The translations under genes were made by a program, and so were the position numbers. The notes beneath the pieces were generated by a model. It saw only the letters and a list, made by a program, of their open reading frames with translations, was not told where the DNA came from and made no database searches. From assembly GCF_000455345.1 (NCBI RefSeq), contig NZ_HG315690.1:1-64000 (forward strand): a stretch of 64,000 nt of DNA, given 5' to 3'. This stretch comes from Halopiger goleimassiliensis (GTDB lineage Archaea; Halobacteriota; Halobacteria; Halobacteriales; Natrialbaceae). Positions 1 to 64,000 of this stretch are shown in pieces. Each line of letters opens with the position of its first letter. The stretch's first letter is position 1.

Positions 1-30
1 TGCGTACTCGAAGAGACGCGCCCAGATTAT

Positions 31-50
31 ATAAGGGCGTCGTCTCGAGG
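31..50 (+). repeat. 20-bp direct repeat, copy 1
   Basis: The sequence ataagggcgtcgtctcgagg occurs here and again, identically, at 220-239. The preceding bases (attat) make a TATA-like box, so the copy may be a promoter core. Seen directly in the sequence; function inferred. Confidence 0.8.
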
Positions 51-128
51 CCGACGGCGCGCCGGCGAGTACGCGTGATCCACAACCCGAAGCGACCGTC
101 GGGAGACCGAGGGTCGTCGAGGGTGGAT

Positions 129-186
129 ACGTTCCTGCCTTCGTGCCGGGAAACGGCCGAAGGGAACGTGGCGACCTGCGCCACGT
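129..186. other. Two overlapping hairpins (possible RNA switch or small RNA)
   Basis: Hairpin A spans 129-169. The arms 129-134/164-169, 138-143/158-163 and 145-148/154-157 pair perfectly around a GGAAA loop, with small bulges at 135-137 and 144. Hairpin B spans 166-186, with the arm 166-173 pairing perfectly with 179-186 across a 5-nt loop. Both use bases 166-169, so they cannot form fully together. Complementarity is seen directly; transcription and function are not known. Confidence 0.5.
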
Positions 187-219
187 CGTTCGCATTACTG
201 TCGAAGTCCGGGTAGATAC

Positions 220-239
220 ATAAGGGCGTCGTCTCGAGG
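220..239 (+). repeat. 20-bp direct repeat, copy 2
   Basis: Exact second copy of the repeat at 31-50, 189 bp away. It is again preceded by an AT-rich run (gatac). Confidence 0.8.
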
Positions 240-370
240 GCAGTCTGGTAGGCCGTCCCGAGAGACGTGTAATCAAACCGAACGGGGAACACAGCGCGGC
301 GGTCGAACGGAGCGGACTAACCGCTGGCGGGAGTATCGGGAAATTTCGGCGACGGAGCAGCATCCAGGGA

Positions 371-442
371 CTACCGATCGAGGGGCCACCAGTACAGCAG
401 CGCAACGGTGAGGACGAACGCGATCGTAGAGAGTTCGTAGGC
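371..442 (-). pseudogene. Lost C-terminal helix of the 443-1069 membrane protein
   Basis: Reading the minus strand in frame past the amber codon gives 23 residues beginning Ala-Tyr-Glu-Leu-Ser-Thr, then a hydrophobic stretch ending Leu-Tyr-Trp-Trp-Pro-Leu-Asp-Arg, then TAG. The composition is that of a terminal membrane helix, not of random GC-rich sequence. A single-base change would restore a 231-codon gene. A sequencing error is the main alternative. Confidence 0.5.
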
Positions 443-1069
443 CTAGGCGTAGACGCCGGCCATCAGAGTGGTAGACGTTCCGATCCCGGCGAACAGCGAC
501 GCGATGACGGGCCAGGTACAGCTAACGCAGGCGAACAATCCGAGAATACCCGAGACGACGGACGTGACGGCGTCGATGACGGTCACGAAGACGAGGTACG
601 CGAGCGCGAGGTAGCCGACCAGCGCGTACGGCGAGATCGAAAGGGTGAGCGTCGGGCTGGTGTAAAAGAGTGCAGGCCCGTAGCCCGGCGGGACGGCGAG
701 CGCGAGATCGAACCCCTGCATCCGCTCGAAGAACCGGAGGTGTTCCTCCGGATGATCGAACAGCGGCACCCAGCCGTAGAGACCGCCGAAAAAACCGAGC
801 ACCAGGAAGTAGGCGGCGGCGACGACCCCGGCGAGGAGGGACTGTCTGCGACCCGCGGCGGGAAGGTCGACCTTCCAGAAGACGAGCACGCTCGCGTTGA
901 GCCAGACGAACGGATAGAGATGAAAGAGTCCGAGTTGGGCGTTCTGGACGGCTGCGTAGGTAACGACGACCGCGGCCTCGAGCGAGAGGATCGCCGTCCA
1001 GACCAGTATCTCGAACGTCGACGGCTCCGGCAACGAGAACGTTCGACCGCCGAGCGAAAAGGAGGTCAC
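443..1069 (-). CDS. Haloarchaeal multi-pass membrane protein, truncated by an in-frame amber codon
   Basis: The 208-residue product has five hydrophobic segments (about 19-41, 48-67, 77-100, 148-168 and 170-197). The last contains a Cys-x-x-Cys followed by Trp-Pro. It looks like a haloarchaeal membrane family of unknown function (probably DUF7546; memory only). Translation stops at TAG (443-445), but the same frame continues for 23 sense codons that encode another typical transmembrane helix before a second TAG at 371-373. The gene therefore appears to have lost its last helix through one nonsense change. No partner gene is evident. Function unknown. Confidence 0.6.
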   Translation of the reverse strand: MTSFSLGGRTFSLPEPSTFEILVWTAILSLEAAVVVTYAAVQNAQLGLFHLYPFVWLNASVLVFWKVDLPAAGRRQSLLAGVVAAAYFLVLGFFGGLYGWVPLFDHPEEHLRFFERMQGFDLALAVPPGYGPALFYTSPTLTLSISPYALVGYLALAYLVFVTVIDAVTSVVSGILGLFACVSCTWPVIASLFAGIGTSTTLMAGVYA

Positions 1070-1206
1070 GGGCGATCGACCTCCGTCGCGATCGATGACG
1101 TGATCCAGCCTCGAGTACAGGAACGGGGCGAGAAACCGGCAGGAGGCTCCCGACGGGCCGCCCTCGTCCGTCCTGAACGAGGATCCTGATTCATAGTCGG
1201 ACGTTA

Positions 1207-1218
1207 GTGGTCGACCAC
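1207..1218. repeat. 12-bp perfect palindrome
   Basis: The sequence gtggtcgaccac lies between the divergent genes at 443-1069 and 1352-1573. It is a candidate operator. No other evidence. Confidence 0.35.
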
Positions 1219-1351
1219 AAGTATGCTACTGTCGAGGACCACGCAGTTCCGACGTGGCAGACCCGTCGTACGACGGAATAAGAGGGCGTTCGACGGAATT
1301 CCTGGCGGACCGATCGATAGGATTTAGCGACGGGGGCCGGTACGGACGCAC

Positions 1352-1573
1352 ATGGATCGAGCTGGGTTCGTCAAACTCGCGGTCGTCGGGATGGGGCTCG
1401 TGATCGCGAGCTTCTTCGTTCGCGGGTTCGGGCAGCTCGCCTTCGGTCGGCCCGTCGCCGAAACCCTGCAGGCACCGATCATCACCCTCGGGTTCGCGGT
1501 GTTGGTCTATCTCTTCGTCAGGGCGACGCTCGACGCCGTCGGGATCTGGGAAGTCGAGAAGGGCGACGCGTAA
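1352..1573 (+). CDS. Small two-helix membrane protein upstream of hisD
   Basis: The 73-residue protein begins Met-Asp-Arg-Ala-Gly and has two hydrophobic segments (about 9-30 and 41-60) joined by a short polar turn. It ends in a charged tail. The codon pattern is normal for the region and a clear ATG follows an intergenic gap. It lies 37 bp upstream of hisD on the same strand, but a TATA-like T-tract between them suggests hisD has its own promoter. The family is not recognised and the function is unknown. Confidence 0.6.
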   Translation: MDRAGFVKLAVVGMGLVIASFFVRGFGQLAFGRPVAETLQAPIITLGFAVLVYLFVRATLDAVGIWEVEKGDA

Positions 1574-1579
1574 GGAAAC

Positions 1580-1610
1580 GGTTTTTCGGCGCGCACGCGA
1601 ACGCGTGCGT
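1580..1610 (+). promoter_or_regulatory. hisD promoter with inverted-repeat operator
   Basis: A T-rich TATA-like element (ggtttttcgg, about 1580-1589) is centred some 28 nt upstream of the hisD ATG at 1611, the spacing expected for a leaderless transcript. Between it and the start lies a perfect inverted repeat, cgcacgcg (1592-1599), aa, cgcgtgcg (1602-1609). A protein bound there would cover the transcription start, so it is a good candidate operator. The regulator is unknown. Confidence 0.5.
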
Positions 1611-2894
1611 ATGGATATCGACGTGACGCCGATCGCCGATCTCGGCCCGGACGATCGGACTGCCTTCTTCGAGCGGGACGCGGGTATCGGCGCGATCAGG
1701 GACGACGTTCGGGAGATCGTCGACCGTGTGCACGAGGAGGGCGACGTCGCCGTCCGGGAGTTCACCGAGGAGTTCGACGACGTGACGGTCGGGAACCTCG
1801 AGATCACGGACGACTGCGAGCGCGCCTACGAGGAACTCGACGACGAACACCGGGAGGCGATCGAAGCGGCCGCGGCGAACGTCAGGGAGTTCCACGAGGC
1901 CCAACTCCCCGAGGACTGGCGGCGGGAGTTCGATGCGGGACGCGAACTGGGACGGCGGTTCCGGCCGATCGACCGCGTCGGCGTCTACGTCCCGGGCGGA
2001 GCGGCGGCCTATCCCTCGAGCGCGATCATGGGGATCGTCCCCGCCGTCGTGGCCGGCGTCGAACACGTCGCGGTCGTGACCCCGCCCGCCGAGGAACTGA
2101 ATCCCGTCACGCTGGCTGCGATCCACGCCGCCGGTGCCGACGCAGTCTACAGCGTCGGCGGCGCACAGGCGATCGCGGCGCTGGCTTACGGGACGGAGAC
2201 GGTCTCGAGCGTACAGAAGATCGTCGGCCCGGGAAACAAGTGGGTGACCGCGGCCAAGGCCGAGGTCCGGGGCGACGTGGCGATCGACTTCCTCGCCGGA
2301 CCGAGCGAGGTCGTCGTCGTCGCGGACGCGACGGCCGATCCCGACCTGGTCGCCAGCGAACTGATCGCACAGGCCGAGCACGACCCGAACGCCTCCGTCG
2401 TCGCGGTCACGGACGACGCGGAGACCGCCGAGGGAATCGTCGCAGCCATCGAGGAGCAGGTACCCGCACGCGAGCGCGAAGAAACCGTTCGGGAGGCACT
2501 CGAGGGCGACGCGAGCGGCGTCTTGCTCGCCCGGTCGATGAGCGAGGCGATCCTCTTCACGGAGGAGTACGCCCCGGAACACCTCTCGATCGTGGCGGAC
2601 GACGACGAGTCCATCCTCGAGCGCATCGACAGCGCGGGCAGCGTCTTCCTGGGGCCGACCACCCCGGTCGCCGCGGGCGATTACGCCAGCGGCACCAACC
2701 ACGTCCTGCCGACGAACGGCGGCGCACGGGTGACCGGCGGCCTCTCCGTCGAAACGTTCCTGCGATCGACGACGGTCCAGCGACTCTCGAGCGAGGCGCT
2801 GGCCGACCTCGGCGGGACGATCACGACGCTGGCCGACGCCGAAGGCCTCGAGGCCCACGCCGAGAGCGTTCGTCGACGACTCGAGGACGAATAA
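1611..2894 (+). CDS. hisD: Histidinol dehydrogenase
   Basis: HisD is a zinc enzyme that oxidises L-histidinol to L-histidine with two NAD+ in the last steps of histidine biosynthesis. The 427-residue product has the usual length. Family motifs are present: the Tyr-Val-Pro-Gly-Gly segment (126-130), the Val-Gly-Pro-Gly-Asn segment (205-209), the Leu-Ala-Gly-Pro-Ser-Glu segment (228-233) and the zinc-ligand region Gln254/His257. A GTG two codons upstream (1605) is possible, but the ATG at 1611 sits 28 nt from a TATA-like element and is preferred. No other his genes lie adjacent, which is common in haloarchaea. Confidence 0.95.
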   Translation: MDIDVTPIADLGPDDRTAFFERDAGIGAIRDDVREIVDRVHEEGDVAVREFTEEFDDVTVGNLEITDDCERAYEELDDEHREAIEAAAANVREFHEAQLPEDWRREFDAGRELGRRFRPIDRVGVYVPGGAAAYPSSAIMGIVPAVVAGVEHVAVVTPPAEELNPVTLAAIHAAGADAVYSVGGAQAIAALAYGTETVSSVQKIVGPGNKWVTAAKAEVRGDVAIDFLAGPSEVVVVADATADPDLVASELIAQAEHDPNASVVAVTDDAETAEGIVAAIEEQVPAREREETVREALEGDASGVLLARSMSEAILFTEEYAPEHLSIVADDDESILERIDSAGSVFLGPTTPVAAGDYASGTNHVLPTNGGARVTGGLSVETFLRSTTVQRLSSEALADLGGTITTLADAEGLEAHAESVRRRLEDE

Positions 2895-2964
2895 TCCGGG
2901 AAGTCGACGCGGAACCCGATCAGTTGGCCCCAAGAGATAGGGCACGGGAAGCGAGACGCGGGGT

Positions 2965-4686
2965 ATGGACAGGCTGCTCGAGAGCGTCTTCTCGCTCGGT
3001 TCTCGGACGCAGACTGCGACGGACGAGATGGCGTCGAACGACGATCACGGGGACGATACGACCGGTGCGACGGCGGAGAACCCGACGGCGGAACCGGACG
3101 ACCCCACCGAACCGCCCGAAGCGGCGGTGACGGACGGGGGGACGACCGCCGGAGCGGCGACAGCCGAAACCGGGGACGACGAGACTGCGGAGACGCTCGG
3201 CGGCCGGGAGTCGACCGACGAGACGATCAGTATCTCGACGGACGCCTTGCTGGATACGCTCCCGCAGCCCGCGTTTCTCGTCGATACCGAACACCGCGTG
3301 ATCGGGTGGAACCGCGAGGCCGAGGTGCTCACCGGGGTCGACCGAGAGCGCGTCCTCGGCGAGGACGCCGCGGGGGCACTGTTCCGAGACGATCGAACGC
3401 GAACGGTAGCCGACGAAGTCGTCGACAACCCGCAGACGGCCCATCACGGGTCGGACGTGACCGAATCGGGCCGCGACCAGCAAGCCTACGAGCGCGAGCG
3501 GGAACTCGAGAACGCCGACGGTGAGACCGTCTACGTCCACTCCGTGGCGACGCCGATCTATCAGCAGGGGGAACTCCAGGGCGTCATCCAGCTCGTACAG
3601 GACAACACCGAGGTCATCAGGCGGCGGGAAGCGATGGCCGACCTCGTGAGCGAGGTGACAGCCACCGGCCAGGCGCTCAACGACGGGGACCTCGGGGCCC
3701 GGGTAGATTACACCGACGAACACGACGTACTCGACGACGAGGTTCGCCGGATCACCGAGACGATCAACGAGATCGCCGCCCACGTCCAGCAGGTGATCAC
3801 CGGCATCGCCGACGAAGTCGAGGACCTCGCGACCGATGCGGACCGGATCGCCGACACTGCCGTCGACGTCGACGAGCAAGTCGGTGAGCAGACCGATTCG
3901 ATCCGATCGATCGTCGAGGAGATCAGCGACCTGAGCGCGACGATGGAGGAAGTCGCCGCCAGTTCCGACCAGGTCGCCTCGGCCGCCGAACAGGCCCAGG
4001 CCGCGGCGGACGACGGCCTCGAATCGAATCGGCAGGCCCGCGAGGAGATGGACGACGTACTCGAGGCCGCGGACGAACTCGTCGAGACGGTCGAGAAACT
4101 CGAGGCCCGGATGGACGAGATCGACGAGGTCGTGGCCGTAATTAGCGATATCGCCGATCAGACGAATCTGCTCGCGCTGAACGCGAACATCGAGGCCGCA
4201 CAGGCGGGCGAGGACGGCGACGGGTTCGCCGTCGTCGCCAACGAGGTCCAGTCGCTGGCCAACGAGACGAAAGAGCACACGCAGGCGATTTCGGAGTCGA
4301 TCGAGGAGTTACAGACGACGACCGACGAGACCGTCGCCGTGACCGAACGGACGAACGACCAGGTCACGAAAGCCAGCGACGGGATCGACGAGGCCCTCGA
4401 GAGCCTCGAGGAGATCGCGACGGCCATCGACGAGGCCGCGACCGGCGTCGCAGAGATCGCCGAGGCGAACGACGACCAGGCGGCGTCCGTCGAGGAAGTC
4501 GCCTCGGCCGCCGACGGCGTCGCGGACGACGCCGACGAGATCGAGGACGCCATCGCGGACGTCACGGACCGGACCGCCGCCCAGCGGGACGCGATCGACG
4601 ACGTCATCGACTACCTCGAGCGGTTCACCGACGGCGACGCCGTGGATCGGTCCGGAGATCACCTCGGCACGGTCGACTCCGAGTAA
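2965..4686 (+). CDS. Soluble methyl-accepting taxis transducer with PAS domain
   Basis: The 573-residue protein resembles a haloarchaeal Htr transducer that signals to CheA/CheW. There is no transmembrane segment, so it is probably cytoplasmic. After a low-complexity acidic head (1-90) comes a PAS domain (about 92-215), then a HAMP-like linker (about 220-280), then a long coiled-coil signalling domain. The conserved hairpin tip is visible at about 388-440, with Ile-Ala-Asp-Gln-Thr-Asn-Leu-Leu-Ala-Leu-Asn-Ala followed by Glu-Ala-Ala. The PAS domain suggests sensing of an internal cue such as redox state or a small ligand; the ligand is not predictable. No che genes are adjacent. Confidence 0.9.
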   Translation: MDRLLESVFSLGSRTQTATDEMASNDDHGDDTTGATAENPTAEPDDPTEPPEAAVTDGGTTAGAATAETGDDETAETLGGRESTDETISISTDALLDTLPQPAFLVDTEHRVIGWNREAEVLTGVDRERVLGEDAAGALFRDDRTRTVADEVVDNPQTAHHGSDVTESGRDQQAYERERELENADGETVYVHSVATPIYQQGELQGVIQLVQDNTEVIRRREAMADLVSEVTATGQALNDGDLGARVDYTDEHDVLDDEVRRITETINEIAAHVQQVITGIADEVEDLATDADRIADTAVDVDEQVGEQTDSIRSIVEEISDLSATMEEVAASSDQVASAAEQAQAAADDGLESNRQAREEMDDVLEAADELVETVEKLEARMDEIDEVVAVISDIADQTNLLALNANIEAAQAGEDGDGFAVVANEVQSLANETKEHTQAISESIEELQTTTDETVAVTERTNDQVTKASDGIDEALESLEEIATAIDEAATGVAEIAEANDDQAASVEEVASAADGVADDADEIEDAIADVTDRTAAQRDAIDDVIDYLERFTDGDAVDRSGDHLGTVDSE

Positions 4687-4798
4687 CCGTCGCCACTGAC
4701 CGCTTCGGTTGTGGTTCCGAGGACGTAACCGAACTCGGCTAGGGACGTAGCTGTCCGTTGGCGTCACAGTTAACATCGTCGCGCGGGAATGGAGTGGT

Positions 4799-5173
4799 AT
4801 GAGCACGGACAGCGCCGACGGGGGGCGCGCGGAGACGCGACCCGAGATCGACGTGACGGAAGACGCGGCCGAACAGGCACTCTCGTTGCTCGAGAACGAA
4901 GGACTCGACGTCGAAGAGGCGGGACTGCGCCTGTTCGTCCAGCAGGGTGGGTGTGCGGGCCTCTCCTACGGAATGCGTTTCGACGACGAACCCGACGAGG
5001 ACGACGAGATTTACGAGCACCACGATCTGCGGGTGTTCGTCGACCCGGCGAGTCTGAACTACATCGAGGGGAGCGTCCTCGACTACGAGTCCGGCCTGCA
5101 GGCCGAAGGGTTCCACGTCGAGAACCCCAACGTCGTCAGCGAGTGTGGCTGTGGCGAGTCCTTCCGGACGTAA
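4799..5173 (+). CDS. HesB/IscA-family iron-sulfur cluster carrier
   Basis: A-type carriers bind an Fe-S cluster or iron and pass it to apoproteins. The 124-residue product has the three ligand cysteines in family positions: Cys52 in Gly-Gly-Cys-Ala-Gly, and Cys116 and Cys118 in the C-terminal Cys-Gly-Cys-Gly. The N-terminal 20 residues are a haloarchaeal acidic extension. A TATA-like element (agttaaca, about 4768-4775) lies about 28 nt upstream of the ATG, consistent with leaderless transcription. A stand-alone gene; the NifU and BolA genes near 50 kb may act in the same process. Confidence 0.9.
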   Translation: MSTDSADGGRAETRPEIDVTEDAAEQALSLLENEGLDVEEAGLRLFVQQGGCAGLSYGMRFDDEPDEDDEIYEHHDLRVFVDPASLNYIEGSVLDYESGLQAEGFHVENPNVVSECGCGESFRT

Positions 5174-5235
5174 CGACGCCACGCCACCGACGGCGACCGT
5201 CGACGGGGCATCTCGTCGACCCCGATCCGTGGCGC

Positions 5236-5436
5236 TCAGTCCTCGAGTTCGAACGCGACCGTTACTTCTGCCTGGTACTCCCGGTTTTCCGCGCTCGCGA
5301 TTTCGACGCCGAGTTCGTCGACTTCGATCCAGTAGACGTTCTCGAGAGTCACCTCGGCGCGGTCGATAGCGTCGTCGGCCGCGTCGTCGAAACTCTCCGT
5401 GCTGGTCCCGATCAGGCTGATCTTCTTGAAGACCAT
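5236..5436 (-). CDS. Dodecin, flavin-storage protein
   Basis: Dodecins are small proteins that assemble as dodecamers and store or buffer flavins. The 66-residue product begins [12 protein letters not shown], the usual archaeal start. It keeps Trp36 and Gln55, the residues that sandwich and contact the flavin in the Halobacterium salinarum protein. An in-frame start 30 codons upstream exists, but that extension has no family counterpart. Convergent with the IscA gene. Confidence 0.9.
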
Positions 5437-5659
5437 TGCCTGCACGGCTACACCGAGGGGCGTCTTCAATGTATGGCTAGTGATAGCAACCAGCACTGTT
5501 TTTGTCCGGAACTGCACCGAATCCAATTAGGCTGTGCAGTCGGGCACACTGACAGCCTCGAGTGAGAGAGCGACGAACACTCGAGGCCGTGACGGCGACA
5601 TCGGTTGCTTCGGCCGTGGGACCGGAGCAATAATGTGGTGTTGGTGGTTCAACACGAGT

Positions 5660-6568
5660 ATGGATCGACGATCGGTTCTGCAGGCGGCGGGTGGTGGGGC
5701 CGTCCTCGCTACCGTCGGACTCGCTGGCTGTTTGAGTGCTATTCCTGGAATCGGCGGCAACGACGATACGTTCGAATCGGTAGCAAAGTGGTTGCCCGCG
5801 CCGTCGGCGGTGAACCAGGATCACTACGGGGTGAACACGATGGATCCGTACGCACTCATCGATGCCGAGGACCACCTCCCGGACGAGCTGAACGACATCG
5901 TGGCGAACGTCGAGCAAATGGCAACCGAACAGCTACCCGGAGCCGCCAGCGCAGAGGACGTCGAGTACCTCGTAACCGGTAACTTCGGTCCGTTCGAGGG
6001 AACGTTCGACGTAATCGAGGGAGAGTTCGACGCGGAGGAAATCGAGGAGAGCCTCGCGGACGAATCCGTGACCCACGTACGGACACAGGGGACGTTCGAA
6101 CTGTACGAAACCGACGTCACACACGTCGGCATCACGGACGGAACGATTATCGTTGCAAACACCACTACTCCGACCGAGACGGCCGCCACTGTCGTCGAAA
6201 CCGAGGCGGGGGACTCCCCGCGGTACGCGTCGGAACACGACGGATTCGACGCACTGACGGACGAAATTCCGCCGGGCGATATCGGCCACGTCAAGACGAC
6301 CGACCCGATCGAAGACCCCGACCTCGAGAACGGGTATCTGACCGGTGTCGTGGCGAAGGGAGCGATGTTCGACGTCGAGGGCGAGGAAGTGTCGGGAACG
6401 CTCGCAATGGTGTTCGAAGACGAGTCGGTGATCGACGAGGAAGAACTCGAAACGGCCCTCGAGGGGGACGGTTTACAGCCGTTCTCGGACTACGAGATCG
6501 ACGGCAACGTCGTGCGGATGACAGAAACCGGTCCGACCGAGGAGTTCCTGGGTTCTGAAATCGTCTAA
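5660..6568 (+). CDS. Tat-exported lipoprotein of unknown function
   Basis: The 302-residue product starts with a twin-arginine signal (Arg-Arg-Ser-Val-Leu-Gln) and a lipobox Leu-Ala-Gly-Cys with Cys24, so it is predicted to be exported folded and anchored by lipid. The mature part is acidic, rich in beta-type and Thr/Val segments, with no recognisable enzyme or binding motif. The ATG at 5660 was chosen because it begins the Tat signal; the frame is open further upstream. Haloarchaea encode many such orphan lipoproteins. Function unknown. Confidence 0.75.
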   Translation: MDRRSVLQAAGGGAVLATVGLAGCLSAIPGIGGNDDTFESVAKWLPAPSAVNQDHYGVNTMDPYALIDAEDHLPDELNDIVANVEQMATEQLPGAASAEDVEYLVTGNFGPFEGTFDVIEGEFDAEEIEESLADESVTHVRTQGTFELYETDVTHVGITDGTIIVANTTTPTETAATVVETEAGDSPRYASEHDGFDALTDEIPPGDIGHVKTTDPIEDPDLENGYLTGVVAKGAMFDVEGEEVSGTLAMVFEDESVIDEEELETALEGDGLQPFSDYEIDGNVVRMTETGPTEEFLGSEIV

Positions 6569-6671
6569 TTGCCCGACTCGAGTGCAGCGTCACCGAACGG
6601 CCCAGCGAGGTCGCCGGTCCAATTCGTCGATGCGTGAACGTTTTTGGCGGTTCCCGTTCCACGTCCCTCCA

Positions 6672-7874
6672 ATGACGGGTACTACAGACGTCTCCGAACT
6701 CGAGGAGTTGACGCCGCCTGACCGGACGCTGATGGGACCCGGCCCGAGCGACGTGCATCCGCGCGTGTTGCGGGCGATGAGCACACCGCTCGTGGGTCAC
6801 CTCGACCCCTCGTTCGTCGAGATCATGGACGAGGTCCAGGAACTGCTGCGCTACACGTTCCGGACGGACAACCGGTGGACGATACCCGTCTCCGGGACCG
6901 GATCGGCGGCGATGGAGGCCGCGATCGGAAACGTCGTCGAACCCGGCGACACGATGCTCGTTCCAACCAACGGCTACTTCGGGGGTCGTATGGCGTCGAT
7001 GGCTCGCCGAGCGGGCGGCGAGGTCGTCGAGGTCGACGCACCGTGGGGCGAACCGCTCGATCCCGACGACGTGGCGGACGCGCTGGCCGAACACGACCCC
7101 GACGTCTTCGGGTTCGTCCACGCCGAGACGAGTACGGGCGTGCTCCAGCCCGACGTCCCCGAACTGACCGCGGCGGCCCACGACCACGGCGCACTGGTGA
7201 TCGCCGACACGGTCACCTCGCTGGGCGGGGTCGAACTCCGCGTCGACGAGTGGGGAATCGACGTCGCCTACGCTGGTCCACAGAAGTGTCTCTCCTGTCC
7301 GCCGGGTGCCAGCCCGCTGACCCTCTCGGACGAGGCCATGGAGAAGGTCCTCTCGCGCGAGGAGGACCCCCGCTCGTGGTACCTCGACCTCTCCTTGCTC
7401 GAGGGGTACTGGGGCGACGAACGGGCCTATCACCACACCGCGCCGATCACGAACGTCTACGCGCTCCGGGAGGCGCTCCGACTCGTGGCCGAGGAGGGGA
7501 TCGAAACCCGCTGGGCCCGCCACGAACGCCTGGCCGGCGCGCTGAAAGCCGGCGTCGAGGCGATGGGCCTCGAGATGAACGCCCCGGACGAGTACTGGCT
7601 ACCGAGTTTGAACGCGGTCCGCGTCCCGGAGGGCGTCGACGACGGCGACGTCTGCGACGCGTTGCTCGAACAGTTCGACCTCGAAATCGCCAGCGGGCTC
7701 GGTGATCTGGACGGCGACATCTTCCGCATCGGCTGTATGGGGCACTCGGCCCGGCCCGAGAACGTGATCTACGTCGTGACCGCGCTGGGTGACGTCCTCG
7801 AGTCGATAGGTGCCGACGTCGATCCGGGGGCCGGCGTGACGGCGACCCGGCGCGCGTTACACGAGTCGTACTGA
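6672..7874 (+). CDS. Class V aminotransferase, serine-pyruvate/alanine-glyoxylate type
   Basis: This is a PLP-dependent fold-type I enzyme, probably transferring an amino group from alanine or serine to glyoxylate or pyruvate. In the 400-residue product, Gly-Pro-Gly-Pro-Ser near residue 22 begins the conserved fold. Asp179 (Ala-Asp-Thr-Val-Thr-Ser) would bind the pyridine nitrogen, and Lys205 in Gly-Pro-Gln-Lys-Cys would form the Schiff base. A T-rich TATA-like element at about 6638-6646 lies 28-30 nt upstream of the ATG. Exact substrates cannot be fixed from sequence. Not in an obvious operon. Confidence 0.88.
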   Translation: MTGTTDVSELEELTPPDRTLMGPGPSDVHPRVLRAMSTPLVGHLDPSFVEIMDEVQELLRYTFRTDNRWTIPVSGTGSAAMEAAIGNVVEPGDTMLVPTNGYFGGRMASMARRAGGEVVEVDAPWGEPLDPDDVADALAEHDPDVFGFVHAETSTGVLQPDVPELTAAAHDHGALVIADTVTSLGGVELRVDEWGIDVAYAGPQKCLSCPPGASPLTLSDEAMEKVLSREEDPRSWYLDLSLLEGYWGDERAYHHTAPITNVYALREALRLVAEEGIETRWARHERLAGALKAGVEAMGLEMNAPDEYWLPSLNAVRVPEGVDDGDVCDALLEQFDLEIASGLGDLDGDIFRIGCMGHSARPENVIYVVTALGDVLESIGADVDPGAGVTATRRALHESY

Positions 7875-7922
7875 CTGGCCCGTCGCCGATCGCCAGCGCT
7901 CGAAAAAGAAATCGCGACCGCG

Positions 7923-8243
7923 TTAGGCCGAGACGCGCGGTCCCGGCGGGGCCCGTTCGACCTGATACTCCTCCCCGTCGACGACGATGATCGCCCACTC
8001 GTAGTCGGGATCGACCCGCTCGAGACGGGTCTCGAGGTCGTCTGCGTCCTCGGGCTGGGCGACGAAACAGTGAAACTCTCCCGACGACGACGGCAACGAA
8101 TCGGTCTCGAGGACTGTGTTGACGTGGACGACTTTCCAGGCTCGTTCGGCGCGGAACTCCGGACCGGTTCCTTCGACGGTGTACCCCAACTCTGCGAAGA
8201 TCGACCTGGCCTGCTCGACGAGTCGCATGTTAACAGGACCCAT
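7923..8243 (-). CDS. Small conserved haloarchaeal protein (DUF7116-like)
   Basis: The 106-residue protein contains the segment Glu-Gln-Ala-Arg-Ser-Ile-Phe-Ala-Glu-Leu-Gly-Tyr-Thr-Val near its start. It resembles a short haloarchaeal family of unknown function that I recall as DUF7116. The start at 8243 is supported by a TATA-like ataaa (8271-8275 on the plus strand) about 28 nt upstream, as for a leaderless gene; an internal Met at 8228 is the alternative. No motif suggests a reaction. Function unknown. Confidence 0.7.
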   Translation of the reverse strand: MGPVNMRLVEQARSIFAELGYTVEGTGPEFRAERAWKVVHVNTVLETDSLPSSSGEFHCFVAQPEDADDLETRLERVDPDYEWAIIVVDGEEYQVERAPPGPRVSA

Positions 8244-8444
8244 TCACGAGTAGATACGCGCCCTCCCATCATAAACGTTGTCACTCGCCAAACATCGGCC
8301 GGAAAACCGCGACTATCCCCAACTATTCAGGAAAGTCGATAGACGTGCGTCCGTCACCATCCGGAATCGGCGACCGATAATAGGTGGTTGACCGAAACGG
8401 ACAGTCGATCGAGCAGTCGGGAACCGACCGTACCGGACCGAGAG

Positions 8445-8684
8445 TTACTCGTGGGCAGCGTCCCACTCGGTGGGTTTCCGGAAGTTCCCACAGACGTTGC
8501 ACTTGATCCGGCCCATCGCGTCCATCGCGTTATCGACGCTCTCACAGTTCGAACAGAACCAGCCGTAGCGCCGCTGGGCGTCGCGGCTCTCGTAGGCGAC
8601 GAGAAACGGCCCCTTCGATCCCCGGTCGCCTTCCCTCTCCGAGACGTAGATCGTCTCGCCGTTCTCGGTCGACGTCTCTCGCAT
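8445..8684 (-). CDS. DUF5816-like zinc-ribbon protein
   Basis: The 79-residue product has two Cys-x-x-Cys pairs (Cys-Ser-Asn-Cys and Cys-Asn-Val-Cys) about 17 residues apart, forming a zinc ribbon. Between them lies the conserved Asn-Ala-Met-Asp-Ala-Met-Gly-Arg-Ile segment, and the tail ends Trp-Asp-Ala-Ala-His-Glu. This matches a compact haloarchaeal family (DUF5816, from memory). It may bind nucleic acid or protein; no function is established. It is divergent from the stress protein at 8834. Confidence 0.8.
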   Translation of the reverse strand: MRETSTENGETIYVSEREGDRGSKGPFLVAYESRDAQRRYGWFCSNCESVDNAMDAMGRIKCNVCGNFRKPTEWDAAHE

Positions 8685-8833
8685 GCCGGCGACTAGCCCC
8701 GGGGACGGTAAATGACTGTCTGTCCCGGCCGAACCCGCGATCGGCGTCGCCGTCGAACGGGTATGGGACGGTTACCCACGACTAACCGTCCCAACTGAAA
8801 CCTTTACCCGGGCGCAACTCGTTCGAGGTGCTA

Positions 8834-9253
8834 ATGGCGCTGGTCGTGGTTCCCGTTCGATACCCCCTGACGAAACACTCCCGGCGGACGCTCGAGCAGG
8901 CGATTCGAATCGCCGACGAGCGCGAGGCGTCGCTTACCGTCCTTCACGTCGACCTCTATCAGAACGGGAAGAACGTTTCCCGGATCGATCTGAAAACGGC
9001 CGTCGAGCGATCGTTCGGGCCGCTCGAGAACGCCCGCTACGTGGTTCGATCGGGCTTTCTGGTCGAGGAGAGTATCCTCGACGAAGTCGCCGCCGAGGAC
9101 GCGGACGCGGTCGTCATCGGGAATCGACAGGCCAGCAGACTCCGCCGGCTCTTTCGCCGGTTCACGGACAATCCCGACATCGATCGCTACCTCCGGACCC
9201 ACCTCGACTGTGAAGTGATCACGGTCGAAGGCGCTCGAGCGTCCGGGAGCTAG
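8834..9253 (+). CDS. Universal stress protein family member
   Basis: The 139-residue protein has a UspA-like alternating beta/alpha pattern, with Leu-Thr-Val-Leu-His-Val-Asp after the first helix and Asp-Ala-Val-Val-Ile-Gly-Asn near residue 97. The usual Gly-x2-Gly-x9-Gly-Ser/Thr ATP motif is not evident (Gly-Asn-Arg-Gln-Ala-Ser follows instead), so it may be a non-ATP-binding member. A GTG two codons upstream is a possible start. Its stop codon overlaps the stop of the convergent UspA gene at the shared tetranucleotide CTAG (9250-9253). Confidence 0.8.
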   Translation: MALVVVPVRYPLTKHSRRTLEQAIRIADEREASLTVLHVDLYQNGKNVSRIDLKTAVERSFGPLENARYVVRSGFLVEESILDEVAAEDADAVVIGNRQASRLRRLFRRFTDNPDIDRYLRTHLDCEVITVEGARASGS

Positions 9254-9684
9254 ACCCCCGCGTCGCGGACGACCAACACCGGCACGTCGGCGTTGTCGAC
9301 GACTCGCTCGGAGACGCTGCCGAGCGAGGTGACCTTCTCGCGGGGGCTCTTCCCACGCGTGCCGATCACGATGAGATCGATTCCTTCGTCGGCCGCGTAC
9401 TCGAGGATCGTCTTCGCGGGCGTTCCCTTCCTGATATCGCCGACGGTCTCGAGTCCAGCGTCGGCCGCCCGGTCGACGACGTCCTCGATCGCTGCCTGAC
9501 CCTCCTCCTCGAGCGACCGCTCGAGGTCGGTCGCGTCGTCGGCCGCGGCGGCGGTGATGCGGCTGTCGACGACGTAGAGGGCGTGGACCGTCGCCTCGTT
9601 GTCTGACGCGATCGACAGCGCGTGTGCAAGCGTCTCCGAAACCGTCTCGCTACCGTCCGTTGGGATGAGCACGTCGTCGTACAT
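9250..9684 (-). CDS. UspA-type universal stress protein
   Basis: A canonical 144-residue UspA. It starts Met-Tyr-Asp-Asp-Val-Leu-Ile-Pro-Thr-Asp-Gly-Ser and ends with the ATP-binding signature Gly-Thr-Arg-Gly-Lys-Ser followed, some nine residues on, by Gly-Ser-Val-Ser-Glu-Arg-Val. Such proteins bind ATP and aid survival under stress, by mechanisms not well defined. Convergent with, and overlapping by four bases, the divergent Usp paralogue at 8834-9253. Confidence 0.9.
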   Translation of the reverse strand: MYDDVLIPTDGSETVSETLAHALSIASDNEATVHALYVVDSRITAAAADDATDLERSLEEEGQAAIEDVVDRAADAGLETVGDIRKGTPAKTILEYAADEGIDLIVIGTRGKSPREKVTSLGSVSERVVDNADVPVLVVRDAGV

Positions 9685-9765
9685 CGCTCGATGGATCGCA
9701 GTTGCACCGGACAGGGCTTAAAACACGACGGCGATTCCAGCACCGAGGGCACGCCGAACGGGTGG

Positions 9766-10758
9766 CTACTCCCGCTCGACCGTCTCGTCAGTCGCGTCCG
9801 TCGCGTCGACCGACGGACGGGCGTCCGAGTGCCTCGCGGGACCGTCCTCGATGGCTACGCTGGCGACTCCGCTCGTCGTGTCGAAGACGTGATGGCGACG
9901 CGGGTAGGCGAACTCGACGTCGAGATCCGCGAATCGCTCGCGGACCGCCGCCTGGACGGCCGACTTGTTGGCCCGCTCCCGGAAGGGGTGGTTGAGCCAG
10001 AAGAACAGCTCGAGGAGTACCCCGTCGTCGCCGTACTGGTCGATGAGACAGGTCGGGGCTGCGGGATAGCGTTCGCTGCCGACCCGGATGTCGGGACCGC
10101 CGGTGATCACGTTGTCCACGTTGCGGGCTGCCCGCTCGGCGGCCCGTCGGGCCGCCTCGAGGTCGCTCTCGTAAGTGACCGCGAACGTCACCGAGACGCG
10201 GGTGCGTTCGTCCTCGGCGGAGTAGTTGACCACGTCCCGCTCCTGGATGTTCGAGTTCGGAATGACGATGAACGTGTTCTGGAGCGTGAAGATCTTCGTA
10301 TACCGGATCGTGATGTCCTCGACGAATCCCCGGTGGCCTTCGTCGGTGATCTCGATCATGTCGCCGATCTCGTAGGGCCGGTCCGAGAGGACGAACAGAC
10401 CGTTGATGAGACTGCCGACAAGGGGTGCCAGGACGACGGCGACGACCGCGGAGATGACGGTCACCGAGAGGAGGATGTCCGTTCCGCTGAACCCGAGGAT
10501 GCCGGCGGCGATCCCGGCGGTCACGAGCAGCACGGAAAGGCGGACGCCCCGAAGGGCAGTCCGGGTGACGCTCGGGCGTTCGATCCGCCGAGCGATCATT
10601 CGACCGGTCAACCTGACGACGAGTTTCGAGAGCCCCCAGCCGATCCCGAGGACGAGAACGGCGAGTCCGATAGTGATGGGGTCCGGGAACGTCGCCGGAA
10701 AGATGCCGTTCGGATCGCCGGCGGTTGCGTTCTCCGCCCCTTGAAGGACGCCGCGCAT
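9766..10758 (-). CDS. MscS-family mechanosensitive ion channel
   Basis: The 330-residue membrane protein has helices at about 27-50, 70-95 and 95-125. The pore-helix region resembles MscS TM3, with Gly-Ser-Leu-Ile-Asn-Gly-Leu. It is followed by the beta domain beginning Asp-Arg-Pro-Tyr-Glu-Ile-Gly-Asp and the typical Ile-Pro-Asn-Ser-Asn-Ile segment. Such channels release solutes on hypo-osmotic shock, important for salt-loving cells. A charged C-terminal tail follows the alpha/beta domain. Upstream of and divergent from trmB; no functional link is evident. Confidence 0.9.
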   Translation of the reverse strand: MRGVLQGAENATAGDPNGIFPATFPDPITIGLAVLVLGIGWGLSKLVVRLTGRMIARRIERPSVTRTALRGVRLSVLLVTAGIAAGILGFSGTDILLSVTVISAVVAVVLAPLVGSLINGLFVLSDRPYEIGDMIEITDEGHRGFVEDITIRYTKIFTLQNTFIVIPNSNIQERDVVNYSAEDERTRVSVTFAVTYESDLEAARRAAERAARNVDNVITGGPDIRVGSERYPAAPTCLIDQYGDDGVLLELFFWLNHPFRERANKSAVQAAVRERFADLDVEFAYPRRHHVFDTTSGVASVAIEDGPARHSDARPSVDATDATDETVERE

Positions 10759-10916
10759 GAACCCACACTCTGGCCCGCGGTGGAAAAACGTTCTGTCCTC
10801 GGCGAGGGTGACGCCCGACTGGACGACGCCGACACACTGAGACGGCCCACCACGACCCTCACGCCCCCGAAAACAACCCGATTTCGAAAACGCGTGTTAC
10901 TCGGAGCATAATAAAT

Positions 10917-10946
10917 CATTTAGCCATCGAGAGCGTTGGGGATCGT
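10917..10946 (+). promoter_or_regulatory. trmB leaderless promoter
   Basis: An AT-rich run ends in catttag at 10917-10923, centred about 28 nt before the ATG at 10947. A second AT-rich run (cataataaa, 10907-10915) lies just upstream. No exact copy of the published TrmB site (TACT, 7-8 nt, GAGTA) was seen here. Confidence 0.45.
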
Positions 10947-12011
10947 ATGGCACCAGACGAACTGCGCTCGACGGTCGAGCGCGTCGGGGATCGGTTCAAC
11001 CTCGGCGAGTACGAGATCGACGCCTACCTCACCGTCCTCGAGCAGGGACAGCTCACCGCGAGCGAGATCGCTGACCGAACGGACATCCCCCAGCCCCGCG
11101 TCTACGACACCGTCCGCAGCCTGAGCGACCGCGGCCTGGTCGAGTTGCGCGAGTCCCGCCCGATGAAGGTCGTCGCGATCGACCCCGAGGAGGCCTTCGA
11201 CGACGTCCAGACCTCCCTGGAACAGATGATCGACGAACTCGAGGCCAGGTACACCGCGCCCGCGCGCGATACCGAGGCCGTCTCGCTGGTCAAATCTCGC
11301 TCGACCATCCTGCGGTACCTCGAGGAAGTGATCGACGCCGCCGACTACGAACTCTCGCTGTCGCTGACGCCCGACCTGCTGGTCCGCTACGAGGAGGAAC
11401 TCGCGGCCGCCATCGACGCGGACGTCAGCGTCGACCTCATCGTGACGCCGGCGAGCAAAGCGCCGGATCCGGACTCGTTCGACTACCTCGAGGTCGCGAC
11501 CTCGGCTCGCGCTCGCCGGGGGATCACGACGCCGATCGTCGCGGTCGCCGACGGGAACTACTCCGTGTACGCGACCCAGGACGCCCTGCGCGACGATCAG
11601 GACCGCTACGGCGTCATCTTCAACCGCTCTGCGCTGGGCTTTCTCGTCTCCGGCTTCTTCGGTACGGTGCTCTGGACCACGGCCGAGCGAACCCTCGCAG
11701 AGGACGGTACGACCCGCTCGTACCCCCGAGCGTACGCCTCGATCCGGCGCTGCGTCAAGGACCTGATGGAGGACGGCGGCGAGTTCTACGCGACGATCGA
11801 GGGCCGCGACGTCGAGGTCGGCGGCTCGCGCGTCGTTCGCGGTCGCATCCTCGACGTCTCCTTCCAGGTGAGTGAGGAGGTCGCCTCGCTGACCCTCGAG
11901 ACCGACGACGGCGAGGAAGTCACTGTCGGCGGCCGCGTCGCCGCCCTCGAGGACCTCGAGGCCCACGAGATCCACATCGGTCGCCACGAACCGCCGACGA
12001 TCGAGGATTGA
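10947..12011 (+). CDS. trmB: TrmB-family sugar-responsive transcriptional regulator
   Basis: The 354-residue protein has an N-terminal winged helix (about 15-70) with the recognition region [11 protein letters not shown] typical of TrmB. A coiled linker and a C-terminal sugar-binding domain (about 110-350) follow. In Halobacterium salinarum, TrmB controls glycolytic and gluconeogenic genes in response to glucose. Here it is immediately upstream of a sugar ABC transporter operon, so local control of uptake is likely. The gene name rests on domain layout and context; other TrmB paralogues exist in haloarchaea. Confidence 0.85.
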
Positions 12012-12324
12012 AGTCGGCGCTCGCGGGCGGTTCCGGTACGGAACCGTCGACTCCCGACACGTCGCGTTTCGTCCGCGTCGCGTTCGTCTCGAGCCGAGGC
12101 CACCATCCTCACGTACTGCTCGTCGCTCGTCACCCGCCGACAGTTGTCGTTCCACACCCGCGTCTACAGCCCCCTCCGCGATTCTGGTTTCCGGTGGGAA
12201 GCGTGTCGAGCCGGCGGAATGTTTCGTCCGCCTCGGGTAGCGTTCCCCAGCTCGAGCGTTCCGCTCGCCGGGTAGCTCGTGCGTGGCCAACGGTTATGGG
12301 GGCAAACGGTGTGGCTGAGATGGA
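12012..12324. other. Intergenic region before the sugar ABC operon
   Basis: About 310 bp with no credible gene. It must contain the operon promoter; the segment near 12291 (ggttatggg) is a weak TATA candidate 30 nt from the ATG. No exact TrmB consensus site was seen. Confidence 0.4.
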
Positions 12325-13788
12325 ATGGGCCACCGCAATCGGTCGATCGGACGGGATCGATCCCGTCGGGAGCTGCTCGCGGCGACGGCAGGGACCGCAA
12401 CGGTCGGCGGCGTTACCGTCGCCGGCTGTCTCGGGCGCGGTTCCCGCGACGGAACGGTCGTAATGACCGCCGCAACGGACGTCGAGGGGATCATGTATCC
12501 CACGGGCGACGGCGACTCGATCCAGGAGGCCCTCTGGCGGGCCGGACTCGACGAGTCGATCGATATCGAGATCCAGACCGTCGTCAGCGACTCCGACGCG
12601 CGGATGGAGGACGCTCAGTCGACGCTCCAGGCCGGTCGGGCACCACCCGACATCCACATGATGGACGCCGGCTGGACGATCCCCTTCATCCTGCGCGAAC
12701 AGACGACAAACCTCAGCGAGGCACTGCCCGACGAGGTCGTCGACCGCGTCGAGAGCGACTACCTCGAGGCGGCCCTGGAAACGGCCAGGGATCCCCAGAC
12801 TGGCGACGTTCACGGACTCCCGCTCTTTCCGGACCTCGGGTTCGTCCTCTACCGGCGGGACCTGCTCGAGGACGCTGGACACGACACCGACGGCTGGGAC
12901 GAGGAACCCCCCTCCTGGGAGGCGTTCTCGAACGCCGTCAGCGACGCCCAGGCCGAAGGCGACGTTCAGTACGGCTGGACGACCCAGGGCGACGCCTACG
13001 AGGGACTGGCCTGCTGTTCGTTCAACGAGGTGATGACCTCGTGGGGCGGTGCCTACTTCGGCGGCGTGGAGAACCTGTTCATCGCCGGCGATCGGCCGAT
13101 CACGGTCGACGACGAGACAGTGATCGACGCGGTCCGGATGATGCGGACCTTCATCGACGAAGACGACCCGAACGCGCTCGACGGCTACGCCGAAATCTGT
13201 CCGTCCGCGATCGTCCAGTGGACCGAACAGGAGTCGCTGGGGCCGTTCGAGGCCGGCGACGCCGTTGCCCACCGCAACTGGGCCTTCGCTATCTCGGAGA
13301 CCGGCGCGGAGGACGCCTTCGGCGAGAACCTCGGCGTCACCACGATGCCCTACGCGGTCTCGGAGGACGAGGCCGAGTACGAGGGCGTCGGCGGCACGAC
13401 GTCGGCGCTGGGTGGCTGGCATCTCGTCGTCAGCCCCTACACCGACCGTCGCGAGGAAGCCCTGGAGGTGCTCGAGGCGTTCACCCACGACGAAGTGATG
13501 CTCGCGATGTTCGAACTCGGCGGGTTCCTACCGCCGAACATCGAACTCGTGACGGACTCGGACGAGGACGAGATCGGGCCGATAGCCCGGTACGCGACCC
13601 AGATCGAGCGCGCGAGCGAGACGGCGATCCCCCGGCCGGTGACCGACGTCTGGCCCGAACAGTCCGCGTTGATCTATCAGGCCGTCAACGCCGGCTACCG
13701 CGGATCTGATCCGGAATCGGAGATGCGCGACCTCGCGCCGCGACTCCAGCGCAGCGAGCAGGAGGTGGCCGACCAGCATGGCGACTGA
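12325..13788 (+). CDS. Sugar ABC transporter substrate-binding lipoprotein
   Basis: The 487-residue lipoprotein captures a sugar outside the membrane and delivers it to the two permeases encoded next. A twin-arginine signal (Ser-Arg-Arg-Glu-Leu-Leu) and lipobox with Cys35 predict Tat export and lipid anchoring. The mature part has the family 1 binding-protein layout, including Pro-Pro-Asp-Ile-His and a late segment Gly-Gly-Trp-His-Leu-Val-Val-Ser. It overlaps the following permease gene by 11 bp, so it is the first gene of a tight operon downstream of trmB. Glucose or a related sugar is the likely substrate (inference). Confidence 0.9.
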   Translation: MGHRNRSIGRDRSRRELLAATAGTATVGGVTVAGCLGRGSRDGTVVMTAATDVEGIMYPTGDGDSIQEALWRAGLDESIDIEIQTVVSDSDARMEDAQSTLQAGRAPPDIHMMDAGWTIPFILREQTTNLSEALPDEVVDRVESDYLEAALETARDPQTGDVHGLPLFPDLGFVLYRRDLLEDAGHDTDGWDEEPPSWEAFSNAVSDAQAEGDVQYGWTTQGDAYEGLACCSFNEVMTSWGGAYFGGVENLFIAGDRPITVDDETVIDAVRMMRTFIDEDDPNALDGYAEICPSAIVQWTEQESLGPFEAGDAVAHRNWAFAISETGAEDAFGENLGVTTMPYAVSEDEAEYEGVGGTTSALGGWHLVVSPYTDRREEALEVLEAFTHDEVMLAMFELGGFLPPNIELVTDSDEDEIGPIARYATQIERASETAIPRPVTDVWPEQSALIYQAVNAGYRGSDPESEMRDLAPRLQRSEQEVADQHGD

Positions 13789-14815
13789 CACCGACGAGGA
13801 CGTACTGATCGGCGGCGAAACCGACGTCGACCGTGAGCGGACCGGCAACGCCGTCGTCAACTGGATGGAGAACCTGAGCGAGGCCGCCTACGCCTACCTG
13901 CTGTTGCTCCCGGCGTTCGCGCTCCTCACGCTGATCGCGTTCTATCCGTTGCTGGCGACGTTCGTCACGTCCCTGCGCGCGGATCGGACACGCGGTCTCG
14001 AGCCGCTGGGCGGGTTCGTCGGCATCGACAACTACGTCGACATCCTCACGGGCAACGCCCGCCTGGCCAGGCAGTTCGTCGACGTCGGCCTCTCGGGATC
14101 GTTCCCGTTCGTCGAACTCGGAACGCCGCTGCTCCAGCAGGCGCTGTTCGTCACGATCGGGTTCGCCGCGATCAGCGTCTTTCTCGAGACCCTGATCGGC
14201 TTCGGGCAGGCGTACGTCCTGGATCAGGAGTTCCGGGGGCGGCGCTGGGTCAGGGTCGCCATCATCCTCCCCTGGGCGGTGCCGATCGTCATCCAGGGGA
14301 TGATCTTCTTCCTGCTGTTCCAGCCGGAGGTCGGCTTCGGGACCGAACTCGGCCAGTGGCTCGGGATCTTCGGCCCCAATCCGCTGGCGAACAGCCGGGA
14401 CGCCTTCGTGATCATCCTCGTCGCGGACGTCTGGAAGTCCTCGGCGTTCATGGCGCTGCTCATCCTCGCGGGCCTCCAGAGCGTCGACCGCAGCCTCTAC
14501 GACGTGGCCCGCGTCGCCGGCGCATCGCCCTGGCAGCGATTCAAGCTGATCACGTTACCGCTCGTGATGCCGGCCCTGCTCGTCGCGATGCTGTTCCGGA
14601 CGATGGACGCGATGCGCGTCTACGGACTGATCGAATCGAGCGTCGGTTGTACGACCGTGCCATCGCTGACGTGTCTCGTCGTCGAGGCCATGTTCGGCGG
14701 GACGCGCATCTACGCGACGGCCGCGGCGGTCGCGTTCGCGACCGCGCTGGTGATCGGGCTCATCATCTCCGGGTACGTGGTCTTCTTCCGCGACACCGAA
14801 GGAGGGCTGTACTGA
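13778..14815 (+). CDS. Sugar ABC transporter permease (MalF/UgpA type)
   Basis: The 345-residue inner-membrane subunit has about six helices and a charged N-terminal tail. The coupling loop that contacts the ATPase carries the EAA-like motif, here Val-Ala-Gly-Ala-Ser-Pro-Trp-Gln-Arg-Phe at about 245. It overlaps the binding-protein gene by 11 bp and shares one base with the next start codon (tgatg), showing translational coupling. It pairs with the second permease to form the channel. Confidence 0.92.
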   Translation: MATDTDEDVLIGGETDVDRERTGNAVVNWMENLSEAAYAYLLLLPAFALLTLIAFYPLLATFVTSLRADRTRGLEPLGGFVGIDNYVDILTGNARLARQFVDVGLSGSFPFVELGTPLLQQALFVTIGFAAISVFLETLIGFGQAYVLDQEFRGRRWVRVAIILPWAVPIVIQGMIFFLLFQPEVGFGTELGQWLGIFGPNPLANSRDAFVIILVADVWKSSAFMALLILAGLQSVDRSLYDVARVAGASPWQRFKLITLPLVMPALLVAMLFRTMDAMRVYGLIESSVGCTTVPSLTCLVVEAMFGGTRIYATAAAVAFATALVIGLIISGYVVFFRDTEGGLY

Positions 14816-15807
14816 TGGTGGGTGACGAGCGAAACGGACGGCCACGTCCCGACGGCGGCGAGAGGGATCGGTCCCCCCTGCTCGAGAGCGAGGAGGCGGA
14901 ACTGGATCGCGGTCCCTTCCAGCGGTGGGTCGCCGACTCGATCGAGAACCCGCAGAAGGTCTACCGAGCGATGTTCTACGTCGCCGCGATCTTCTTCCTC
15001 GTGACGACGCTGTTCCCGTTCTACTGGCTGCTGATGGTCGCGCTGACTCCGGAAGGTCAGTTGCAGGACATCCTCTTTACGCCCAACGGGTTCAACCCCG
15101 GCGCGTTCGTCGAGGTGTTCCAGACGATCCCCTTCCACTGGTACGTCTTCAACAGCTTCGTCATCGCGACGGCCTCGACCGTCGTCGTGTTGATCGTCGG
15201 CAGTCTCGCCGGCTACGCCTTCGGCCGCCTCGAGTTCCCCGGCAAAGTCCCGCTCCTATTGTTGGTACTGATCATCTCCTTCTTCCCGCCGGCGGCCTTC
15301 TTCATCCCGCTGAACGACCTGTTCAACACCCAGTTCCTCGCGCTCGAGCCGATCACGGGCGACGGGACGCTGTACAACACGCCCGGCGCGATGGTGTTGC
15401 CGCTGTCGGCGATCTTCATGCCCCTCGCCATCTTCATCCTCACGACCTTCTACTCGCAGATCCCGGACGGACTCGAGGACGCCGCCCGCGTCGAGGGGAC
15501 GACGCGACTGGGGGCGCTGTTCAGGGTCATCATCCCGCTGTCGGCCCCCGGCGTCGCGACCGCGGGCGTCCTCACGTTCATCGCCGTCTACAACGAGTTC
15601 TTCTTCTCGTTTCTGATGACCGACGGCCAGCCGGAGAACTGGGCACCGCTGCTCGAGGGCGTCCTCGCCTACCAGGGGCAGTACGAGGTGATGTACCACC
15701 TGATGGCGGCCGCGAGCATCATCGGGGTCATCCCGGTCGCGATCCTCGTGGTCGTCGCCCAGGAGAAGATCGTCAGCGGACTCACCGCGGGAGCACTCAA
15801 GGAGTAA
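14815..15807 (+). CDS. Sugar ABC transporter permease (MalG/UgpE type)
   Basis: A 330-residue second channel subunit. After a soluble head of about 65 residues come six helices. The EAA-type loop is Asp-Ala-Ala-Arg-Val-Glu-Gly-Thr-Thr near residue 220. The ATG overlaps the upstream stop by one base. The frame is open further upstream, but that region is the antisense-phase shadow of the first permease. The ATPase gene begins 2 nt after its stop. Confidence 0.92.
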   Translation: MVGDERNGRPRPDGGERDRSPLLESEEAELDRGPFQRWVADSIENPQKVYRAMFYVAAIFFLVTTLFPFYWLLMVALTPEGQLQDILFTPNGFNPGAFVEVFQTIPFHWYVFNSFVIATASTVVVLIVGSLAGYAFGRLEFPGKVPLLLLVLIISFFPPAAFFIPLNDLFNTQFLALEPITGDGTLYNTPGAMVLPLSAIFMPLAIFILTTFYSQIPDGLEDAARVEGTTRLGALFRVIIPLSAPGVATAGVLTFIAVYNEFFFSFLMTDGQPENWAPLLEGVLAYQGQYEVMYHLMAAASIIGVIPVAILVVVAQEKIVSGLTAGALKE

Positions 15808-15809
15808 TC

Positions 15810-16994
15810 ATGGCACGCGTCACACTCGAGAACGTCACGAAACGCTACGAAGACGTCACGGCTGTCGACGACGTCAGCCTGGAGATCGAGGACGGCGAGT
15901 TCGTCACCTTCGTCGGCCCCTCGGGCTGTGGCAAGTCGACCACGATGGAGACCGTCGCCGGCCTCACCAAACCGACGGAGGGCCGGGTCTACATCGGCGA
16001 CGAGGACGTCACCACCCTCGCGCCGAAGGACCGGGGCGTCGCGATGGTCTTCCAGAACATCGCGCTGTTCCCCCACATGGACGTCTTCGAGAACGTCTCC
16101 TTCGGTCTCCGCCTGCGCAAGTACGACGACGAGGAGATCCGCCGCCGCGTCGAACAGGCCGCCGAGATCGTGCAACTCGAGGGGATGCTCGAACGGATGC
16201 CCGACGAGCTGTCGGGCGGCCAGCGCCAGCGGGTAGCCATCGCCCGCGCCATCGTGCGCAATCCGGACGTCTTCCTGATGGACGAGCCGCTGGCGAACCT
16301 GGATGCGAAGCTGCGGGTCCACATGCGGACCGAACTCCAGCGACTCCACCGCGAACTCGGCACGACGGTCGTCTACGTCACCCACGACCAGGCCGAAGCG
16401 ATGACGATGTCCGATCGAATCGCCGTGTTGAACGAGGGGAAACTACAGCAGATCGCCCCGCCGCTGACCTGTTACAACGAACCCGCGAACCTGTTCGTCG
16501 CCGGCTTCATCGGCTCCCCGTCGATGAACTTCGCCGAGGGCGAACGCCTCGAGGACGGCGTCCGCACCGAGTACTTCAGCGTCGAGTTCGATCCCGGCGT
16601 CGTCCCCGAGGGCACCGTCGGCGACAGGGTCACGGTCGGCGTCCGGCCCGAAGACGTCCACCTGGCGGCGACGGCGGACGACCTCGAGTCCCCGACCGCG
16701 CCGATCGAGGCCCGGACCGACGTCTTAGAGCCGATGGGCGACGAGGTCTTCGTCTACCTCTTGCTCTCCGAGGCGGCCGAACGATCGATGGAGGAGGATC
16801 CGACGTCGGCCTCCGATCAACTGCTGATGAGCGTCCCGCCCGATACCGACGTTCGCGAGAATCAGTCGGTCGAGGTGGTCCTCGATCGATCGAAGGTCCA
16901 CCTGTTCGATTCGGAAACCGGTGGTGCGCTCGTCCACGGCGTCACCGATCGATCCGACCGCGAATCCGGCCGGACACAGACGGAAGCCGAGTGA
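15810..16994 (+). CDS. Sugar ABC transporter ATP-binding protein (MalK/UgpC type)
   Basis: The 394-residue ATPase drives the transporter encoded just upstream. It has Walker A Gly-Pro-Ser-Gly-Cys-Gly-Lys-Ser-Thr (36-44), the signature Leu-Ser-Gly-Gly-Gln (about 134-138), Walker B Phe-Leu-Met-Asp-Glu-Pro (about 155-160) and a switch His in Val-Thr-His-Asp. The C-terminal 160 residues form the OB-fold regulatory region seen in MalK/UgpC proteins. It is fourth in the trmB-linked operon. Confidence 0.95.
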   Translation: MARVTLENVTKRYEDVTAVDDVSLEIEDGEFVTFVGPSGCGKSTTMETVAGLTKPTEGRVYIGDEDVTTLAPKDRGVAMVFQNIALFPHMDVFENVSFGLRLRKYDDEEIRRRVEQAAEIVQLEGMLERMPDELSGGQRQRVAIARAIVRNPDVFLMDEPLANLDAKLRVHMRTELQRLHRELGTTVVYVTHDQAEAMTMSDRIAVLNEGKLQQIAPPLTCYNEPANLFVAGFIGSPSMNFAEGERLEDGVRTEYFSVEFDPGVVPEGTVGDRVTVGVRPEDVHLAATADDLESPTAPIEARTDVLEPMGDEVFVYLLLSEAAERSMEEDPTSASDQLLMSVPPDTDVRENQSVEVVLDRSKVHLFDSETGGALVHGVTDRSDRESGRTQTEAE

Positions 16995-17054
16995 GCGGTC
17001 GACTTGGCCCCCAACGTGCGTTTGGCGACGGACAGAAGGGGATCCAGCACGGAG

Positions 17055-17070
17055 ATTCGATATAGCGAAT
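17055..17070. promoter_or_regulatory. Inverted repeat around the TATA box of the Gfo/Idh gene
   Basis: A perfect inverted repeat attcg (17055-17059) and cgaat (17066-17070) flanks atatag, the best TATA candidate for the oxidoreductase gene starting at 17116. A protein bound to the arms would block TBP. It suggests a repressed, separately transcribed gene after the ABC operon. The regulator is unknown. Confidence 0.45.
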
Positions 17071-17115
17071 TTCAGTGTATCGATCCGAAACCGCCCACCT
17101 AACTTCCCCCCAACC

Positions 17116-18177
17116 ATGGAGCGAACCGAGATCAGAACCGGTATCGTCGGACTCGGAAACATCGGCCACTACCACGCCGAACGGCTCGTCGACCAGGACG
17201 TCCCGCTCGTCGGCGGCATGGACGTCGCCGCCGACGCCAGGCGACGGTTCGGGAGACGCTACGACGTCGACGTCTACGAGGACCACCAGGAACTGTACGA
17301 TACGGTCGACGCCGTCGTAATCACGACGCCGAACAAGTACCACGAGGAGTACGCCGTCGACGCCTTCGAACGGGGCATTCACGTCCTCCTCGAGAAGCCG
17401 CTGGCTCACTCCCTCGAGAGCGCGGAACGGATCGCCGCGGCCGCAGCGCAGTCCGACAGCCACTGCATGGTGGGGTTCAACAACCGGTTCGCGAACACCG
17501 TCCGGATCGTCAAAAACCGGATCGAACGCGGCGATCTCGGCGAGGTGACCCACGTGGAGGCAAACTACGTCCGGCGGCGGGGGATCCCCGGACGGGGATC
17601 GTGGTTCACGCGCCAGCGCATCGCGGGTGGCGGCGCGCTCATCGACCTCGGAGTCCACGCCATCGATCTCGCGATGTATCTCCTCGAGTATCCACCCATC
17701 CGCGAGGTCACGGGCGTCACCCGGGACGAGTTCGGCCACCGGGACGACTACGCCTACCTCGAGATGTGGGCCGACGACGCCGGCCCCGCGGGGTTCGACG
17801 TCGACGACTCCGCGAGCGCCTTCATCCGGAGTACGGACGACCGCTCCATCTCGCTGGAGGTCGCGTGGGCAACGAACCGCCCCGCGAATCACGAGTTCGT
17901 CGTCCGAGGAACGGAGTCGGCGGCCCGGTTCGATCTGCTCGAGGGCGAGTTGAGCGTCCACTCGGCGAGTACGGTAGGACCGGACCACCTCGAGGATACG
18001 ACGATCGAAACCCGGCAGAACGACACCCACTCCGCGGAACAGGAAGCGTTCTTCGACCGGATCACTGCTGACGAACCGGACGATCCCAGCGCCGACCAGG
18101 CGCTTACAGTACAGCGGCTCATCGACGGCATCTACCGGTCGGGCAAGGAAGGCCACACGATCACCTTCGAGACGTAG
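17116..18177 (+). CDS. Gfo/Idh/MocA-family sugar oxidoreductase
   Basis: The 353-residue NAD(P)-dependent dehydrogenase probably acts on a sugar or sugar derivative. The N-terminal Rossmann fold starts with Gly-Leu-Gly-Asn-Ile-Gly (about 11-16). The family catalytic motif Glu-Lys-Pro-Leu-Ala lies near 95, and Gly-Gly-Gly-Ala-Leu-Ile-Asp-Leu-Gly-Val-His near 175 begins the substrate domain. ATG 17116 gives the usual length. Its place 120 bp after the sugar transporter ATPase suggests that it oxidises the imported sugar; the substrate is not predictable. Confidence 0.88.
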   Translation: MERTEIRTGIVGLGNIGHYHAERLVDQDVPLVGGMDVAADARRRFGRRYDVDVYEDHQELYDTVDAVVITTPNKYHEEYAVDAFERGIHVLLEKPLAHSLESAERIAAAAAQSDSHCMVGFNNRFANTVRIVKNRIERGDLGEVTHVEANYVRRRGIPGRGSWFTRQRIAGGGALIDLGVHAIDLAMYLLEYPPIREVTGVTRDEFGHRDDYAYLEMWADDAGPAGFDVDDSASAFIRSTDDRSISLEVAWATNRPANHEFVVRGTESAARFDLLEGELSVHSASTVGPDHLEDTTIETRQNDTHSAEQEAFFDRITADEPDDPSADQALTVQRLIDGIYRSGKEGHTITFET

Positions 18178-18233
18178 CGGGCGTAGCGAATTCAGGGCGT
18201 AGTTCTTCCACCGCTTGTGTGCCACCACACCAC

Positions 18234-18551
18234 ATGAAAGTCCAGCGGCAACTCGTTCTCGAACTCGAGCGCCACGAGGTGTCCGTCGGCCGCTCTATCG
18301 TCCTGCGAGTCCGCGACGAAGCCAGACGGCCGATCGAAGACGCCCGGGTGAGCGCCGGTACGAGGGAAACGCGAACCGACTCTCGCGGGCTGTGTGAACT
18401 ACAGTTCAAATCACCCGGGTTCTGGAGAATCGTCGCGAGCAAGCCACCCACCGATCGGGTCAGCTACGAGTCGACGAGCAGCCTCGTACGAGCCGTTCCT
18501 CGGCAGGAGATCGATCGGACAGCGACGCCCCTCGATTCGGGACCCACCTGA
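18234..18551 (+). CDS. Small Ig/carboxypeptidase-regulatory-like protein
   Basis: The 105-residue product (start Met-Lys-Val-Gln-Arg-Gln-Leu) has a predicted beta-sandwich with Arg-Pro-Ile-Glu-Asp-Ala-Arg-Val and a Thr-Asp-Ser-Arg-Gly turn. This pattern is that of carboxypeptidase regulatory-like repeats. No signal peptide or membrane segment is seen. A GTG five codons upstream is an alternative start. Function unknown; probably a conserved haloarchaeal small protein. Confidence 0.6.
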   Translation: MKVQRQLVLELERHEVSVGRSIVLRVRDEARRPIEDARVSAGTRETRTDSRGLCELQFKSPGFWRIVASKPPTDRVSYESTSSLVRAVPRQEIDRTATPLDSGPT

Positions 18552-18614
18552 TCGGCCGACCCGTCGCACCGCCGTACTATTCCGTCCGAAGCGGGGCGTC
18601 GAACCGGGAGGACC

Positions 18615-18959
18615 TTACTCTTCGATCGAACGTCTGACGGCATCGTCGGCTCCGGAGGAGTCCCGTACCTCCACGCGACCGTCGCCACGAACGGTTACCT
18701 CGTATCCCTCGTACTCGAGGCGGATGACGGTTCCCGCCGCGCGCTCACCGGAGGGTCGAAAGAGACGGTCGAGCGCCTCCGGATTGACGACGGAGTACAG
18801 CGGCTGGTATGCCGGTGGCTCGATGTCAGTTACCTCGACGCCCTCCCGGTCGGCGATCGCTCGAATGATCGCTTGCGATGGCGGACCACCGCCACCGGTC
18901 GTCGAGGGATCGTCCGGAGGATGCATATCCGGCGCTACATCGTTCGCCCGGATAAGCAT
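18615..18959 (-). CDS. HalOD1 output-domain protein
   Basis: The 114-residue protein is almost entirely a HalOD1 domain, a small output module seen in haloarchaeal signalling proteins. Recognisable parts are Ala-Ile-Ala-Asp-Arg-Glu-Gly-Val, Pro-Leu-Tyr-Ser-Val-Val-Asn-Pro-Glu-Ala-Leu-Asp-Arg-Leu-Phe, and a C-terminal hairpin Gly-Tyr-Glu-Val-Thr-Val. It carries no sensor domain of its own. Start is ambiguous (18959 chosen; 18926 and 18989 are alternatives). Its partner is unknown. Confidence 0.75.
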   Translation of the reverse strand: MLIRANDVAPDMHPPDDPSTTGGGGPPSQAIIRAIADREGVEVTDIEPPAYQPLYSVVNPEALDRLFRPSGERAAGTVIRLEYEGYEVTVRGDGRVEVRDSSGADDAVRRSIEE

Positions 18960-19012
18960 AGTGGCAATTTCACAGCCAAAGAGAATCACGTCGCTCTAGC
19001 AGTCGGGGATGG

Positions 19013-19924
19013 TTACTCGCTTCCGGGCCGGTTTCGACTGGTGAGTACGCCGTCGATGCCACGTAGGACCGACCGCAGCAACTGTGCGATCGTATACCGG
19101 CGGGCGAGGTAGACGCTGACCATCGCCAGGACGGTTCCGCCGACTACGTCGGCGAACCAGTGGATGCCCAGATACATCGTCGACACGACGATGCTAATCG
19201 CGAGCACGCCCGAGAGACCCGCCCAGAGAGGGTACTTTTCGCGAGTGTGCCAGGCGAGGAAGAACACCGTCATCGAGAGCGACGTGTGCAACGACGGAAA
19301 GACGTTGGTGTTCTGGTTAACTTGGTTTGTCAGCCAATGCGCTCGCGGGAACGCGTCGTACAACAGGCCTTCGAACAACAGCGGATCGAAGTTGCGCGGA
19401 CCGTAGGCGATGAAGACGATATAAAGGAGCAATCCGATTGCGTAATTGGCCGTAAACGCGACCAGCAGTGTCGAGAGGTCGTCGACCTCCTCGAGCGCGA
19501 AGTACGCGACGAACGGGAACAACAACAGGAAGGCGTAGCCGTAGATGTAGACGAAGACGAAGTACGCGGTCAACTCCGGCGTCTCGAGCGACTGGAGGAA
19601 CTCCACGGGAGCGACCGGCAGCAGGCCCACGTCGATGACGAACAGCTGGTAGGTGATGTTCTGGCCCAGGATCCGCCACTCGATCTGGGTCAACAGGTCC
19701 CCTGTCGCCCACCGGACGAACAGGACGGCAGCCAGCGCTGCAAGCGGAAGCAGACAGCTCCTGAGCCGCCAGCGGGCGTCCCGACACGCCGCGACGAGTC
19801 GGCGCGGGCCGACGATGACGAGCGTCGCGGCGACGAGCATCGTCGTGACGACGGCGGCGAGTTCGAAGACGACGGCCACGAGCGTCCCTCCCAGCATGAA
19901 GTCCCGTGACCGTACGACCGGCAC
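19013..19924 (-). CDS. PAP2-superfamily membrane phosphatase/transferase
   Basis: The 303-residue integral membrane protein has about seven helices. PAP2 motifs are seen late in the chain: Phe-Pro-Ser-Leu-His-Thr-Ser (near 219) and Gly-Ile-His-Trp-Phe-Ala-Asp-Val-Val-Gly-Gly (near 262). These provide the His and Asp residues used for phosphoester transfer. It most resembles the inositol-phosphorylceramide-synthase-like branch, so a role in lipid headgroup or polyprenyl-phosphate metabolism is plausible but not provable. Confidence 0.85.
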   Translation of the reverse strand: MPVVRSRDFMLGGTLVAVVFELAAVVTTMLVAATLVIVGPRRLVAACRDARWRLRSCLLPLAALAAVLFVRWATGDLLTQIEWRILGQNITYQLFVIDVGLLPVAPVEFLQSLETPELTAYFVFVYIYGYAFLLLFPFVAYFALEEVDDLSTLLVAFTANYAIGLLLYIVFIAYGPRNFDPLLFEGLLYDAFPRAHWLTNQVNQNTNVFPSLHTSLSMTVFFLAWHTREKYPLWAGLSGVLAISIVVSTMYLGIHWFADVVGGTVLAMVSVYLARRYTIAQLLRSVLRGIDGVLTSRNRPGSE

Positions 19925-19978
19925 CCCATTAATAGCGATCGGTCCGTGGCTCCACGTGCGATTCCCGTCGCAGATCGT

Positions 19979-21724
19979 TTACTCGAGCAGTTCACCGTCG
20001 TCGTACCGGTAGCCGGCGTCCTTGAACAGGGTTCGGACCTGTTCCGGATCGATCTCCCCATCGGAGCCGGGGAACTCGGCGATGGACGACTCCCAGTCGA
20101 GCCCCCCCGACTCCGGCGCGATCCCGACGAGTCCGCTCAGCGTCTCCGGCACGCGACCGAATCCACCTAGCAGTTCGGAGACGACGTGCTCGCGGTCGAT
20201 CAACCGCGAGAGGATCTGCCGGAACTGTGGGTTGCCGAGAGTGGGATCGTGGATGTTGTAGCCGATCATGTAGAACGAACGGGTTCGGCTGGTCACGAGG
20301 TCGACGCCCTCGGCCTCGCGAATCGCGTCGACTTCCTCCGGTGGCACGTCGGTTCCCGTCACGTCGATCGCCTCGTCGGCCAGTGACTCGATCATCGCCC
20401 CCGCGTTCGGTTCGATTCGAAAGGTGAGCCCTGCGTACTGGGAAAACTCCTCGAGGACGGCCGGTCGATCCGCGTCCGGGTCCCGAAGGGGATGGTCGTC
20501 GAACGGCTCGAGTTCCAACGCATCCGGCGCTACGTCGTCGACGTAGAACAATCCGGAGCCGACGGGTTCCTCGATTTCCTCGATGAGGGCGGCGGTACGC
20601 CGGTTCGCCACGAGTTCGGAGCGTGGTTCCCAGACGTGCTGGGGCAGAATCGGTGTCGTCAGGACGCGCCTGGCTGCCGGACGAGCGATCCCGGGAAACG
20701 AAAACTCGACGGTCCGGTCGTCGATCGGTTCGACCGATTCGACGAGCGTCTGTCGGGCGCGATACCGCGGTGCCGGAACACCGTCTTCGACCGTTCCGAG
20801 CGAGGTATCTCGCAGGAACGCCGACGTGAACGCCACGTCCGCGGCGTCCAGGTCGACGCCGTCGTGCCACGAGACTCCCTCGCGGAGCGTGACGGTTGCC
20901 GTGAGGGCGTCGCTCTCGTCCCAGGCCACCGATTCGGCGAGCCACGGCACGTACTCGTCGGTATCAGGGTTCAACCGAACCAGCGGATCGTAGAGGAGCC
21001 CCGTCACGCCCTCGATCCGGTTGTTGGCGACGGCGAGCGGGTTCAACTGGTCGGTCGAACGCTCACCGTAGATGCCGACTACGAGCGGATCGTCTCGAGG
21101 CCCGTCTTCCGGTTCGGTCGACAGCAGTTCGACGTACTCGATCGGCCGTTGCGGGACGAACGATGGCCCGATCGTGGATCGCTTGCCACCGACCAGTCGA
21201 GGATAGGCGACCACGGTGTAGGGAGCGGTCTCCTCGAGATGCTCGAACAGGTCTACGAGCACGCTCTCGCGATCGACCGTGCTCGATCGCTGGCGCTCGA
21301 GCAACTCGTCGGTCTGGACGTCCGAGAAGTGAAAGGGGTTTTGCCAGCCCGATTCAGTCACGAACGTCGAGTGAAGCAGGCCGCGCAGCGCGTCGAACTC
21401 GTCGATTCCCTGGTGGCGAACGACGAACACGTCGTAATCGCCCTGGAGGAGAACGTCGCGGTAGAGTTCCGATTTCGCGACGGGTTCGTGCATGGTATCG
21501 ATGCCAGCCGCCTGCATGTTCCCCCGCAACTGGCTCAGGATTTTGGCGGCGACGGCGTCGTCGTCGGTCGGGACCGTCTTGATGTTCAGAGTGACCTGCT
21601 CGGGTGCGGTGTCCTCCGCTCGAGACCAGAACCGTTCCGAACAGCCGGCGAGGGCACTCGCCGCCACACAGCCGCTTCCTGCAAGCAGTTCTCGTCGCGA
21701 GATGGACCGTCCGCCCTCGACCAT
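19979..21724 (-). CDS. Circularly permuted family 5 (peptide-type) ABC substrate-binding lipoprotein
   Basis: The 581-residue protein has a twin-arginine signal (Ser-Arg-Arg-Glu-Leu-Leu) and lipobox Cys28, so it is exported and lipid-anchored. The domain order is unusual. Residues about 44-205 match the end of a DppA/OppA-type protein (Gln-Ala-Ala-Gly-Ile-Asp, Gly-Asp-Tyr-Asp-Val-Phe, then Glu-Glu-Thr-Ala-Pro-Tyr). Residues about 212-581 match the beginning and middle (Asp-Gln-Leu-Asn-Pro-Leu, then Leu-Arg-Glu-Gly-Val-Ser-Trp-His-Asp-Gly at 280-289) and stop at Phe-Lys-Asp-Ala-Gly-Tyr, where normal proteins continue into the last lobe. No permease or ATPase gene is adjacent. A TATA-like tgtaaagg lies about 28 nt before the ATG. 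Confidence 0.85.
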   Translation of the reverse strand: MVEGGRSISRRELLAGSGCVAASALAGCSERFWSRAEDTAPEQVTLNIKTVPTDDDAVAAKILSQLRGNMQAAGIDTMHEPVAKSELYRDVLLQGDYDVFVVRHQGIDEFDALRGLLHSTFVTESGWQNPFHFSDVQTDELLERQRSSTVDRESVLVDLFEHLEETAPYTVVAYPRLVGGKRSTIGPSFVPQRPIEYVELLSTEPEDGPRDDPLVVGIYGERSTDQLNPLAVANNRIEGVTGLLYDPLVRLNPDTDEYVPWLAESVAWDESDALTATVTLREGVSWHDGVDLDAADVAFTSAFLRDTSLGTVEDGVPAPRYRARQTLVESVEPIDDRTVEFSFPGIARPAARRVLTTPILPQHVWEPRSELVANRRTAALIEEIEEPVGSGLFYVDDVAPDALELEPFDDHPLRDPDADRPAVLEEFSQYAGLTFRIEPNAGAMIESLADEAIDVTGTDVPPEEVDAIREAEGVDLVTSRTRSFYMIGYNIHDPTLGNPQFRQILSRLIDREHVVSELLGGFGRVPETLSGLVGIAPESGGLDWESSIAEFPGSDGEIDPEQVRTLFKDAGYRYDDGELLE

Positions 21725-22105
21725 GTATCCTTTCGTAGGCTACCACACTGTAAAGGACTTACTCTCGATCCGAAACGTACGTGATCGGGGGACAGCGCCC
21801 TCCCGAGGAGGGATTGATTTCCTCTCGCTGAGGGATCAAACTGACGATTGGGCCTCGACCGAACCCGCGTCCGAACTCGGTCGTGACGCGTTCGTCGCCC
21901 GGTGACTGTTAGTAGTAGCTGACTACCATCGCTTCGAGACTGTTCTATGATCCTGAAAGACATTTTTTCGATCGTAACGTAGCCATAACAATGGCTCCGA
22001 TCGGAAAGGGCGTGACGTGGGAACCGTTCCCAGCGTCGAAGCGCAGAACTCGGTGTGACGCCACTCGCGGACTCGAGCGGTCGGGAACGGCCCCGAGAGA
22101 CAACC
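21725..22105. other. Divergent intergenic region, binding protein and cetZ
   Basis: About 380 bp without a gene. It holds the leaderless promoter of the minus-strand lipoprotein (TATA-like tgtaaagg at 21749-21756). A 6-bp hairpin ccctcc/ggaggg with a 3-nt loop lies at 21798-21812. AT-rich segments at 21957-21990 could serve cetZ with a long leader; no TATA is seen 28 nt before the cetZ ATG. Confidence 0.4.
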
Positions 22106-23266
22106 ATGAAACTCGCACTCATCGGCTTCGGTCAAGCTGGCGGGAAGATCGTCGACGAGTTCCTGGCGTTCGACGAGCGAATCGGCGGTGGATTCATCGA
22201 ATCGACAGTCGCCGTCAACTCGGCGACGACGGACCTACAGGGACTCGAGAACGTTCCCCAGTCGAATCGCGTCCTCATCGGTCAGGCCCGCGTGAAGGGC
22301 CACGGCGTCGGTGCGGACAACGAACTCGGTGCGTCCGTCACGGAGGCCGACATCGACGAGATCCAGGGCGCGATCGATCGTATCCGCGTCCACGAGATCG
22401 ACGCGTTTCTCATCGTCGCCGGGATGGGCGGTGGCACCGGGTCGGGCGGTGCGCCGGTCCTCGCGTCCCACCTCCAGCGGATCTACAACCAGCCCGTCTA
22501 CGGGCTCGGGGTCCTGCCGGCGACGGACGAGGGCGGCATCTACACGCTCAACGCGGCACGCTCGTTCCAGACGTTCGTCCGGGAGGTCGACAACCTGCTC
22601 GTGTTCGACAACGACGCCTGGCGCAGCGCGGGCGAATCCGTCGCCGACGGCTACGGTCGAATCAACCAGGAGATCGTCGAGCGGTTCGGCCTCCTGTTTG
22701 CCGCCGGCGAGGTCGGTCGTGCCGATCACGTCGCCGAGAGCGTCGTCGACTCCTCGGAGATCATCAACACGCTCGAGGACGGCATCTCGACGATCGGGTA
22801 CGCCCGAGAAGCTGTCGATACGTCGCGCGATGGCCTCCTCTCGTCGTTGCGCAGCGACGACTCGTTCGACGAAGGCGAGGCGACCAACCGCATGACCAGC
22901 CTGGTTCGGAAGGCGGCACTCGGTCGGCTCACGCTGCCCTGTGACGTCTCGAGTGCGAATCGAGGGCTGGTCGTCGCGACGGGACCGCCCGACGAGTTGA
23001 ACCGGAAAGGCGTCGAACGCGGCCGTCAGTGGCTCGAGGACGAGACGGGAAGTATGGAGATCCGCGGCGGCGATTTCCCGCTGCCGGACCGGGGCGAGGT
23101 CGGTGCGATCGTGCTCCTCTCCGGCGTGACGGACGTCCCCCGCGTCGAACAACTCCAGCAGGTCGCGATCGAGGCGAAGGATCGTACCGAGTCCCTCGAG
23201 GCCGCCGCCGACGAGGAGTTCGCGTCGCTCGTCGACACCGGCGGTGAACTCGACGCGCTGTTCTGA
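22106..23266 (+). CDS. cetZ: CetZ tubulin/FtsZ-superfamily protein
   Basis: CetZ proteins are cytoskeletal GTPases that shape haloarchaeal cells. The 386-residue protein starts Met-Lys-Leu-Ala-Leu-Ile-Gly-Phe-Gly-Gln-Ala-Gly-Gly-Lys, the CetZ hallmark. It has the tubulin signature Gly-Gly-Gly-Thr-Gly-Ser-Gly near 108-114. Length and ends match the family. Which CetZ group it belongs to cannot be settled by eye. ATG 22106 was chosen because upstream codons have no family match. The neighbouring small zinc-ribbon gene downstream may be unrelated. Confidence 0.93.
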   Translation: MKLALIGFGQAGGKIVDEFLAFDERIGGGFIESTVAVNSATTDLQGLENVPQSNRVLIGQARVKGHGVGADNELGASVTEADIDEIQGAIDRIRVHEIDAFLIVAGMGGGTGSGGAPVLASHLQRIYNQPVYGLGVLPATDEGGIYTLNAARSFQTFVREVDNLLVFDNDAWRSAGESVADGYGRINQEIVERFGLLFAAGEVGRADHVAESVVDSSEIINTLEDGISTIGYAREAVDTSRDGLLSSLRSDDSFDEGEATNRMTSLVRKAALGRLTLPCDVSSANRGLVVATGPPDELNRKGVERGRQWLEDETGSMEIRGGDFPLPDRGEVGAIVLLSGVTDVPRVEQLQQVAIEAKDRTESLEAAADEEFASLVDTGGELDALF

Positions 23267-23374
23267 GCCGTACTCTCTCTTCGAGCCTCGAGTGGCTGTC
23301 AGTCGGACGGCCGTCTAGTAGTACCAACTCGTGAAACTCCTGGTAACGAGAGAATAACGAACTCTGAACCGAGA

Positions 23375-23584
23375 ATGGGAGGTGGTATGGGACGATCGAA
23401 CGGATCCAGGCGGGGCCAGCGATCGACCGTATCGTCGCTGTATGGGGCGATGAAATCGGCGTTCTTCGGGGACGATGCGACTACGATCGACGAGTGTCGG
23501 CGGTGTGGGAAGACGCTCGAGTCGTCGTCGGGGTCTTGTCCCCTCTGCGATAGTGACGACGTCGTTACCTACCGAATCCGGTGA
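23375..23584 (+). CDS. Small zinc-ribbon protein
   Basis: The 69-residue product has a basic, Gly/Ser-rich head and a C-terminal ribbon made of Cys-Arg-Arg-Cys and Cys-Pro-Leu-Cys, 11 residues apart. Such proteins are common in haloarchaea and may bind nucleic acids. The start could also be the second Met at 23387. It ends two bases before the stop of the convergent mptE gene. Function unknown. Confidence 0.7.
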   Translation: MGGGMGRSNGSRRGQRSTVSSLYGAMKSAFFGDDATTIDECRRCGKTLESSSGSCPLCDSDDVVTYRIR

Positions 23585-23586
23585 GA

Positions 23587-24285
23587 TCAGTCGACCGGTA
23601 ACGCGCTCGAATCGATACCGTCCCGACGACCGTCGAGTACGGCGAACCGCTCGTCGCGACGGCGCTCGAGCCAGTAGAGGAGTCGCTCGGCCCACTCGAG
23701 TTTCTTCGCCTTCGTCGGTTCGACGCTCTCGTCGTCGAGGTCCCAGCCGACGAACTCGAGCGTCGCCGCGCCGAGGTGGTCCGCGAGGAAGGCTGCCCGG
23801 TCGCCGTCGGTGAATCCACCGAAGTTGCGGACGGGACCGCGCGGCTCGGCCTGCGTGGTCGGCAGGACGGACGTGTCAGGACAGTCCGGCACGACCGAAC
23901 GGAGTGCCTCGCGGTTGTCCCCGTGGGCGTGGACAACGACCGGCGTCCCTCGACGGGTCAACTCGCGGACCGTGTCGGGGTTCTTGTCCAGATCCGTCAC
24001 CATGCAGTCGACGTCGACGCCGCGGCGCTCGAGCACGTCCGTCGCCGTCGAGGCCGCGACGACGACGTCAGCGTCTCGCGCTCGCTCGAGCGCGTCCGGG
24101 TCGGTCAGCGAGGGACCGGCCCCGGCGACGGCGACGGTCGTCCCCGCTACCGCAGACAATCGATCGAGGTCGAACGGCGTCGTCATCGAGGCGAGGACAT
24201 CGCGGGCCTCCTCGTCGGCACGACGTCCGTAGCCGAAGTCGCGACGGATCGACTCGTAAACCGGTTGCCAGTCCTCGAACTCCAT
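23587..24285 (-). CDS. mptE: 6-hydroxymethyl-7,8-dihydropterin pyrophosphokinase, MptE type
   Basis: MptE makes the diphosphate intermediate in archaeal pterin (methanopterin or folate-type) synthesis. The 232-residue protein fits the DUF115 family. Its pyrophosphokinase core has Val-Ala-Gly-Ala-Gly-Pro-Ser-Leu near 52-59, Ala-Ser-Thr-Ala-Thr near 78, and Met-Val-Thr-Asp-Leu-Asp-Lys-Asn near 96. The late Asn-Phe-Gly-Gly-Phe-Thr-Asp-Gly-Asp segment is also typical. In haloarchaea it serves folate synthesis. Transcribed alone. Confidence 0.88.
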   Translation of the reverse strand: MEFEDWQPVYESIRRDFGYGRRADEEARDVLASMTTPFDLDRLSAVAGTTVAVAGAGPSLTDPDALERARDADVVVAASTATDVLERRGVDVDCMVTDLDKNPDTVRELTRRGTPVVVHAHGDNREALRSVVPDCPDTSVLPTTQAEPRGPVRNFGGFTDGDRAAFLADHLGAATLEFVGWDLDDESVEPTKAKKLEWAERLLYWLERRRDERFAVLDGRRDGIDSSALPVD

Positions 24286-24620
24286 GTCGTGGTACTCGCG
24301 TGTCGAGGCGCTTGGCTATTGGTGTCTCCGATCGGACGGCACTGGACGCTGCACCGTGTCGTCACTACCTGACTTACGTCCGCAATAATTCCGTGTTGTG
24401 GGCCGGGATTCGCCTCCAAAGTACCCCTACCCGGGAGGCCGCCCGGCGTCCACTCCCTCATTTCGAAGCCTCCGGTATAAGCTTTCTCTTACTGTAGCAT
24501 CTCTTCGATATCCGAGATGATTCCCCTCGAGCTCTCGTGAACTGGACGAATAAACGCTAAAACGTCCATCGAAGACAACATAGATCCCCTCGATGAGTGG
24601 ACTCGTTGGACGACCCCGGG
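24286..24620. other. Gene-poor intergenic region
   Basis: About 335 bp between mptE and the AMP-binding protein, both on the minus strand. It includes a 30-codon minus-strand frame (24489-24581) too weak to call. No tRNA fold could be completed although GC-rich arms occur near 24400-24450. Confidence 0.35.
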
Positions 24621-25787
24621 TCACCGTCTGACGGGCGTCGTACTGACCACGGACGCGAGTGCGCTGGTTCTGAGCCACCGGTCACCGCCGCTCGTCGTGA
24701 CCGTCTCGGCGGTCTCGTCAGGTCGGTCGACGTACGCTTCCATCGCGGCTGGCGTGCGCACCAGAAACGCATCCGCGTCGCCACCGCCGCCAGCCGTCGT
24801 GACGAGCCCAACCGACTCGAGGCCGTCGTCTTCGGCGTCGGCGACGTGGGTAATCCCCGTCTCGGCTGTGCCGAATAGTCGTCGTACGTCGTCCGATGGC
24901 GCAACGACGGCACTCGACTGCGTCGACCACTCGAGGTCGGTCACGGACTCGAGGACGGCGATCCGATCCTCGTCCGTGGATTCGAGCCCCTCGAGTTGCT
25001 CGTACTGGGTTCGCGTGAGAACCGTTCGATCGATCGGTCGGGTTCGCAACACTGCGCGGAGGTCGTCCGGGTGCCAGTCCGGGAGGCGCTGATATCGCCC
25101 ACCCTCGAATATCGCCGCTAGGGCACCGAAACACGACTCGAGCGGGTTCGCCAGCGGAAGGACTCCGAGGTAGGAGTAGTCGTCGGCGTCAGCTCCGTGA
25201 AGTGTCGACCCCATCTGCGTGGCCGCCCGAACCGCTGCGTGGGTATAGCGGATACCGACGGGATCGGTCCCGTCGCGGTCGTCGTAGGCGATCAGCGCCG
25301 GATCGTCGTTCGAACGCCGCACCACGTCGATCCCGGTTCGCGAACCGGTCCCGTTGATGCCGTCGTTCTCAAGGACCGTCGCCATATCGACCCCCATCCG
25401 GGCATCGGTATCGGTCGTGATCGCGACCCGGAGGTCATCCGTGCGGTTTAGAACGGAGAGAAATCGCGTTCGGTCGGTGACGTAGGCCTTGGCTCCGGAT
25501 TCGGTGACCGCCGTCGTGACGGCACTGGTTCCGAGGTCCCCGGGGATCGTGACGGGGACCGAACCGTTCCTGAGCGCCCCGAGGACCGCCACCAGAAACG
25601 GTTCGGGATCCGATAGTTGGATCGCGACGGCGTCGTCGGCCGTGATGTTCCGATCCTGCAACGCTCCGGCGAACGCGTCAGTCCGGGTCCACAACGTGGA
25701 GAACGCGAGCGGATCGTCACCCTCTATCGCGGGTTCCGTCTGGTTCTCCATCACGACGTGTTGGAGGTCCCTGGTAACGTTCGGCAT
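24621..25787 (-). CDS. Degenerate AMP-binding (ANL superfamily) protein
   Basis: The 388-residue protein resembles the N-terminal domain of acyl-CoA synthetases, with Phe-Ala-Gly-Ala-Leu-Gln-Asp-Arg, Asp-Ala-Val-Ala-Ile-Gln-Leu and Ala-Val-Leu-Gly-Ala-Leu-Arg-Asn-Gly near the start. The region that should be the Thr-Gly-rich phosphate loop reads Ala-Tyr-Asp-Asp-Arg-Asp-Gly-Thr-Asp-Pro-Val-Gly. The C-terminal domain with the catalytic lysine is absent. It is therefore unlikely to activate acids by the usual reaction. It may be a pseudo-enzyme or binding protein. A TATA-like run (aataatatt) lies near 25835-25843. Confidence 0.65.
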   Translation of the reverse strand: MPNVTRDLQHVVMENQTEPAIEGDDPLAFSTLWTRTDAFAGALQDRNITADDAVAIQLSDPEPFLVAVLGALRNGSVPVTIPGDLGTSAVTTAVTESGAKAYVTDRTRFLSVLNRTDDLRVAITTDTDARMGVDMATVLENDGINGTGSRTGIDVVRRSNDDPALIAYDDRDGTDPVGIRYTHAAVRAATQMGSTLHGADADDYSYLGVLPLANPLESCFGALAAIFEGGRYQRLPDWHPDDLRAVLRTRPIDRTVLTRTQYEQLEGLESTDEDRIAVLESVTDLEWSTQSSAVVAPSDDVRRLFGTAETGITHVADAEDDGLESVGLVTTAGGGGDADAFLVRTPAAMEAYVDRPDETAETVTTSGGDRWLRTSALASVVSTTPVRR

Positions 25788-25940
25788 ACACTCCCGTTTC
25801 CTGGACTCCTGTTGAACGTTCTCCTCTAATCGAATAATATTGTCCAGAGACGGTGAATGTATGAATAGGTCCTAGAATCAGCACAACGGCGGTCGGTTCT
25901 GCTCGTCGATTGGGGTAGCGTACTGCTTCGGGAACACGCT

Positions 25941-27179
25941 CTAGTCGGCCGGGGTCTCGTCCTCGAGGACGGCGAGTCGCGAATCCCGGAGGAGAACCTT
26001 CTTCACGATCGACGGGTTCTCGAGCAGACGATGTTTGGCGTGGGCACCGCGACCGCGGCCACGACCCTCGCGTTCAGATTGAATCACGTTCAGGAAGTTC
26101 TGCTCCTGGAGGATCTCCTGGACGCGTCGTTCCGAGAGGACGTCGAAGTCGAGTCGCTTGGCGACTTCCTTGTACTGGTTGTAGATGATCTTGGTGGGGA
26201 ACTCCTTCTGGCTGCTGTTTTCGGTGAGCAGCGTCAGCGAGTAGAGGATGGCTTTCGCCTGCTGTGGCGAGCCCTCGATCAGTTCGTTGAACCGGTCGGC
26301 TTCGGTCTTCTCCTTCGCGTCGCGGACGTGGTCGGCCGTCACCCGGGCGGCGTTCTGTTTCTTCGCGATGCGGCCCGCGTTCCGGAGGATGTCGATCGCT
26401 TTGCGCGCGTCGCCGTGTTCCTGGGCTGCGAGCGCAGCGGTCAGCGGGATCACGTCGTCGGAAAGCACCCCGTCGTGGAACGCATCGCGGCGTTTCTCGA
26501 GGATTTCGACCAGCTGGTTGGCGTCGTACGGCGAGAAGACGAGTTCGTCCCGCGAGAGGCTCGATTTGACGCGTTCGGAGAGGTGGTCCGGGAAGTCGAT
26601 CTTGTTCGAGATGCCGATGATCCCGATGCTCGAGTCCGAGATGCGACGGTTCTCGCCCGCACGCGAGAGTTTCCGTAGCACTTCGTCGTCCTCGAGCATG
26701 TCGATCTCGTCGAGGATGACGATGGTCACGTCGGTGCAGTAGTCGACGGCTTGCCAGAGACGTTTGTAGTAGTCGCCCGTTCCGAGGCCGCGGTCCGGGA
26801 TGGAGATGCCGCTTTCCTCGGGTTCGTTGACGATCTGGGCGATCGTCTTGATGACCGACGCCTCGGTGTTCTGTTCGCCGCAGTCGATGAAGGCGTACTT
26901 GACCGTCACGCCGTCGCGCTGGGCCTCCGAGATCACCCGCTTGGTCACCGACCGGGAGATCAGCGATTTACCGGTTCCGGTCTTCCCGAAGATGAACAAG
27001 TGGTTGGGCTCGCTCCCGAAGATAGCCGGGTTCAGGGCGTCCGCTACCCGTTGCATCTGCTCGTCGCGCCCGACGATCCGGTCCGGTCCGGGGAGATGTG
27101 TGATCTCGAGCAGTCGCTCGTCGGCAAAGACCGGATCGTCGTACCGAAAGAGTGGATCACGATCGTCGTTCGCGGACAT
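25941..27179 (-). CDS. Orc1/Cdc6-family replication initiator
   Basis: The 412-residue AAA+ ATPase binds origin repeats and loads the MCM helicase. Walker A is Gly-Lys-Thr-Gly-Thr-Gly-Lys-Ser (near 64-71), Walker B is Val-Ile-Leu-Asp-Glu-Ile-Asp (near 152-158), and a sensor region Ile-Gly-Ile-Ser-Asn-Lys follows. The last 100 residues form the winged helix that reads origin DNA. ATG 27179 gives the family start Met-Ser-Ala-Asn-Asp-Asp-Arg-Asp-Pro-Leu-Phe. A TATA-like gataaatc (27211-27218) lies upstream. It borders the repeat-rich region 27180-28098, so it is probably the cognate initiator. Confidence 0.95.
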   Translation of the reverse strand: MSANDDRDPLFRYDDPVFADERLLEITHLPGPDRIVGRDEQMQRVADALNPAIFGSEPNHLFIFGKTGTGKSLISRSVTKRVISEAQRDGVTVKYAFIDCGEQNTEASVIKTIAQIVNEPEESGISIPDRGLGTGDYYKRLWQAVDYCTDVTIVILDEIDMLEDDEVLRKLSRAGENRRISDSSIGIIGISNKIDFPDHLSERVKSSLSRDELVFSPYDANQLVEILEKRRDAFHDGVLSDDVIPLTAALAAQEHGDARKAIDILRNAGRIAKKQNAARVTADHVRDAKEKTEADRFNELIEGSPQQAKAILYSLTLLTENSSQKEFPTKIIYNQYKEVAKRLDFDVLSERRVQEILQEQNFLNVIQSEREGRGRGRGAHAKHRLLENPSIVKKVLLRDSRLAVLEDETPAD

Positions 27180-27350
27180 TGCAGTACCGCGACCCTTCCA
27201 ATTGGACCGAGATAAATCTATGGAGATCGGTCGCGAGTGTAAACCACCTGTCTGAGAAACCATACCGAACGTTTTCGCGATTGTCGGCAATATCGCCCTC
27301 GAGCGCCACCCTCGCGCTTTTAATCGGTCACGAACGAGGTCACGACCCCC

Positions 27351-27370
27351 ACCCCCGTCGCGGATGTAAC
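27351..27370 (+). repeat. Origin-recognition-box-like repeat 1
   Basis: The 20-mer acccccgtcgcggatgtaac. It is identical, in inverse orientation, to 27773-27792 and differs at two bases from 27630-27649. The C-run (G-string on the other strand) is typical of archaeal ORBs. Confidence 0.8.
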
Positions 27371-27629
27371 GGATCGAGCGCATACGCCGACTCACTCGCG
27401 GTGGTTCGGAGAGTACGACCACCGATCGTTGGGGCTACCGCCCGACCAATTGTACCCCGTCCGTGTGGGCAGAATTCCCATACCGCCGCCGGCTGTGGTG
27501 TCTCGACGGACGAGCAAATATCGATGTATCCCAGACGAAAACGGAGTACTCCCGGTGGCGGTAAACGAACGTGAGTCCTCTCGTGTCGGACCCCGGAAAA
27601 GCGTCAACCGCGAATCCCGGAGGGCACAC

Positions 27630-27649
27630 ACCCCCGTCGCGTTTGTAAC
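27630..27649 (+). repeat. Origin-recognition-box-like repeat 2
   Basis: The 20-mer acccccgtcgcgtttgtaac, same orientation as repeat 1, with two mismatches in the centre-right (tt for ga). Confidence 0.8.
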
Positions 27650-27772
27650 TGCGAACAGGTGGGATAGTTCCGAGACGAAGGCCAATATTCACGACGTGGG
27701 GCCTGGTTTCGAGTCGAATTTTCAGACGCGACAGTGGTGTGTAGCCACACAGAATCCTCACACGGAAATACA

Positions 27773-27792
27773 GTTACATCCGCGACGGGGGT
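27773..27792 (-). repeat. Origin-recognition-box-like repeat 3 (inverted)
   Basis: Plus strand reads gttacatccgcgacgggggt, the exact reverse complement of repeat 1. Together repeats 1-2 and 3 face each other, as ORBs flanking an archaeal origin do. Confidence 0.8.
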
Positions 27793-27883
27793 GTGTGTGC
27801 CTAACGACTCCGCTTTCCACTGTTCCCTTTTTCGTCGACGAGTCTCCCTCGGAGGTACCCTCGATACTTCGAATCGTACAGTT

Positions 27884-27955
27884 CATCGAAACTGTATACT
27901 CCATCGAGACAGCATACTGTACGTTCTAGTAGACGTAACTAGACTAGTAGACTAG
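27884..27955. repeat. Tandem near-repeats and CTAG cluster in the origin
   Basis: Two 17-mers starting at 27884 and 27902 match at 14 of 17 positions with an 18-bp period. The 9-mer ctagtagac then occurs at 27926-27934 and 27944-27952, again 18 bp apart. CTAG occurs four times (27926, 27939, 27944 and 27952). An inverted repeat tacagtt/aactgta (27877-27883 and 27890-27896) overlaps the start. It is an iteron-like array or unwinding element candidate. Confidence 0.55.
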
Positions 27956-28098
27956 GATTCTACAGTCGTATCCGACAAATACCGACGTTCGAACTCTCCC
28001 GTTTTATCCACGACTGTACAACCACTACTCCGGATTCGGATCACACCGACCGGCGTTCGAAATTGGTAAAGCGACGCCACGTTTCACCATCGTAGCCC

Positions 28099-28896
28099 AT
28101 GCAAACAGTCACCTCCGCAGACGGAACAGAGATCGCCTACGAACGGGAAGGGACGGGTCCGCCGCTGATCCTCCTCCACGGCGGATCGGGAACCCGTCGA
28201 ACGTGGGATACCCTTCGCCCGCACCTCACCGACGATTTCACACTCATCGTTCCCGACCGGCGGGGCCGGGGAGAGAGCGGCGACGCCGACGACTATCGCC
28301 TCGAGTACGAGATCGACGACGTCCGTGCGCTCGTCGACGCCGTCGACGGCGAGACGACGGTGTTTGGGCACTCGTACGGTGGCCTGGTCGCGCTCGCGGC
28401 CGCCGAGCGGGTCGCCGTCGATCGACTCGTCCTCTACGAACCGGCGATACTCGTCGACGAGCACCGTGACGACGACCTGGCCGATCGAATGCAGGACCGC
28501 CTGGACGACGGTCGACGGGAGGAAGCGATGAAGTTGTTCTACCAGGAGGCTACCGGCGTCTCGGAGCCCGAGCGACTGCCGTTCTGGCCCGACGAGGTGA
28601 ACTTCGACCTTCTCGAAACGGTACTCCGGGAGAATTACGCCGTCGAGGAGTACGAACTCGCCAAGGACCACACCGTCGATGCTCCGACGCTCCTCCTCAC
28701 GGGCGAACACGGTCCCGAACACCTGCGGGATGCCGTGTTCACCCTCGATGAAACCCTGCCCGAGAGTCACCTCGTGGAACTCGAGGGCGTCGGGCACGTG
28801 GCCATCGATTCGGCTCCCGACCGCGTTGCGACAGCGATTCGTTCCTTCGCTCGAGAACAGCGGGACGAGAACGGACGGAAACGGGATTCACGGTAA
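28099..28896 (+). CDS. Alpha/beta-fold hydrolase
   Basis: The 265-residue hydrolase has an oxyanion segment Leu-Leu-His-Gly-Gly (near 26-30), nucleophile elbow Gly-His-Ser-Tyr-Gly-Gly (near 92-97) and catalytic His in Gly-Val-Gly-His-Val-Ala near the end. The cap region is of ordinary length. The substrate is unknown; esterase or lactonase activity is typical. It is the first gene on the right side of the origin, transcribed away from it. Confidence 0.85.
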   Translation: MQTVTSADGTEIAYEREGTGPPLILLHGGSGTRRTWDTLRPHLTDDFTLIVPDRRGRGESGDADDYRLEYEIDDVRALVDAVDGETTVFGHSYGGLVALAAAERVAVDRLVLYEPAILVDEHRDDDLADRMQDRLDDGRREEAMKLFYQEATGVSEPERLPFWPDEVNFDLLETVLRENYAVEEYELAKDHTVDAPTLLLTGEHGPEHLRDAVFTLDETLPESHLVELEGVGHVAIDSAPDRVATAIRSFAREQRDENGRKRDSR

Positions 28897-29287
28897 TCGC
28901 GGCGACCGAAACCGCAGCCACAGGGAGTACCCTCGGGCTTTGCTACCGGATCCTTGAACGCTACTGTGGGTGACCTGTAGTGACGCTAACCTGGGAGAAC
29001 GGTCGACGCTCTCGGTCACCCAGTCGACAGCGCGGACGAAGTCGCGTACGATGGCATCGAGAACCGATCGTGCGATCTAATTGATATCGCACTATACGAT
29101 TTATCTTATTATGCATCACACCGTCATCGTCCAACGGCGTAGCTGTGCGACGATCGGTGTCGCTTCGCCAGTTCCCCAAGGCCAGCGGACGATTCCAACC
29201 GATATATACAGCCGACGATCCACGTCCGTACTACAGACGCGAGCGATCGATACGACGTTTCGATCGACTCGAGTATCCAACGCACAC
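28897..29287. other. Intergenic region before trmJ
   Basis: About 390 bp without a gene. It contains a 7-bp inverted repeat gtgcgat/atcgcac (29070-29076 and 29086-29092), an AT-rich stretch, and a clear TATA box (atatata, 29202-29208) that would give trmJ a leader of some 50-55 nt. Confidence 0.45.
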
Positions 29288-30052
29288 ATGACAGACGCTC
29301 CAGATTCCGAGGACGGCTTGGCTCGCACGCCACCAGCAGTCGCCGTCGTCGATGCCCAGTCGCCGGGCAACGTCGGAACGATCGCGCGGGCGATGAAGAA
29401 CTTCGGGTTCGAGGACCTGCTGCTGGTCGATCCGCCGGAACTCGATCCCGACGGCGAAGCGTACGGGTTCGCCGGCCACGCACGGGAGGACGTCCTGCCG
29501 AACGCGACCGAAATCACTTTCGAGGAACTGGTCGCGAACTACCACACGATCGGGTGTACGGCGGTAACGAACGAGGACGACCGGAGTCACGTCCGGTTTC
29601 CGTTCTCGACGCCCGCCGACCTGGCCGAACGGCTGCCGACGGTCGAAGCGCCGACGGTGCTGGTCTTCGGTCGCGAGCGAGTCGGATTGACGAACGAGGA
29701 ACTCTCGCGAATCGACGAGATCTGTACGATACCGGCCAACGAGGAGTATCCGGTCCTCAACCTCGGTCAGGCGGCGACCGTCACCCTCTACGAACTCCGG
29801 ACGCTGACGCTGACGGACGAGGACACCCAGATTCCCGACGTCGAGCGGGTTCGTGCCTCGGAAGCGACCGTCGACCGCCTCTACGACCAGTGGGACGCGT
29901 TGCTCGAGGAGATCAACCACCCGGAGGAGAAACGGGCGAAGACCAGACGGATGCTCCGTCGGGTCTACGGGCGGGCGGACCTCACCGAACGGGAGGCGAA
30001 CACGTTGCTCGGATTGTTGCGGCGTGCAACGGAACGACCGGCCGAGGAGTAA
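29288..30052 (+). CDS. trmJ: tRNA (cytidine-2'-O-)-methyltransferase, TrmJ type
   Basis: The 254-residue SpoU-class (SPOUT) methyltransferase would methylate the ribose at tRNA position 32 using S-adenosylmethionine. Motif 1 (Asp-Ala-Gln-Ser-Pro-Gly-Asn-Val-Gly-Thr-Ile-Ala-Arg), motif 2 (Val-Phe-Gly-Arg-Glu-Arg-Val-Gly-Leu-Thr) and motif 3 (Ile-Pro-Ala-Asn-Glu-Glu-Tyr-Pro-Val-Leu-Asn-Leu) of the knotted fold are all visible. A helical C-terminal extension follows, as in TrmJ. ATG 29288 begins the conserved part. Confidence 0.9.
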   Translation: MTDAPDSEDGLARTPPAVAVVDAQSPGNVGTIARAMKNFGFEDLLLVDPPELDPDGEAYGFAGHAREDVLPNATEITFEELVANYHTIGCTAVTNEDDRSHVRFPFSTPADLAERLPTVEAPTVLVFGRERVGLTNEELSRIDEICTIPANEEYPVLNLGQAATVTLYELRTLTLTDEDTQIPDVERVRASEATVDRLYDQWDALLEEINHPEEKRAKTRRMLRRVYGRADLTEREANTLLGLLRRATERPAEE

Positions 30053-30158
30053 CGCCTCGATGTCGGATCGACGAGTGTAGTCGTCAGGATCGTTCCACCC
30101 GAACCACAGATCCTCCCGTCGATCCGACCACGGTGGAGCCCGACGTTCCCTGCAGACC

Positions 30159-30983
30159 TCACTTCTTCGTCACGAACCGACCGTTCGTGGCCTCGATCCG
30201 CACGTCGAACAGTTCGGCGATCAGGTTCAGCGTCGGCCCCGAGTTCGAGTCCGGATCGTAGTAAAAGTGCGACAGCGCGTCGGCGCTCTCGAGGCGAGCG
30301 GTCAGCAAGTGGAGGAACTTGAACACCTGCCGTAACTCGTATTTCGCGATGATCTCCGAGAGGACGTCGAACCCGACAGAGAGTTTTCGATTCGGACCGT
30401 TGTGCTCCGCGACGACCCGTGAAATCGTCTCCCCGAGAGCCGACAGCGACAGACTCGAGTCGAGTTTGACGATCTCGAGCGGCACCGACGAGAGGTCGAG
30501 ATCGGAGACGTCCGCGAGCGGCCGTTCGGCCGTCGTGAGAACGATCGTCCGGGCGGGCCACTCGGACAACCGCTCGGCCAGTGCGCGCAAGCGATCTCCC
30601 ACGGCCGTCGTGACCAGCAACACGACGTTACAGGGCGCGAGCATGTGGAGGCGAGCGTTGTCGGCGTCGGAACTGTTCGGACGGGTACAGACGAGGACGT
30701 TGCCCGTTCCGTCGATCCGATCGGCGACGTGAGCCCCCGATCGAAGCCGATCGCGCTCGTGTTCGAACAGATGCCGTTTGAACTCCCCCACGGCGTCGTC
30801 GACGTCGTGTCGTATCGATCCCGTCTCACAGTGGGGGCACGTCCACCCGAATCGAAACCCCTCCTCGTAGAGCGACTCCTTGTAGTGCTCGAGGAGGTGC
30901 GATTCGGACGTCGATCGTACGATCGACCGCTGGGCCGCCCACACCGTAAACCTACACCGATCACACGTCCAGCAAAACACCAT
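30159..30983 (-). CDS. DUF7504-like protein with N-terminal zinc finger
   Basis: The 274-residue protein starts with a metal-binding head (Cys-Trp-Thr-Cys-x-x-Cys, then Cys-Pro-His-Cys with nearby His residues). The rest looks like the haloarchaeal DUF7504 family, a degenerate RecA/KaiC-like fold: Asn-Val-Leu-Val-Cys-Thr-Arg, then Phe-Lys-Phe-Leu-His-Leu-Leu-Thr-Ala-Arg-Leu and a tail Tyr-Tyr-Asp-Pro-Asp. No Walker A motif is present, so ATP hydrolysis is unlikely. DUF7504 proteins often accompany signalling genes. ATG 30983 is preferred over an upstream Met. Confidence 0.7.
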   Translation of the reverse strand: MVFCWTCDRCRFTVWAAQRSIVRSTSESHLLEHYKESLYEEGFRFGWTCPHCETGSIRHDVDDAVGEFKRHLFEHERDRLRSGAHVADRIDGTGNVLVCTRPNSSDADNARLHMLAPCNVVLLVTTAVGDRLRALAERLSEWPARTIVLTTAERPLADVSDLDLSSVPLEIVKLDSSLSLSALGETISRVVAEHNGPNRKLSVGFDVLSEIIAKYELRQVFKFLHLLTARLESADALSHFYYDPDSNSGPTLNLIAELFDVRIEATNGRFVTKK

Positions 30984-31071
30984 GCACCTTTCAACGAATC
31001 GTACTCTCACGACGATATAGATTTGGGCAGATATACCAAGTGGCGAAAACCCGACGACTGACCGAACGGGT

Positions 31072-32340
31072 TTATTCGGCGTCGTCCTCGCGATCGGCCC
31101 GCTCCCGCTTTTTGGTCGTATAGTCGGCTGGATCGCTGACGTACGTGAATTCGACCGCGTTGCTGACGACCTCCTTCGAGGGGCCCTCCCGAACCCGCTC
31201 GAGGACGAACTCCGCGCGTTGTCGGGCTCGATCGGACGACCCGTCGTCCCGCAGGAACTCCCGAAGCCGCCTGGCGACGGTCGGATCGTCCAGATCGACG
31301 AGCGTGGACATGGCGAACTTCGCCGTCATCTCGTCCGAATCGTCGAGTGCGTCGACGAGCGAAGCCACTATCGAGCCGAAGTCGTCGGCATCGCTGTCGG
31401 CGACCTGTCCGAGCAACCACGTCGCGTTTCGTCGGACGTAGGTGGGCTGGTTGCCTCCGAGAACGGTCCGAAGTTGTGCGGCCAGATCCGGGAGTTCGGC
31501 CTCGGCGATCGCGGCCCCGATCGCGTTGCGCATCTCGTGACTCCGCTCGGAGGGGGCGTTCGCGAGCAGTTCGATCAACGACCGCGTGGCCGTCCGCCGA
31601 ACCAGCTCCGAACTGTCCTGGAGCCCCTCGATCAACAGCGGCAGCGGCTCGAGGTTGCCGAACGCACCGAGTTCGCCGACGGCGATGACGCGAACCGATT
31701 CCGTATTCGACCGGACGGCAGGTGCGAGCGCTCGCCGCGCCGCTTCGGTGCCGATCGCGGCCAGCGCGGACGCGGCTTCCCGGCGAACCCGATCCTGGTC
31801 GTCGTCCAGCCGGTTCGCCAGCGGTTCGATACACCGCGGATCGCCGATCTCCCCGCAGGCCTCGACTGCCTCCGCTCGAACGCGAACGTCGTGATCGTCG
31901 AACACCGCGACCAGTGCCGGAACCGCCGCCGGATCACCGATCCGTCCCAGTGCCGCTGCAGCGAGCATCCTGAACTCCGGATGTGGCGACTCGAGCCAGT
32001 CCGCTGGTCGGTCGGCCGTCATCCACGGAGGCGTCTCGTCCAGTCCCGCGTCCGCGACCGCCGCGACGAGGTCCTCGAGCGCGGACTCGTCCCGCAAATA
32101 GAGGGCGTCGATCGCGGCTGCGCGAACGGCGTCGCTCTCGTCGTGCTTTGCGGTTCGACGGAGTGCCCGCGTGATCCGATCCTGGACGTCCGGATCCGGC
32201 CCCGTCGTGAGCCCACCCAGAAGTTCCGCGGCCCGCTCTCGAACGACGGGGTTGTCGGCCTGCGTCAGATACTCGATTAGCTTCAGTCGATCCCCGTTCC
32301 GAGCGAGTTCGTAGAGAAACGTCGTTTCCTCCCCTGACAT
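31072..32340 (-). CDS. HEAT-repeat (PBS lyase-type) protein, possibly taxis-linked
   Basis: The 422-residue protein is built of about ten HEAT-like helical pairs. Typical units are Arg-Ile-Gly-Asp-Pro-Ala-Ala-Val-Pro-Ala-Leu and Val-Arg-Arg-Glu-Ala-Ala-Ser-Ala-Leu-Ala-Ala-Ile-Gly. It resembles the haloarchaeal HEAT_PBS protein whose gene lies near cheF in Halobacterium, where it was linked to taxis. No che or arl gene lies in this window, so the role here is uncertain. ATG 32340 gives the conserved start Met-Ser-Gly-Glu-Glu-Thr-Thr. Confidence 0.75.
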   Translation of the reverse strand: MSGEETTFLYELARNGDRLKLIEYLTQADNPVVRERAAELLGGLTTGPDPDVQDRITRALRRTAKHDESDAVRAAAIDALYLRDESALEDLVAAVADAGLDETPPWMTADRPADWLESPHPEFRMLAAAALGRIGDPAAVPALVAVFDDHDVRVRAEAVEACGEIGDPRCIEPLANRLDDDQDRVRREAASALAAIGTEAARRALAPAVRSNTESVRVIAVGELGAFGNLEPLPLLIEGLQDSSELVRRTATRSLIELLANAPSERSHEMRNAIGAAIAEAELPDLAAQLRTVLGGNQPTYVRRNATWLLGQVADSDADDFGSIVASLVDALDDSDEMTAKFAMSTLVDLDDPTVARRLREFLRDDGSSDRARQRAEFVLERVREGPSKEVVSNAVEFTYVSDPADYTTKKRERADREDDAE

Positions 32341-32632
32341 GTACTGATCCAAAACGCCGTCTCTATCGGGCATCCCCCGCAGCGCGATTCGGACGCGTGC
32401 TACCGGTACCCGGTCCTGTGGCGGCGTTCTTCCTGTCGTGTTATTCCTAATTTACAATAATTATTCGGGCTCTCGGGCGGCCCGACCGGATCGTCGACCG
32501 CCAGAATCCGATCCCGAATCGTCGTCAACGAGCGACGCCAACCTATCGAAGCCCGCTGCCGGATGTGTGACCTCGAGCAGTGGTCGCTCCCGTCGCAGCC
32601 GATACCGGCCTCCGGCTGGTCGACGTCGACGG

Positions 32633-33259
32633 TTACCGTTGTTCGAGGACGTGACGAGGGTCGTGCTCGGGCGTCCGATCGACGAGATCGCCCGAGTCTG
32701 TGAGAGTCCCGATCCAGCCACACTCGGCGCAGGCGAACAGGCCCTGCCCGTCGATCAGTTCGTCTCCACAGGCGGGGCAGTCGGTCGACGACGTCCGGGT
32801 CCGGGTCGGCGACTCGCCGAGCGGGTCCGGAACCGTTCCGGTGCGGAGTTCGGCGATGACCTCGTCGGTCGTGTACGTCTCGTCGCCCTCGGTGTGGGGG
32901 AAGACGCCGACGAGTTCGTCGTCGACGTAGAGTTCGAGACAGACCAGCGGCGTCACGAGCAACTCGGTCGTCTCCCCGGTCACCTGCGAGGTCTTCGTTC
33001 GCTCCCGGAACGGCGGTTCGATGCTGACCCCGCGTTCGTCGGCCCACTGCGAGAATCGGTCGTAGGCCTCGAGCACCTCGTGATGCGGGCTCGTATCCGA
33101 CCGCGTCACTTCCTTCGGCCAGCTACGGAGCAGCAGGTCGTCGATCCTCCCCTCCGACTCGCAGGCCTGTAGCGTCTCGATCTGTCGATCGATCGGTTCG
33201 AGGAGTAACGGTGCACGGACGTGGCAGACGACGGTTAGCTCGGGTGACGCGTCGCTCAT
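32633..33259 (-). CDS. Haloarchaeal protein with C-terminal zinc ribbon
   Basis: The 208-residue protein has an alpha/beta N-terminal half (Val-Val-Cys-His-Val-Arg-Ala-Pro-Leu-Leu-Leu, then a helix with Gln-Ile-Glu-Thr-Leu-Gln). A middle section follows and then a ribbon Cys-Pro-Ala-Cys/Cys-Ala-Glu-Cys near residues 160-182. Similar haloarchaeal proteins are annotated as HTH-domain proteins; I cannot confirm an HTH by eye. The ribbon would bind zinc. Function unknown. Confidence 0.65.
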   Translation of the reverse strand: MSDASPELTVVCHVRAPLLLEPIDRQIETLQACESEGRIDDLLLRSWPKEVTRSDTSPHHEVLEAYDRFSQWADERGVSIEPPFRERTKTSQVTGETTELLVTPLVCLELYVDDELVGVFPHTEGDETYTTDEVIAELRTGTVPDPLGESPTRTRTSSTDCPACGDELIDGQGLFACAECGWIGTLTDSGDLVDRTPEHDPRHVLEQR

Positions 33260-33389
33260 TGGTTCTCGTCGGATTGCCCAACGTCACCGCTAATAAACGT
33301 TCCCTGGTGAGAATACGTGGCAATAGGAGGTATCGAAGGTCCCTAATACGGTCTCCCGGGCGACACGAGATGGAACCGTTCCGGTGGAA

Positions 33390-34415
33390 TCAGCGCTCGG
33401 GATCGATGGACTCGGCGTCGGCGGATACTCCCCCGTCGGTTCGGGTCTGGACCGGCCCGTGCGATTCGCCGTGTGACGAAGCCGCCGGTTCCATCCACGA
33501 CCGCAGGAGTCGACGGAGCGCACGCCGCTTGACGAGGGTGAAACCGGCCAGGATCGTCACCAGCCCCACGATCGTCAGCGAGTCGACGACCGACCCGAGG
33601 AGGAGCCAGCTAACGAGGATGGCCACTGCCGGTTCGGCGTACCCGACGAGGTTGACCTGAATCGCGCCGCTTCGATCGAGCAACTGGAAGTACAGCAGGA
33701 ACGCGAAGACTCCCGAAACGAGGGTGAGATAGAGGTACGAGAGGATCGCCGTCGACGTGACCTCGATCGCAGCTATCGATTCCCCTCGCAGTGGTGCCCC
33801 TCCAAGCAACACGCCGGCTCCGATCAGCATGGCCCACCCTTCCAGCGACTCGAGCGGGAGGTTCGATTCGATCGGCCTGACGAGTACGCCGCCGAGCGCG
33901 AACGCGACCGCAGCGCCGAATACGAGTGCAGCGCCGAGCGTCATGGTGTCTCCGAGGACTGCCGGGTCCGGTCGAACGACGAGGACGACGCCGATCAATC
34001 CCAGACCGAACCCCACGAGACCGATCCGACCCAGTCGCTCGTCCGGGAGCAACGCGCCGGCGAAGGCGACGGTGAGGATCGGCGCGGTACTGATGATCGT
34101 CGCGGCGACCGCTCCGGAAACGTACAGTTCGCCGACGTACAGCAGGCCGTGATAGAGCGCGATCACGAACACGCCGGCGACGGTCACGGCGAGCCACTCC
34201 CCGCGGCCCCGGGGCCATACCCGATCGGCGACGAGCGACGCGTAACCGAGGACGATCAGCCCCGCAAGCGCGTATCGTAGTCCCGCGAACAACAGCGGCG
34301 GGACGTGCTCGAGTCCGACCTCGATCGCCACGAACGAACTTCCCCAACAGAGTGCCAGTATCGAAAAGAGCACCGCGTCGCGGTACCCGGCTGGCAGGAT
34401 CTTCGACTGAATCAT
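33390..34415 (-). CDS. EamA/DMT-family transporter
   Basis: The 341-residue membrane protein has ten predicted helices in two five-helix EamA repeats, with Trp-Gly-Ser-Ser-Phe-Val-Ala near residue 24 at the start of the first repeat. DMT proteins usually export amino acids or small metabolites. A charged tail of about 35 residues follows. It is divergent from an Lrp-type regulator across a promoter with palindromes, so regulated export of an amino acid is a fair inference. TATA-like cctaaatac (minus strand, near 34442) lies 28 nt upstream. Confidence 0.88.
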   Translation of the reverse strand: MIQSKILPAGYRDAVLFSILALCWGSSFVAIEVGLEHVPPLLFAGLRYALAGLIVLGYASLVADRVWPRGRGEWLAVTVAGVFVIALYHGLLYVGELYVSGAVAATIISTAPILTVAFAGALLPDERLGRIGLVGFGLGLIGVVLVVRPDPAVLGDTMTLGAALVFGAAVAFALGGVLVRPIESNLPLESLEGWAMLIGAGVLLGGAPLRGESIAAIEVTSTAILSYLYLTLVSGVFAFLLYFQLLDRSGAIQVNLVGYAEPAVAILVSWLLLGSVVDSLTIVGLVTILAGFTLVKRRALRRLLRSWMEPAASSHGESHGPVQTRTDGGVSADAESIDPER

Positions 34416-34594
34416 ATCCAGTTCGAAGTTATCTCCTGTATTTAGGTCCTTCTACAAGAGACGGTGGTTTCCTGGATTGAAAATCACACGTATGGATCAG
34501 ATCCAAATCCAACTCGAATAGAATCATCGTGTTGTAGAAAACTCCAATTGGCTCAGTCGGGAGACATTTATGGCCTCCTGTCGATCGGCCACGT
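34416..34594. promoter_or_regulatory. Divergent promoter region with candidate Lrp operators
   Basis: TATA-like elements lie about 28 nt from both start codons: near 34438-34446 for the transporter, and catttatgg at 34565-34573 for lrp. Between them is a perfect 13-bp palindrome (34493-34505, tggatc a gatcca). An inverted pair ttctacaa (34450-34457) and ttgtagaa (34532-34539) is also present. The layout suits autoregulated control of the pair by the Lrp protein (inference). Confidence 0.5.
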
Positions 34595-35077
34595 ATGGAC
34601 GAGCGCGACGTTCGATTGTTGAAGGCCATCTCCGAACTCGGAACGGGGAGTCCCGAGCGGCTGCACGAAGAAACCGGCATCCCCGTCTCGACCATTCACT
34701 ATCGGCTCTCGAACCTTCGAGAGGAGGGGATCATCGAGAACGATCGGTACGACGTCGACCTCGAGAAACTCGGACTCGGGGTCACCGTGATCGTCGAGGT
34801 CCACGCCGATTATCAGGGTTCCTACGAGACGTTCGCGGATCGACTGCTGACGGTCGAAGGCGTCACCAACGTCTTCTTTACGATGGGCGAGACGGACTTC
34901 ATCGTCGTCGCCCGGCTCAGCGGCAGCGACATGGTCGAGCGCCTCGTCGCGGAGTTCGAGCAGCTAGAGGGCGTCGAGCGGACCGACTCGACGTTCGTGA
35001 TTTCGGCCATCGAGGAACGGGACGCGCTCCAGAGTTACGAGCTAGAGACGTTGCTCGAGGAGTTGATCGACGACTGA
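34595..35077 (+). CDS. Lrp/AsnC-family transcriptional regulator
   Basis: The 160-residue protein has an N-terminal HTH (about 1-55, with Ile-Pro-Val-Ser-Thr-Ile-His-Tyr-Arg-Leu as recognition helix) and a C-terminal RAM/ACT-like domain (about 64-145). The effector-binding loop carries Gly-Glu-Thr-Asp-Phe-Ile-Val-Val. Lrp proteins sense amino acids. A TATA element 26 nt before the ATG indicates a leaderless transcript. The neighbouring EamA transporter is the likely target. Confidence 0.9.
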   Translation: MDERDVRLLKAISELGTGSPERLHEETGIPVSTIHYRLSNLREEGIIENDRYDVDLEKLGLGVTVIVEVHADYQGSYETFADRLLTVEGVTNVFFTMGETDFIVVARLSGSDMVERLVAEFEQLEGVERTDSTFVISAIEERDALQSYELETLLEELIDD

Positions 35078-35102
35078 GAGGAACGAGCGAAATCGCGACC
35101 GA

Positions 35103-36977
35103 TCAGGCCCGCTTTTGAATCTCCTCGCGGAGCAACTGACTCACGAGGTCGCCGTCGGCCTTCCCGCGGAGCGCGCCCATGCACTCGCCCATGAGCCCGG
35201 AGAACGCCTGCATCCCTTCTTCCTCGACTTGCGTCTCGTTCCGTTCGACGACCTCCACGACGGCCTCGCGGACTTCTTCCTCGTCGGCACCGCCAAGGCC
35301 GGCCTCCTCGGCCGCCCGCTCGGCAGTCCGGTCGGGATCGTTCGCGAGCGCCGTCAGCAGGTCCGGCACACCCTCGTTGGGCAGGTCACCGTCTTCGACC
35401 ATCTCGAGCGTCTCCGCGAGGTGGTCGTCGGTCAAGTTCTCGACGGCCACGTCGTCGCGCCGCAGTTCTGTCAGCGTGGACTCGAGGGTCGACGCCGCGA
35501 GCGTCGGATCGATGCCGTCTGCCACCACGTCCTCGAACAGCGGCATGTGTTGGCCGTAAGCGACCTGTTCGGCCAGCCCGGCATCGAGGTCGTACTCCTC
35601 TTGGTACCGGTCGACCTTCTCGGTGAGCAGTTCCGGTTCCGGCACCTCGCTCGGGTCGGGTTCGACCGGCGGCACGTCCGTCTCGGGGTACATCCGCGCC
35701 GCACCCGGGAGCGGCCGCAGGTAGCGGGTCGTGCCGTCGTCGTTCGCGCCGCGGGTTTCCTCGGGAACGCCCTCGAGAGCGGTTTCGGCGCGCTCGACGA
35801 CGGCTTCGATCGCGCTTTCGGCGACGTCGGTCTCGTCGGCGACGATGGCCACGGCGTCCTCGGGGCCGACCTCGACCGCGTCCCGTAGCGCTTCGACTTC
35901 CTCCTCGGTGACGCCGTAGGCCGGCAGTTCGTCCGTGTGGAAGATCCCACCCGCGCCGTGGCGCTTGGCGTGGTCGGAGAACTCGGTGCCGAGGCGGCGG
36001 TCGGGCGCGATCTCGCGGCCGACCAGCCCGTCGAAGCCGTACAGCGGGACGCCCATCACGGAACCGCCGGAATTCAACGCGCCCTGAATGACGCCGCTGT
36101 CGGTGTCCTCGAAGACGTCGGTGACGTCCTCGGGTTCGCCGACTGAAGCGTCGCGCTCGATCAGTTCCTCGGCGATCGCGACGAGTTCGACCTGCCGGGC
36201 GACCTCGTTGCGGATGATGTCGTCGATGTCGTCTAAGCTCTGGACGCCCTTGATCTCGACGCGAGCACCCTCCTCGATGGAGACGTTGACGTCCTGCCGG
36301 ATCGTCCCGAGGCCGCGTTTGACCTTCCCCGTCGAGCGCAGCAGCATCCCGATCCGCTCGGCGGCCTCCAGCGCCTGTTCGGGCGTCGAGATGTCCGGAC
36401 TCGTGCCGATCTCGACGAGCGGAATTCCGAGGCGATCGAGGCTGTAGCGCACGCCGCCGTCGGTCTCCTCGACGCGCTGGGCGCTCTCCTCCTCGAGCAT
36501 GAGGTCCTCGATGCCGACCGCGCCCTCGCTGGTCTCGATCTCGCCGTCGGTCGCGATCAGCGTCGAGCGCTGGAACCCGGTCGTGTTCGAGCCGTCGACG
36601 ACAATCTTGCGCATGACGTGGGCCTGGTCGACGGGACTCGCGTCCAGCAACTGGGCGATCTCGAGGGCCGTCTCGAGGGCCTCCTCATCGAGTTCGTGGG
36701 GCGGTTCGTCGTCCTCCTCGACGAGACAGGTCGTGTCGTAGGCGAGGTACTCGAACTCGCGGTCGACCTTGCTCTCCTCGAGGGCGGCTTCGTCGATTTC
36801 GCCGAGTTCGCTCCGCGTCGGATGGAGGTAGCGAGTGAAGGTCCGCTCGGCTTCCTCCGGCTCGCGAAGCTCGGTCGGACACTGGCAGAACAGTTTCGTC
36901 GCCGTATCGAGTTGCTGGTGGATCTCGAGTCCGGCGACGAGTCCGAGCTCGTCGTAATCGTACTCGCTGTCGGTCAT
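35103..36977 (-). CDS. gatE: Glutamyl-tRNA(Gln) amidotransferase subunit E
   Basis: GatE, with GatD (not in this window), converts Glu-tRNA(Gln) to Gln-tRNA(Gln) in archaea. The 624-residue protein has the usual length. The GatB-like kinase core begins Gly-Leu-Glu-Ile-His-Gln-Gln-Leu and includes Arg-Gln-Asp-Val-Asn-Val-Ser-Ile. A GAD-type insertion follows mid-protein, then a YqeY-like tail with Gly-Glu-Cys-Met-Gly-Ala-Leu-Arg-Gly-Lys. ATG 36977 fits the family start, and a T-rich TATA-like element lies about 28 nt before it. Confidence 0.95.
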   Translation of the reverse strand: MTDSEYDYDELGLVAGLEIHQQLDTATKLFCQCPTELREPEEAERTFTRYLHPTRSELGEIDEAALEESKVDREFEYLAYDTTCLVEEDDEPPHELDEEALETALEIAQLLDASPVDQAHVMRKIVVDGSNTTGFQRSTLIATDGEIETSEGAVGIEDLMLEEESAQRVEETDGGVRYSLDRLGIPLVEIGTSPDISTPEQALEAAERIGMLLRSTGKVKRGLGTIRQDVNVSIEEGARVEIKGVQSLDDIDDIIRNEVARQVELVAIAEELIERDASVGEPEDVTDVFEDTDSGVIQGALNSGGSVMGVPLYGFDGLVGREIAPDRRLGTEFSDHAKRHGAGGIFHTDELPAYGVTEEEVEALRDAVEVGPEDAVAIVADETDVAESAIEAVVERAETALEGVPEETRGANDDGTTRYLRPLPGAARMYPETDVPPVEPDPSEVPEPELLTEKVDRYQEEYDLDAGLAEQVAYGQHMPLFEDVVADGIDPTLAASTLESTLTELRRDDVAVENLTDDHLAETLEMVEDGDLPNEGVPDLLTALANDPDRTAERAAEEAGLGGADEEEVREAVVEVVERNETQVEEEGMQAFSGLMGECMGALRGKADGDLVSQLLREEIQKRA

Positions 36978-37210
36978 TGACGGGCACTCGGAGCCGGAGG
37001 AGTAAAAAACCGTCCAGTCACGTCGGCTGACGCGATCAGTCCGGGCTGGGACGACATCGCTGGGAGACAGAAGACGGCGTTCGGAAGACCGATCTAGAAC
37101 GGCAACATGACCGCTACCCGACACAGCCACAGTCCGGCAGCCGACCCACAACGACTATATTCCTCCTCTCGGTTGAGGAACAATAGAGATCGTCACCACC
37201 TATCACACTC

Positions 37211-38302
37211 ATGGATCGCCACTGTGAACTGTCCGACTACGTCGGAGCGGGGGCCGACGTGGAGGGGGGATCGATATCCGCGTTTTTCGAACAGCTCGTC
37301 GAGGGGGTCGGGGTCGGTATCGGGGCCGTCGGCTCTCACGGAGAGTTCGTCTACGTCAACGAACGCTACGCCGAGATGATCGAGGAGCCTCGGTCGACCC
37401 TCCTCGGTCGATGCGTGGGCGAGGTGAATCCGGCGTTCGATCAGTCCGCGTTCGAGGACTACTGGAGCTCGTTTACCACCGGCGAAACCCGGATCTACGA
37501 GACGGTCCACCGAACCGCGACCGGAGAGGAGTTCCCGGTACGCGTCCACGTCACCCGCGTCGACATCGCCGACACCGAGTTCAACGTCGGGACGATCCGC
37601 GACATCTCCGAACTCGAGCGCCGCCGTGAACAACTCGAGGTGCTCCGGCGTGTGCTCCGGCACGACCTCCGAAACCGGCTCAACGTCGTCGCCGGCTACA
37701 CCAACCTGATCGAGGTTCAACTCGAGAACGACGACGATCTTCGGAACCACTTCGATCGGATCCAGACGGAGATCGAACACCTGCTCGCGACCTCCGAGAA
37801 CTCCAGGCGACTCGAGGAACTGCTCGATTCGGCCCGATCCCGCTCGGAGGTCAAGCGAACCGAGATCCGACTGGATCACCTGCTCGAGGACGCGGTCACG
37901 ACCACACAGGAGAAGTTCCCGGACGCCGCGATCGAGTACGCTAACCCGGGCGAGATCCGCGTCCGGGCGGCGAAGTACCTCGGCCAGGCCGTGACGCACG
38001 TTCTCTCCAACGCCGTCATCCACAACGATACCGACGAGCCACGCGTCGCCGTCGACGCTCGACGCGCCGACGGTCGAGCGATCGTCTCGATCGCGGACAA
38101 CGGACCGGGCATCCCGGACGACCGCAAGGACCTCGTCTTCGGCCGCGAGGAACGCGACCAACTCCACCACGGCCGCGGTTTCGGCCTGTTCTTCGTCGCG
38201 AACGTCGTCGAGGAGAGCGGCGGCGAAATCTGGATCGAGGACAACGACCCCCGCGGGGCCGTCTTCAACGTGGCGTTGCCGACAACGTCCGAGTCGCCCT
38301 GA
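37211..38302 (+). CDS. PAS-domain sensor histidine kinase
   Basis: The 363-residue protein has a PAS domain (about 20-130), a HisKA dimerisation helix with phospho-acceptor His151 (Leu-Arg-His-Asp-Leu-Arg-Asn) and a HATPase domain (about 250-355, with Ser-Asn-Ala-Val-Ile-His-Asn and Asp-Asn-Gly-Pro-Gly-Ile). There is no membrane segment, so it senses internally. No response regulator is adjacent. A TATA box (actatatt, 37154-37161) precedes it, followed at once by an inverted repeat ttcctc/gaggaa (37160-37180). Confidence 0.92.
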   Translation: MDRHCELSDYVGAGADVEGGSISAFFEQLVEGVGVGIGAVGSHGEFVYVNERYAEMIEEPRSTLLGRCVGEVNPAFDQSAFEDYWSSFTTGETRIYETVHRTATGEEFPVRVHVTRVDIADTEFNVGTIRDISELERRREQLEVLRRVLRHDLRNRLNVVAGYTNLIEVQLENDDDLRNHFDRIQTEIEHLLATSENSRRLEELLDSARSRSEVKRTEIRLDHLLEDAVTTTQEKFPDAAIEYANPGEIRVRAAKYLGQAVTHVLSNAVIHNDTDEPRVAVDARRADGRAIVSIADNGPGIPDDRKDLVFGREERDQLHHGRGFGLFFVANVVEESGGEIWIEDNDPRGAVFNVALPTTSESP

Positions 38303-38400
38303 TCGTCGACGGCCGCGGTACCGGTTCGATCTCTACCCGTAGGGAAGTTCCTGCCGTCGACTCGTCAGGCGACGTCGACCATCGATCGGTCTCGATCCGC

Positions 38401-39786
38401 TCAGTCGCTCGGCGATTCGGTCGACAGTTCCGTCTCGATGTCGGTCCGGTCCTCGAGTCCCGACGGGTCGCTCCGATTCGACACGGCTCCCCGTTCGGTG
38501 CCCTCGAGTTCCGCCGTTACGGCGTCGACGATCGCCGTCGGCGTGGTCGTCCGACACCCGTCGCGACACCGCTCGGAGAGCCGTCGGGAGGCTCGATCCG
38601 CCGTCGACCGGTCCGCCGAGAGCTCTCGTTCGGCGTCGACTAGCGACGGCCTGGTCTCGATGGTTTCCAGCAGGGCCTCGAACTCGGGACCGTCGCCGAC
38701 CACGGGGTCGGCGAGTACCGTCACGTCGGCCGCCCGCAACCACTCCTCGACGCGGGTCCGGCCCGTTTCCGAGAGTGGACTGAACGGATCGACCACCTGG
38801 GCATCGAGATCGAACCGCTCGACCGTCTCGAGGGCGCTGTCCCTGGCCGGAACCGGTCCAAGCGTCACGTCCAGCCCCGACAGTGCGAGTCGGGTGAGGA
38901 CGCTCGAGGCGGCTTGGCCCGCGCCGACGACGTGAACGTGTGCGTCCTCCCGATCGGCTCCCTCGCTCAGTTCGGCGTCCGCAACTGCAGTCACCGACGG
39001 CGTCCCGGTGATCGGGTTCGTCGTGACGGCGGCGTTCGCGTCGAACGCGTCGGCGAGCGCGGACGTCGAGAGTACCTCCTCAGGCGGCCCGACGCTGTGA
39101 ATCCCGCCCTCGGCGAGCAACGCCAGGCGGTCGCAGTACCGGGCGGCCAACGAGAGGTCGTGAATCGCCGCCACGACGGTTTTCCCCTCGGCGACGAGTT
39201 CGCGGACGAGTTCCAGCGTCTCGATCTGGTGGTTGATATCGAGGTTCGCGGTCGGTTCGTCGAGCAACAGCGCGGGCGTCTCCTGGGCGACGGCCCGCGC
39301 GAGGACTACCCGCTGGCGCTGGCCGCCGCTTACCTCGTCGATCGGACGATCCGCCAGCTCGGCGGTCCGCGTTCGCTCGAGGGCCGCCTCGACCGCCTCG
39401 CGGTCTTCAAGCGTCGGCCCGGAGAACCGCGACCGGTGGGGATGCCGGCCCATCGCGACCACGTCGCGAACGGGGAAGGAAAACGAGAGGGTGGTGTCCT
39501 GCGGGACGACGGCGACGTGCCGGCTCGAGACCCGCGACGAGGCGTCGTGGACGTCGAGACCGTCGATCGTTACCGAACCGGCGTCGGGTGCTATCACGCC
39601 GCTGATCGTCCGCAACAGCGTGGTCTTTCCGGCCCCGTTCGGTCCGACGAGGCCGACGAACTCGCCGCTCGAGACGGTCAGCGAGGCGGACTCGAGGACG
39701 GTGAGATCGCCGAACGAGACGCCGACGTCCCTGACCTCGATTCCGCTCGTTGCTCGGTCTCCGTCGTAATCGTCCCGGTCGGTCAC
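38401..39786 (-). CDS. btuD: Cobalamin-type ABC transporter ATP-binding protein with C-terminal extra domain
   Basis: The 461-residue ATPase powers the BtuC permease encoded just upstream. Walker A is Gly-Pro-Asn-Gly-Ala-Gly-Lys-Thr-Thr (48-56), the signature is Val-Ser-Gly-Gly-Gln (near 152), and Walker B is Ala-Leu-Leu-Leu-Asp-Glu-Pro-Thr. About 200 residues follow the ATPase. They contain a Rossmann-like Gly-Ala-Gly-Gln-Ala-Ala-Ser-Ser and a Pro-Phe-Ser-Pro-Leu-Ser motif, as in some other archaeal and bacterial B12/heme ATPases; its role is unknown. The start overlaps the btuC stop by 4 bp. Substrate could also be heme or siderophore. Confidence 0.88.
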
Positions 39787-40955
39787 AGCGCGTGCACCTC
39801 GCGTTTGGTCAGCAGGTAGAGGAAAAACGGCGCGCCCAGCGCGGCCGTGATGATCCCGACGGGAACGACCGGCGTGCTGACGTCGAACCCTAGCGGGAGC
39901 GGGAGCGTATCGAGTCGCGCGACGGTGTCGGTCACCACGAGGAACGAGGCCCCGGCGAGCGCGCTCGTCGGCAGGAGGATCCGGTGATCGGGGCCGACGA
40001 TCAGGCGCATGATGTGCGGGACGACCAGCCCGACGAACCCGATGACGCCGGCGACGGCGACGCCGGCGGCCGTCACGACGCTGGCCAGCGCCAGCAGGAG
40101 CAGTTTGGTCCGCTCGACGTCGACGCCGAGGTGGTGGGCGTCCTCCTCGCCCAGCAGGAGGACGTTCAGTTCACGCGTGTACGCACACAGGACGAGGACG
40201 CCAAGCACCGTGAACGGGAGCGCGAACCTGACGTCGGCCCAGGAACTGTCGTGGAGGTGGCCCATCATCCAGACGACTGCCTCCCGCAGATCGTCGCCGC
40301 TCAAGACCAGCATGTACGAGATCATCGCGCCGAGGAACGCCTGGATCGCGACCCCGGCGAGCAGCAGGGTCGCGACCGGCGTCCGTCCGCCCTCGGTCGC
40401 GATGGCGTAGACGAGAAAGGACGCTCCGAGCGCACCGGCGAACGCCGACAGGTGGAGGCCGGCAAACGGGATCACCGTCGGAAACGCGATGGCCGCGACG
40501 GCACCGGCCGCCGCGCCGGAGGAGACGCCGATGATCGAGGGGTCCGCCAGCGGGTTCCGGAAGAACCCCTGCATCACGGTCCCGGCAGCGGCCAGCGCGA
40601 AGCCGACGACCGCCGCCAGGACGATCCGCGGCAGGCGGATGGTCTCGACGATGCTCTGGTGGGTCCTGTCGACGTCGAACGAGAAGACCGAAGCGTACTC
40701 GAGATCGGGAACAGGGACGTTGATTTCGACGAACGCGAGATCGGGAACCGGCCCGCCGATTTCGACGAACGGGATCGATAGAGCGGCCGTATCCAGGGAC
40801 ACCCCGGACGGAACGGCCAGCGCGTTCAAACTGGCTTTCGCGACGATCACGGGGTCGATCCGGACCGGTCCGAGCGCCGCGCTCGTGACGATGACGCCGG
40901 CGAGCAAGGCCGTGAGTCCGATCGTCCAGCTAACGGTGCGGCCCCTGTTCGACAC
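39783..40955 (-). CDS. btuC: Cobalamin-type ABC transporter permease
   Basis: The 390-residue FecCD/BtuC-type permease has about ten helices. Family segments are [14 protein letters not shown] and the late Gly-Leu-Val-Val-Pro-His. Start: GTG at 40955 is preferred because it lies 28-30 nt from the palindromic TATA box (40981-40988). A TTG at 40982 would overlap that box. A loop of about 60 residues rich in Pro-Val-Pro-Asp repeats follows the first helix, longer than in bacterial BtuC. Overlaps btuD by 4 bp. Confidence 0.9.
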
Positions 40956-41015
40956 GATTTCAACCTCGGTTGGAGTAGCCAAATATTTGTTGGAGTACGA
41001 CGGACCTCCCAGGCG
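40956..41015. promoter_or_regulatory. Shared divergent promoter with palindromic TATA box
   Basis: The 8-bp palindrome aaatattt (40981-40988) is centred about 30 nt from the btuC GTG (40955) and 31 nt from the btuF ATG (41016). One TBP site could thus serve both directions. It is flanked by two direct copies of gttggagta (40969-40977 and 40989-40997), 20 bp apart, which look like regulator half-sites. Only 60 bp separate the genes. Confidence 0.6.
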
Positions 41016-42182
41016 ATGCGAAAGCTACTGATCGCGCTGCTTGCTGGAATCGTCGTTCTCGCCGCGGGTGCTCCCGCCGTCGCCGGAAGTGGGGGACCCG
41101 CAGCGGCGACGGTACAGGAATCGCCAACGTGTGAGTATCCGCTGGAACTCGAGGACGCGACGGGTGAGACGGTGACGGTCGATTCGGAACCCGAGTCGGT
41201 CGTCGCGCTGCAACCGAGCGACGCACAGATCGTCCACGAGATCGGTGCCGAGGACAAACTCGTCGGCATGCCGGTCGGCCAGTACACCGACTACCTCGAC
41301 GCCGACGAGGACCTCGACATCAGCGAAGACGACGATCTGACGCCCATCGCGGAGACCGTCGTCGACCGCGACCCCGACGTCGTCCTCGCGGCGAACACGC
41401 TCGAGGGCGACGACGTCGTCGATCAACTGCGCGACGCCGGCCTGACCGTCTACGTCTTCCCCACCGGTGAATCGCTGGACGGCGTCGCCGAGAACGTCCG
41501 ACTCACCGGGCAACTCGTCGGCGCGTGCGACGGTGCTCAGGAGACCCTCGAGTGGATGGACGAGCGCCTGGAGGTCGTCGAGGAAGCGATCGACGGCGAG
41601 GACCGTCCGCTCGCGTACTACGCCATGGGCGGCGGGTACACGACCGGCGACGGAACCTTCCAGCACGAGATCCTGACCACCGCCGGCGTCGAGAACCTCG
41701 GAGCCGAGACCGGCATCACGGGCTGGGACGTGATCGAAGAGGAGACCGTCGTCGCGGAGGATCCCGAGTGGATCGTCTACGGTGCGTCGGCCGGGGAGCC
41801 GCCGGTCAGCGAGGGCGTCCAGAGTACGACCGCCTACGAGAACGAACAGTTCGTCGCGGTCAACGACAACTTCATGAGCCAGCCCGGCCCGCTCGTCGTC
41901 GAGGCGATCGGCGAAATCGCTTCGGAGGTCCACCCCGAGGCCTACGACGAGGCCGAGCAGGCCCTCGAGGAGGAGTCGAGCGACGAGATGGAGTCCGAAT
42001 CGGACGGCGATTCCTCGAGCGAGGAGACCGACGAGGAGATGGAGTCCGACGAGGACACTGACGCAGAAGAAGAGGAAACCGCTGCGGAATCCGACGCCGA
42101 GGATACGATCCCCGGCTTCGGCGTACCTGCGGGGATCGTCGCACTGCTCGCTCTCGGAGCCGGATTCGCCCGCCGCCGATAA
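41016..42182 (+). CDS. btuF: Cobalamin-type substrate-binding protein, PGF-CTERM anchored
   Basis: The 388-residue protein binds the ligand outside the cell and docks on BtuCD. A Sec signal peptide (about 1-24) leads to a periplasmic-binding domain of the TroA/BtuF class (about 38-305). An acidic Ser/Glu/Asp stalk (about 310-362) and a PGF-CTERM tail follow: Pro-Gly-Phe near 366, a hydrophobic helix and three terminal arginines. Archaeosortase A would replace the tail by a lipid. Divergent from btuCD through a shared promoter. Confidence 0.92.
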
Positions 42183-42192
42183 CTGATTCCCC

Positions 42193-42230
42193 GGCGTCGT
42201 GGTGGGGCGACGCCGCCGACCGCTCGTTTT
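42193..42230 (+). terminator. Candidate terminator after btuF
   Basis: A perfect stem ggcgtcg (42193-42199)/cgacgcc (42208-42214) with an 8-nt loop, followed 12 nt later by TTTT (42227-42230). It lies between btuF and srp19. The T-tract may alone suffice in archaea. Confidence 0.4.
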
Positions 42231-42267
42231 GAAAAGGGTTTACACGTCGGCTTACGGAGTTGTCCGC

Positions 42268-42549
42268 ATGGTCGAGAACGTCATCTGGCCCGCCTATCTC
42301 GATGCGAACCGGACCCGATCGGAGGGCCGTCGCGTCCCCGAGGACCTGGCAGTCGAAGAGCCGACGGTCGACGAGATCGCGAAAGCCGTCCAGCAGATCG
42401 GCTACGACGCGATCGTCGAACGGGACAAGGCCTACTCGCGGGAGCCGTGGGCCGACCGTGGCCGGGTCGTCGTCCGCGGGGCCGACGATTCCACCAAGAA
42501 CGACCTCGTACAGGCCGTCGCGGCCTACGTCGCCGCGATGCGCGAGTGA
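42268..42549 (+). CDS. srp19: Signal recognition particle 19-kDa protein
   Basis: SRP19 helps fold the 7S RNA so that SRP54 can bind. The 93-residue protein begins [12 protein letters not shown], continues with Arg-Ser-Glu-Gly-Arg-Arg-Val-Pro, and has the mid segment Tyr-Ser-Arg-Glu-Pro-Trp. All are diagnostic. A TATA-like gtttac (42238-42243) lies 28 nt upstream. gar1 starts two bases after its stop, so the two form an operon. Confidence 0.95.
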
Positions 42550-42551
42550 GC

Positions 42552-42791
42552 ATGCGTCGCGTCGGCACCGTCGAACGGACCGCACAGGGACTCGCGATCC
42601 TCTGCGCGGCTGACAGCGACGATCCGGACGTCCATCGCGAGGAGATCGGAACGGTCGTCCTCGACGACTCGCTCGAGGAGGTCGGCCGGGTCGTCGACGT
42701 CTTCGGGCCCGTCGACGATCCGTATCTCGCGGTGACCCCGGAAGGCGTCCACCTCCCGTCGCTGGTCGGTTCGACGCTCTACGCGCGATAG
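42552..42791 (+). CDS. gar1: H/ACA RNA-protein complex protein Gar1
   Basis: Gar1 is part of the H/ACA guide RNP that makes pseudouridine in rRNA. The 79-residue beta-barrel protein has the family core Ile-Gly-Thr-Val-Val-Leu-Asp, Val-Gly-Arg-Val-Val-Asp-Val-Phe-Gly-Pro-Val and Pro-Tyr-Leu-Ala-Val. ATG 42552 gives the correct start (Met-Arg-Arg-Val-Gly-Thr). Linked to srp19, an arrangement common in haloarchaea. Confidence 0.92.
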   Translation: MRRVGTVERTAQGLAILCAADSDDPDVHREEIGTVVLDDSLEEVGRVVDVFGPVDDPYLAVTPEGVHLPSLVGSTLYAR

Positions 42792-42911
42792 CGGCCCGGA
42801 TACGACAGGATCCGTCCCGGTTACGATCGGACCGGCCGGAGGATCGTCCCGACGTGTAGTCAGGAATCGAAGACGAAAACACCCATAGGACCGGGGGCCA
42901 AACGGCGGAGC

Positions 42912-44012
42912 ATGAACGAACGGACCCGGGTTCTCACCGCCGTCGGAGTGACGGTCGCGCTCTTTCTCGCCGTCCAGATCGGTTCGCTGGCGCTCGTCGA
43001 ACCGTTCCACGAGTCCGAGCGACAGGCCGTCGAGAACCCACAGGACCCGACGAACAGCGTCTTCTACTTCGGCGTCATCCTCGTCGCGACCGCGTTCATG
43101 CTCGCGGCGTTCAAGTACGACCTCCAGCGGATCATCCACGCGCTGATCGTCGGCGTGAGCGTGATGCTCGCCTGGTTCGTCTTCACCGAGTTCGTGCCGT
43201 CGGTCGTCACGGTCGGCTCCACGAACGTGCTGGCCGTCATCGCGTCGCTGGGGGTCGGCGTCGCCCTCGTGGCCTATCCGGAGTGGTGGGTTATCGACCT
43301 CACTGGCGTGTTGATCGGAGCCGGTGCCGGCGCGCTGTTCGGGATCAGTTTCGGCCTCCTGCCCGCAATCTTGTTGCTGTCGGTGCTCGCCATCTACGAC
43401 GCCATCAGCGTCTACGGGACCGAACACATGCTCGACCTCGCGGAGGGCGTGATGGACCTGCAAATCCCCGTCATCCTCGTCATCCCGACGTCGCTGTCGT
43501 ACTCCTCGCTGGCTGACGACGGAACGGACGTGGACGAGGCCGGGAGTTCGGACGCGTCGCCGGCCGACGACCAGTCCACGCCCTCCAGCCCCGTAGCCGA
43601 TGCCGAACCGGACGACTCGAGCCCCGTAGCCAACGGCGGCACTGACGACGCAATCGACGACAACGTACGCGAGACGAACGAGGACACCGAGCGCGAGACG
43701 ATCGGCGAGTCCCCGCTCGAGCGCGACGCGCTGTTCATCGGACTCGGCGACGCCGTCATCCCGACGATCCTCGTCGTGAGCGCGGCCTACTTCCTCGAGG
43801 CCGGGACGCTCGACGTGCCCGGACTCGTCGTCAACGTCCCCGCCGTCGGCGCGCTCGTGGGGACGATCGCCGGCCTGCTGGTCCTGCTGTATATGGTACT
43901 CAAGGGGCGTGCCCACGCCGGCCTGCCGCTACTCAACGGCGGTGCGATCGGCGGCTACCTCGTCGGCGCGCTGGCCAGTGGCGTCCCGCTGCTAACTGCA
44001 CTCGGGCTCTGA
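42912..44012 (+). CDS. Presenilin-like (A22/PSH) intramembrane aspartyl protease
   Basis: The 366-residue membrane protein has about nine helices. The two catalytic aspartates are in place: Asp163 in Ile-Tyr-Asp-Ala-Ile-Ser (TM6) and Asp280 in Ile-Gly-Leu-Gly-Asp (TM7). A Pro-Leu-Leu version of the family Pro-Ala-Leu motif is near 339. Between the catalytic helices is an unusually acidic loop of about 75 residues, a haloarchaeal trait. It would cleave membrane-embedded peptides; natural substrates are unknown. Confidence 0.9.
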   Translation: MNERTRVLTAVGVTVALFLAVQIGSLALVEPFHESERQAVENPQDPTNSVFYFGVILVATAFMLAAFKYDLQRIIHALIVGVSVMLAWFVFTEFVPSVVTVGSTNVLAVIASLGVGVALVAYPEWWVIDLTGVLIGAGAGALFGISFGLLPAILLLSVLAIYDAISVYGTEHMLDLAEGVMDLQIPVILVIPTSLSYSSLADDGTDVDEAGSSDASPADDQSTPSSPVADAEPDDSSPVANGGTDDAIDDNVRETNEDTERETIGESPLERDALFIGLGDAVIPTILVVSAAYFLEAGTLDVPGLVVNVPAVGALVGTIAGLLVLLYMVLKGRAHAGLPLLNGGAIGGYLVGALASGVPLLTALGL

Positions 44013-44085
44013 GGGAGGAATCCGAGTCGTCGGTGGCCATCCGAGCACCGACACCACTAATGTCGTCGCCTTCCGTCCCCGTGGT

Positions 44086-44643
44086 ATGTCAGGATCCGGT
44101 GACCGAAGCGCCCGCATCGAGACGTACACGGGCCAGTTGATCGACGTTCTCGATCCCTCGCCGGCGGCAATCGACCTCGAGGACGTCGCCGCCGGGCTGG
44201 CCCACACCTGTCGGTTCGGCGGCCACTGCAGCCAGTTCTACAGCGTCGCCCAGCACTCGCTGTACGTCAGCCGGGAACTCCCGAGCGACCAACCCCGGCT
44301 CCAGTTGCTCGGGCTGCTCCACGACGCCGGCGAGGCCTACGTCGGCGACGTGCCGCGGCCGCTGAAGGGAGAACTCGAGGGGTTCGAACGGATCGAAGAC
44401 CGCGTTCTCGAGGCCGTCTGGGAAGGGCTGGACGTCCAGCCGCCGACGCAGCGTGAGTGGGAGCGGGTGATGGAAGCCGACGATCGACTCCTCGCCTACG
44501 AGGCTGCGGCGTTGCTCTCCGACGGCTCGTGGGCCGCCGACCCACCGGAACTGGAGTACGACCTCGAGCCGGCGTCGATTTCGACCGTCCGGGAGCGGTT
44601 CCTGACGCGTGCCGAACAGTTACTCGCGGCCGTAGAAGAGTAA
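44086..44643 (+). CDS. HD-domain hydrolase, YfbR-like
   Basis: The 185-residue protein has the HD metal site: His in Val-Ala-Gln-His-Ser, the His-Asp pair in Gly-Leu-Leu-His-Asp-Ala-Gly-Glu-Ala and a later Asp near 133. The layout fits YfbR-like 5'-deoxynucleotidases. A nucleotide phosphatase function is plausible but not proven. Convergent with cysS, with only 22 bp between stops. Confidence 0.82.
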   Translation: MSGSGDRSARIETYTGQLIDVLDPSPAAIDLEDVAAGLAHTCRFGGHCSQFYSVAQHSLYVSRELPSDQPRLQLLGLLHDAGEAYVGDVPRPLKGELEGFERIEDRVLEAVWEGLDVQPPTQREWERVMEADDRLLAYEAAALLSDGSWAADPPELEYDLEPASISTVRERFLTRAEQLLAAVEE

Positions 44644-44665
44644 TCTCGAGCGCCAACGCGACCGA

Positions 44666-46162
44666 TCAGGAGTCCGACGGCAGTCGATAGGTCGGCCCGT
44701 CGTCGGTGTCCTGGACTTCGATCCCCAGTGCCTCGAGTTCGTCGCGGAGTTCGTCGGCGCGCTCGTAGTTCCCGTCCGCGCGTTCCTGCTCTCGCACCTC
44801 GAGGACGAGATCGACCACGTCGCCGGCGAGGTCGGCCGTCCCCGCGGTATCGCCGGTAAAGGAGAGGCCGAGCACGCCACCCAGTTCCTCGAGCGCGTCG
44901 ACCGCGTCGTGCAGGCCGCGGTAATCGAACTCCTCGCGGTCCTCGAGGTGGCTGTTGATCGCCGTCGCGACCTCGAGCAGCGCGGACTGGGCCTCTCGCG
45001 TGTTGAAGTCGTCGTTCATCGCTTCGACGAACGCCTCGCGGGCGTCCTCCACGGTCGACCGGAACTCGTCGTCGGTGACTTTCGTCCGAGCGTCGGGCGA
45101 GTCGACGGCCGCCGCGGCGGCGTCGTAGGCGCGCTCGAGGCGGTCCCATCGTTCCTCGGCCTCGGCGATCGTCTCGTCGCTGTAGAGCTGTTTGCTGTTG
45201 TACGATCCGGCGGTGAGGAAGGTCCGCAGGACGTTCGTCCCCCACTGCTCGACCGCGTCTTCGACGGTGACGAAGTTGCCCAGACTCGAGGACATCTTCT
45301 CGTCGTCCATCTGGAACAGTTCGCAGTGGAGCCAGTACTTGGCGAACTCCCGGTCGGTCGCGGCCTCCGACTGAGCGATCTCGTTTTCGTGGTGGGGGAA
45401 GACGAGGTCGCGGCCGCCCACGTGGACGTCGAGCGTCTCGTCGAGGTGGGTCATGCTCATCGCCGAGCACTCGATGTGCCAGCCGGGCCGGCCCTCGCCC
45501 CACGGCGAGTCCCAGGTGAGCGACGTCTCGCTGGCCTCCTCCGCGGGGGCCGCACCCTCGTGGCGGTGCTCCTCGATCGCGTCCGGCTCGACGCCGCCGG
45601 CCTTCCAGAGCGCGAAGTCGGCGGGGTGGCGTTTCTCCGAGCGCTCGTCGGGGTCGCCCTGGGACTCGATCTCCTCGAGTTCCTGGTTCGACAGTTTGCC
45701 GTAGTCGTCGAACGCGGTGACGTCGAAGTAGACCGACCCGTTGGACTCGTAGGCGTACCCCTTCTCGACCAAGGTCTCGACCAGATCGACGATCTCGGGG
45801 ACGTGTTCCGACACCCGGGGGTAGACCTCTGCGCGCAGGAGGTTCAGCGAACGCATGTCCTCGAGGGTGCGCTCGATGTAGCTCTCGGCGACCTCCCCCT
45901 CGCTGTCCCCGAGGTCGCCCTCGCCGACGCGGGCGACGATCTTCTCGTTGACGTCGGTGAAGTTCTCGACGTGACGCACGTCGTAGCCGAGGTACTCGAG
46001 CCAGCGGTGCATGACGTCGACGTGGACCCACGACCGTGCGTGGCCTAGGTGGGGCGGATCCGAGACCGTCAGGCCACAGTAGTAGAGCAAGACGTTCTCC
46101 GGGTCCTGTGGCTCGAACGGCTCTCTGTCCCCCGTCAACGTGTTCGTCACGTGTAGGGTCAT
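44666..46162 (-). CDS. cysS: Cysteinyl-tRNA synthetase
   Basis: The 498-residue class I synthetase charges tRNA(Cys). Family marks: zinc-site Cys in Tyr-Tyr-Cys-Gly-Leu, the HIGH motif as Pro-His-Leu-Gly-His-Ala-Arg, Trp-His-Ile-Glu-Cys-Ser-Ala-Met with further zinc ligands, and Lys-Met-Ser-Ser-Ser as the KMSKS loop. The C-terminal helical DALR-type domain is acidic. A TATA-like element (gtttaac on the minus strand, near 46190) lies about 28 nt before ATG 46162. Confidence 0.96.
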   Translation of the reverse strand: MTLHVTNTLTGDREPFEPQDPENVLLYYCGLTVSDPPHLGHARSWVHVDVMHRWLEYLGYDVRHVENFTDVNEKIVARVGEGDLGDSEGEVAESYIERTLEDMRSLNLLRAEVYPRVSEHVPEIVDLVETLVEKGYAYESNGSVYFDVTAFDDYGKLSNQELEEIESQGDPDERSEKRHPADFALWKAGGVEPDAIEEHRHEGAAPAEEASETSLTWDSPWGEGRPGWHIECSAMSMTHLDETLDVHVGGRDLVFPHHENEIAQSEAATDREFAKYWLHCELFQMDDEKMSSSLGNFVTVEDAVEQWGTNVLRTFLTAGSYNSKQLYSDETIAEAEERWDRLERAYDAAAAAVDSPDARTKVTDDEFRSTVEDAREAFVEAMNDDFNTREAQSALLEVATAINSHLEDREEFDYRGLHDAVDALEELGGVLGLSFTGDTAGTADLAGDVVDLVLEVREQERADGNYERADELRDELEALGIEVQDTDDGPTYRLPSDS

Positions 46163-46286
46163 TGGTGGTACTTCCCTCGGACGACAGTTAAACGGTGTGA
46201 TGCACCACGAATCGTTCGTCGTCACGGTTCTACTCGAGCGGAAGACCGACGGGAGGTTTATCCCCCTCACTCGCTAGCAGAAAGAC
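46163..46286. promoter_or_regulatory. Divergent leaderless promoters of cysS and the six-PAS kinase
   Basis: TATA-like elements occur near 46187-46193 (minus, for cysS) and gtttatcc at 46256-46263 (plus, for the kinase). Each is centred about 28 nt from its ATG. Nothing else notable. Confidence 0.5.
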
Positions 46287-49200
46287 ATGAGTACCCACTC
46301 GGACGCCACGGGAGGGATCTTCTGGGGGGACGCCGACGACGACGTGGCGCTCGATCGCTTCCGAACGCTCGTCGACACGATCGACGACGGAATCTACCAA
46401 CTCGATGCCGAGGGGCGATTCGTCGCGGTCAACGACGTCATCGTCGAGACGACCGGCTACAGCCGCGACGAACTACTGGGGGAACACGTCTCGCTCGTTC
46501 TCACGGACGACGACGTCGCGGATATCGAACGCGAACTGACCGACTACCTGACGACGAGTGCGACCGACATCGCGACGTTCGAACTCGCGATTCGGACCGC
46601 CGACGGGGAGTCGATTCCCTGCAAACTGCGCGTCAATCCCGTTCTCGAAGACGACGAACTGGTGGGATCGATCGGGGTCGCCCGCGCCCGTCAGGAACCC
46701 GATCGAGGGCTGAAAACGCTCGGATCGGTGGATCCCTCCTACGAATCGATCGCGACCGTGCTGGACGAAGCGAACGTCGGGGTCGTCCTCCTCGACGACG
46801 CGTTCCACGTCAGGTGGATCGACGAGACTGCGGAGGAGTACCTCGGTCTCGACCGGTCGCGCGACGTCGGACGGGATCACCGGGCGGTGATCGAGGAGAC
46901 GGTGACCGACCGACTCGCCGAACCGTCGGTGTTCACTCAGCGCGTCCTCGAGGCCTACGAGAACGACAGCTACCTCGATCGGTTCGAGTGCCGCGTCGTC
47001 GGCGACGCCGAGCACGACGAACGGTGGCTCGAGTACCAGAGCAAACCGATCGAGTCCGGTGCCTACGCGGGCGGGCGCATCGAACTCTACTACGACGTCA
47101 CCGATCGGAAACGCTCCGAGGACGACCTGCGCGAGAGCCGGGAGGCGTTCCAGTCGCTGGTCGACGCCGTCGAAGAGTACGCTATCTTCCGACTGGACGC
47201 CGACGGCAACGTCATTAGCTGGAACGAGGGAGCGAAACAGATCAAGGGGTACGAGCCCCACGAGATCCTCGGCCACCACTTCTCGACGTTCTACACGCAG
47301 GAGGACCGCGCCGAAAACAAGCCCGAACGGAACCTAGAACGCGCCCTCGAGAACGGCTCGGTCGAGGACGAGGGCTGGCGCGTCCGACAGGACGGGTCAC
47401 GCTTCTGGGCGAACGTGACGATCACGCCGGTACGGGACGCCGCCGGGGAGCACACCGGCTTCCTGAAGGTGACCCGCGATATGACGGACCGCTGGGAGCG
47501 CGAACAGGAACTCGAGAGCGAACTGCAGGAGATCCTCAGCCGGATCTCCGACGCCTTCTACGCGGTCGACGACGAGTATCGGTTCACGCACGTCAACGAA
47601 CGAGCCGAGCAACTCCTCCAGCGCTCCGAGGACGAGTTGCTCGGCGAGAAACTGTGGGACGTGTTCCCTGACCTCACCGAGATCGACGAGGTCTGGGACG
47701 CCTTCCACACGGCCATGGAGTCCCAGGAGCCGACCAGCTACGAACTCTACTACGACACGCTCGATTTCTGGGTCGAAGCGAACCTCTATCCCTCGGAGAC
47801 CGGCATCTCCGTCTACTTCCGGGACGTCACCGAACGCGTCGAGCGCGAGCGCGACCTCGAGCGGACGGAACGACGGTTCGAGGCGATCTTCGAAGATCCG
47901 AACATCCTCGTGGGGCTGCTCGAACCCGACGGGACGGTGCTGGACATCAACGGGACGGCGATGGAGTACATCGACGCCGACCTCGACGACGTCACCGGCG
48001 AACCGTTCTGGGAGACGCCGTGGTGGGGCGAGGGCGACGGCGTGCAGGAGGACGTGAGAGAGTGGACCGAGCGCGCCGCGGCCGGCGAGTACGTCGAGTT
48101 CGAGGCCGACCTCACCCGCCCGAACGGCGACTGGTACACCCTCAACGGCGTCTTCCGGCCGGTGACGGACGACGACGGCGACGTCGTCTCCATCGTCGTC
48201 TCGGATCGCGACATCACCGAGCGCAAGCGCCGCGAGCGCCAACTCGAGGAGAGCGAGCAGCGCTACCGCGCCCTCGCCGAGTACTTCCCGAACGGCATCG
48301 TGACGCTGTTCGACCACGACCTCGAGTACACGCTGGCGGCCGGCCAGGGGTTCGACAAGATCCCCGTCGAACCCGACGACCTCGAGGGACGGAGCTTCGA
48401 CGACGTCTGGCCCGATGAAACGAGCGAGACCCTCGAACCCGCGTTCCGGGCCGCCCTCGACGGCGAGGAGCGGTCGGTCGAACTCCAGTACGCCGGGCGG
48501 GAGTGGGTGCTCTACGCGGTGCCGATCACCGACAACCGGGGCGACGTCTTCGCCGGCGTGACGATGGCCCACGACATCACCGAGCGCAAGGAGTACCAGC
48601 GCAGACTCGAGGAGACCATCGATCAACTCGAGGAGTCGAACAGGCGACTGGAACAGTTCGCTTACGCCGCCTCCCACGACCTGCAGGAACCCCTGCGGAT
48701 GGTCTCGAGCTACCTCCAACTCATCGAGAACCGCTACGACGACGCCCTCGACGAGGACGGCGAGGAGTTCCTCGCGTTCGCGATCGACGGTGCCGAACGA
48801 ATGCGCGAGATGATCGACGGCCTACTCGCGTACTCCCGGGTCGAGACGCAGGCCGACCCGCTCGAACCGGTCGACCTCGATCCGATCCTCGAGGACGTGA
48901 TGGAGGACCTCCAGATCAGTATCGAGGAGAGCGACGCCGAGATCACGGTCGGCGACCTGCCCCGAGTCGAGGGTGACGCCGGTCAGTTGCGACAGCTGTT
49001 CCAGAACCTGGTGTCGAACGCGATCGAGTACAGCGGGGACGAGCCGCCGAAGGTACGGATCGACGCCGCGCGACGGGATCGCAGGTGGGAAATATCGGTC
49101 AGCGACGACGGGATCGGGATCGATCCGGACGAACAGGAACGCGTGTTCGAGGTCTTTCAACGGCTCCACAGCCGCGACGAGCATTCGGGGACCGGCATCG

Positions 49201-49316
49201 GATTAGCGCTCTGTCAGCGCATCGCCGAACGCCACGATGGGGACATCTGGGTCGACTCCGAACCGGGCGAGGGGGCGACGTTCTTCGTGACGCTTCCGGC
49301 AGCCGACGCCGAGTAA
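46287..49316 (+). CDS. Multi-PAS sensor histidine kinase
   Basis: The 1009-residue soluble kinase has about six PAS domains in series (roughly 20-140, 150-275, 285-405, 412-520, 528-650 and 656-770). A coiled linker and a HisKA helix follow, with acceptor His in Ala-Ser-His-Asp-Leu-Gln-Glu-Pro (near 798). The HATPase domain (about 895-1005) has Asn-Ala-Ile-Glu-Tyr-Ser and Gly-Ile-Gly-Leu-Ala-Leu. The His-box is of the phytochrome-like kinase class. No response regulator is adjacent. Signals are unknown; several PAS domains may bind different cofactors. Confidence 0.92.
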   Translation: MSTHSDATGGIFWGDADDDVALDRFRTLVDTIDDGIYQLDAEGRFVAVNDVIVETTGYSRDELLGEHVSLVLTDDDVADIERELTDYLTTSATDIATFELAIRTADGESIPCKLRVNPVLEDDELVGSIGVARARQEPDRGLKTLGSVDPSYESIATVLDEANVGVVLLDDAFHVRWIDETAEEYLGLDRSRDVGRDHRAVIEETVTDRLAEPSVFTQRVLEAYENDSYLDRFECRVVGDAEHDERWLEYQSKPIESGAYAGGRIELYYDVTDRKRSEDDLRESREAFQSLVDAVEEYAIFRLDADGNVISWNEGAKQIKGYEPHEILGHHFSTFYTQEDRAENKPERNLERALENGSVEDEGWRVRQDGSRFWANVTITPVRDAAGEHTGFLKVTRDMTDRWEREQELESELQEILSRISDAFYAVDDEYRFTHVNERAEQLLQRSEDELLGEKLWDVFPDLTEIDEVWDAFHTAMESQEPTSYELYYDTLDFWVEANLYPSETGISVYFRDVTERVERERDLERTERRFEAIFEDPNILVGLLEPDGTVLDINGTAMEYIDADLDDVTGEPFWETPWWGEGDGVQEDVREWTERAAAGEYVEFEADLTRPNGDWYTLNGVFRPVTDDDGDVVSIVVSDRDITERKRRERQLEESEQRYRALAEYFPNGIVTLFDHDLEYTLAAGQGFDKIPVEPDDLEGRSFDDVWPDETSETLEPAFRAALDGEERSVELQYAGREWVLYAVPITDNRGDVFAGVTMAHDITERKEYQRRLEETIDQLEESNRRLEQFAYAASHDLQEPLRMVSSYLQLIENRYDDALDEDGEEFLAFAIDGAERMREMIDGLLAYSRVETQADPLEPVDLDPILEDVMEDLQISIEESDAEITVGDLPRVEGDAGQLRQLFQNLVSNAIEYSGDEPPKVRIDAARRDRRWEISVSDDGIGIDPDEQERVFEVFQRLHSRDEHSGTGIGLALCQRIAERHDGDIWVDSEPGEGATFFVTLPAADAE

Positions 49317-49352
49317 GCCGTCCTGATCCCGGCCGGTGTCGCGTCGCGTTCG

Positions 49353-49871
49353 TTACCGTTCTCGATCCGTCCGGACTGGCGTCCGCTCGAGCGCGCCTTC
49401 GACCGTTCGAACTGCGTTTGCCCCCTCGAGTCGATCCACGATCACAACCAGCGTCTCGTCCCCGACGCCGGCCACGATGGGGTCGATCCCCTCGACGCCG
49501 AGTCGTCGGATTGTCGTCGCGAGGGCGGTCGGATCGACCGAACCGGTCGCGACGATCGCGGTACGATCGCCGCCGGTCGGTCCGAAGGCCGCGTCCCCGA
49601 CGACGAGAAGCGGCGGTTCCTCGTTCTCACCGTCGGCGGGATCGATCCGGCCGAATCCGCTCTCCATCCGCACGCGGACCGTCCGCGGTTCCGTCTCGTA
49701 GTCGTCCAGTTCCTCGGCGTAGCGGCGCAACGCGGTTGCGATGGCGTCGGTTTCGCCCTCCACATCGAGGTATCGAGCGGCGGCGGTGTAGTTGACGACG
49801 TCGGCGCGCAGCGCCGTTCGGAGGAACGGCCGCTCGTCGACCGCCCGGCGCGTCTCGGCTGCGAGTGACAT
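49353..49871 (-). CDS. Conserved haloarchaeal protein (DUF7523-like)
   Basis: The 172-residue protein starts Met-Ser-Leu-Ala-Ala-Glu-Thr-Arg-Arg-Ala-Val and continues Asp-Val-Val-Asn-Tyr-Thr-Ala-Ala-Ala-Arg-Tyr-Leu, like a helix-rich HTH head. The C-terminal half has alternating strands and helices (Thr-Ala-Ile-Val-Ala-Thr-Gly, Asp-Glu-Thr-Leu-Val-Val-Ile-Val) reminiscent of an ACT-type domain. I recall similar proteins as DUF7523. A regulatory role is possible. ATG 49871 is preferred; upstream frame lacks family sequence. Confidence 0.7.
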   Translation of the reverse strand: MSLAAETRRAVDERPFLRTALRADVVNYTAAARYLDVEGETDAIATALRRYAEELDDYETEPRTVRVRMESGFGRIDPADGENEEPPLLVVGDAAFGPTGGDRTAIVATGSVDPTALATTIRRLGVEGIDPIVAGVGDETLVVIVDRLEGANAVRTVEGALERTPVRTDRER

Positions 49872-50013
49872 ATGCGCACCCGGACGTCGCGACGGCATAA
49901 AGTCGCCGTCCTCGAGTCGGACCGCGATCGGACCGGTTCCCAGACACCACGTCACTGACACGGCGGAGTCGTTCGTGAACAGGGCTAAATCCCTCCGGTT
50001 CCTCGAGTCCGGT

Positions 50014-50337
50014 ATGCCCGACTCCGAGTCCGACCGGTCGCCCGAAGACGCGGTCCGCGACGACGTCTCGCTGTTCCTCCGACGGAACTTCCCCCAGATC
50101 GAACTGCACGGCGGCGACTCGACGGTCACCGAGGTCGACCTCGAGGAGGGGCGTGTCTCGATCGCGCTGACCGGTGCCTGCGACGGTTGTGGGGTCAGTT
50201 CGATGACGACGGAGGCGATCAAACACCGCCTACCCGCAGAGATCGACGCGATCGACCACGTCGTCGTCAGCACCGGCTTCGACGGCCTCGCGGAGACTGG
50301 ATCGGGACTCGACGTTCCGCCGGACACCCCGTTCTGA
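50014..50337 (+). CDS. NifU C-terminal-type iron-sulfur scaffold
   Basis: The 107-residue protein is a stand-alone NifU C-terminal domain. The ligand motif reads Cys-Asp-Gly-Cys-Gly (near 56-60), followed by Met-Thr-Thr-Glu-Ala-Ile-Lys. Such proteins assemble or carry [4Fe-4S] clusters. It lies 47 bp upstream of a bolA gene on the same strand, so the two may be co-expressed for cluster delivery. Confidence 0.88.
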   Translation: MPDSESDRSPEDAVRDDVSLFLRRNFPQIELHGGDSTVTEVDLEEGRVSIALTGACDGCGVSSMTTEAIKHRLPAEIDAIDHVVVSTGFDGLAETGSGLDVPPDTPF

Positions 50338-50384
50338 GTTGTGAGACCGCGGCGTTTTTGCCTCGACCGCCCGTTGCCCCGCAT

Positions 50385-50633
50385 ATGAACCCTCAAGACG
50401 TCGAGGAACTCATCGAGACCGAACTCGAGGACGCCGAGGCGACGGTCACCTACGCACGCGACGAGCACGACGACGATCACCTCGCCGCGACGGTCGTCTC
50501 GCCTGCCTTCGAGGGACAGCCGCTCGTCCAGCAACACCAGCAGGTCTACGACGCGCTCGACGAACACATGACGACGGACATTCATGCGCTCGAGCTATCG
50601 ACGTACACCCCCGAGGAGTACGACGACGCCTGA
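50385..50633 (+). CDS. bolA: BolA-family protein
   Basis: The 82-residue protein has the BolA pattern: an N-terminal helix (Glu-Glu-Leu-Ile-Glu-Thr-Glu-Leu), the strand pair Ala-Ala-Thr-Val-Val-Ser-Pro-Ala-Phe-Glu-Gly, Leu-Val-Gln-Gln-His-Gln-Gln-Val-Tyr, and Ile-His-Ala-Leu-Glu-Leu. BolA proteins work with glutaredoxins or NifU-type carriers in Fe-S trafficking. The NifU-like gene just upstream supports this. Confidence 0.88.
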   Translation: MNPQDVEELIETELEDAEATVTYARDEHDDDHLAATVVSPAFEGQPLVQQHQQVYDALDEHMTTDIHALELSTYTPEEYDDA

Positions 50634-50689
50634 CCCGCCGACCGAGTCCGAGCGGGAGCTTTATCCACGTGTGTTGATAGGACACTCGT

Positions 50690-51154
50690 ATGGAAGCACT
50701 CCACTCGCGGATCCGGTTCCTCTGGATCGGCCAGGGCATCCTCGTCGCTGCGGTGCTCGGGATCGGCCTCGCTGCCGCCGACCAGTGGCTCTCGGTCACC
50801 GTCCCGACGGTCGCAACCGTCGGCGTCGTCGCTGTCGCGCTCGTTCTCTCCGTCGTGTACGCACTCTTGCTCTACCGGCGCTGGCACTTCGAACTCCAGT
50901 CCGACGCGCTCTACCTCGAGCGTGGCGTGATCACGTTCGTCGAAACGGCCGTCCCGTTCGTCCGCGTCCAGCACGTCGACACCCAGTTCGGCCCCGTCGA
51001 ACGGGTGCTCGGCCTCTCGAGCGTCGTCGTCTACACCGCCGGGTCGCGCAACGCGGACGTCCGCATCCCGGGACTCACGCCGGACCGGGCCCGAGAACTG
51101 CAGGACACGCTCCGCGACCTCGCGGTCGAGAGCGAAACCGAAGACGCCGTCTAA
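50690..51154 (+). CDS. Membrane PH-domain protein, YdbS-like
   Basis: The 154-residue protein has two N-terminal helices (about 10-30 and 40-62) and one bacterial-type PH domain (about 65-145) with Arg-Arg-Trp-His-Phe-Glu-Leu, Val-Gln-His-Val-Asp-Thr and Val-Tyr-Thr-Ala-Gly. YdbS/YdbT pairs in Bacillus are membrane proteins of unclear role, linked to resistance to some antimicrobials. The next gene starts 7 bp later and encodes the partner. Confidence 0.85.
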   Translation: MEALHSRIRFLWIGQGILVAAVLGIGLAAADQWLSVTVPTVATVGVVAVALVLSVVYALLLYRRWHFELQSDALYLERGVITFVETAVPFVRVQHVDTQFGPVERVLGLSSVVVYTAGSRNADVRIPGLTPDRARELQDTLRDLAVESETEDAV

Positions 51155-51161
51155 CTCGAGC

Positions 51162-52895
51162 ATGAACCGACTCCATCCGTTCAGCGCGCTCGTCTACGCC
51201 GTCCAGTACGCCTTCCTCTGGCTCTGGGTTCCCGTCTTCCTGATCTTCGTGCTCGGCGGCGTCTTCGACCCGATCTCGCCGACCTGGTTCCCGTTCGTCG
51301 CCGCGCTCGGATTCGTCGCCGGCATCGCCTACGGGATCGCGTACTACTACCGGTTCGGCTATCGGATCACCGACGACACGTTCGACGTCGCCTCGGGCGT
51401 GATCGCCCGACGCGACCGCGAAATTCCCTACCGGCGAATCCAGAACGTCGACATCCGACAGGGCGTCTTTCAGCGACTCGTCGGTCTGGCGGTCGTCTCG
51501 ATCGAAACGGCCGGCGGCGGCAGCACCGAAGCCACGTTGAGTTTCGTCGGCGAGGAGGAGGCGACGCGCCTCCAGAACGAGATCCGTCGCCGCACCGCCG
51601 AGGTGAAAGGACGTAGTACCGATCGACCGTCCGGTGCGTCCGAAGACGCCGACGAAACCGGGATGGAGGCCTCCGAATCGAGCGACGCCACCGAAGACGT
51701 CGGTACGTCGCCGGCTGACGTGGACGCGACCGGAGACGGTCCGACCGACGTCACGGACGAGCCAGCCGTCGACTCGCCGGATCGCGGAATCGGCCCCGGC
51801 CCGGGTGCTGGCGAGTCGATTCCCGGCGATCGAGCGCCGAACCAGGTCGCTGGACCACAGCGAGAGGGGCTGTTCGACCTCGAGGCCCGCGAACTCCTCC
51901 TGTACTCCTTTACCTCGTTTCGCCCGGCAGCCGTCGCCGGAGTGTTGTTCGTTTTCTTCTTCATGACCGACACGATTATCGAATTCTTCCTCAGTGTTGC
52001 CGAACCGCTAGGTGGACCGGCGGACCTCGAGACGGGAACCGCAAGCAGTTACGGCATTCTCACGCTCGTCTCGTTCGTCAACGGTGTCGTCATCACCTAC
52101 CTCCTCAGCGTGGCCTACACGTTCGCGACCTACTACGACTTCCAACTGGGCCGGGTCGCCGACGACTTCGTCTACGAACGGGGGCTGCTCCAGCGATACA
52201 GCGGCTCCATCCCCGCCGAGAAGGTGCAGTCGGTCACTATCACCGACAACCCCGCACAGCGGCTGCTCGGCTACGCTGGGTTGTGGGTCGAGACGGCCGG
52301 CTACGGCCCCGACAGCAACGGTGGAAGTCAGTCCGCCGTGCCCCTCGCCGAGAGCGGCCGCGTCTACGGGTTCACCGAGAACCTCACCGGGATCGAAACG
52401 CCCCGGTTCAGGAGTCCGCCGACGGTCGCCCGTCGACGGTACTTCGTTCGGTACTCGCTCGTTGCCGCAGCTCTGGTCGCCCTGGCGTTCGGGCTCACTC
52501 GCGTGACCGTGTTCGAACGCTGGTATCTCGCGGCCGTCGCCTTCGTCGCAGTACCGGCCGCGGCCCACCTCCGCTACGTCAACCTCGGCTACTACGTCGG
52601 CGACGAACACCTCGTCGTCAGACGCGGCTTCTGGCGACGGCGGACGACGGTGATCCCCTACTACCGGATTCAGACGGTCAACACGCGACGCTCGATCTTC
52701 CAGCGCCGACTCGGTCTTGCGTCGGTCGTCATTGATACGGCCAGTTCCCGGACCCTGTTCTGGTCGGCTCCGACTATCTACGACGTCGAACTCGAGGACG
52801 GCCGTGACGTTCACGCGACGAGTCGCGACCGCCTCCAGACCGCACTACGAAAACGAAGCGAGGGCGAGGTCGGACTCTCGGTCGATTTCACCTGA
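51162..52895 (+). CDS. Membrane PH-domain protein with three PH units, YdbT-like
   Basis: The 577-residue protein has helix pairs followed by PH units at roughly 60-145, 310-400 and 480-565. Each has the Ile-Pro-Tyr-x-Arg-Ile-Gln-x-Val-x-type turn (Ile-Pro-Tyr-Arg-Arg-Ile-Gln-Asn-Val-Asp in unit 1, Ile-Pro-Tyr-Tyr-Arg-Ile-Gln-Thr-Val-Asn in unit 3). A long acidic, low-complexity linker (about 150-240) separates unit 1 from the rest. It forms an operon with the upstream single-PH protein. Role unknown; a membrane complex is likely. Confidence 0.87.
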   Translation: MNRLHPFSALVYAVQYAFLWLWVPVFLIFVLGGVFDPISPTWFPFVAALGFVAGIAYGIAYYYRFGYRITDDTFDVASGVIARRDREIPYRRIQNVDIRQGVFQRLVGLAVVSIETAGGGSTEATLSFVGEEEATRLQNEIRRRTAEVKGRSTDRPSGASEDADETGMEASESSDATEDVGTSPADVDATGDGPTDVTDEPAVDSPDRGIGPGPGAGESIPGDRAPNQVAGPQREGLFDLEARELLLYSFTSFRPAAVAGVLFVFFFMTDTIIEFFLSVAEPLGGPADLETGTASSYGILTLVSFVNGVVITYLLSVAYTFATYYDFQLGRVADDFVYERGLLQRYSGSIPAEKVQSVTITDNPAQRLLGYAGLWVETAGYGPDSNGGSQSAVPLAESGRVYGFTENLTGIETPRFRSPPTVARRRYFVRYSLVAAALVALAFGLTRVTVFERWYLAAVAFVAVPAAAHLRYVNLGYYVGDEHLVVRRGFWRRRTTVIPYYRIQTVNTRRSIFQRRLGLASVVIDTASSRTLFWSAPTIYDVELEDGRDVHATSRDRLQTALRKRSEGEVGLSVDFT

Positions 52896-52980
52896 GTCGT
52901 CCCGACGATTGACGGGCCGATTTTCCGCCCGTCACGTTCGTTTCGGTGGATTTTACCACCCTGGCCGTGACCCACCGCGT

Positions 52981-54393
52981 ATGGGAGACGACGACTACCG
53001 AATCGAGGAGGACAGCCTCGGCGAGATGCAGGTTCCCACGGACGCGTACTGGGGGGCCCAGACCCAGCGGGCGATCCAGAACTTCCCCATCTCGGGGATC
53101 ACGTTCGGCCGACGGTTCGTCCGCGCGCTCGGCGTCGTCAAGAAGGCCGCCGCGCAGGCCAACCGCGATCTCGACCTGATCGAGGAGGACGTCGCCGAGG
53201 CGATCATCGAGGCCGCCGACGAGGTCATCGCCGGCGAACACGACGACCAGTTCCCGGTCGACGTCTTCCAGACTGGCTCGGGGACCTCTTCTAATATGAA
53301 CGCCAACGAGGTCATCGCCAACCGCGCCGCCGAGATCATGGGCGCGGAGATCGGCGACCGCGTCGTCCACCCCAACGACCACGTCAACTACGGCCAGTCG
53401 AGCAACGACGTCATCCCGACCGCGATGCACGTCGCCTCCCTCGAGGCCGTCGAGAAGGACGTCATCCCCGCGCTGGATACGCTCCGCGAGGCGCTCGAGG
53501 AGAAAGAGGAGGAGTTCGACGACGTCGTCAAGACCGGCCGCACGCACCTGCAGGACGCGACGCCGGTGACGCTCGGCCAGGAGTTCGGCGGCTACCGCAC
53601 CCAGATCGAGAAGGGACTCTCGCGCGTCGACAAGGTCCGCGAACACCTCGCAGAACTCGCGCTGGGCGGGACGGCGACCGGTACGGGCCTCAATACGCAC
53701 CCCGAGTTCCCCGGTCGCGCCGCCGAGTACATCACCAAGGAGACCGGCGTCCAGTTCCGCGAGGCCGACGACCACTTCGAGGCCCAGGCCGCCCACGACG
53801 CGATGAGTGAGGCCCACGGTGCGCTCCGCGTGGTCGCGGGTTCGCTGAACAAGATCGCGAACGACCTCAGACTGCTGGCCTCCGGTCCCCGTAACGGACT
53901 GGGCGAGATCGAACAGCCCGAGAACCAGCCCGGTTCCTCCATCATGCCCGGCAAGATCAACCCCGTCGTCGCCGAGGCCGTCAACCAGGTCCACAAGCAG
54001 GTCGTCGGCAACGACGCCGCCGTCTCCGCCGGTGCCGCGGAGGGCCAGATCGACCTCAACCTCTACAAGCCGGTCCTCGCCCACAACTTCCTCGAGTCGG
54101 CCGAACTCATCTCCAACGCCAGCCAGGTCTTCGCCGAGCGCTTCGTCGCGAAACTCGAGGCCAACGAGGAGTACTGCCGCGAACGCGTCGAGCAGTCGAT
54201 GGCGATGGCCACCTCCCTGAACGTCCACATCGGCTACGACAAGGCCAGCGAGGTCGCCAAGACCGCGCTCAAGGAGGACAAGACGGTTCGGGAGGTCGTC
54301 CTCGAGAAGGGCTACCTCGACGAGGAGGAGGCAGACGAGGTCCTCGACCCCCGAAAGATGACCGAGCGCGGGATTCTCGGTCAGGACAACTGA
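52981..54393 (+). CDS. fumC: Class II fumarate hydratase
   Basis: FumC interconverts fumarate and malate in the citric acid cycle. The 470-residue protein has the full set of family motifs: Thr-Gly-Ser-Gly-Thr-Ser-Ser-Asn-Met-Asn, His-Pro-Asn-Asp-His-Val-Asn, Gly-Arg-Thr-His-Leu-Gln-Asp and the signature Gly-Ser-Ser-Ile-Met-Pro-Gly-Lys-Ile-Asn. A T-rich TATA-like element (attttac, about 52950-52956) lies 28 nt before the ATG. Confidence 0.96.
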   Translation: MGDDDYRIEEDSLGEMQVPTDAYWGAQTQRAIQNFPISGITFGRRFVRALGVVKKAAAQANRDLDLIEEDVAEAIIEAADEVIAGEHDDQFPVDVFQTGSGTSSNMNANEVIANRAAEIMGAEIGDRVVHPNDHVNYGQSSNDVIPTAMHVASLEAVEKDVIPALDTLREALEEKEEEFDDVVKTGRTHLQDATPVTLGQEFGGYRTQIEKGLSRVDKVREHLAELALGGTATGTGLNTHPEFPGRAAEYITKETGVQFREADDHFEAQAAHDAMSEAHGALRVVAGSLNKIANDLRLLASGPRNGLGEIEQPENQPGSSIMPGKINPVVAEAVNQVHKQVVGNDAAVSAGAAEGQIDLNLYKPVLAHNFLESAELISNASQVFAERFVAKLEANEEYCRERVEQSMAMATSLNVHIGYDKASEVAKTALKEDKTVREVVLEKGYLDEEEADEVLDPRKMTERGILGQDN

Positions 54394-54648
54394 CGCCGTC
54401 GCCGGATCACCGCTCGAGCCGTTTCTCTCTGTGTTCTTACATAGTTGTGTGGGGGTGTGTGACGCGCCACCACGACACCGCAACGTGACGGAATTCGGAG
54501 TACTCGACAGCGAGTAAATCGATTATATTGACACTCTTTCTTCAATGGTAATTGGTAGTAAATCGGCGCAGTGGGGCCAAATCACGGGCGATTCGGGCGC
54601 AATAAAAGAACCCAAGCAGTTTTGACGGAGGGTCTCGTCGGACGTAAT

Positions 54649-54882
54649 ATGCACACCTGTCGTAACTGCAACCAGTCCTTCCAGACCGAACTCGCCCTCG
54701 AACTCCACCGGGACACGTGCCAGAACGGAGACCTATTCTGCCAGGTATGTGGAGACCGGTTCCGGGAGGTCGACGCCACACAGGACGGCTGGCACTACGA
54801 GTGTCCGAACGACGACTGCGAGGGCGAGGGCATCCAAGACGACCTCTATCGTGTCGAGGACGTCCGGACGGCGATCCAGTAA
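54649..54882 (+). CDS. HVO_2901-family zinc-finger protein
   Basis: The 77-residue protein has two metal sites. Cys-Arg-Asn-Cys with His and Cys in Leu-His-Arg-Asp-Thr-Cys makes a C2HC finger. Cys-Gln-Val-Cys with a later Cys-Pro-Asn-Asp-Asp-Cys makes a ribbon. Short double-zinc proteins of this type are common in haloarchaea, and some affect biofilm or motility in Haloferax. An AT-rich aataaaag (54601-54608) is a likely TATA box. Target unknown. Confidence 0.8.
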   Translation: MHTCRNCNQSFQTELALELHRDTCQNGDLFCQVCGDRFREVDATQDGWHYECPNDDCEGEGIQDDLYRVEDVRTAIQ

Positions 54883-54942
54883 GTCGTTCGAGATTCACAT
54901 CGTGCGGTGCAGGTTTTCGATTGCCGATTCGTTCGCCAATCC

Positions 54943-55602
54943 CTAGGCCATGGGATCGCCCATCGCTGCTTTCAATCGTCCAACTGCATCGGGGTCGTGG
55001 GCCGCTATTTCCTCGACGAGTTCGCGCGTCGTCGCTTCGACCTCGGATTCGGGTACGACTCGGTTTGCGAGCCCCAACTCCCGAGCGCGCTCGGGAGGAA
55101 GGGCGTCGCCGGTGAGCGCGATTTCTTTCGCCGGCCTGGTTCCGACGATGGCCTCGAGGTAGGGAACCGCCTCCGTGGCGGCGATACCGAACTGGACTTC
55201 CGGCATCGAGAGCGTCGTCTCCTCGCCCACGACGAGGAAATCACACCGCAGCGAGAGGATGAAGCCGATGCCGACGAGCGCCCCGCGGGCCGCGACCGCC
55301 GTCGGATACGATCTCGAGGAGAGAACGTCGTATACCTCCGCGGTTAGCGCGTCGATGTCGTCGGCGAACTTCTCGTCGTACGCCGGGTCAGCGACGATCT
55401 CGCGATCCATCCCGGCGCACGTCACCTCGCCTGCGCCGGTGATCACGAGACCACCGATATCGTCCTCCGGCAGGTCGACCAACGCGTCGCGAAGGTCGGA
55501 GAGTAACTCGAGCGTGACTGCGTTGAGGCTCTCCGGGCGGTTCAGGCGGACGATTGCGACGCCATTCGTGATCTCGAGGTCGACGAGTTCGGCCGAAGCC
55601 AT
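54943..55602 (-). CDS. Enoyl-CoA hydratase/isomerase-family protein
   Basis: The 219-residue crotonase-fold protein is shorter than the usual 250-260. The oxyanion segment reads Ala-Gly-Met-Asp-Arg-Glu, and Ala-Arg-Gly-Ala-Leu-Val-Gly-Ile-Gly replaces the common Gly-Gly-Gly version. Met-Pro-Glu-Val-Gln-Phe-Gly follows. Hydration of enoyl-CoA or an isomerisation is possible, but the changed segments make the reaction uncertain. A stable hairpin sits upstream at 55664-55702. Confidence 0.8.
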   Translation of the reverse strand: MASAELVDLEITNGVAIVRLNRPESLNAVTLELLSDLRDALVDLPEDDIGGLVITGAGEVTCAGMDREIVADPAYDEKFADDIDALTAEVYDVLSSRSYPTAVAARGALVGIGFILSLRCDFLVVGEETTLSMPEVQFGIAATEAVPYLEAIVGTRPAKEIALTGDALPPERARELGLANRVVPESEVEATTRELVEEIAAHDPDAVGRLKAAMGDPMA

Positions 55603-56847
55603 GTGTCGATCCACTGTGCAATCCGTGAAAAGGGACGTGGTCGCGCTCTCGGTCGTTCTGTGGCCACCGGGGCTCGAACTCGGCTCGAGCGGTCCCCGGT
55701 GGTTCCTTGCAACTGACCCGAGAAAACGGTAGGAAGAGAATCTGCACCGGCCGTGGCGGCGATCAACGGCGATCGACAGTCGGGGAGATCTCTGGTAGCG
55801 TACGGGGGGCCGATTAGATATATCGAAATATGGTTTACGTGTTCCCACTCGACCGAACCGAAATCGCTCCCCGCGAACCACCAATTCACCTGTACGTCGT
55901 CGCTATCCCACAAAAACGTTCCGTTCGGCTGAATCGGGGCTCCTCGAGCCACCTGGCGTGGCTGGTCGACTCGCTGGAAGTTACTTCGCCAGGGTCGCCG
56001 AGACGAACGCTAATCGTGTCGCGATGCTGGGCTGCACCCGGCAACTGCGATTCGATTGGAGCGGCTCGATACTGGGACTTGACTGGCATCGGACCCGGGT
56101 TCAGCGATCGGCAGTAACGCGACAGATGATAGGAGTACCCATTCCCCGTTTGGGATCGAGGCCGGTATAGGCTGATCTCGTCAGCTCAGGCCGCGAGTGT
56201 ATCTATCGATTGCTGACTGGCCACCGTTCAACTGACGGCACCAGTGGCGGAACGGTTTCGACCCACGATCGATCGGTGCTCGAGACGGAAATCCGACCCG
56301 CGAACTCGAAACCCACTTCAGTCCCCGAAAACGCCGTTAGATGCCATCTCATCGGATTTTCGCCGACTACGGCTCTGGGGCCGGGGACTGGAATCCCGTT
56401 GCCCGAATCGCTGAATAGGCCGGTCAATGAGCCGTCTCGATCCACTCCGTTCGGGTGAATTACGGGGAGTCGAGGGTAGTGGTGGTCCCGCCGGTGACAT
56501 GCACGCATTCCTCGAGAAACGATCACTCTGTCGACTCGAGTCCGTGGCTGGTTGAGCCGTAGGGGCGAATACTCAGCGAAACCTGGTTCGATTTACCTTG
56601 GAACTGACAGTCTCGACACGTGGTAGATGGCCGGGATGATCGGGTGAACGAACGCCTGTGGATATACATTATCTCGAATCGTGGGTCTACAAGGGCAACT
56701 ACTACATCTCTAATCACGGCCCAAATAGAAACTAAATCCTAATCTATAGGCCAATTTTAGTCGCCAAAGCGGACCTTCACATCGAGATAAACTCACTTAG
56801 CTCGAATTGGAGGTAGATTGAAGGTCGCGGCGTTTGATGGGTGGTGT
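55603..56847. other. 1.2-kb gene-free region
   Basis: Only short, unconvincing frames occur (for example 55830-56117). The left part holds a strong hairpin at 55664-55702; an AT-rich run lies at 55812-55832, and the last 200 bp are AT-richer than the genome. No tRNA, transposase relic or repeat family was recognised. It may contain decayed sequence or an undetected RNA. Confidence 0.45.
55664..55702. other. Stable hairpin upstream of the enoyl-CoA hydratase gene
   Basis: Arms ccaccgggg (55664-55672) and ccccggtgg (55694-55702) pair perfectly. An inner stem ctcga (55673-55677)/tcgag (55685-55689) closes a 7-nt loop, with a 4-nt bulge at 55690-55693. It begins 62 bp upstream of the minus-strand ATG, so it could be in a leader RNA or mark a terminator for plus-strand transcription. 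Confidence 0.45.
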
Positions 56848-57240
56848 ATGAGCGACTCGGCGGATACGAATAAGAAATACGTCAAGACCTACGTCCCCGC
56901 TTACCAGAAGGCAGAGTGGCAGGACCACGCCGACGAACTCGACATGAGCCAGAGCGAGTTCGTTCGGACGATGGTCCAGGCCGGCCGGAAGGGGTTCGAA
57001 CCCACTGAAGAGGAACCCGATTCTACCGGGTCAGACCCTGGGGGTAACGCCCTCGAAACACGGGTCCTCGAATTACTAGCCGATGACACGTTCTCCTGGG
57101 ACGAACTCCTCGAGGCGGTCAGCGACGACATCGAGTCGCGGCTCGACGAGACCCTCGAGGACCTCCAGGCGAACGACCGGATCCGATACAGCGGCCGCGA
57201 CGGCGGCTACACCCTGGTCGGTGATCGCGATGGCGACTGA
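56848..57240 (+). CDS. DUF5805-family protein, likely DNA-binding partner of the recombinase
   Basis: The 130-residue protein has an N-terminal segment Tyr-Val-Lys-Thr-Tyr-Val-Pro-Ala-Tyr-Gln-Lys followed by a helix pair ending Ser-Glu-Phe-Val-Arg-Thr-Met-Val, resembling a ribbon-helix-helix. The C-terminal half (about 70-125) looks like a winged helix. It overlaps the recombinase gene by 11 bp, and the pairing is common in haloarchaea. A regulatory or DNA-architecture role for the recombinase is inferred. Confidence 0.8.
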   Translation: MSDSADTNKKYVKTYVPAYQKAEWQDHADELDMSQSEFVRTMVQAGRKGFEPTEEEPDSTGSDPGGNALETRVLELLADDTFSWDELLEAVSDDIESRLDETLEDLQANDRIRYSGRDGGYTLVGDRDGD

Positions 57241-58279
57241 ACCCGGCACCCAAGCGCCCGAAGACGTCACCGATCCGATCGCGTACTTCCTCGACGATCA
57301 GCGCTACCACGGGAAGAGCGAACGGACGCTCGAAGCCTACGAACGGGTCCTCAGGGAGTTCGAATCGTTCGTCACGGCGCGTTTCGATCCGGTGGTCGGC
57401 CCCGGAGACGCCGGTCGTCGGGAGTGTATGGCCTGGATCCACTCGCTTCGGGGGGAGTTCGAACCGAGTACGATCGCCACGTACGCCTCCTATCTGAACC
57501 GCTTCTACGACTACATGACTCGCGTCGGCGTCTTCGACGACAACCCGATGGCGCTGGTCATGGAAGAGCTGTCCGAATCGATCGATACGGATCCGACGCG
57601 ACGGGACATCTCCGTGCCGGAAATGCGGTCGTTCGTCGAATCGATCACCCATCCGCTCGAGCGAGCCGTCGTCCTGACGCTGCTGAAAACCGGGATGCGT
57701 GTCGGCGAATGCTGTAACCTCGATTTGCGGGATCTGAACCTCGAGACCGACCGAATCGACCTCGAGTGGACGCCGCGAGTCGAACTCGAACGCCGGCCGG
57801 CGTCGGTATTCGTCGCCGCCGCGCCCGAACGCGGAAAAACGATCAACGGTGAGGAACGGACGGCCTCCAACAAACGCAAGCGAGACACCGTCGTTCCGGT
57901 CGATGCGGAGCTCCGACGGGCACTCGAGGAGTGGCTGGCGATCCGTCCGGACGCCGTCTCCTCGGCGCAGCCGCTCTTTCTGGATACACGAGATTCCTGG
58001 GGAGAGCGCCTCACGCCCTCCGACGTCCGCTATATCGTGGAAAAACACGCTCGAGAGCGGGGCTGGTATCGGACGGGTGGCGGGACGACCGAGAACGTCA
58101 CGCCGCACTACTTTCGGCACTTCTTCACGACGCACCTCCGGGATCGAACGGGTGACCGCGGTATCGTCCAGTACCTCCGCGGAGACGTCGCCGGCGACGT
58201 GATCGATACCTACACTCACAACTGGGGTGATCGCGTCCGTAAAACCTATCTCCAGCACATCTATTCGCTGATGGACTGA
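57230..58279 (+). CDS. Tyrosine recombinase (XerC/D- or phage-integrase-like)
   Basis: The 349-residue recombinase has a SAM-like N-terminal domain (about 15-105) and a catalytic domain. Catalytic residues by position are Arg157 (Lys-Thr-Gly-Met-Arg), His293 and Arg296 (His-Tyr-Phe-Arg) and the nucleophile Tyr328. At the second-histidine site of Xer proteins there is Asp319 (Arg-Gly-Asp). Start ATG 57230 lies inside the upstream DUF5805 gene, implying coupling. Roles could be chromosome-dimer resolution or an old integrated element; no att site was seen. Confidence 0.87.
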   Translation: MATEPGTQAPEDVTDPIAYFLDDQRYHGKSERTLEAYERVLREFESFVTARFDPVVGPGDAGRRECMAWIHSLRGEFEPSTIATYASYLNRFYDYMTRVGVFDDNPMALVMEELSESIDTDPTRRDISVPEMRSFVESITHPLERAVVLTLLKTGMRVGECCNLDLRDLNLETDRIDLEWTPRVELERRPASVFVAAAPERGKTINGEERTASNKRKRDTVVPVDAELRRALEEWLAIRPDAVSSAQPLFLDTRDSWGERLTPSDVRYIVEKHARERGWYRTGGGTTENVTPHYFRHFFTTHLRDRTGDRGIVQYLRGDVAGDVIDTYTHNWGDRVRKTYLQHIYSLMD

Positions 58280-58575
58280 AACCGACGAAATCGGCCGTTC
58301 TACTCTCCTTCGTGATGTTGTTTACTATAATCGTACTCAATTATACTGTCTTATGCCGGCCGGGTAAATCATATATCGCTATACCGAACGTCGGGGGTGT
58401 CGATCGGTCATAGGTATCAACTGAGCGCCACGAATTACGATCGTAGACCATCGATCCGGGCCGGTTCACTCGAGTTCGCCATCCGTCGTCGAAGCCTCCA
58501 GACGGCGAAGAATTCGAGAGAACGGGGCTGTACGTAAGCGAATTTCGAAAGTACTGGGTCGGCTGACGTGACGTA
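58280..58575. other. AT-richer intergenic region after the recombinase
   Basis: About 296 bp with several AT-rich runs (58320-58385) and no credible gene. No terminal repeat or attachment-like duplication was seen. Confidence 0.35.
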
Positions 58576-59505
58576 TCAGTAGCCGTCGACGGTGAGTTTG
58601 GTTTCCAGGTCGTCGCCGTCGAGGAGCGCCCGAACGGCCGCAATCGACTCGGAGACCTCGGAGACGTTCTCGAGGAGCACCGTCTCGCTGGGGAACAGTT
58701 GCTCGCCCAGCAGGAGGCCGTGGTCCCGGGCCGTCGATCCGGTTACGGTGAGGTAGACGCCCAGCCCGGTTTGTGCGATCGCCGCTTCTTCCTCGCGGCC
58801 GTCCTCGGGGTAGCGAAACTCGACGCCGTCGAGCGTTCGCGTTCCGAGGACCGCCTGGACGAGGCGCTCGTACCGCGGTTCGATACAGAGTGGCCCCTCG
58901 TATCCCTCCAGAAATGCCCGGTCGAGCGACGAGGACTGTGGCACGACGTCGGGAGTCCCCATCAGCGTGTGATAGACGGTGTCGCCGAGGCCGGTGACGA
59001 CGCGAACGTCAGTATCCGCTGGATCGATCCGGGCGTTGACGTCGGCGATGCGATCCAGGGGTTCGGGCCGGAGTTCGACGACTTCCTCGAGCACGAGGTC
59101 GGCGCTGTCGAACCCCAGCGCGAACTCGTGGGTTCGCAGGGCCCGGAACGGTTCTTCGCGGCCGACGAGTCGGATTGCGACGTCGTCGGGAGCGGCGTCG
59201 ACCCCCTCGAGGGGGATGGTGACGCTGTCGAAGACGATCCGGCGCGGTTTCCCGGCGCGGTCGTCGCGCAGGAGCGTATACTCCGGTTCGGTCGGATCGG
59301 TGACGGAACTGTAGTCGGCGAGACGATGGTAGACGTCGTCCTCGTCGGCGTCGATCGTTCCCTTGGTCAGAGCCTTCTCGTGGCGAAGCGTGGACGTGAT
59401 CTCGTCGGCGAGATCCGGCACGTCGAGTCGACGAGCGACCCGCTCGAGCACCGACTCGAGCGGTCGCCCCTTGCGGGGTACGGCGATCGATACAGTCTCG
59501 CCCAT
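58576..59505 (-). CDS. Diverged HisG-like protein
   Basis: The 309-residue protein starts like ATP phosphoribosyltransferase (Val-Ser-Ile-Ala-Val-Pro-Arg-Lys-Gly-Arg). It later has a HisG-like phosphate-site region, with Ala-Gln-Thr-Gly-Leu-Gly-Val-Tyr-Leu-Thr-Val-Thr-Gly-Ser-Thr, followed by Gly-Leu-Leu-Leu-Gly-Glu and Ser-Glu-Thr-Val-Leu-Leu. The usual Asp-Ile-Val-Asp before the Thr-Gly turn is absent, and a long insert occurs between. It is probably a paralogue with another function, since haloarchaea have a normal HisG elsewhere (inference). Confidence 0.6.
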   Translation of the reverse strand: MGETVSIAVPRKGRPLESVLERVARRLDVPDLADEITSTLRHEKALTKGTIDADEDDVYHRLADYSSVTDPTEPEYTLLRDDRAGKPRRIVFDSVTIPLEGVDAAPDDVAIRLVGREEPFRALRTHEFALGFDSADLVLEEVVELRPEPLDRIADVNARIDPADTDVRVVTGLGDTVYHTLMGTPDVVPQSSSLDRAFLEGYEGPLCIEPRYERLVQAVLGTRTLDGVEFRYPEDGREEEAAIAQTGLGVYLTVTGSTARDHGLLLGEQLFPSETVLLENVSEVSESIAAVRALLDGDDLETKLTVDGY

Positions 59506-59590
59506 CGGCGGATTCTCGACCGGCGAGGGATAAACGCGTTGCGTTTCCGGGAGCTACTGCGTCGAAAATCGAAACCGAGAGCAGACGGAG

Positions 59591-61312
59591 CTAGTTGTCC
59601 GCGAACATCGATCCGAGCTGGTTGCGCCACTCCTGGATGTCCGTTACGTCGGACCGGACGTCCTCGAGTTCGTCCTCGACGTCGTCGAGGTCGTCCTCTA
59701 GATCGTCGACGTCGTCGGCGACCTCCTCGAGGTCGTCTTCGACGCTGCCGAGGCCGTCGTCGAGTTCCTCGACGTCTTCGTTGACGGCGTCGACGGCGCT
59801 GTCGACGGCATCGACGGATTCCGAGACCGAGTCGAGGTCGTCGTCGAGAGCTTCGATATCTCCCTCGAGATCGGTCGACCACTCGGTCAGCGTATCGATC
59901 TCGTCGGCGTTGTCGTCGATCCGCGACTCGGCCGACTCGAGTCGGTCGTCGACGCGAGCGAACTCGGCCTGTAGTTCTTCGACGTCTGACGTGAGGTCCT
60001 CGATGAGCTGTTTGCCGGTGCCGTTGTCGTCGAGGAACTCCTCGAGCGCGCTCGTGTACGCCGCGACTTCCTCGACCCGGGACTGGAGGTGGTCGAACTT
60101 CACCTGTTCGACGCTCGACGGTTCGACGCCCAGTGCGGATCGAAGCGTCGCCAGTTCGTCGTCGTCGACGGAGTCGGACTCGAGTTCCTCGACGAGTCGG
60201 TCGACGATCGAGCCGTCGGTCACTGCAGGACGCGACTCTTGAGCCGCGTCTGAAGTCGTTTCGACAGGCGAAGCGGGCTCGTCGGTCGCGTCGGGGGATG
60301 CAGTCGCGCCGTCCTCGTCCGATGCGTCCGGCGTCGGTTCGTCGTCACCGTCGGCCGTGGCTTCGGCTTCGACGGAATCGGGCGTTTCGGCAGGCGTGTC
60401 GTCGGACGTTTCGGTGGCCGGTTCCGTCGCTGGCTCGGGCTCCTCGGCGGACTCCTCCTCGAGGACGTCCGCCTCGTCGGCGGCAGCCTCGAGGTCGAGG
60501 TCGATCTCCGGTTCCTCGGCTTCCTCGTCGGCGTCGACCTCGGGTGCGTCGTCCGCGAGCGGATCGACGTCGGTACTGTCGTCTTCCTCGAGGTCGTCGA
60601 GTTCGATGTCTTCGTCGGGTTCGTCGAGTTCGAGCTCCTCGTCGGGATCCGGAATCTCGTCGTCGCTGAATCCGAGATCGATATCGGGTGCGTCGTCTTC
60701 CTCGTCGTCCTCGTCGGGCGTCTCTACCGGTTCCGTGTCGACGTCGTCGAGGTTCAGGTCCAGGTCGCCGCCCTCCTCGAGTTCGACCTCGTCCTCGTCG
60801 TCCCCGTCGTCGTCCGTGTCGAGGCCGGGGACGGAGTCGGACTGTCCCGAGAGCATGTCTTTGACGGGCTGATTGCGATCGTCCTCGACGATGCTCTCGA
60901 TCACGCCCTCTTCGACCTCTTCGGCGTCGGTGCCCTGTTCCTCGTCGGCGCTGACCTCGACGATCGTTGGCTCGGCCATGAAGGCTCCGACCTCGTCCTC
61001 GTCGTCGATTCGAACCCCGTAGACAGTCACGAGGGAATCGTCGGGGGAGACGGTTCCCGTAAACTCGACGTGGTTGTCCTGGAAGGCAGTCCAGTCGTCG
61101 CTGTGATAGTTCGGATGAAACCCGACCTTGTCCATCGGGAAGGAGTCCGGGATATCTTCGGAGAGTCGAAACGTGACGTGATCGTCGCGGTCAGACGCGA
61201 TCTCGAATCGGATCGCGGGAACTGGAAACTCGTCCGCCGTGAACGATTTCCTGACGGTCAACCCGTCAGCACTGACTTCGATCACGTCGTCCGTGTCGGC
61301 GGTGCTACTCAT
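59591..61312 (-). CDS. Very acidic protein with C-terminal coiled coil
   Basis: The 573-residue protein has three parts. Residues 1-120 look like a beta-rich domain (Phe-Pro-Val-Pro-Ala-Ile-Arg-Phe-Glu-Ile, Phe-His-Pro-Asn-Tyr). Residues about 120-380 are low-complexity Asp/Glu with Thr/Pro. Residues about 400-560 are a long coiled coil with repeated Asp-Asp-Leu and Glu-Asp-Val heptads. No membrane segment or signal. It could be a scaffold or cytoskeletal-type protein; no known function is recognised. The ATG at 61312 is clear. Confidence 0.75.
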   Translation of the reverse strand: MSSTADTDDVIEVSADGLTVRKSFTADEFPVPAIRFEIASDRDDHVTFRLSEDIPDSFPMDKVGFHPNYHSDDWTAFQDNHVEFTGTVSPDDSLVTVYGVRIDDEDEVGAFMAEPTIVEVSADEEQGTDAEEVEEGVIESIVEDDRNQPVKDMLSGQSDSVPGLDTDDDGDDEDEVELEEGGDLDLNLDDVDTEPVETPDEDDEEDDAPDIDLGFSDDEIPDPDEELELDEPDEDIELDDLEEDDSTDVDPLADDAPEVDADEEAEEPEIDLDLEAAADEADVLEEESAEEPEPATEPATETSDDTPAETPDSVEAEATADGDDEPTPDASDEDGATASPDATDEPASPVETTSDAAQESRPAVTDGSIVDRLVEELESDSVDDDELATLRSALGVEPSSVEQVKFDHLQSRVEEVAAYTSALEEFLDDNGTGKQLIEDLTSDVEELQAEFARVDDRLESAESRIDDNADEIDTLTEWSTDLEGDIEALDDDLDSVSESVDAVDSAVDAVNEDVEELDDGLGSVEDDLEEVADDVDDLEDDLDDVEDELEDVRSDVTDIQEWRNQLGSMFADN

Positions 61313-61400
61313 GCGGACAACGTTACCATACCATTACTATAAAAGGTACGGACAGTATCAACCAACCATCAGAACCGTCGATTTTGGCAGCCGTGAACGG

Positions 61401-62237
61401 CTACGGGAGGTCGATTCGATCGCCGATCTCGACGAGTTCGAGGTGACGCGGTGACTCGAAACTCTTCGCGTGGTGATGGAGGACCTTCGGATCGGCCGTC
61501 AACCCCTTCCACATGTCCCAGTGACTCGGGAGCAGTCGGTCGACCTCGAGCGCCGCCGCGGCCTCGACGATCTGGTTCTCGTCGTTGTACCAGCGAGTCC
61601 GTTTGGGCTCGCGGGTCTCCTTGTCGGGGATCTGCCCGACGGTTCCGAACGCCATGATTCCAAGGTCGATGTCGTACTCGTCGCCGACGCGCTCGAACTC
61701 GTCGCTCGGTTTCGTATCCCCGCCGTGGAAAATCGTCGTCCCGTCGTGTTCGAAGACGTAACTCACGGGGTGGGTCGCGTCTGGGTCGTATGCGACCTCG
61801 ACGTGGACCGTCAGCGATCCGATCTCGATGGTCTCACCTTCCGTAACCTCGACCAACTGTTCGTCGTCGACGTCCCACTCGTCGGTCCAGGATTCGTCTT
61901 CGCGCGCGACCGCGAGGCTGTCGTCGGGACCGTAGAAGGTCGCCCCTGCGTTCTCGAGGATCGGTGCCTGGCTCGGTCCGTGAACGTGGTCGGTGTGCTC
62001 GTGGGTCGCGAAGACGGCGTCTGCCTCGTCGACGTCGGCCGGGTCGAACGGAACGGGGATCATGCGGATCGTCCGTGGCGGATCGCCGAGTCCGACGTAG
62101 GGATCGACGAAGACCGTCGTCCCGTCGGCAGCCTTGAGCACGAAGCCGTTACAGCCGAGATACCAGACGGCGACGCCGTCGGGATCGGCTTCCTCGACGT
62201 CTCGTACGAGCCAGTCTCCCCAGTCGCTACGAGTCAT
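61401..62237 (-). CDS. MBL-fold metal-dependent hydrolase
   Basis: The 278-residue protein carries the metallo-beta-lactamase metal motif Thr-His-Glu-His-Thr-Asp-His-Val-His, further ligands in His-Gly-Gly-Asp-Thr, and a late His in Leu-Pro-Ser-His-Trp-Asp-Met. It is closest in style to the UlaG/UPF0173 branch, whose members open lactones or phosphodiesters. Substrate unknown. Start at ATG 62237 (Met-Thr-Arg-Ser-Asp-Trp). Confidence 0.85.
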   Translation of the reverse strand: MTRSDWGDWLVRDVEEADPDGVAVWYLGCNGFVLKAADGTTVFVDPYVGLGDPPRTIRMIPVPFDPADVDEADAVFATHEHTDHVHGPSQAPILENAGATFYGPDDSLAVAREDESWTDEWDVDDEQLVEVTEGETIEIGSLTVHVEVAYDPDATHPVSYVFEHDGTTIFHGGDTKPSDEFERVGDEYDIDLGIMAFGTVGQIPDKETREPKRTRWYNDENQIVEAAAALEVDRLLPSHWDMWKGLTADPKVLHHHAKSFESPRHLELVEIGDRIDLP

Positions 62238-62290
62238 GTGCAGGGATGTGCGGAGGAACGGGGTAAGTGTTGTCGTCTCGTCACTCGGGC

Positions 62291-63508
62291 CTACAGCGGA
62301 ATCTCGGAGCGGAACCCGGAGCGACCGCCCTCGAGGTGGTCGAACCGCGAGCCGAGCAGTTGCCGGACGAAGACGACGAGGCCGTTGTCGACGCCCTCCG
62401 CGAGGATCGCCCGCTCGTCGAACGCGCGACCGTCGCTGCTCGAGCGGCCGAACGTGCCGAGTAATACGGCTTCCCGGTCGACGAGTACCAGTCGGCCGAC
62501 GGCGTCCCGTTCGGGCGGCGGGGTGAGCCAGTCGAGTGCCGGTTCCCAGAGGTCGACCGACGGTGCCCGCTCGCGGACGAGTTCGCGAACGGTCGGGTCC
62601 CGAGTGCCGAGGTAGACGTCGACGCCGCGATCCGCGGCATCTTCGATCCGACGGAGACAGCCCTCCTCGAGCAGACTCGAGGCCGTAACCAGAACGAACA
62701 ACTCGTCGTCGGCCCGTTCGCACAGCGACTGGCCGGTCGTGACGATCGACTCCCGACCGTCGATCGTTTCGACGTCCGGCGTTTCGGCGAACGGGTCCGC
62801 GTCGTCGTCGCTCGAGTCGCCGTCGTCACTCGACTCCGCAGTAGTCACGCCGTCGACGAGCCACTCGGCGCGAAGTTCGGGATGGCCCTGGTAGGAGACG
62901 TGATCGTCTTCGGCGTCGTACGTGACGAGACCGCACTCCGCCAGCAGCGGCAGATGGGCGTGGACGAGCGAGGTTCGTACGCTGGCGACGCGCTCGCTCG
63001 AGACGTCGCGTTCGGTCGTGCCGGCCTCTCGAGCGGCGACGTCGCGGGCGAGGGTCTCGGTGGAAATCGGGTGGTACTGCGCACCGAGGACGCTCAGGAC
63101 CGTCCGTCGCCGCTCGTCGGCCAGCGCCTCGTACACCGCGTCGAGGTCCTCGTCGTCGTCCGTCGGACCCGCGACGACCGCGTCGAACGTCGGGTGGTCG
63201 TAGAGCCAGTGGTCGGTCGTGCGAACGGTCTCGTCCACGACCGTGACGAGGCCGGCGTCGCGCAACGCGGGGAGCGCGCTGTGGTGACACTCGAGGAGCG
63301 CGCGGCGGTGCTGGTCGTCCGTCACCGCGTCGGACGCTTCGTCGGAGGTTACCGCAGCGATTTTGGTCGCAAGGTCGCGTTTCCCGATTCCCTCGGGGGA
63401 TCGCTCGTGGGCCAGCCGAACGATCGCACGGCGCGTCGGGTCCGCCAGCGACTGGAAGCACTCGGTGCGAGCGTCGGCCGATCGTCCGCTGGGGGCTGAG
63501 GTAGTCAT
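62291..63508 (-). CDS. DUF7344-type transcriptional regulator
   Basis: The 405-residue protein has two winged-helix repeats of the haloarchaeal DUF7344 kind. One is near 17-115 (Ala-Asp-Pro-Thr-Arg-Arg-Ala-Ile-Val). The other is near 122-216 (Ala-Leu-Ala-Asp-Glu-Arg-Arg-Arg-Thr-Val-Leu). An acidic linker and an alpha/beta C-terminal domain (about 250-395) follow, like the sensor part of TrmB-type regulators. It probably represses or activates nearby genes. A TATA-like cttttgg (minus strand, near 63536) lies 28 nt upstream. Confidence 0.78.
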   Translation of the reverse strand: MTTSAPSGRSADARTECFQSLADPTRRAIVRLAHERSPEGIGKRDLATKIAAVTSDEASDAVTDDQHRRALLECHHSALPALRDAGLVTVVDETVRTTDHWLYDHPTFDAVVAGPTDDDEDLDAVYEALADERRRTVLSVLGAQYHPISTETLARDVAAREAGTTERDVSSERVASVRTSLVHAHLPLLAECGLVTYDAEDDHVSYQGHPELRAEWLVDGVTTAESSDDGDSSDDDADPFAETPDVETIDGRESIVTTGQSLCERADDELFVLVTASSLLEEGCLRRIEDAADRGVDVYLGTRDPTVRELVRERAPSVDLWEPALDWLTPPPERDAVGRLVLVDREAVLLGTFGRSSSDGRAFDERAILAEGVDNGLVVFVRQLLGSRFDHLEGGRSGFRSEIPL

Positions 63509-63884
63509 CGACTACTGGTCCGGGCTATCGGTCCAAAAGACCTCGCCCAAACCACATTGGAAGTAGTGCGATTTTGTCTCTGTTTAGGTGAAAATCATCT
63601 ACATAATAGCCACTCCATTTGAATATGGTCAGAATTCCTGTCGTTCAAAGATTCGAACGTCTACAGCGTAACGTCTGTGTTCGCGGTGGTTCCGGCTGGT
63701 GGGGAGGCGGTAATACGGCCGTACGATTCACTCGTTCGCCGATAACCTACCGAATCGGCGATCGACGAAGGCCGGCCAGCCGATCGGGCACGGCGACAGC
63801 GGTCGGCTCTCTGTTGGGTGTGGTACTGGAGGGCGGGGTTCGGAACTGTCGCGAATCCACCGGGCCGGACTCGGTCCGTGTCGA
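63509..63884. other. Intergenic region near the right end
   Basis: About 376 bp without a gene. It contains the leaderless promoter of the DUF7344 regulator and a perfect hairpin tcgccgat (63736-63743)/atcggcga (63754-63761) with a 10-nt loop. No U-tract follows it. Confidence 0.4.
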
Positions 63885-64000
63885 CTACCAGGTGCCGTGG
63901 AAGGTGTCGAAGGAGAGTTCGTCCAGCGGCTTGTTGCCGACGGCGATCTCGTACTCGCCGGGCGTGAGCATCGGCTTGTGGAACTGCGGGCCGTCGTCGG
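63885..64000 (-). CDS. 3' end of an unidentified gene (partial)
   Basis: The last 37 codons and stop (TAG, plus-strand 63885-63887) of a gene that runs off the window. The visible protein end has Phe-His-Lys-Pro-Met-Leu-Thr-Pro-Gly-Glu-Tyr-Glu-Ile and stops Phe-His-Gly-Thr-Trp. It looks like a beta-sandwich end. Too short to name. Confidence 0.6.
   Translation of the reverse strand, partial: DDGPQFHKPMLTPGEYEIAVGNKPLDELSFDTFHGTW

Follow-up and report, generated by a model that had tools for sequence, protein, structure and literature searches.

Reports of large two-lobed binding proteins that are circularly permuted in nature are rare. A natural permutant is known from cluster B, the binding protein Tp0684 (TpMglB-2, or MglB-2) of Treponema pallidum (PMC4990184). 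For family 5, whose canonical chain runs from N-lobe through the middle part to C-lobe, we found no circular permutant described in open-access papers (subscription papers lay outside the search), and a word search of the main text of the CIRPIN paper on permutation detection gave no family 5 case. Here we describe a DppA/OppA/AppA relative of family 5 (PF00496) whose chain has almost certainly undergone circular permutation in nature. Its gene lies in a stretch of 64,000 nucleotides, the whole of which we call the window. An earlier note on this DNA, made from the sequence alone, recognized the permutation and knew of no described case; within the papers searched this is true of family 5, and it fails for binding proteins in general, since Tp0684, from another cluster, is known (PMC4990184).

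Order of the lobes in the window protein

The gene, defined by its open reading frame, profile matches and a structural model, occupies positions 19979 to 21724 of the minus strand and encodes a circularly permuted family 5 solute-binding lipoprotein (SBP5) of 581 amino acids. The chain order is lipid anchor, C-lobe part, short linker, and then N-lobe with middle part. By sequence, residues 1 to 28 (21641 to 21724, minus) form a Tat-type signal with a lipobox (SRRELL...LAGC), in which the twin arginine at 10-11 and the AGC at 26-28 are invariant in alignment A1. The segment of the C-terminal lobe that has moved to the front spans residues 44 to 205 (21110 to 21595, minus), as placed by the canonical HMM, hhalign and AppA (1xoc). 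A new linker between the old C- and N-termini, at residues ~206 to 213 (21086 to 21109, minus), is the gap between the two homologous stretches, and it also falls between secondary-structure elements of the model (H194-202 and E214-219). The N-terminal lobe and middle part follow as residues 214 to 581 (19982 to 21085, minus; PF00496 and canonical HMM), and this segment stops where canonical members enter their last lobe. It carries the family hallmark LREGVSWHDG at residues 280 to 289 (20858 to 20887, minus), of which L280, H287 and D288 are conserved among both PAP2-linked and ABC-linked permuted proteins. The C-terminus lies just past FKDAGYRYDDGELLE, and the break itself corresponds to the loop immediately before the C-lobe strand. 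In these respects (the Tat signal and lipobox ahead of the permuted domain, the displaced hallmark, and a chain end at the passage into the last lobe) the earlier note had described the protein correctly.

The swapped order is seen most directly with a canonical SBP5 profile that we built from 16 proteins of normal order. Its positions 392-516 match residues 50-177 of the window protein (iE 1.6e-5) and its positions 43-380 match residues 205-579 (8e-53), bearing out the earlier assignment of residues ~44-205 to the C-terminal lobe and of residues ~212-581 to the N-terminal and middle parts. When the protein is rotated, the same profile gives one collinear match of 217 bits, vs 178-184 bits with a shuffled N-terminal piece, and the other permuted proteins examined likewise give two stretches in swapped order. 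Profile-profile comparison (hhalign) aligned residues 42-205 with the canonical C-lobe (positions 399-535) at 97.7% and E 2.2e-12, against 0.1-0.5% for three column shuffles and one reversed control. MAFFT, unguided, placed canonical C-lobe fragments on N-terminal residues ~45-175. When the family profile was searched against PDB sequences, Bacillus subtilis AppA (1xoc) was aligned twice in swapped order, with AppA residues 359-500 on profile positions 43-187 (i-E 0.0036 for this C-lobe stretch); the permuted order itself was absent from the PDB chains among the matches listed in this sequence search (60 of 92 matched). Thus, the protein has both lobes of family 5 in one chain without keeping the canonical order.

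With Pfam alone, the permutation is not visible in the window protein. PF00496 gives a single stretch, model positions 1-284 of 368 at residues 257-578 (1.4e-38; 133.4 bits vs a curated cut-off of 32.4), which ends at the chain end. Such a single collinear match would also be produced by an SBP5 that had lost its C-terminal end and gained an unrelated domain, residues 44-205, in front. However, this explanation is contradicted by the profile-profile result with its clean controls, by the swapped matches of the canonical HMM, AppA and a paralogue, by the AlphaFold2 (AF2) model, and by the same order in ~50 proteins. We regard it as very improbable, and rejected it on the profile-profile evidence for residues 42-205. 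The paralogue, L002, is encoded elsewhere in the same genome, and its Pfam matches run from model 269-354 to model 1-287. The two swapped PF00496 hits that the earlier note had proposed as a check are therefore found in L002, and only one of them in the window protein.

Structure prediction agrees with a family 5 fold, with a caveat. AF2 run with canonical fragments in the alignment gave a single confident fold (pLDDT 83.6, pTM 0.83), whereas with an alignment restricted to permuted homologues it gave only a poor model (pLDDT 50.8), which was discarded. Because an alignment that includes canonical fragments presupposes homology, the better model is support and not independent proof. Its top 50 Foldseek matches are all family 5 type binding proteins (E down to 1.8e-16); the sequential TM score is only ~0.5 over ~400 columns, which is expected when a sequential aligner meets a permuted chain. 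Altogether, the checks from the earlier note that were applied (swapped profile hits, orthologues of the same order and one confident fold) all agree with circular permutation, and the interpretation of the protein as a circular permutant is supported.

Distribution and history of the permuted order

The same breakpoint was found in ~50 proteins examined, from independent records, which rules out an artefact of a single genome or assembly and answers a further check proposed in the earlier note, that orthologues should share the order. These proteins come from Acidimicrobiia, from Alphaproteobacteria (Ketogulonicigenium, Nitratireductor, Maritalea, Roseomonas and Neorhizobium) and from other haloarchaea. 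Within the Halobacteriales, the N-terminal 212 residues are matched in 181 of 295 genomes, or 164 of the 257 of high quality; matches were counted up to E 0.001, and among the weakest there may be a few canonical C-lobes. No full-length permuted match was found outside Halobacteriales in the sampled genomes of the same phylum, nor any relative on the viral contigs scanned. The permuted lineage spans domains of life, occurs in ABC operons and is present in the majority of sampled Halobacteriales genomes, and its members are annotated merely as “ABC transporter substrate-binding protein.”

In the bacterial and some of the haloarchaeal proteins with this breakpoint, Dpp-type permease and ATPase genes come after the binding protein gene. 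This statement covers only those ABC-linked members whose neighborhood was read, and excludes an unannotated Neorhizobium record. In an Acidimicrobiia metagenome-assembled genome (L021:2837-8733), the permuted SBP5 gene heads a complete dppBCDF-type operon.

In a tree of the rotated full alignment, all 51 permuted proteins of this type stand apart from canonical SBP5s (UFBoot 98); L086, L089 and L105, missed by the automatic order threshold, were classed as permuted manually, from their printed coordinates. The clade is also obtained from the N-lobe and middle part alone (UFBoot 95), and was not recovered in a tree of the C-lobe only. Within it, the PAP2-linked proteins form a group with UFBoot 100, and the window protein falls in this haloarchaeal subclade. 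The permuted lineage is old and common to bacteria and archaea, and with present sampling the simplest reading is that the chain was permuted once and a haloarchaeal side branch arose later.

Family 5 has also been permuted elsewhere. A second permuted SBP5 of the same genome (L073:9962-11899; G000:C1 ~1133961-1135898) has a different break, inside the C-lobe, and is followed by genes of dppB, dppC, dppD and dppF type. Its order occurs in 9 haloarchaeal genomes out of 41 genomes examined, and canonical-order relatives persist in other genomes with 52-56% identity over the main stretch. This permutation is independent of that in the lineage of the window protein, and younger. Since canonical and permuted relatives are both extant at such identity, the evolutionary step is directly testable. 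A third order, with HMM positions 157-531 before 49-162, is found in a protein of a Subdoligranulum variabile plasmid (L108:3565-5355). The earlier note had none of this context: neither the old permutation shared with bacterial Dpp-operon proteins, nor the second independent permutation in the genome, nor the tie to PAP2.

The PAP2 partner and a possible function

Directly downstream of the permuted gene, at 19013 to 19924 on the minus strand, lies its conserved partner, a PAP2_3 membrane protein gene (PF14378, 4e-17 and 63.1 bits against a cut-off of 27; PF01569, 2e-10). The encoded protein carries the conserved motif residues of the superfamily (PSLH, GIHW..D), and R177, S211, H213, H255 and D259 are nearly invariant across 33 such partners. 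Binding protein and PAP2 genes adjoin at 37 of 39 loci in many haloarchaeal families: 13/13 long Natrialbaceae loci, the window, L002 (a protein distant from the window protein), 18/20 loci mostly from other families, and 4 plasmid copies, where stop and start overlap. At the remaining two, L081 (2171-3928) and L091 (2743-4755), both of the PAP2-linked clade, no PAP2 gene adjoins. Closely related strains contribute some of the 39 loci, which therefore do not amount to 39 independent observations. The permuted proteins of the PAP2-linked clade have residues of their own, among them W127, Q128, P130 and D306, which are nearly fixed there and rare among ABC-linked relatives.

Other genes accompany the pair. 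A tubulin-like CetZ gene at 22055-23266 of the window diverges from it and keeps this position in most Natrialbaceae loci. A small gene with a HalOD1 domain (18615-18989) follows the PAP2 gene. On a Natronorubrum bangense plasmid (L099:1151-6576), two permuted-SBP/PAP2 pairs, counted among the 4 plasmid copies, stand in tandem with overlapping gene ends.

As the earlier note had stated, no permease or ATPase of the family 5 class is adjacent to the gene; the ABC genes at ~14.4-17.0 kb belong to another class (MalK-type ATPase) and lie on the opposite strand. Five OppC-type (OppC_N) permeases, and no more, are encoded in the genome, along with ten matches to the oligo_HPY ATPase, all near five other SBP5 genes. 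With each permease beside another SBP5, the two PAP2-linked proteins remain without one. A cognate Dpp/Opp permease and ATPase are usual for family 5, although membership does not strictly depend on them.

What, then, might the protein do? We infer a lipoprotein tethered to the external surface of the membrane, a two-lobed clamp that would fold and close on its ligand as do other proteins of family 5, whose ligands are peptides, nickel or sugars, although we have no ligand or binding data. This branch may no longer feed a permease, its partner having changed from an ABC permease to PAP2. The captured ligand, perhaps phosphorylated or lipid-linked, could be presented to the PAP2 enzyme, or the binding protein could regulate PAP2; no interaction or expression data bear on this. 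The conserved motif residues fit an enzyme, with phosphatase or phosphotransferase activity inferred from sequence. Linkage of the two genes in an operon is no proof that their products are connected physically or functionally. Taken as a whole, a family 5 permutant in partnership with PAP2 that feeds no permease is the explanation we hold to be somewhat better than an even bet.

It is also conceivable that the permuted protein is an orphan that shares one of the five Dpp-type permeases, with the PAP2 neighbor incidental. Five Dpp systems are available in the genome, and relatives within the permuted clade that are ABC-linked do sit with Dpp permeases. However, a separate SBP5 lies beside each of these five permeases, and both paralogues retain the PAP2 pairing, which is also kept in many families and in the duplicated tandem pair of N. 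bangense, so we judge the orphan reading unlikely. A little less likely still is that the protein senses its ligand and signals through a transducer or the PAP2 protein without supplying an enzyme substrate. BasB and CosB, two haloarchaeal binding proteins that act together with transducers, provide a general precedent, and a HalOD1-domain gene is near the pair in most Natrialbaceae loci. On the other side, the annotated loci showed no transducer gene, the same search for HalOD1 found none near the pair in the 20 loci from other groups, and the PAP2 motif residues are conserved, as would fit an enzyme. Returning to the PAP2 partnership, we can put forward only tentatively, as somewhat less than an even chance, the broadest form of the account. 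In that form, family 5 has been permuted at least three times in nature at different breakpoints, and one ancient permuted lineage, common among bacteria and archaea, came to serve in haloarchaea in a surface module that has no transporter, with the binding protein handing its ligand to a PAP2 membrane enzyme.

Comparison with known systems

The downstream partner resembles PAP2_3 (PF14378) phosphatases and phosphotransferases in having the motif residues of their superfamily. We know of no PAP2 system with a family 5 binding protein as operon partner, and a literature search for such a pair found nothing. The recurrent pairing without a transporter points to a use of binding proteins for which we found no description, and offers a handle on function.

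Tp0684 is similar to the window protein in being a natural, membrane-anchored permutant with relatives in other bacteria, and differs in having the Type I, cluster B sugar-binding fold and in being described as part of an ABC glucose importer (PMC4990184). The window protein does not have that fold, its sequence and structure matches being to family 5. With DppA, OppA, AppA and NikA (PF00496), it shares homology in both lobes, the hallmark motif and a lipoprotein export signal, and some of its permuted relatives serve Dpp-type ABC operons. In contrast to those proteins, its chain begins with the C-lobe part and ends with the N-lobe and middle part, and at its locus a PAP2 gene takes the place of the permease and ATPase genes.
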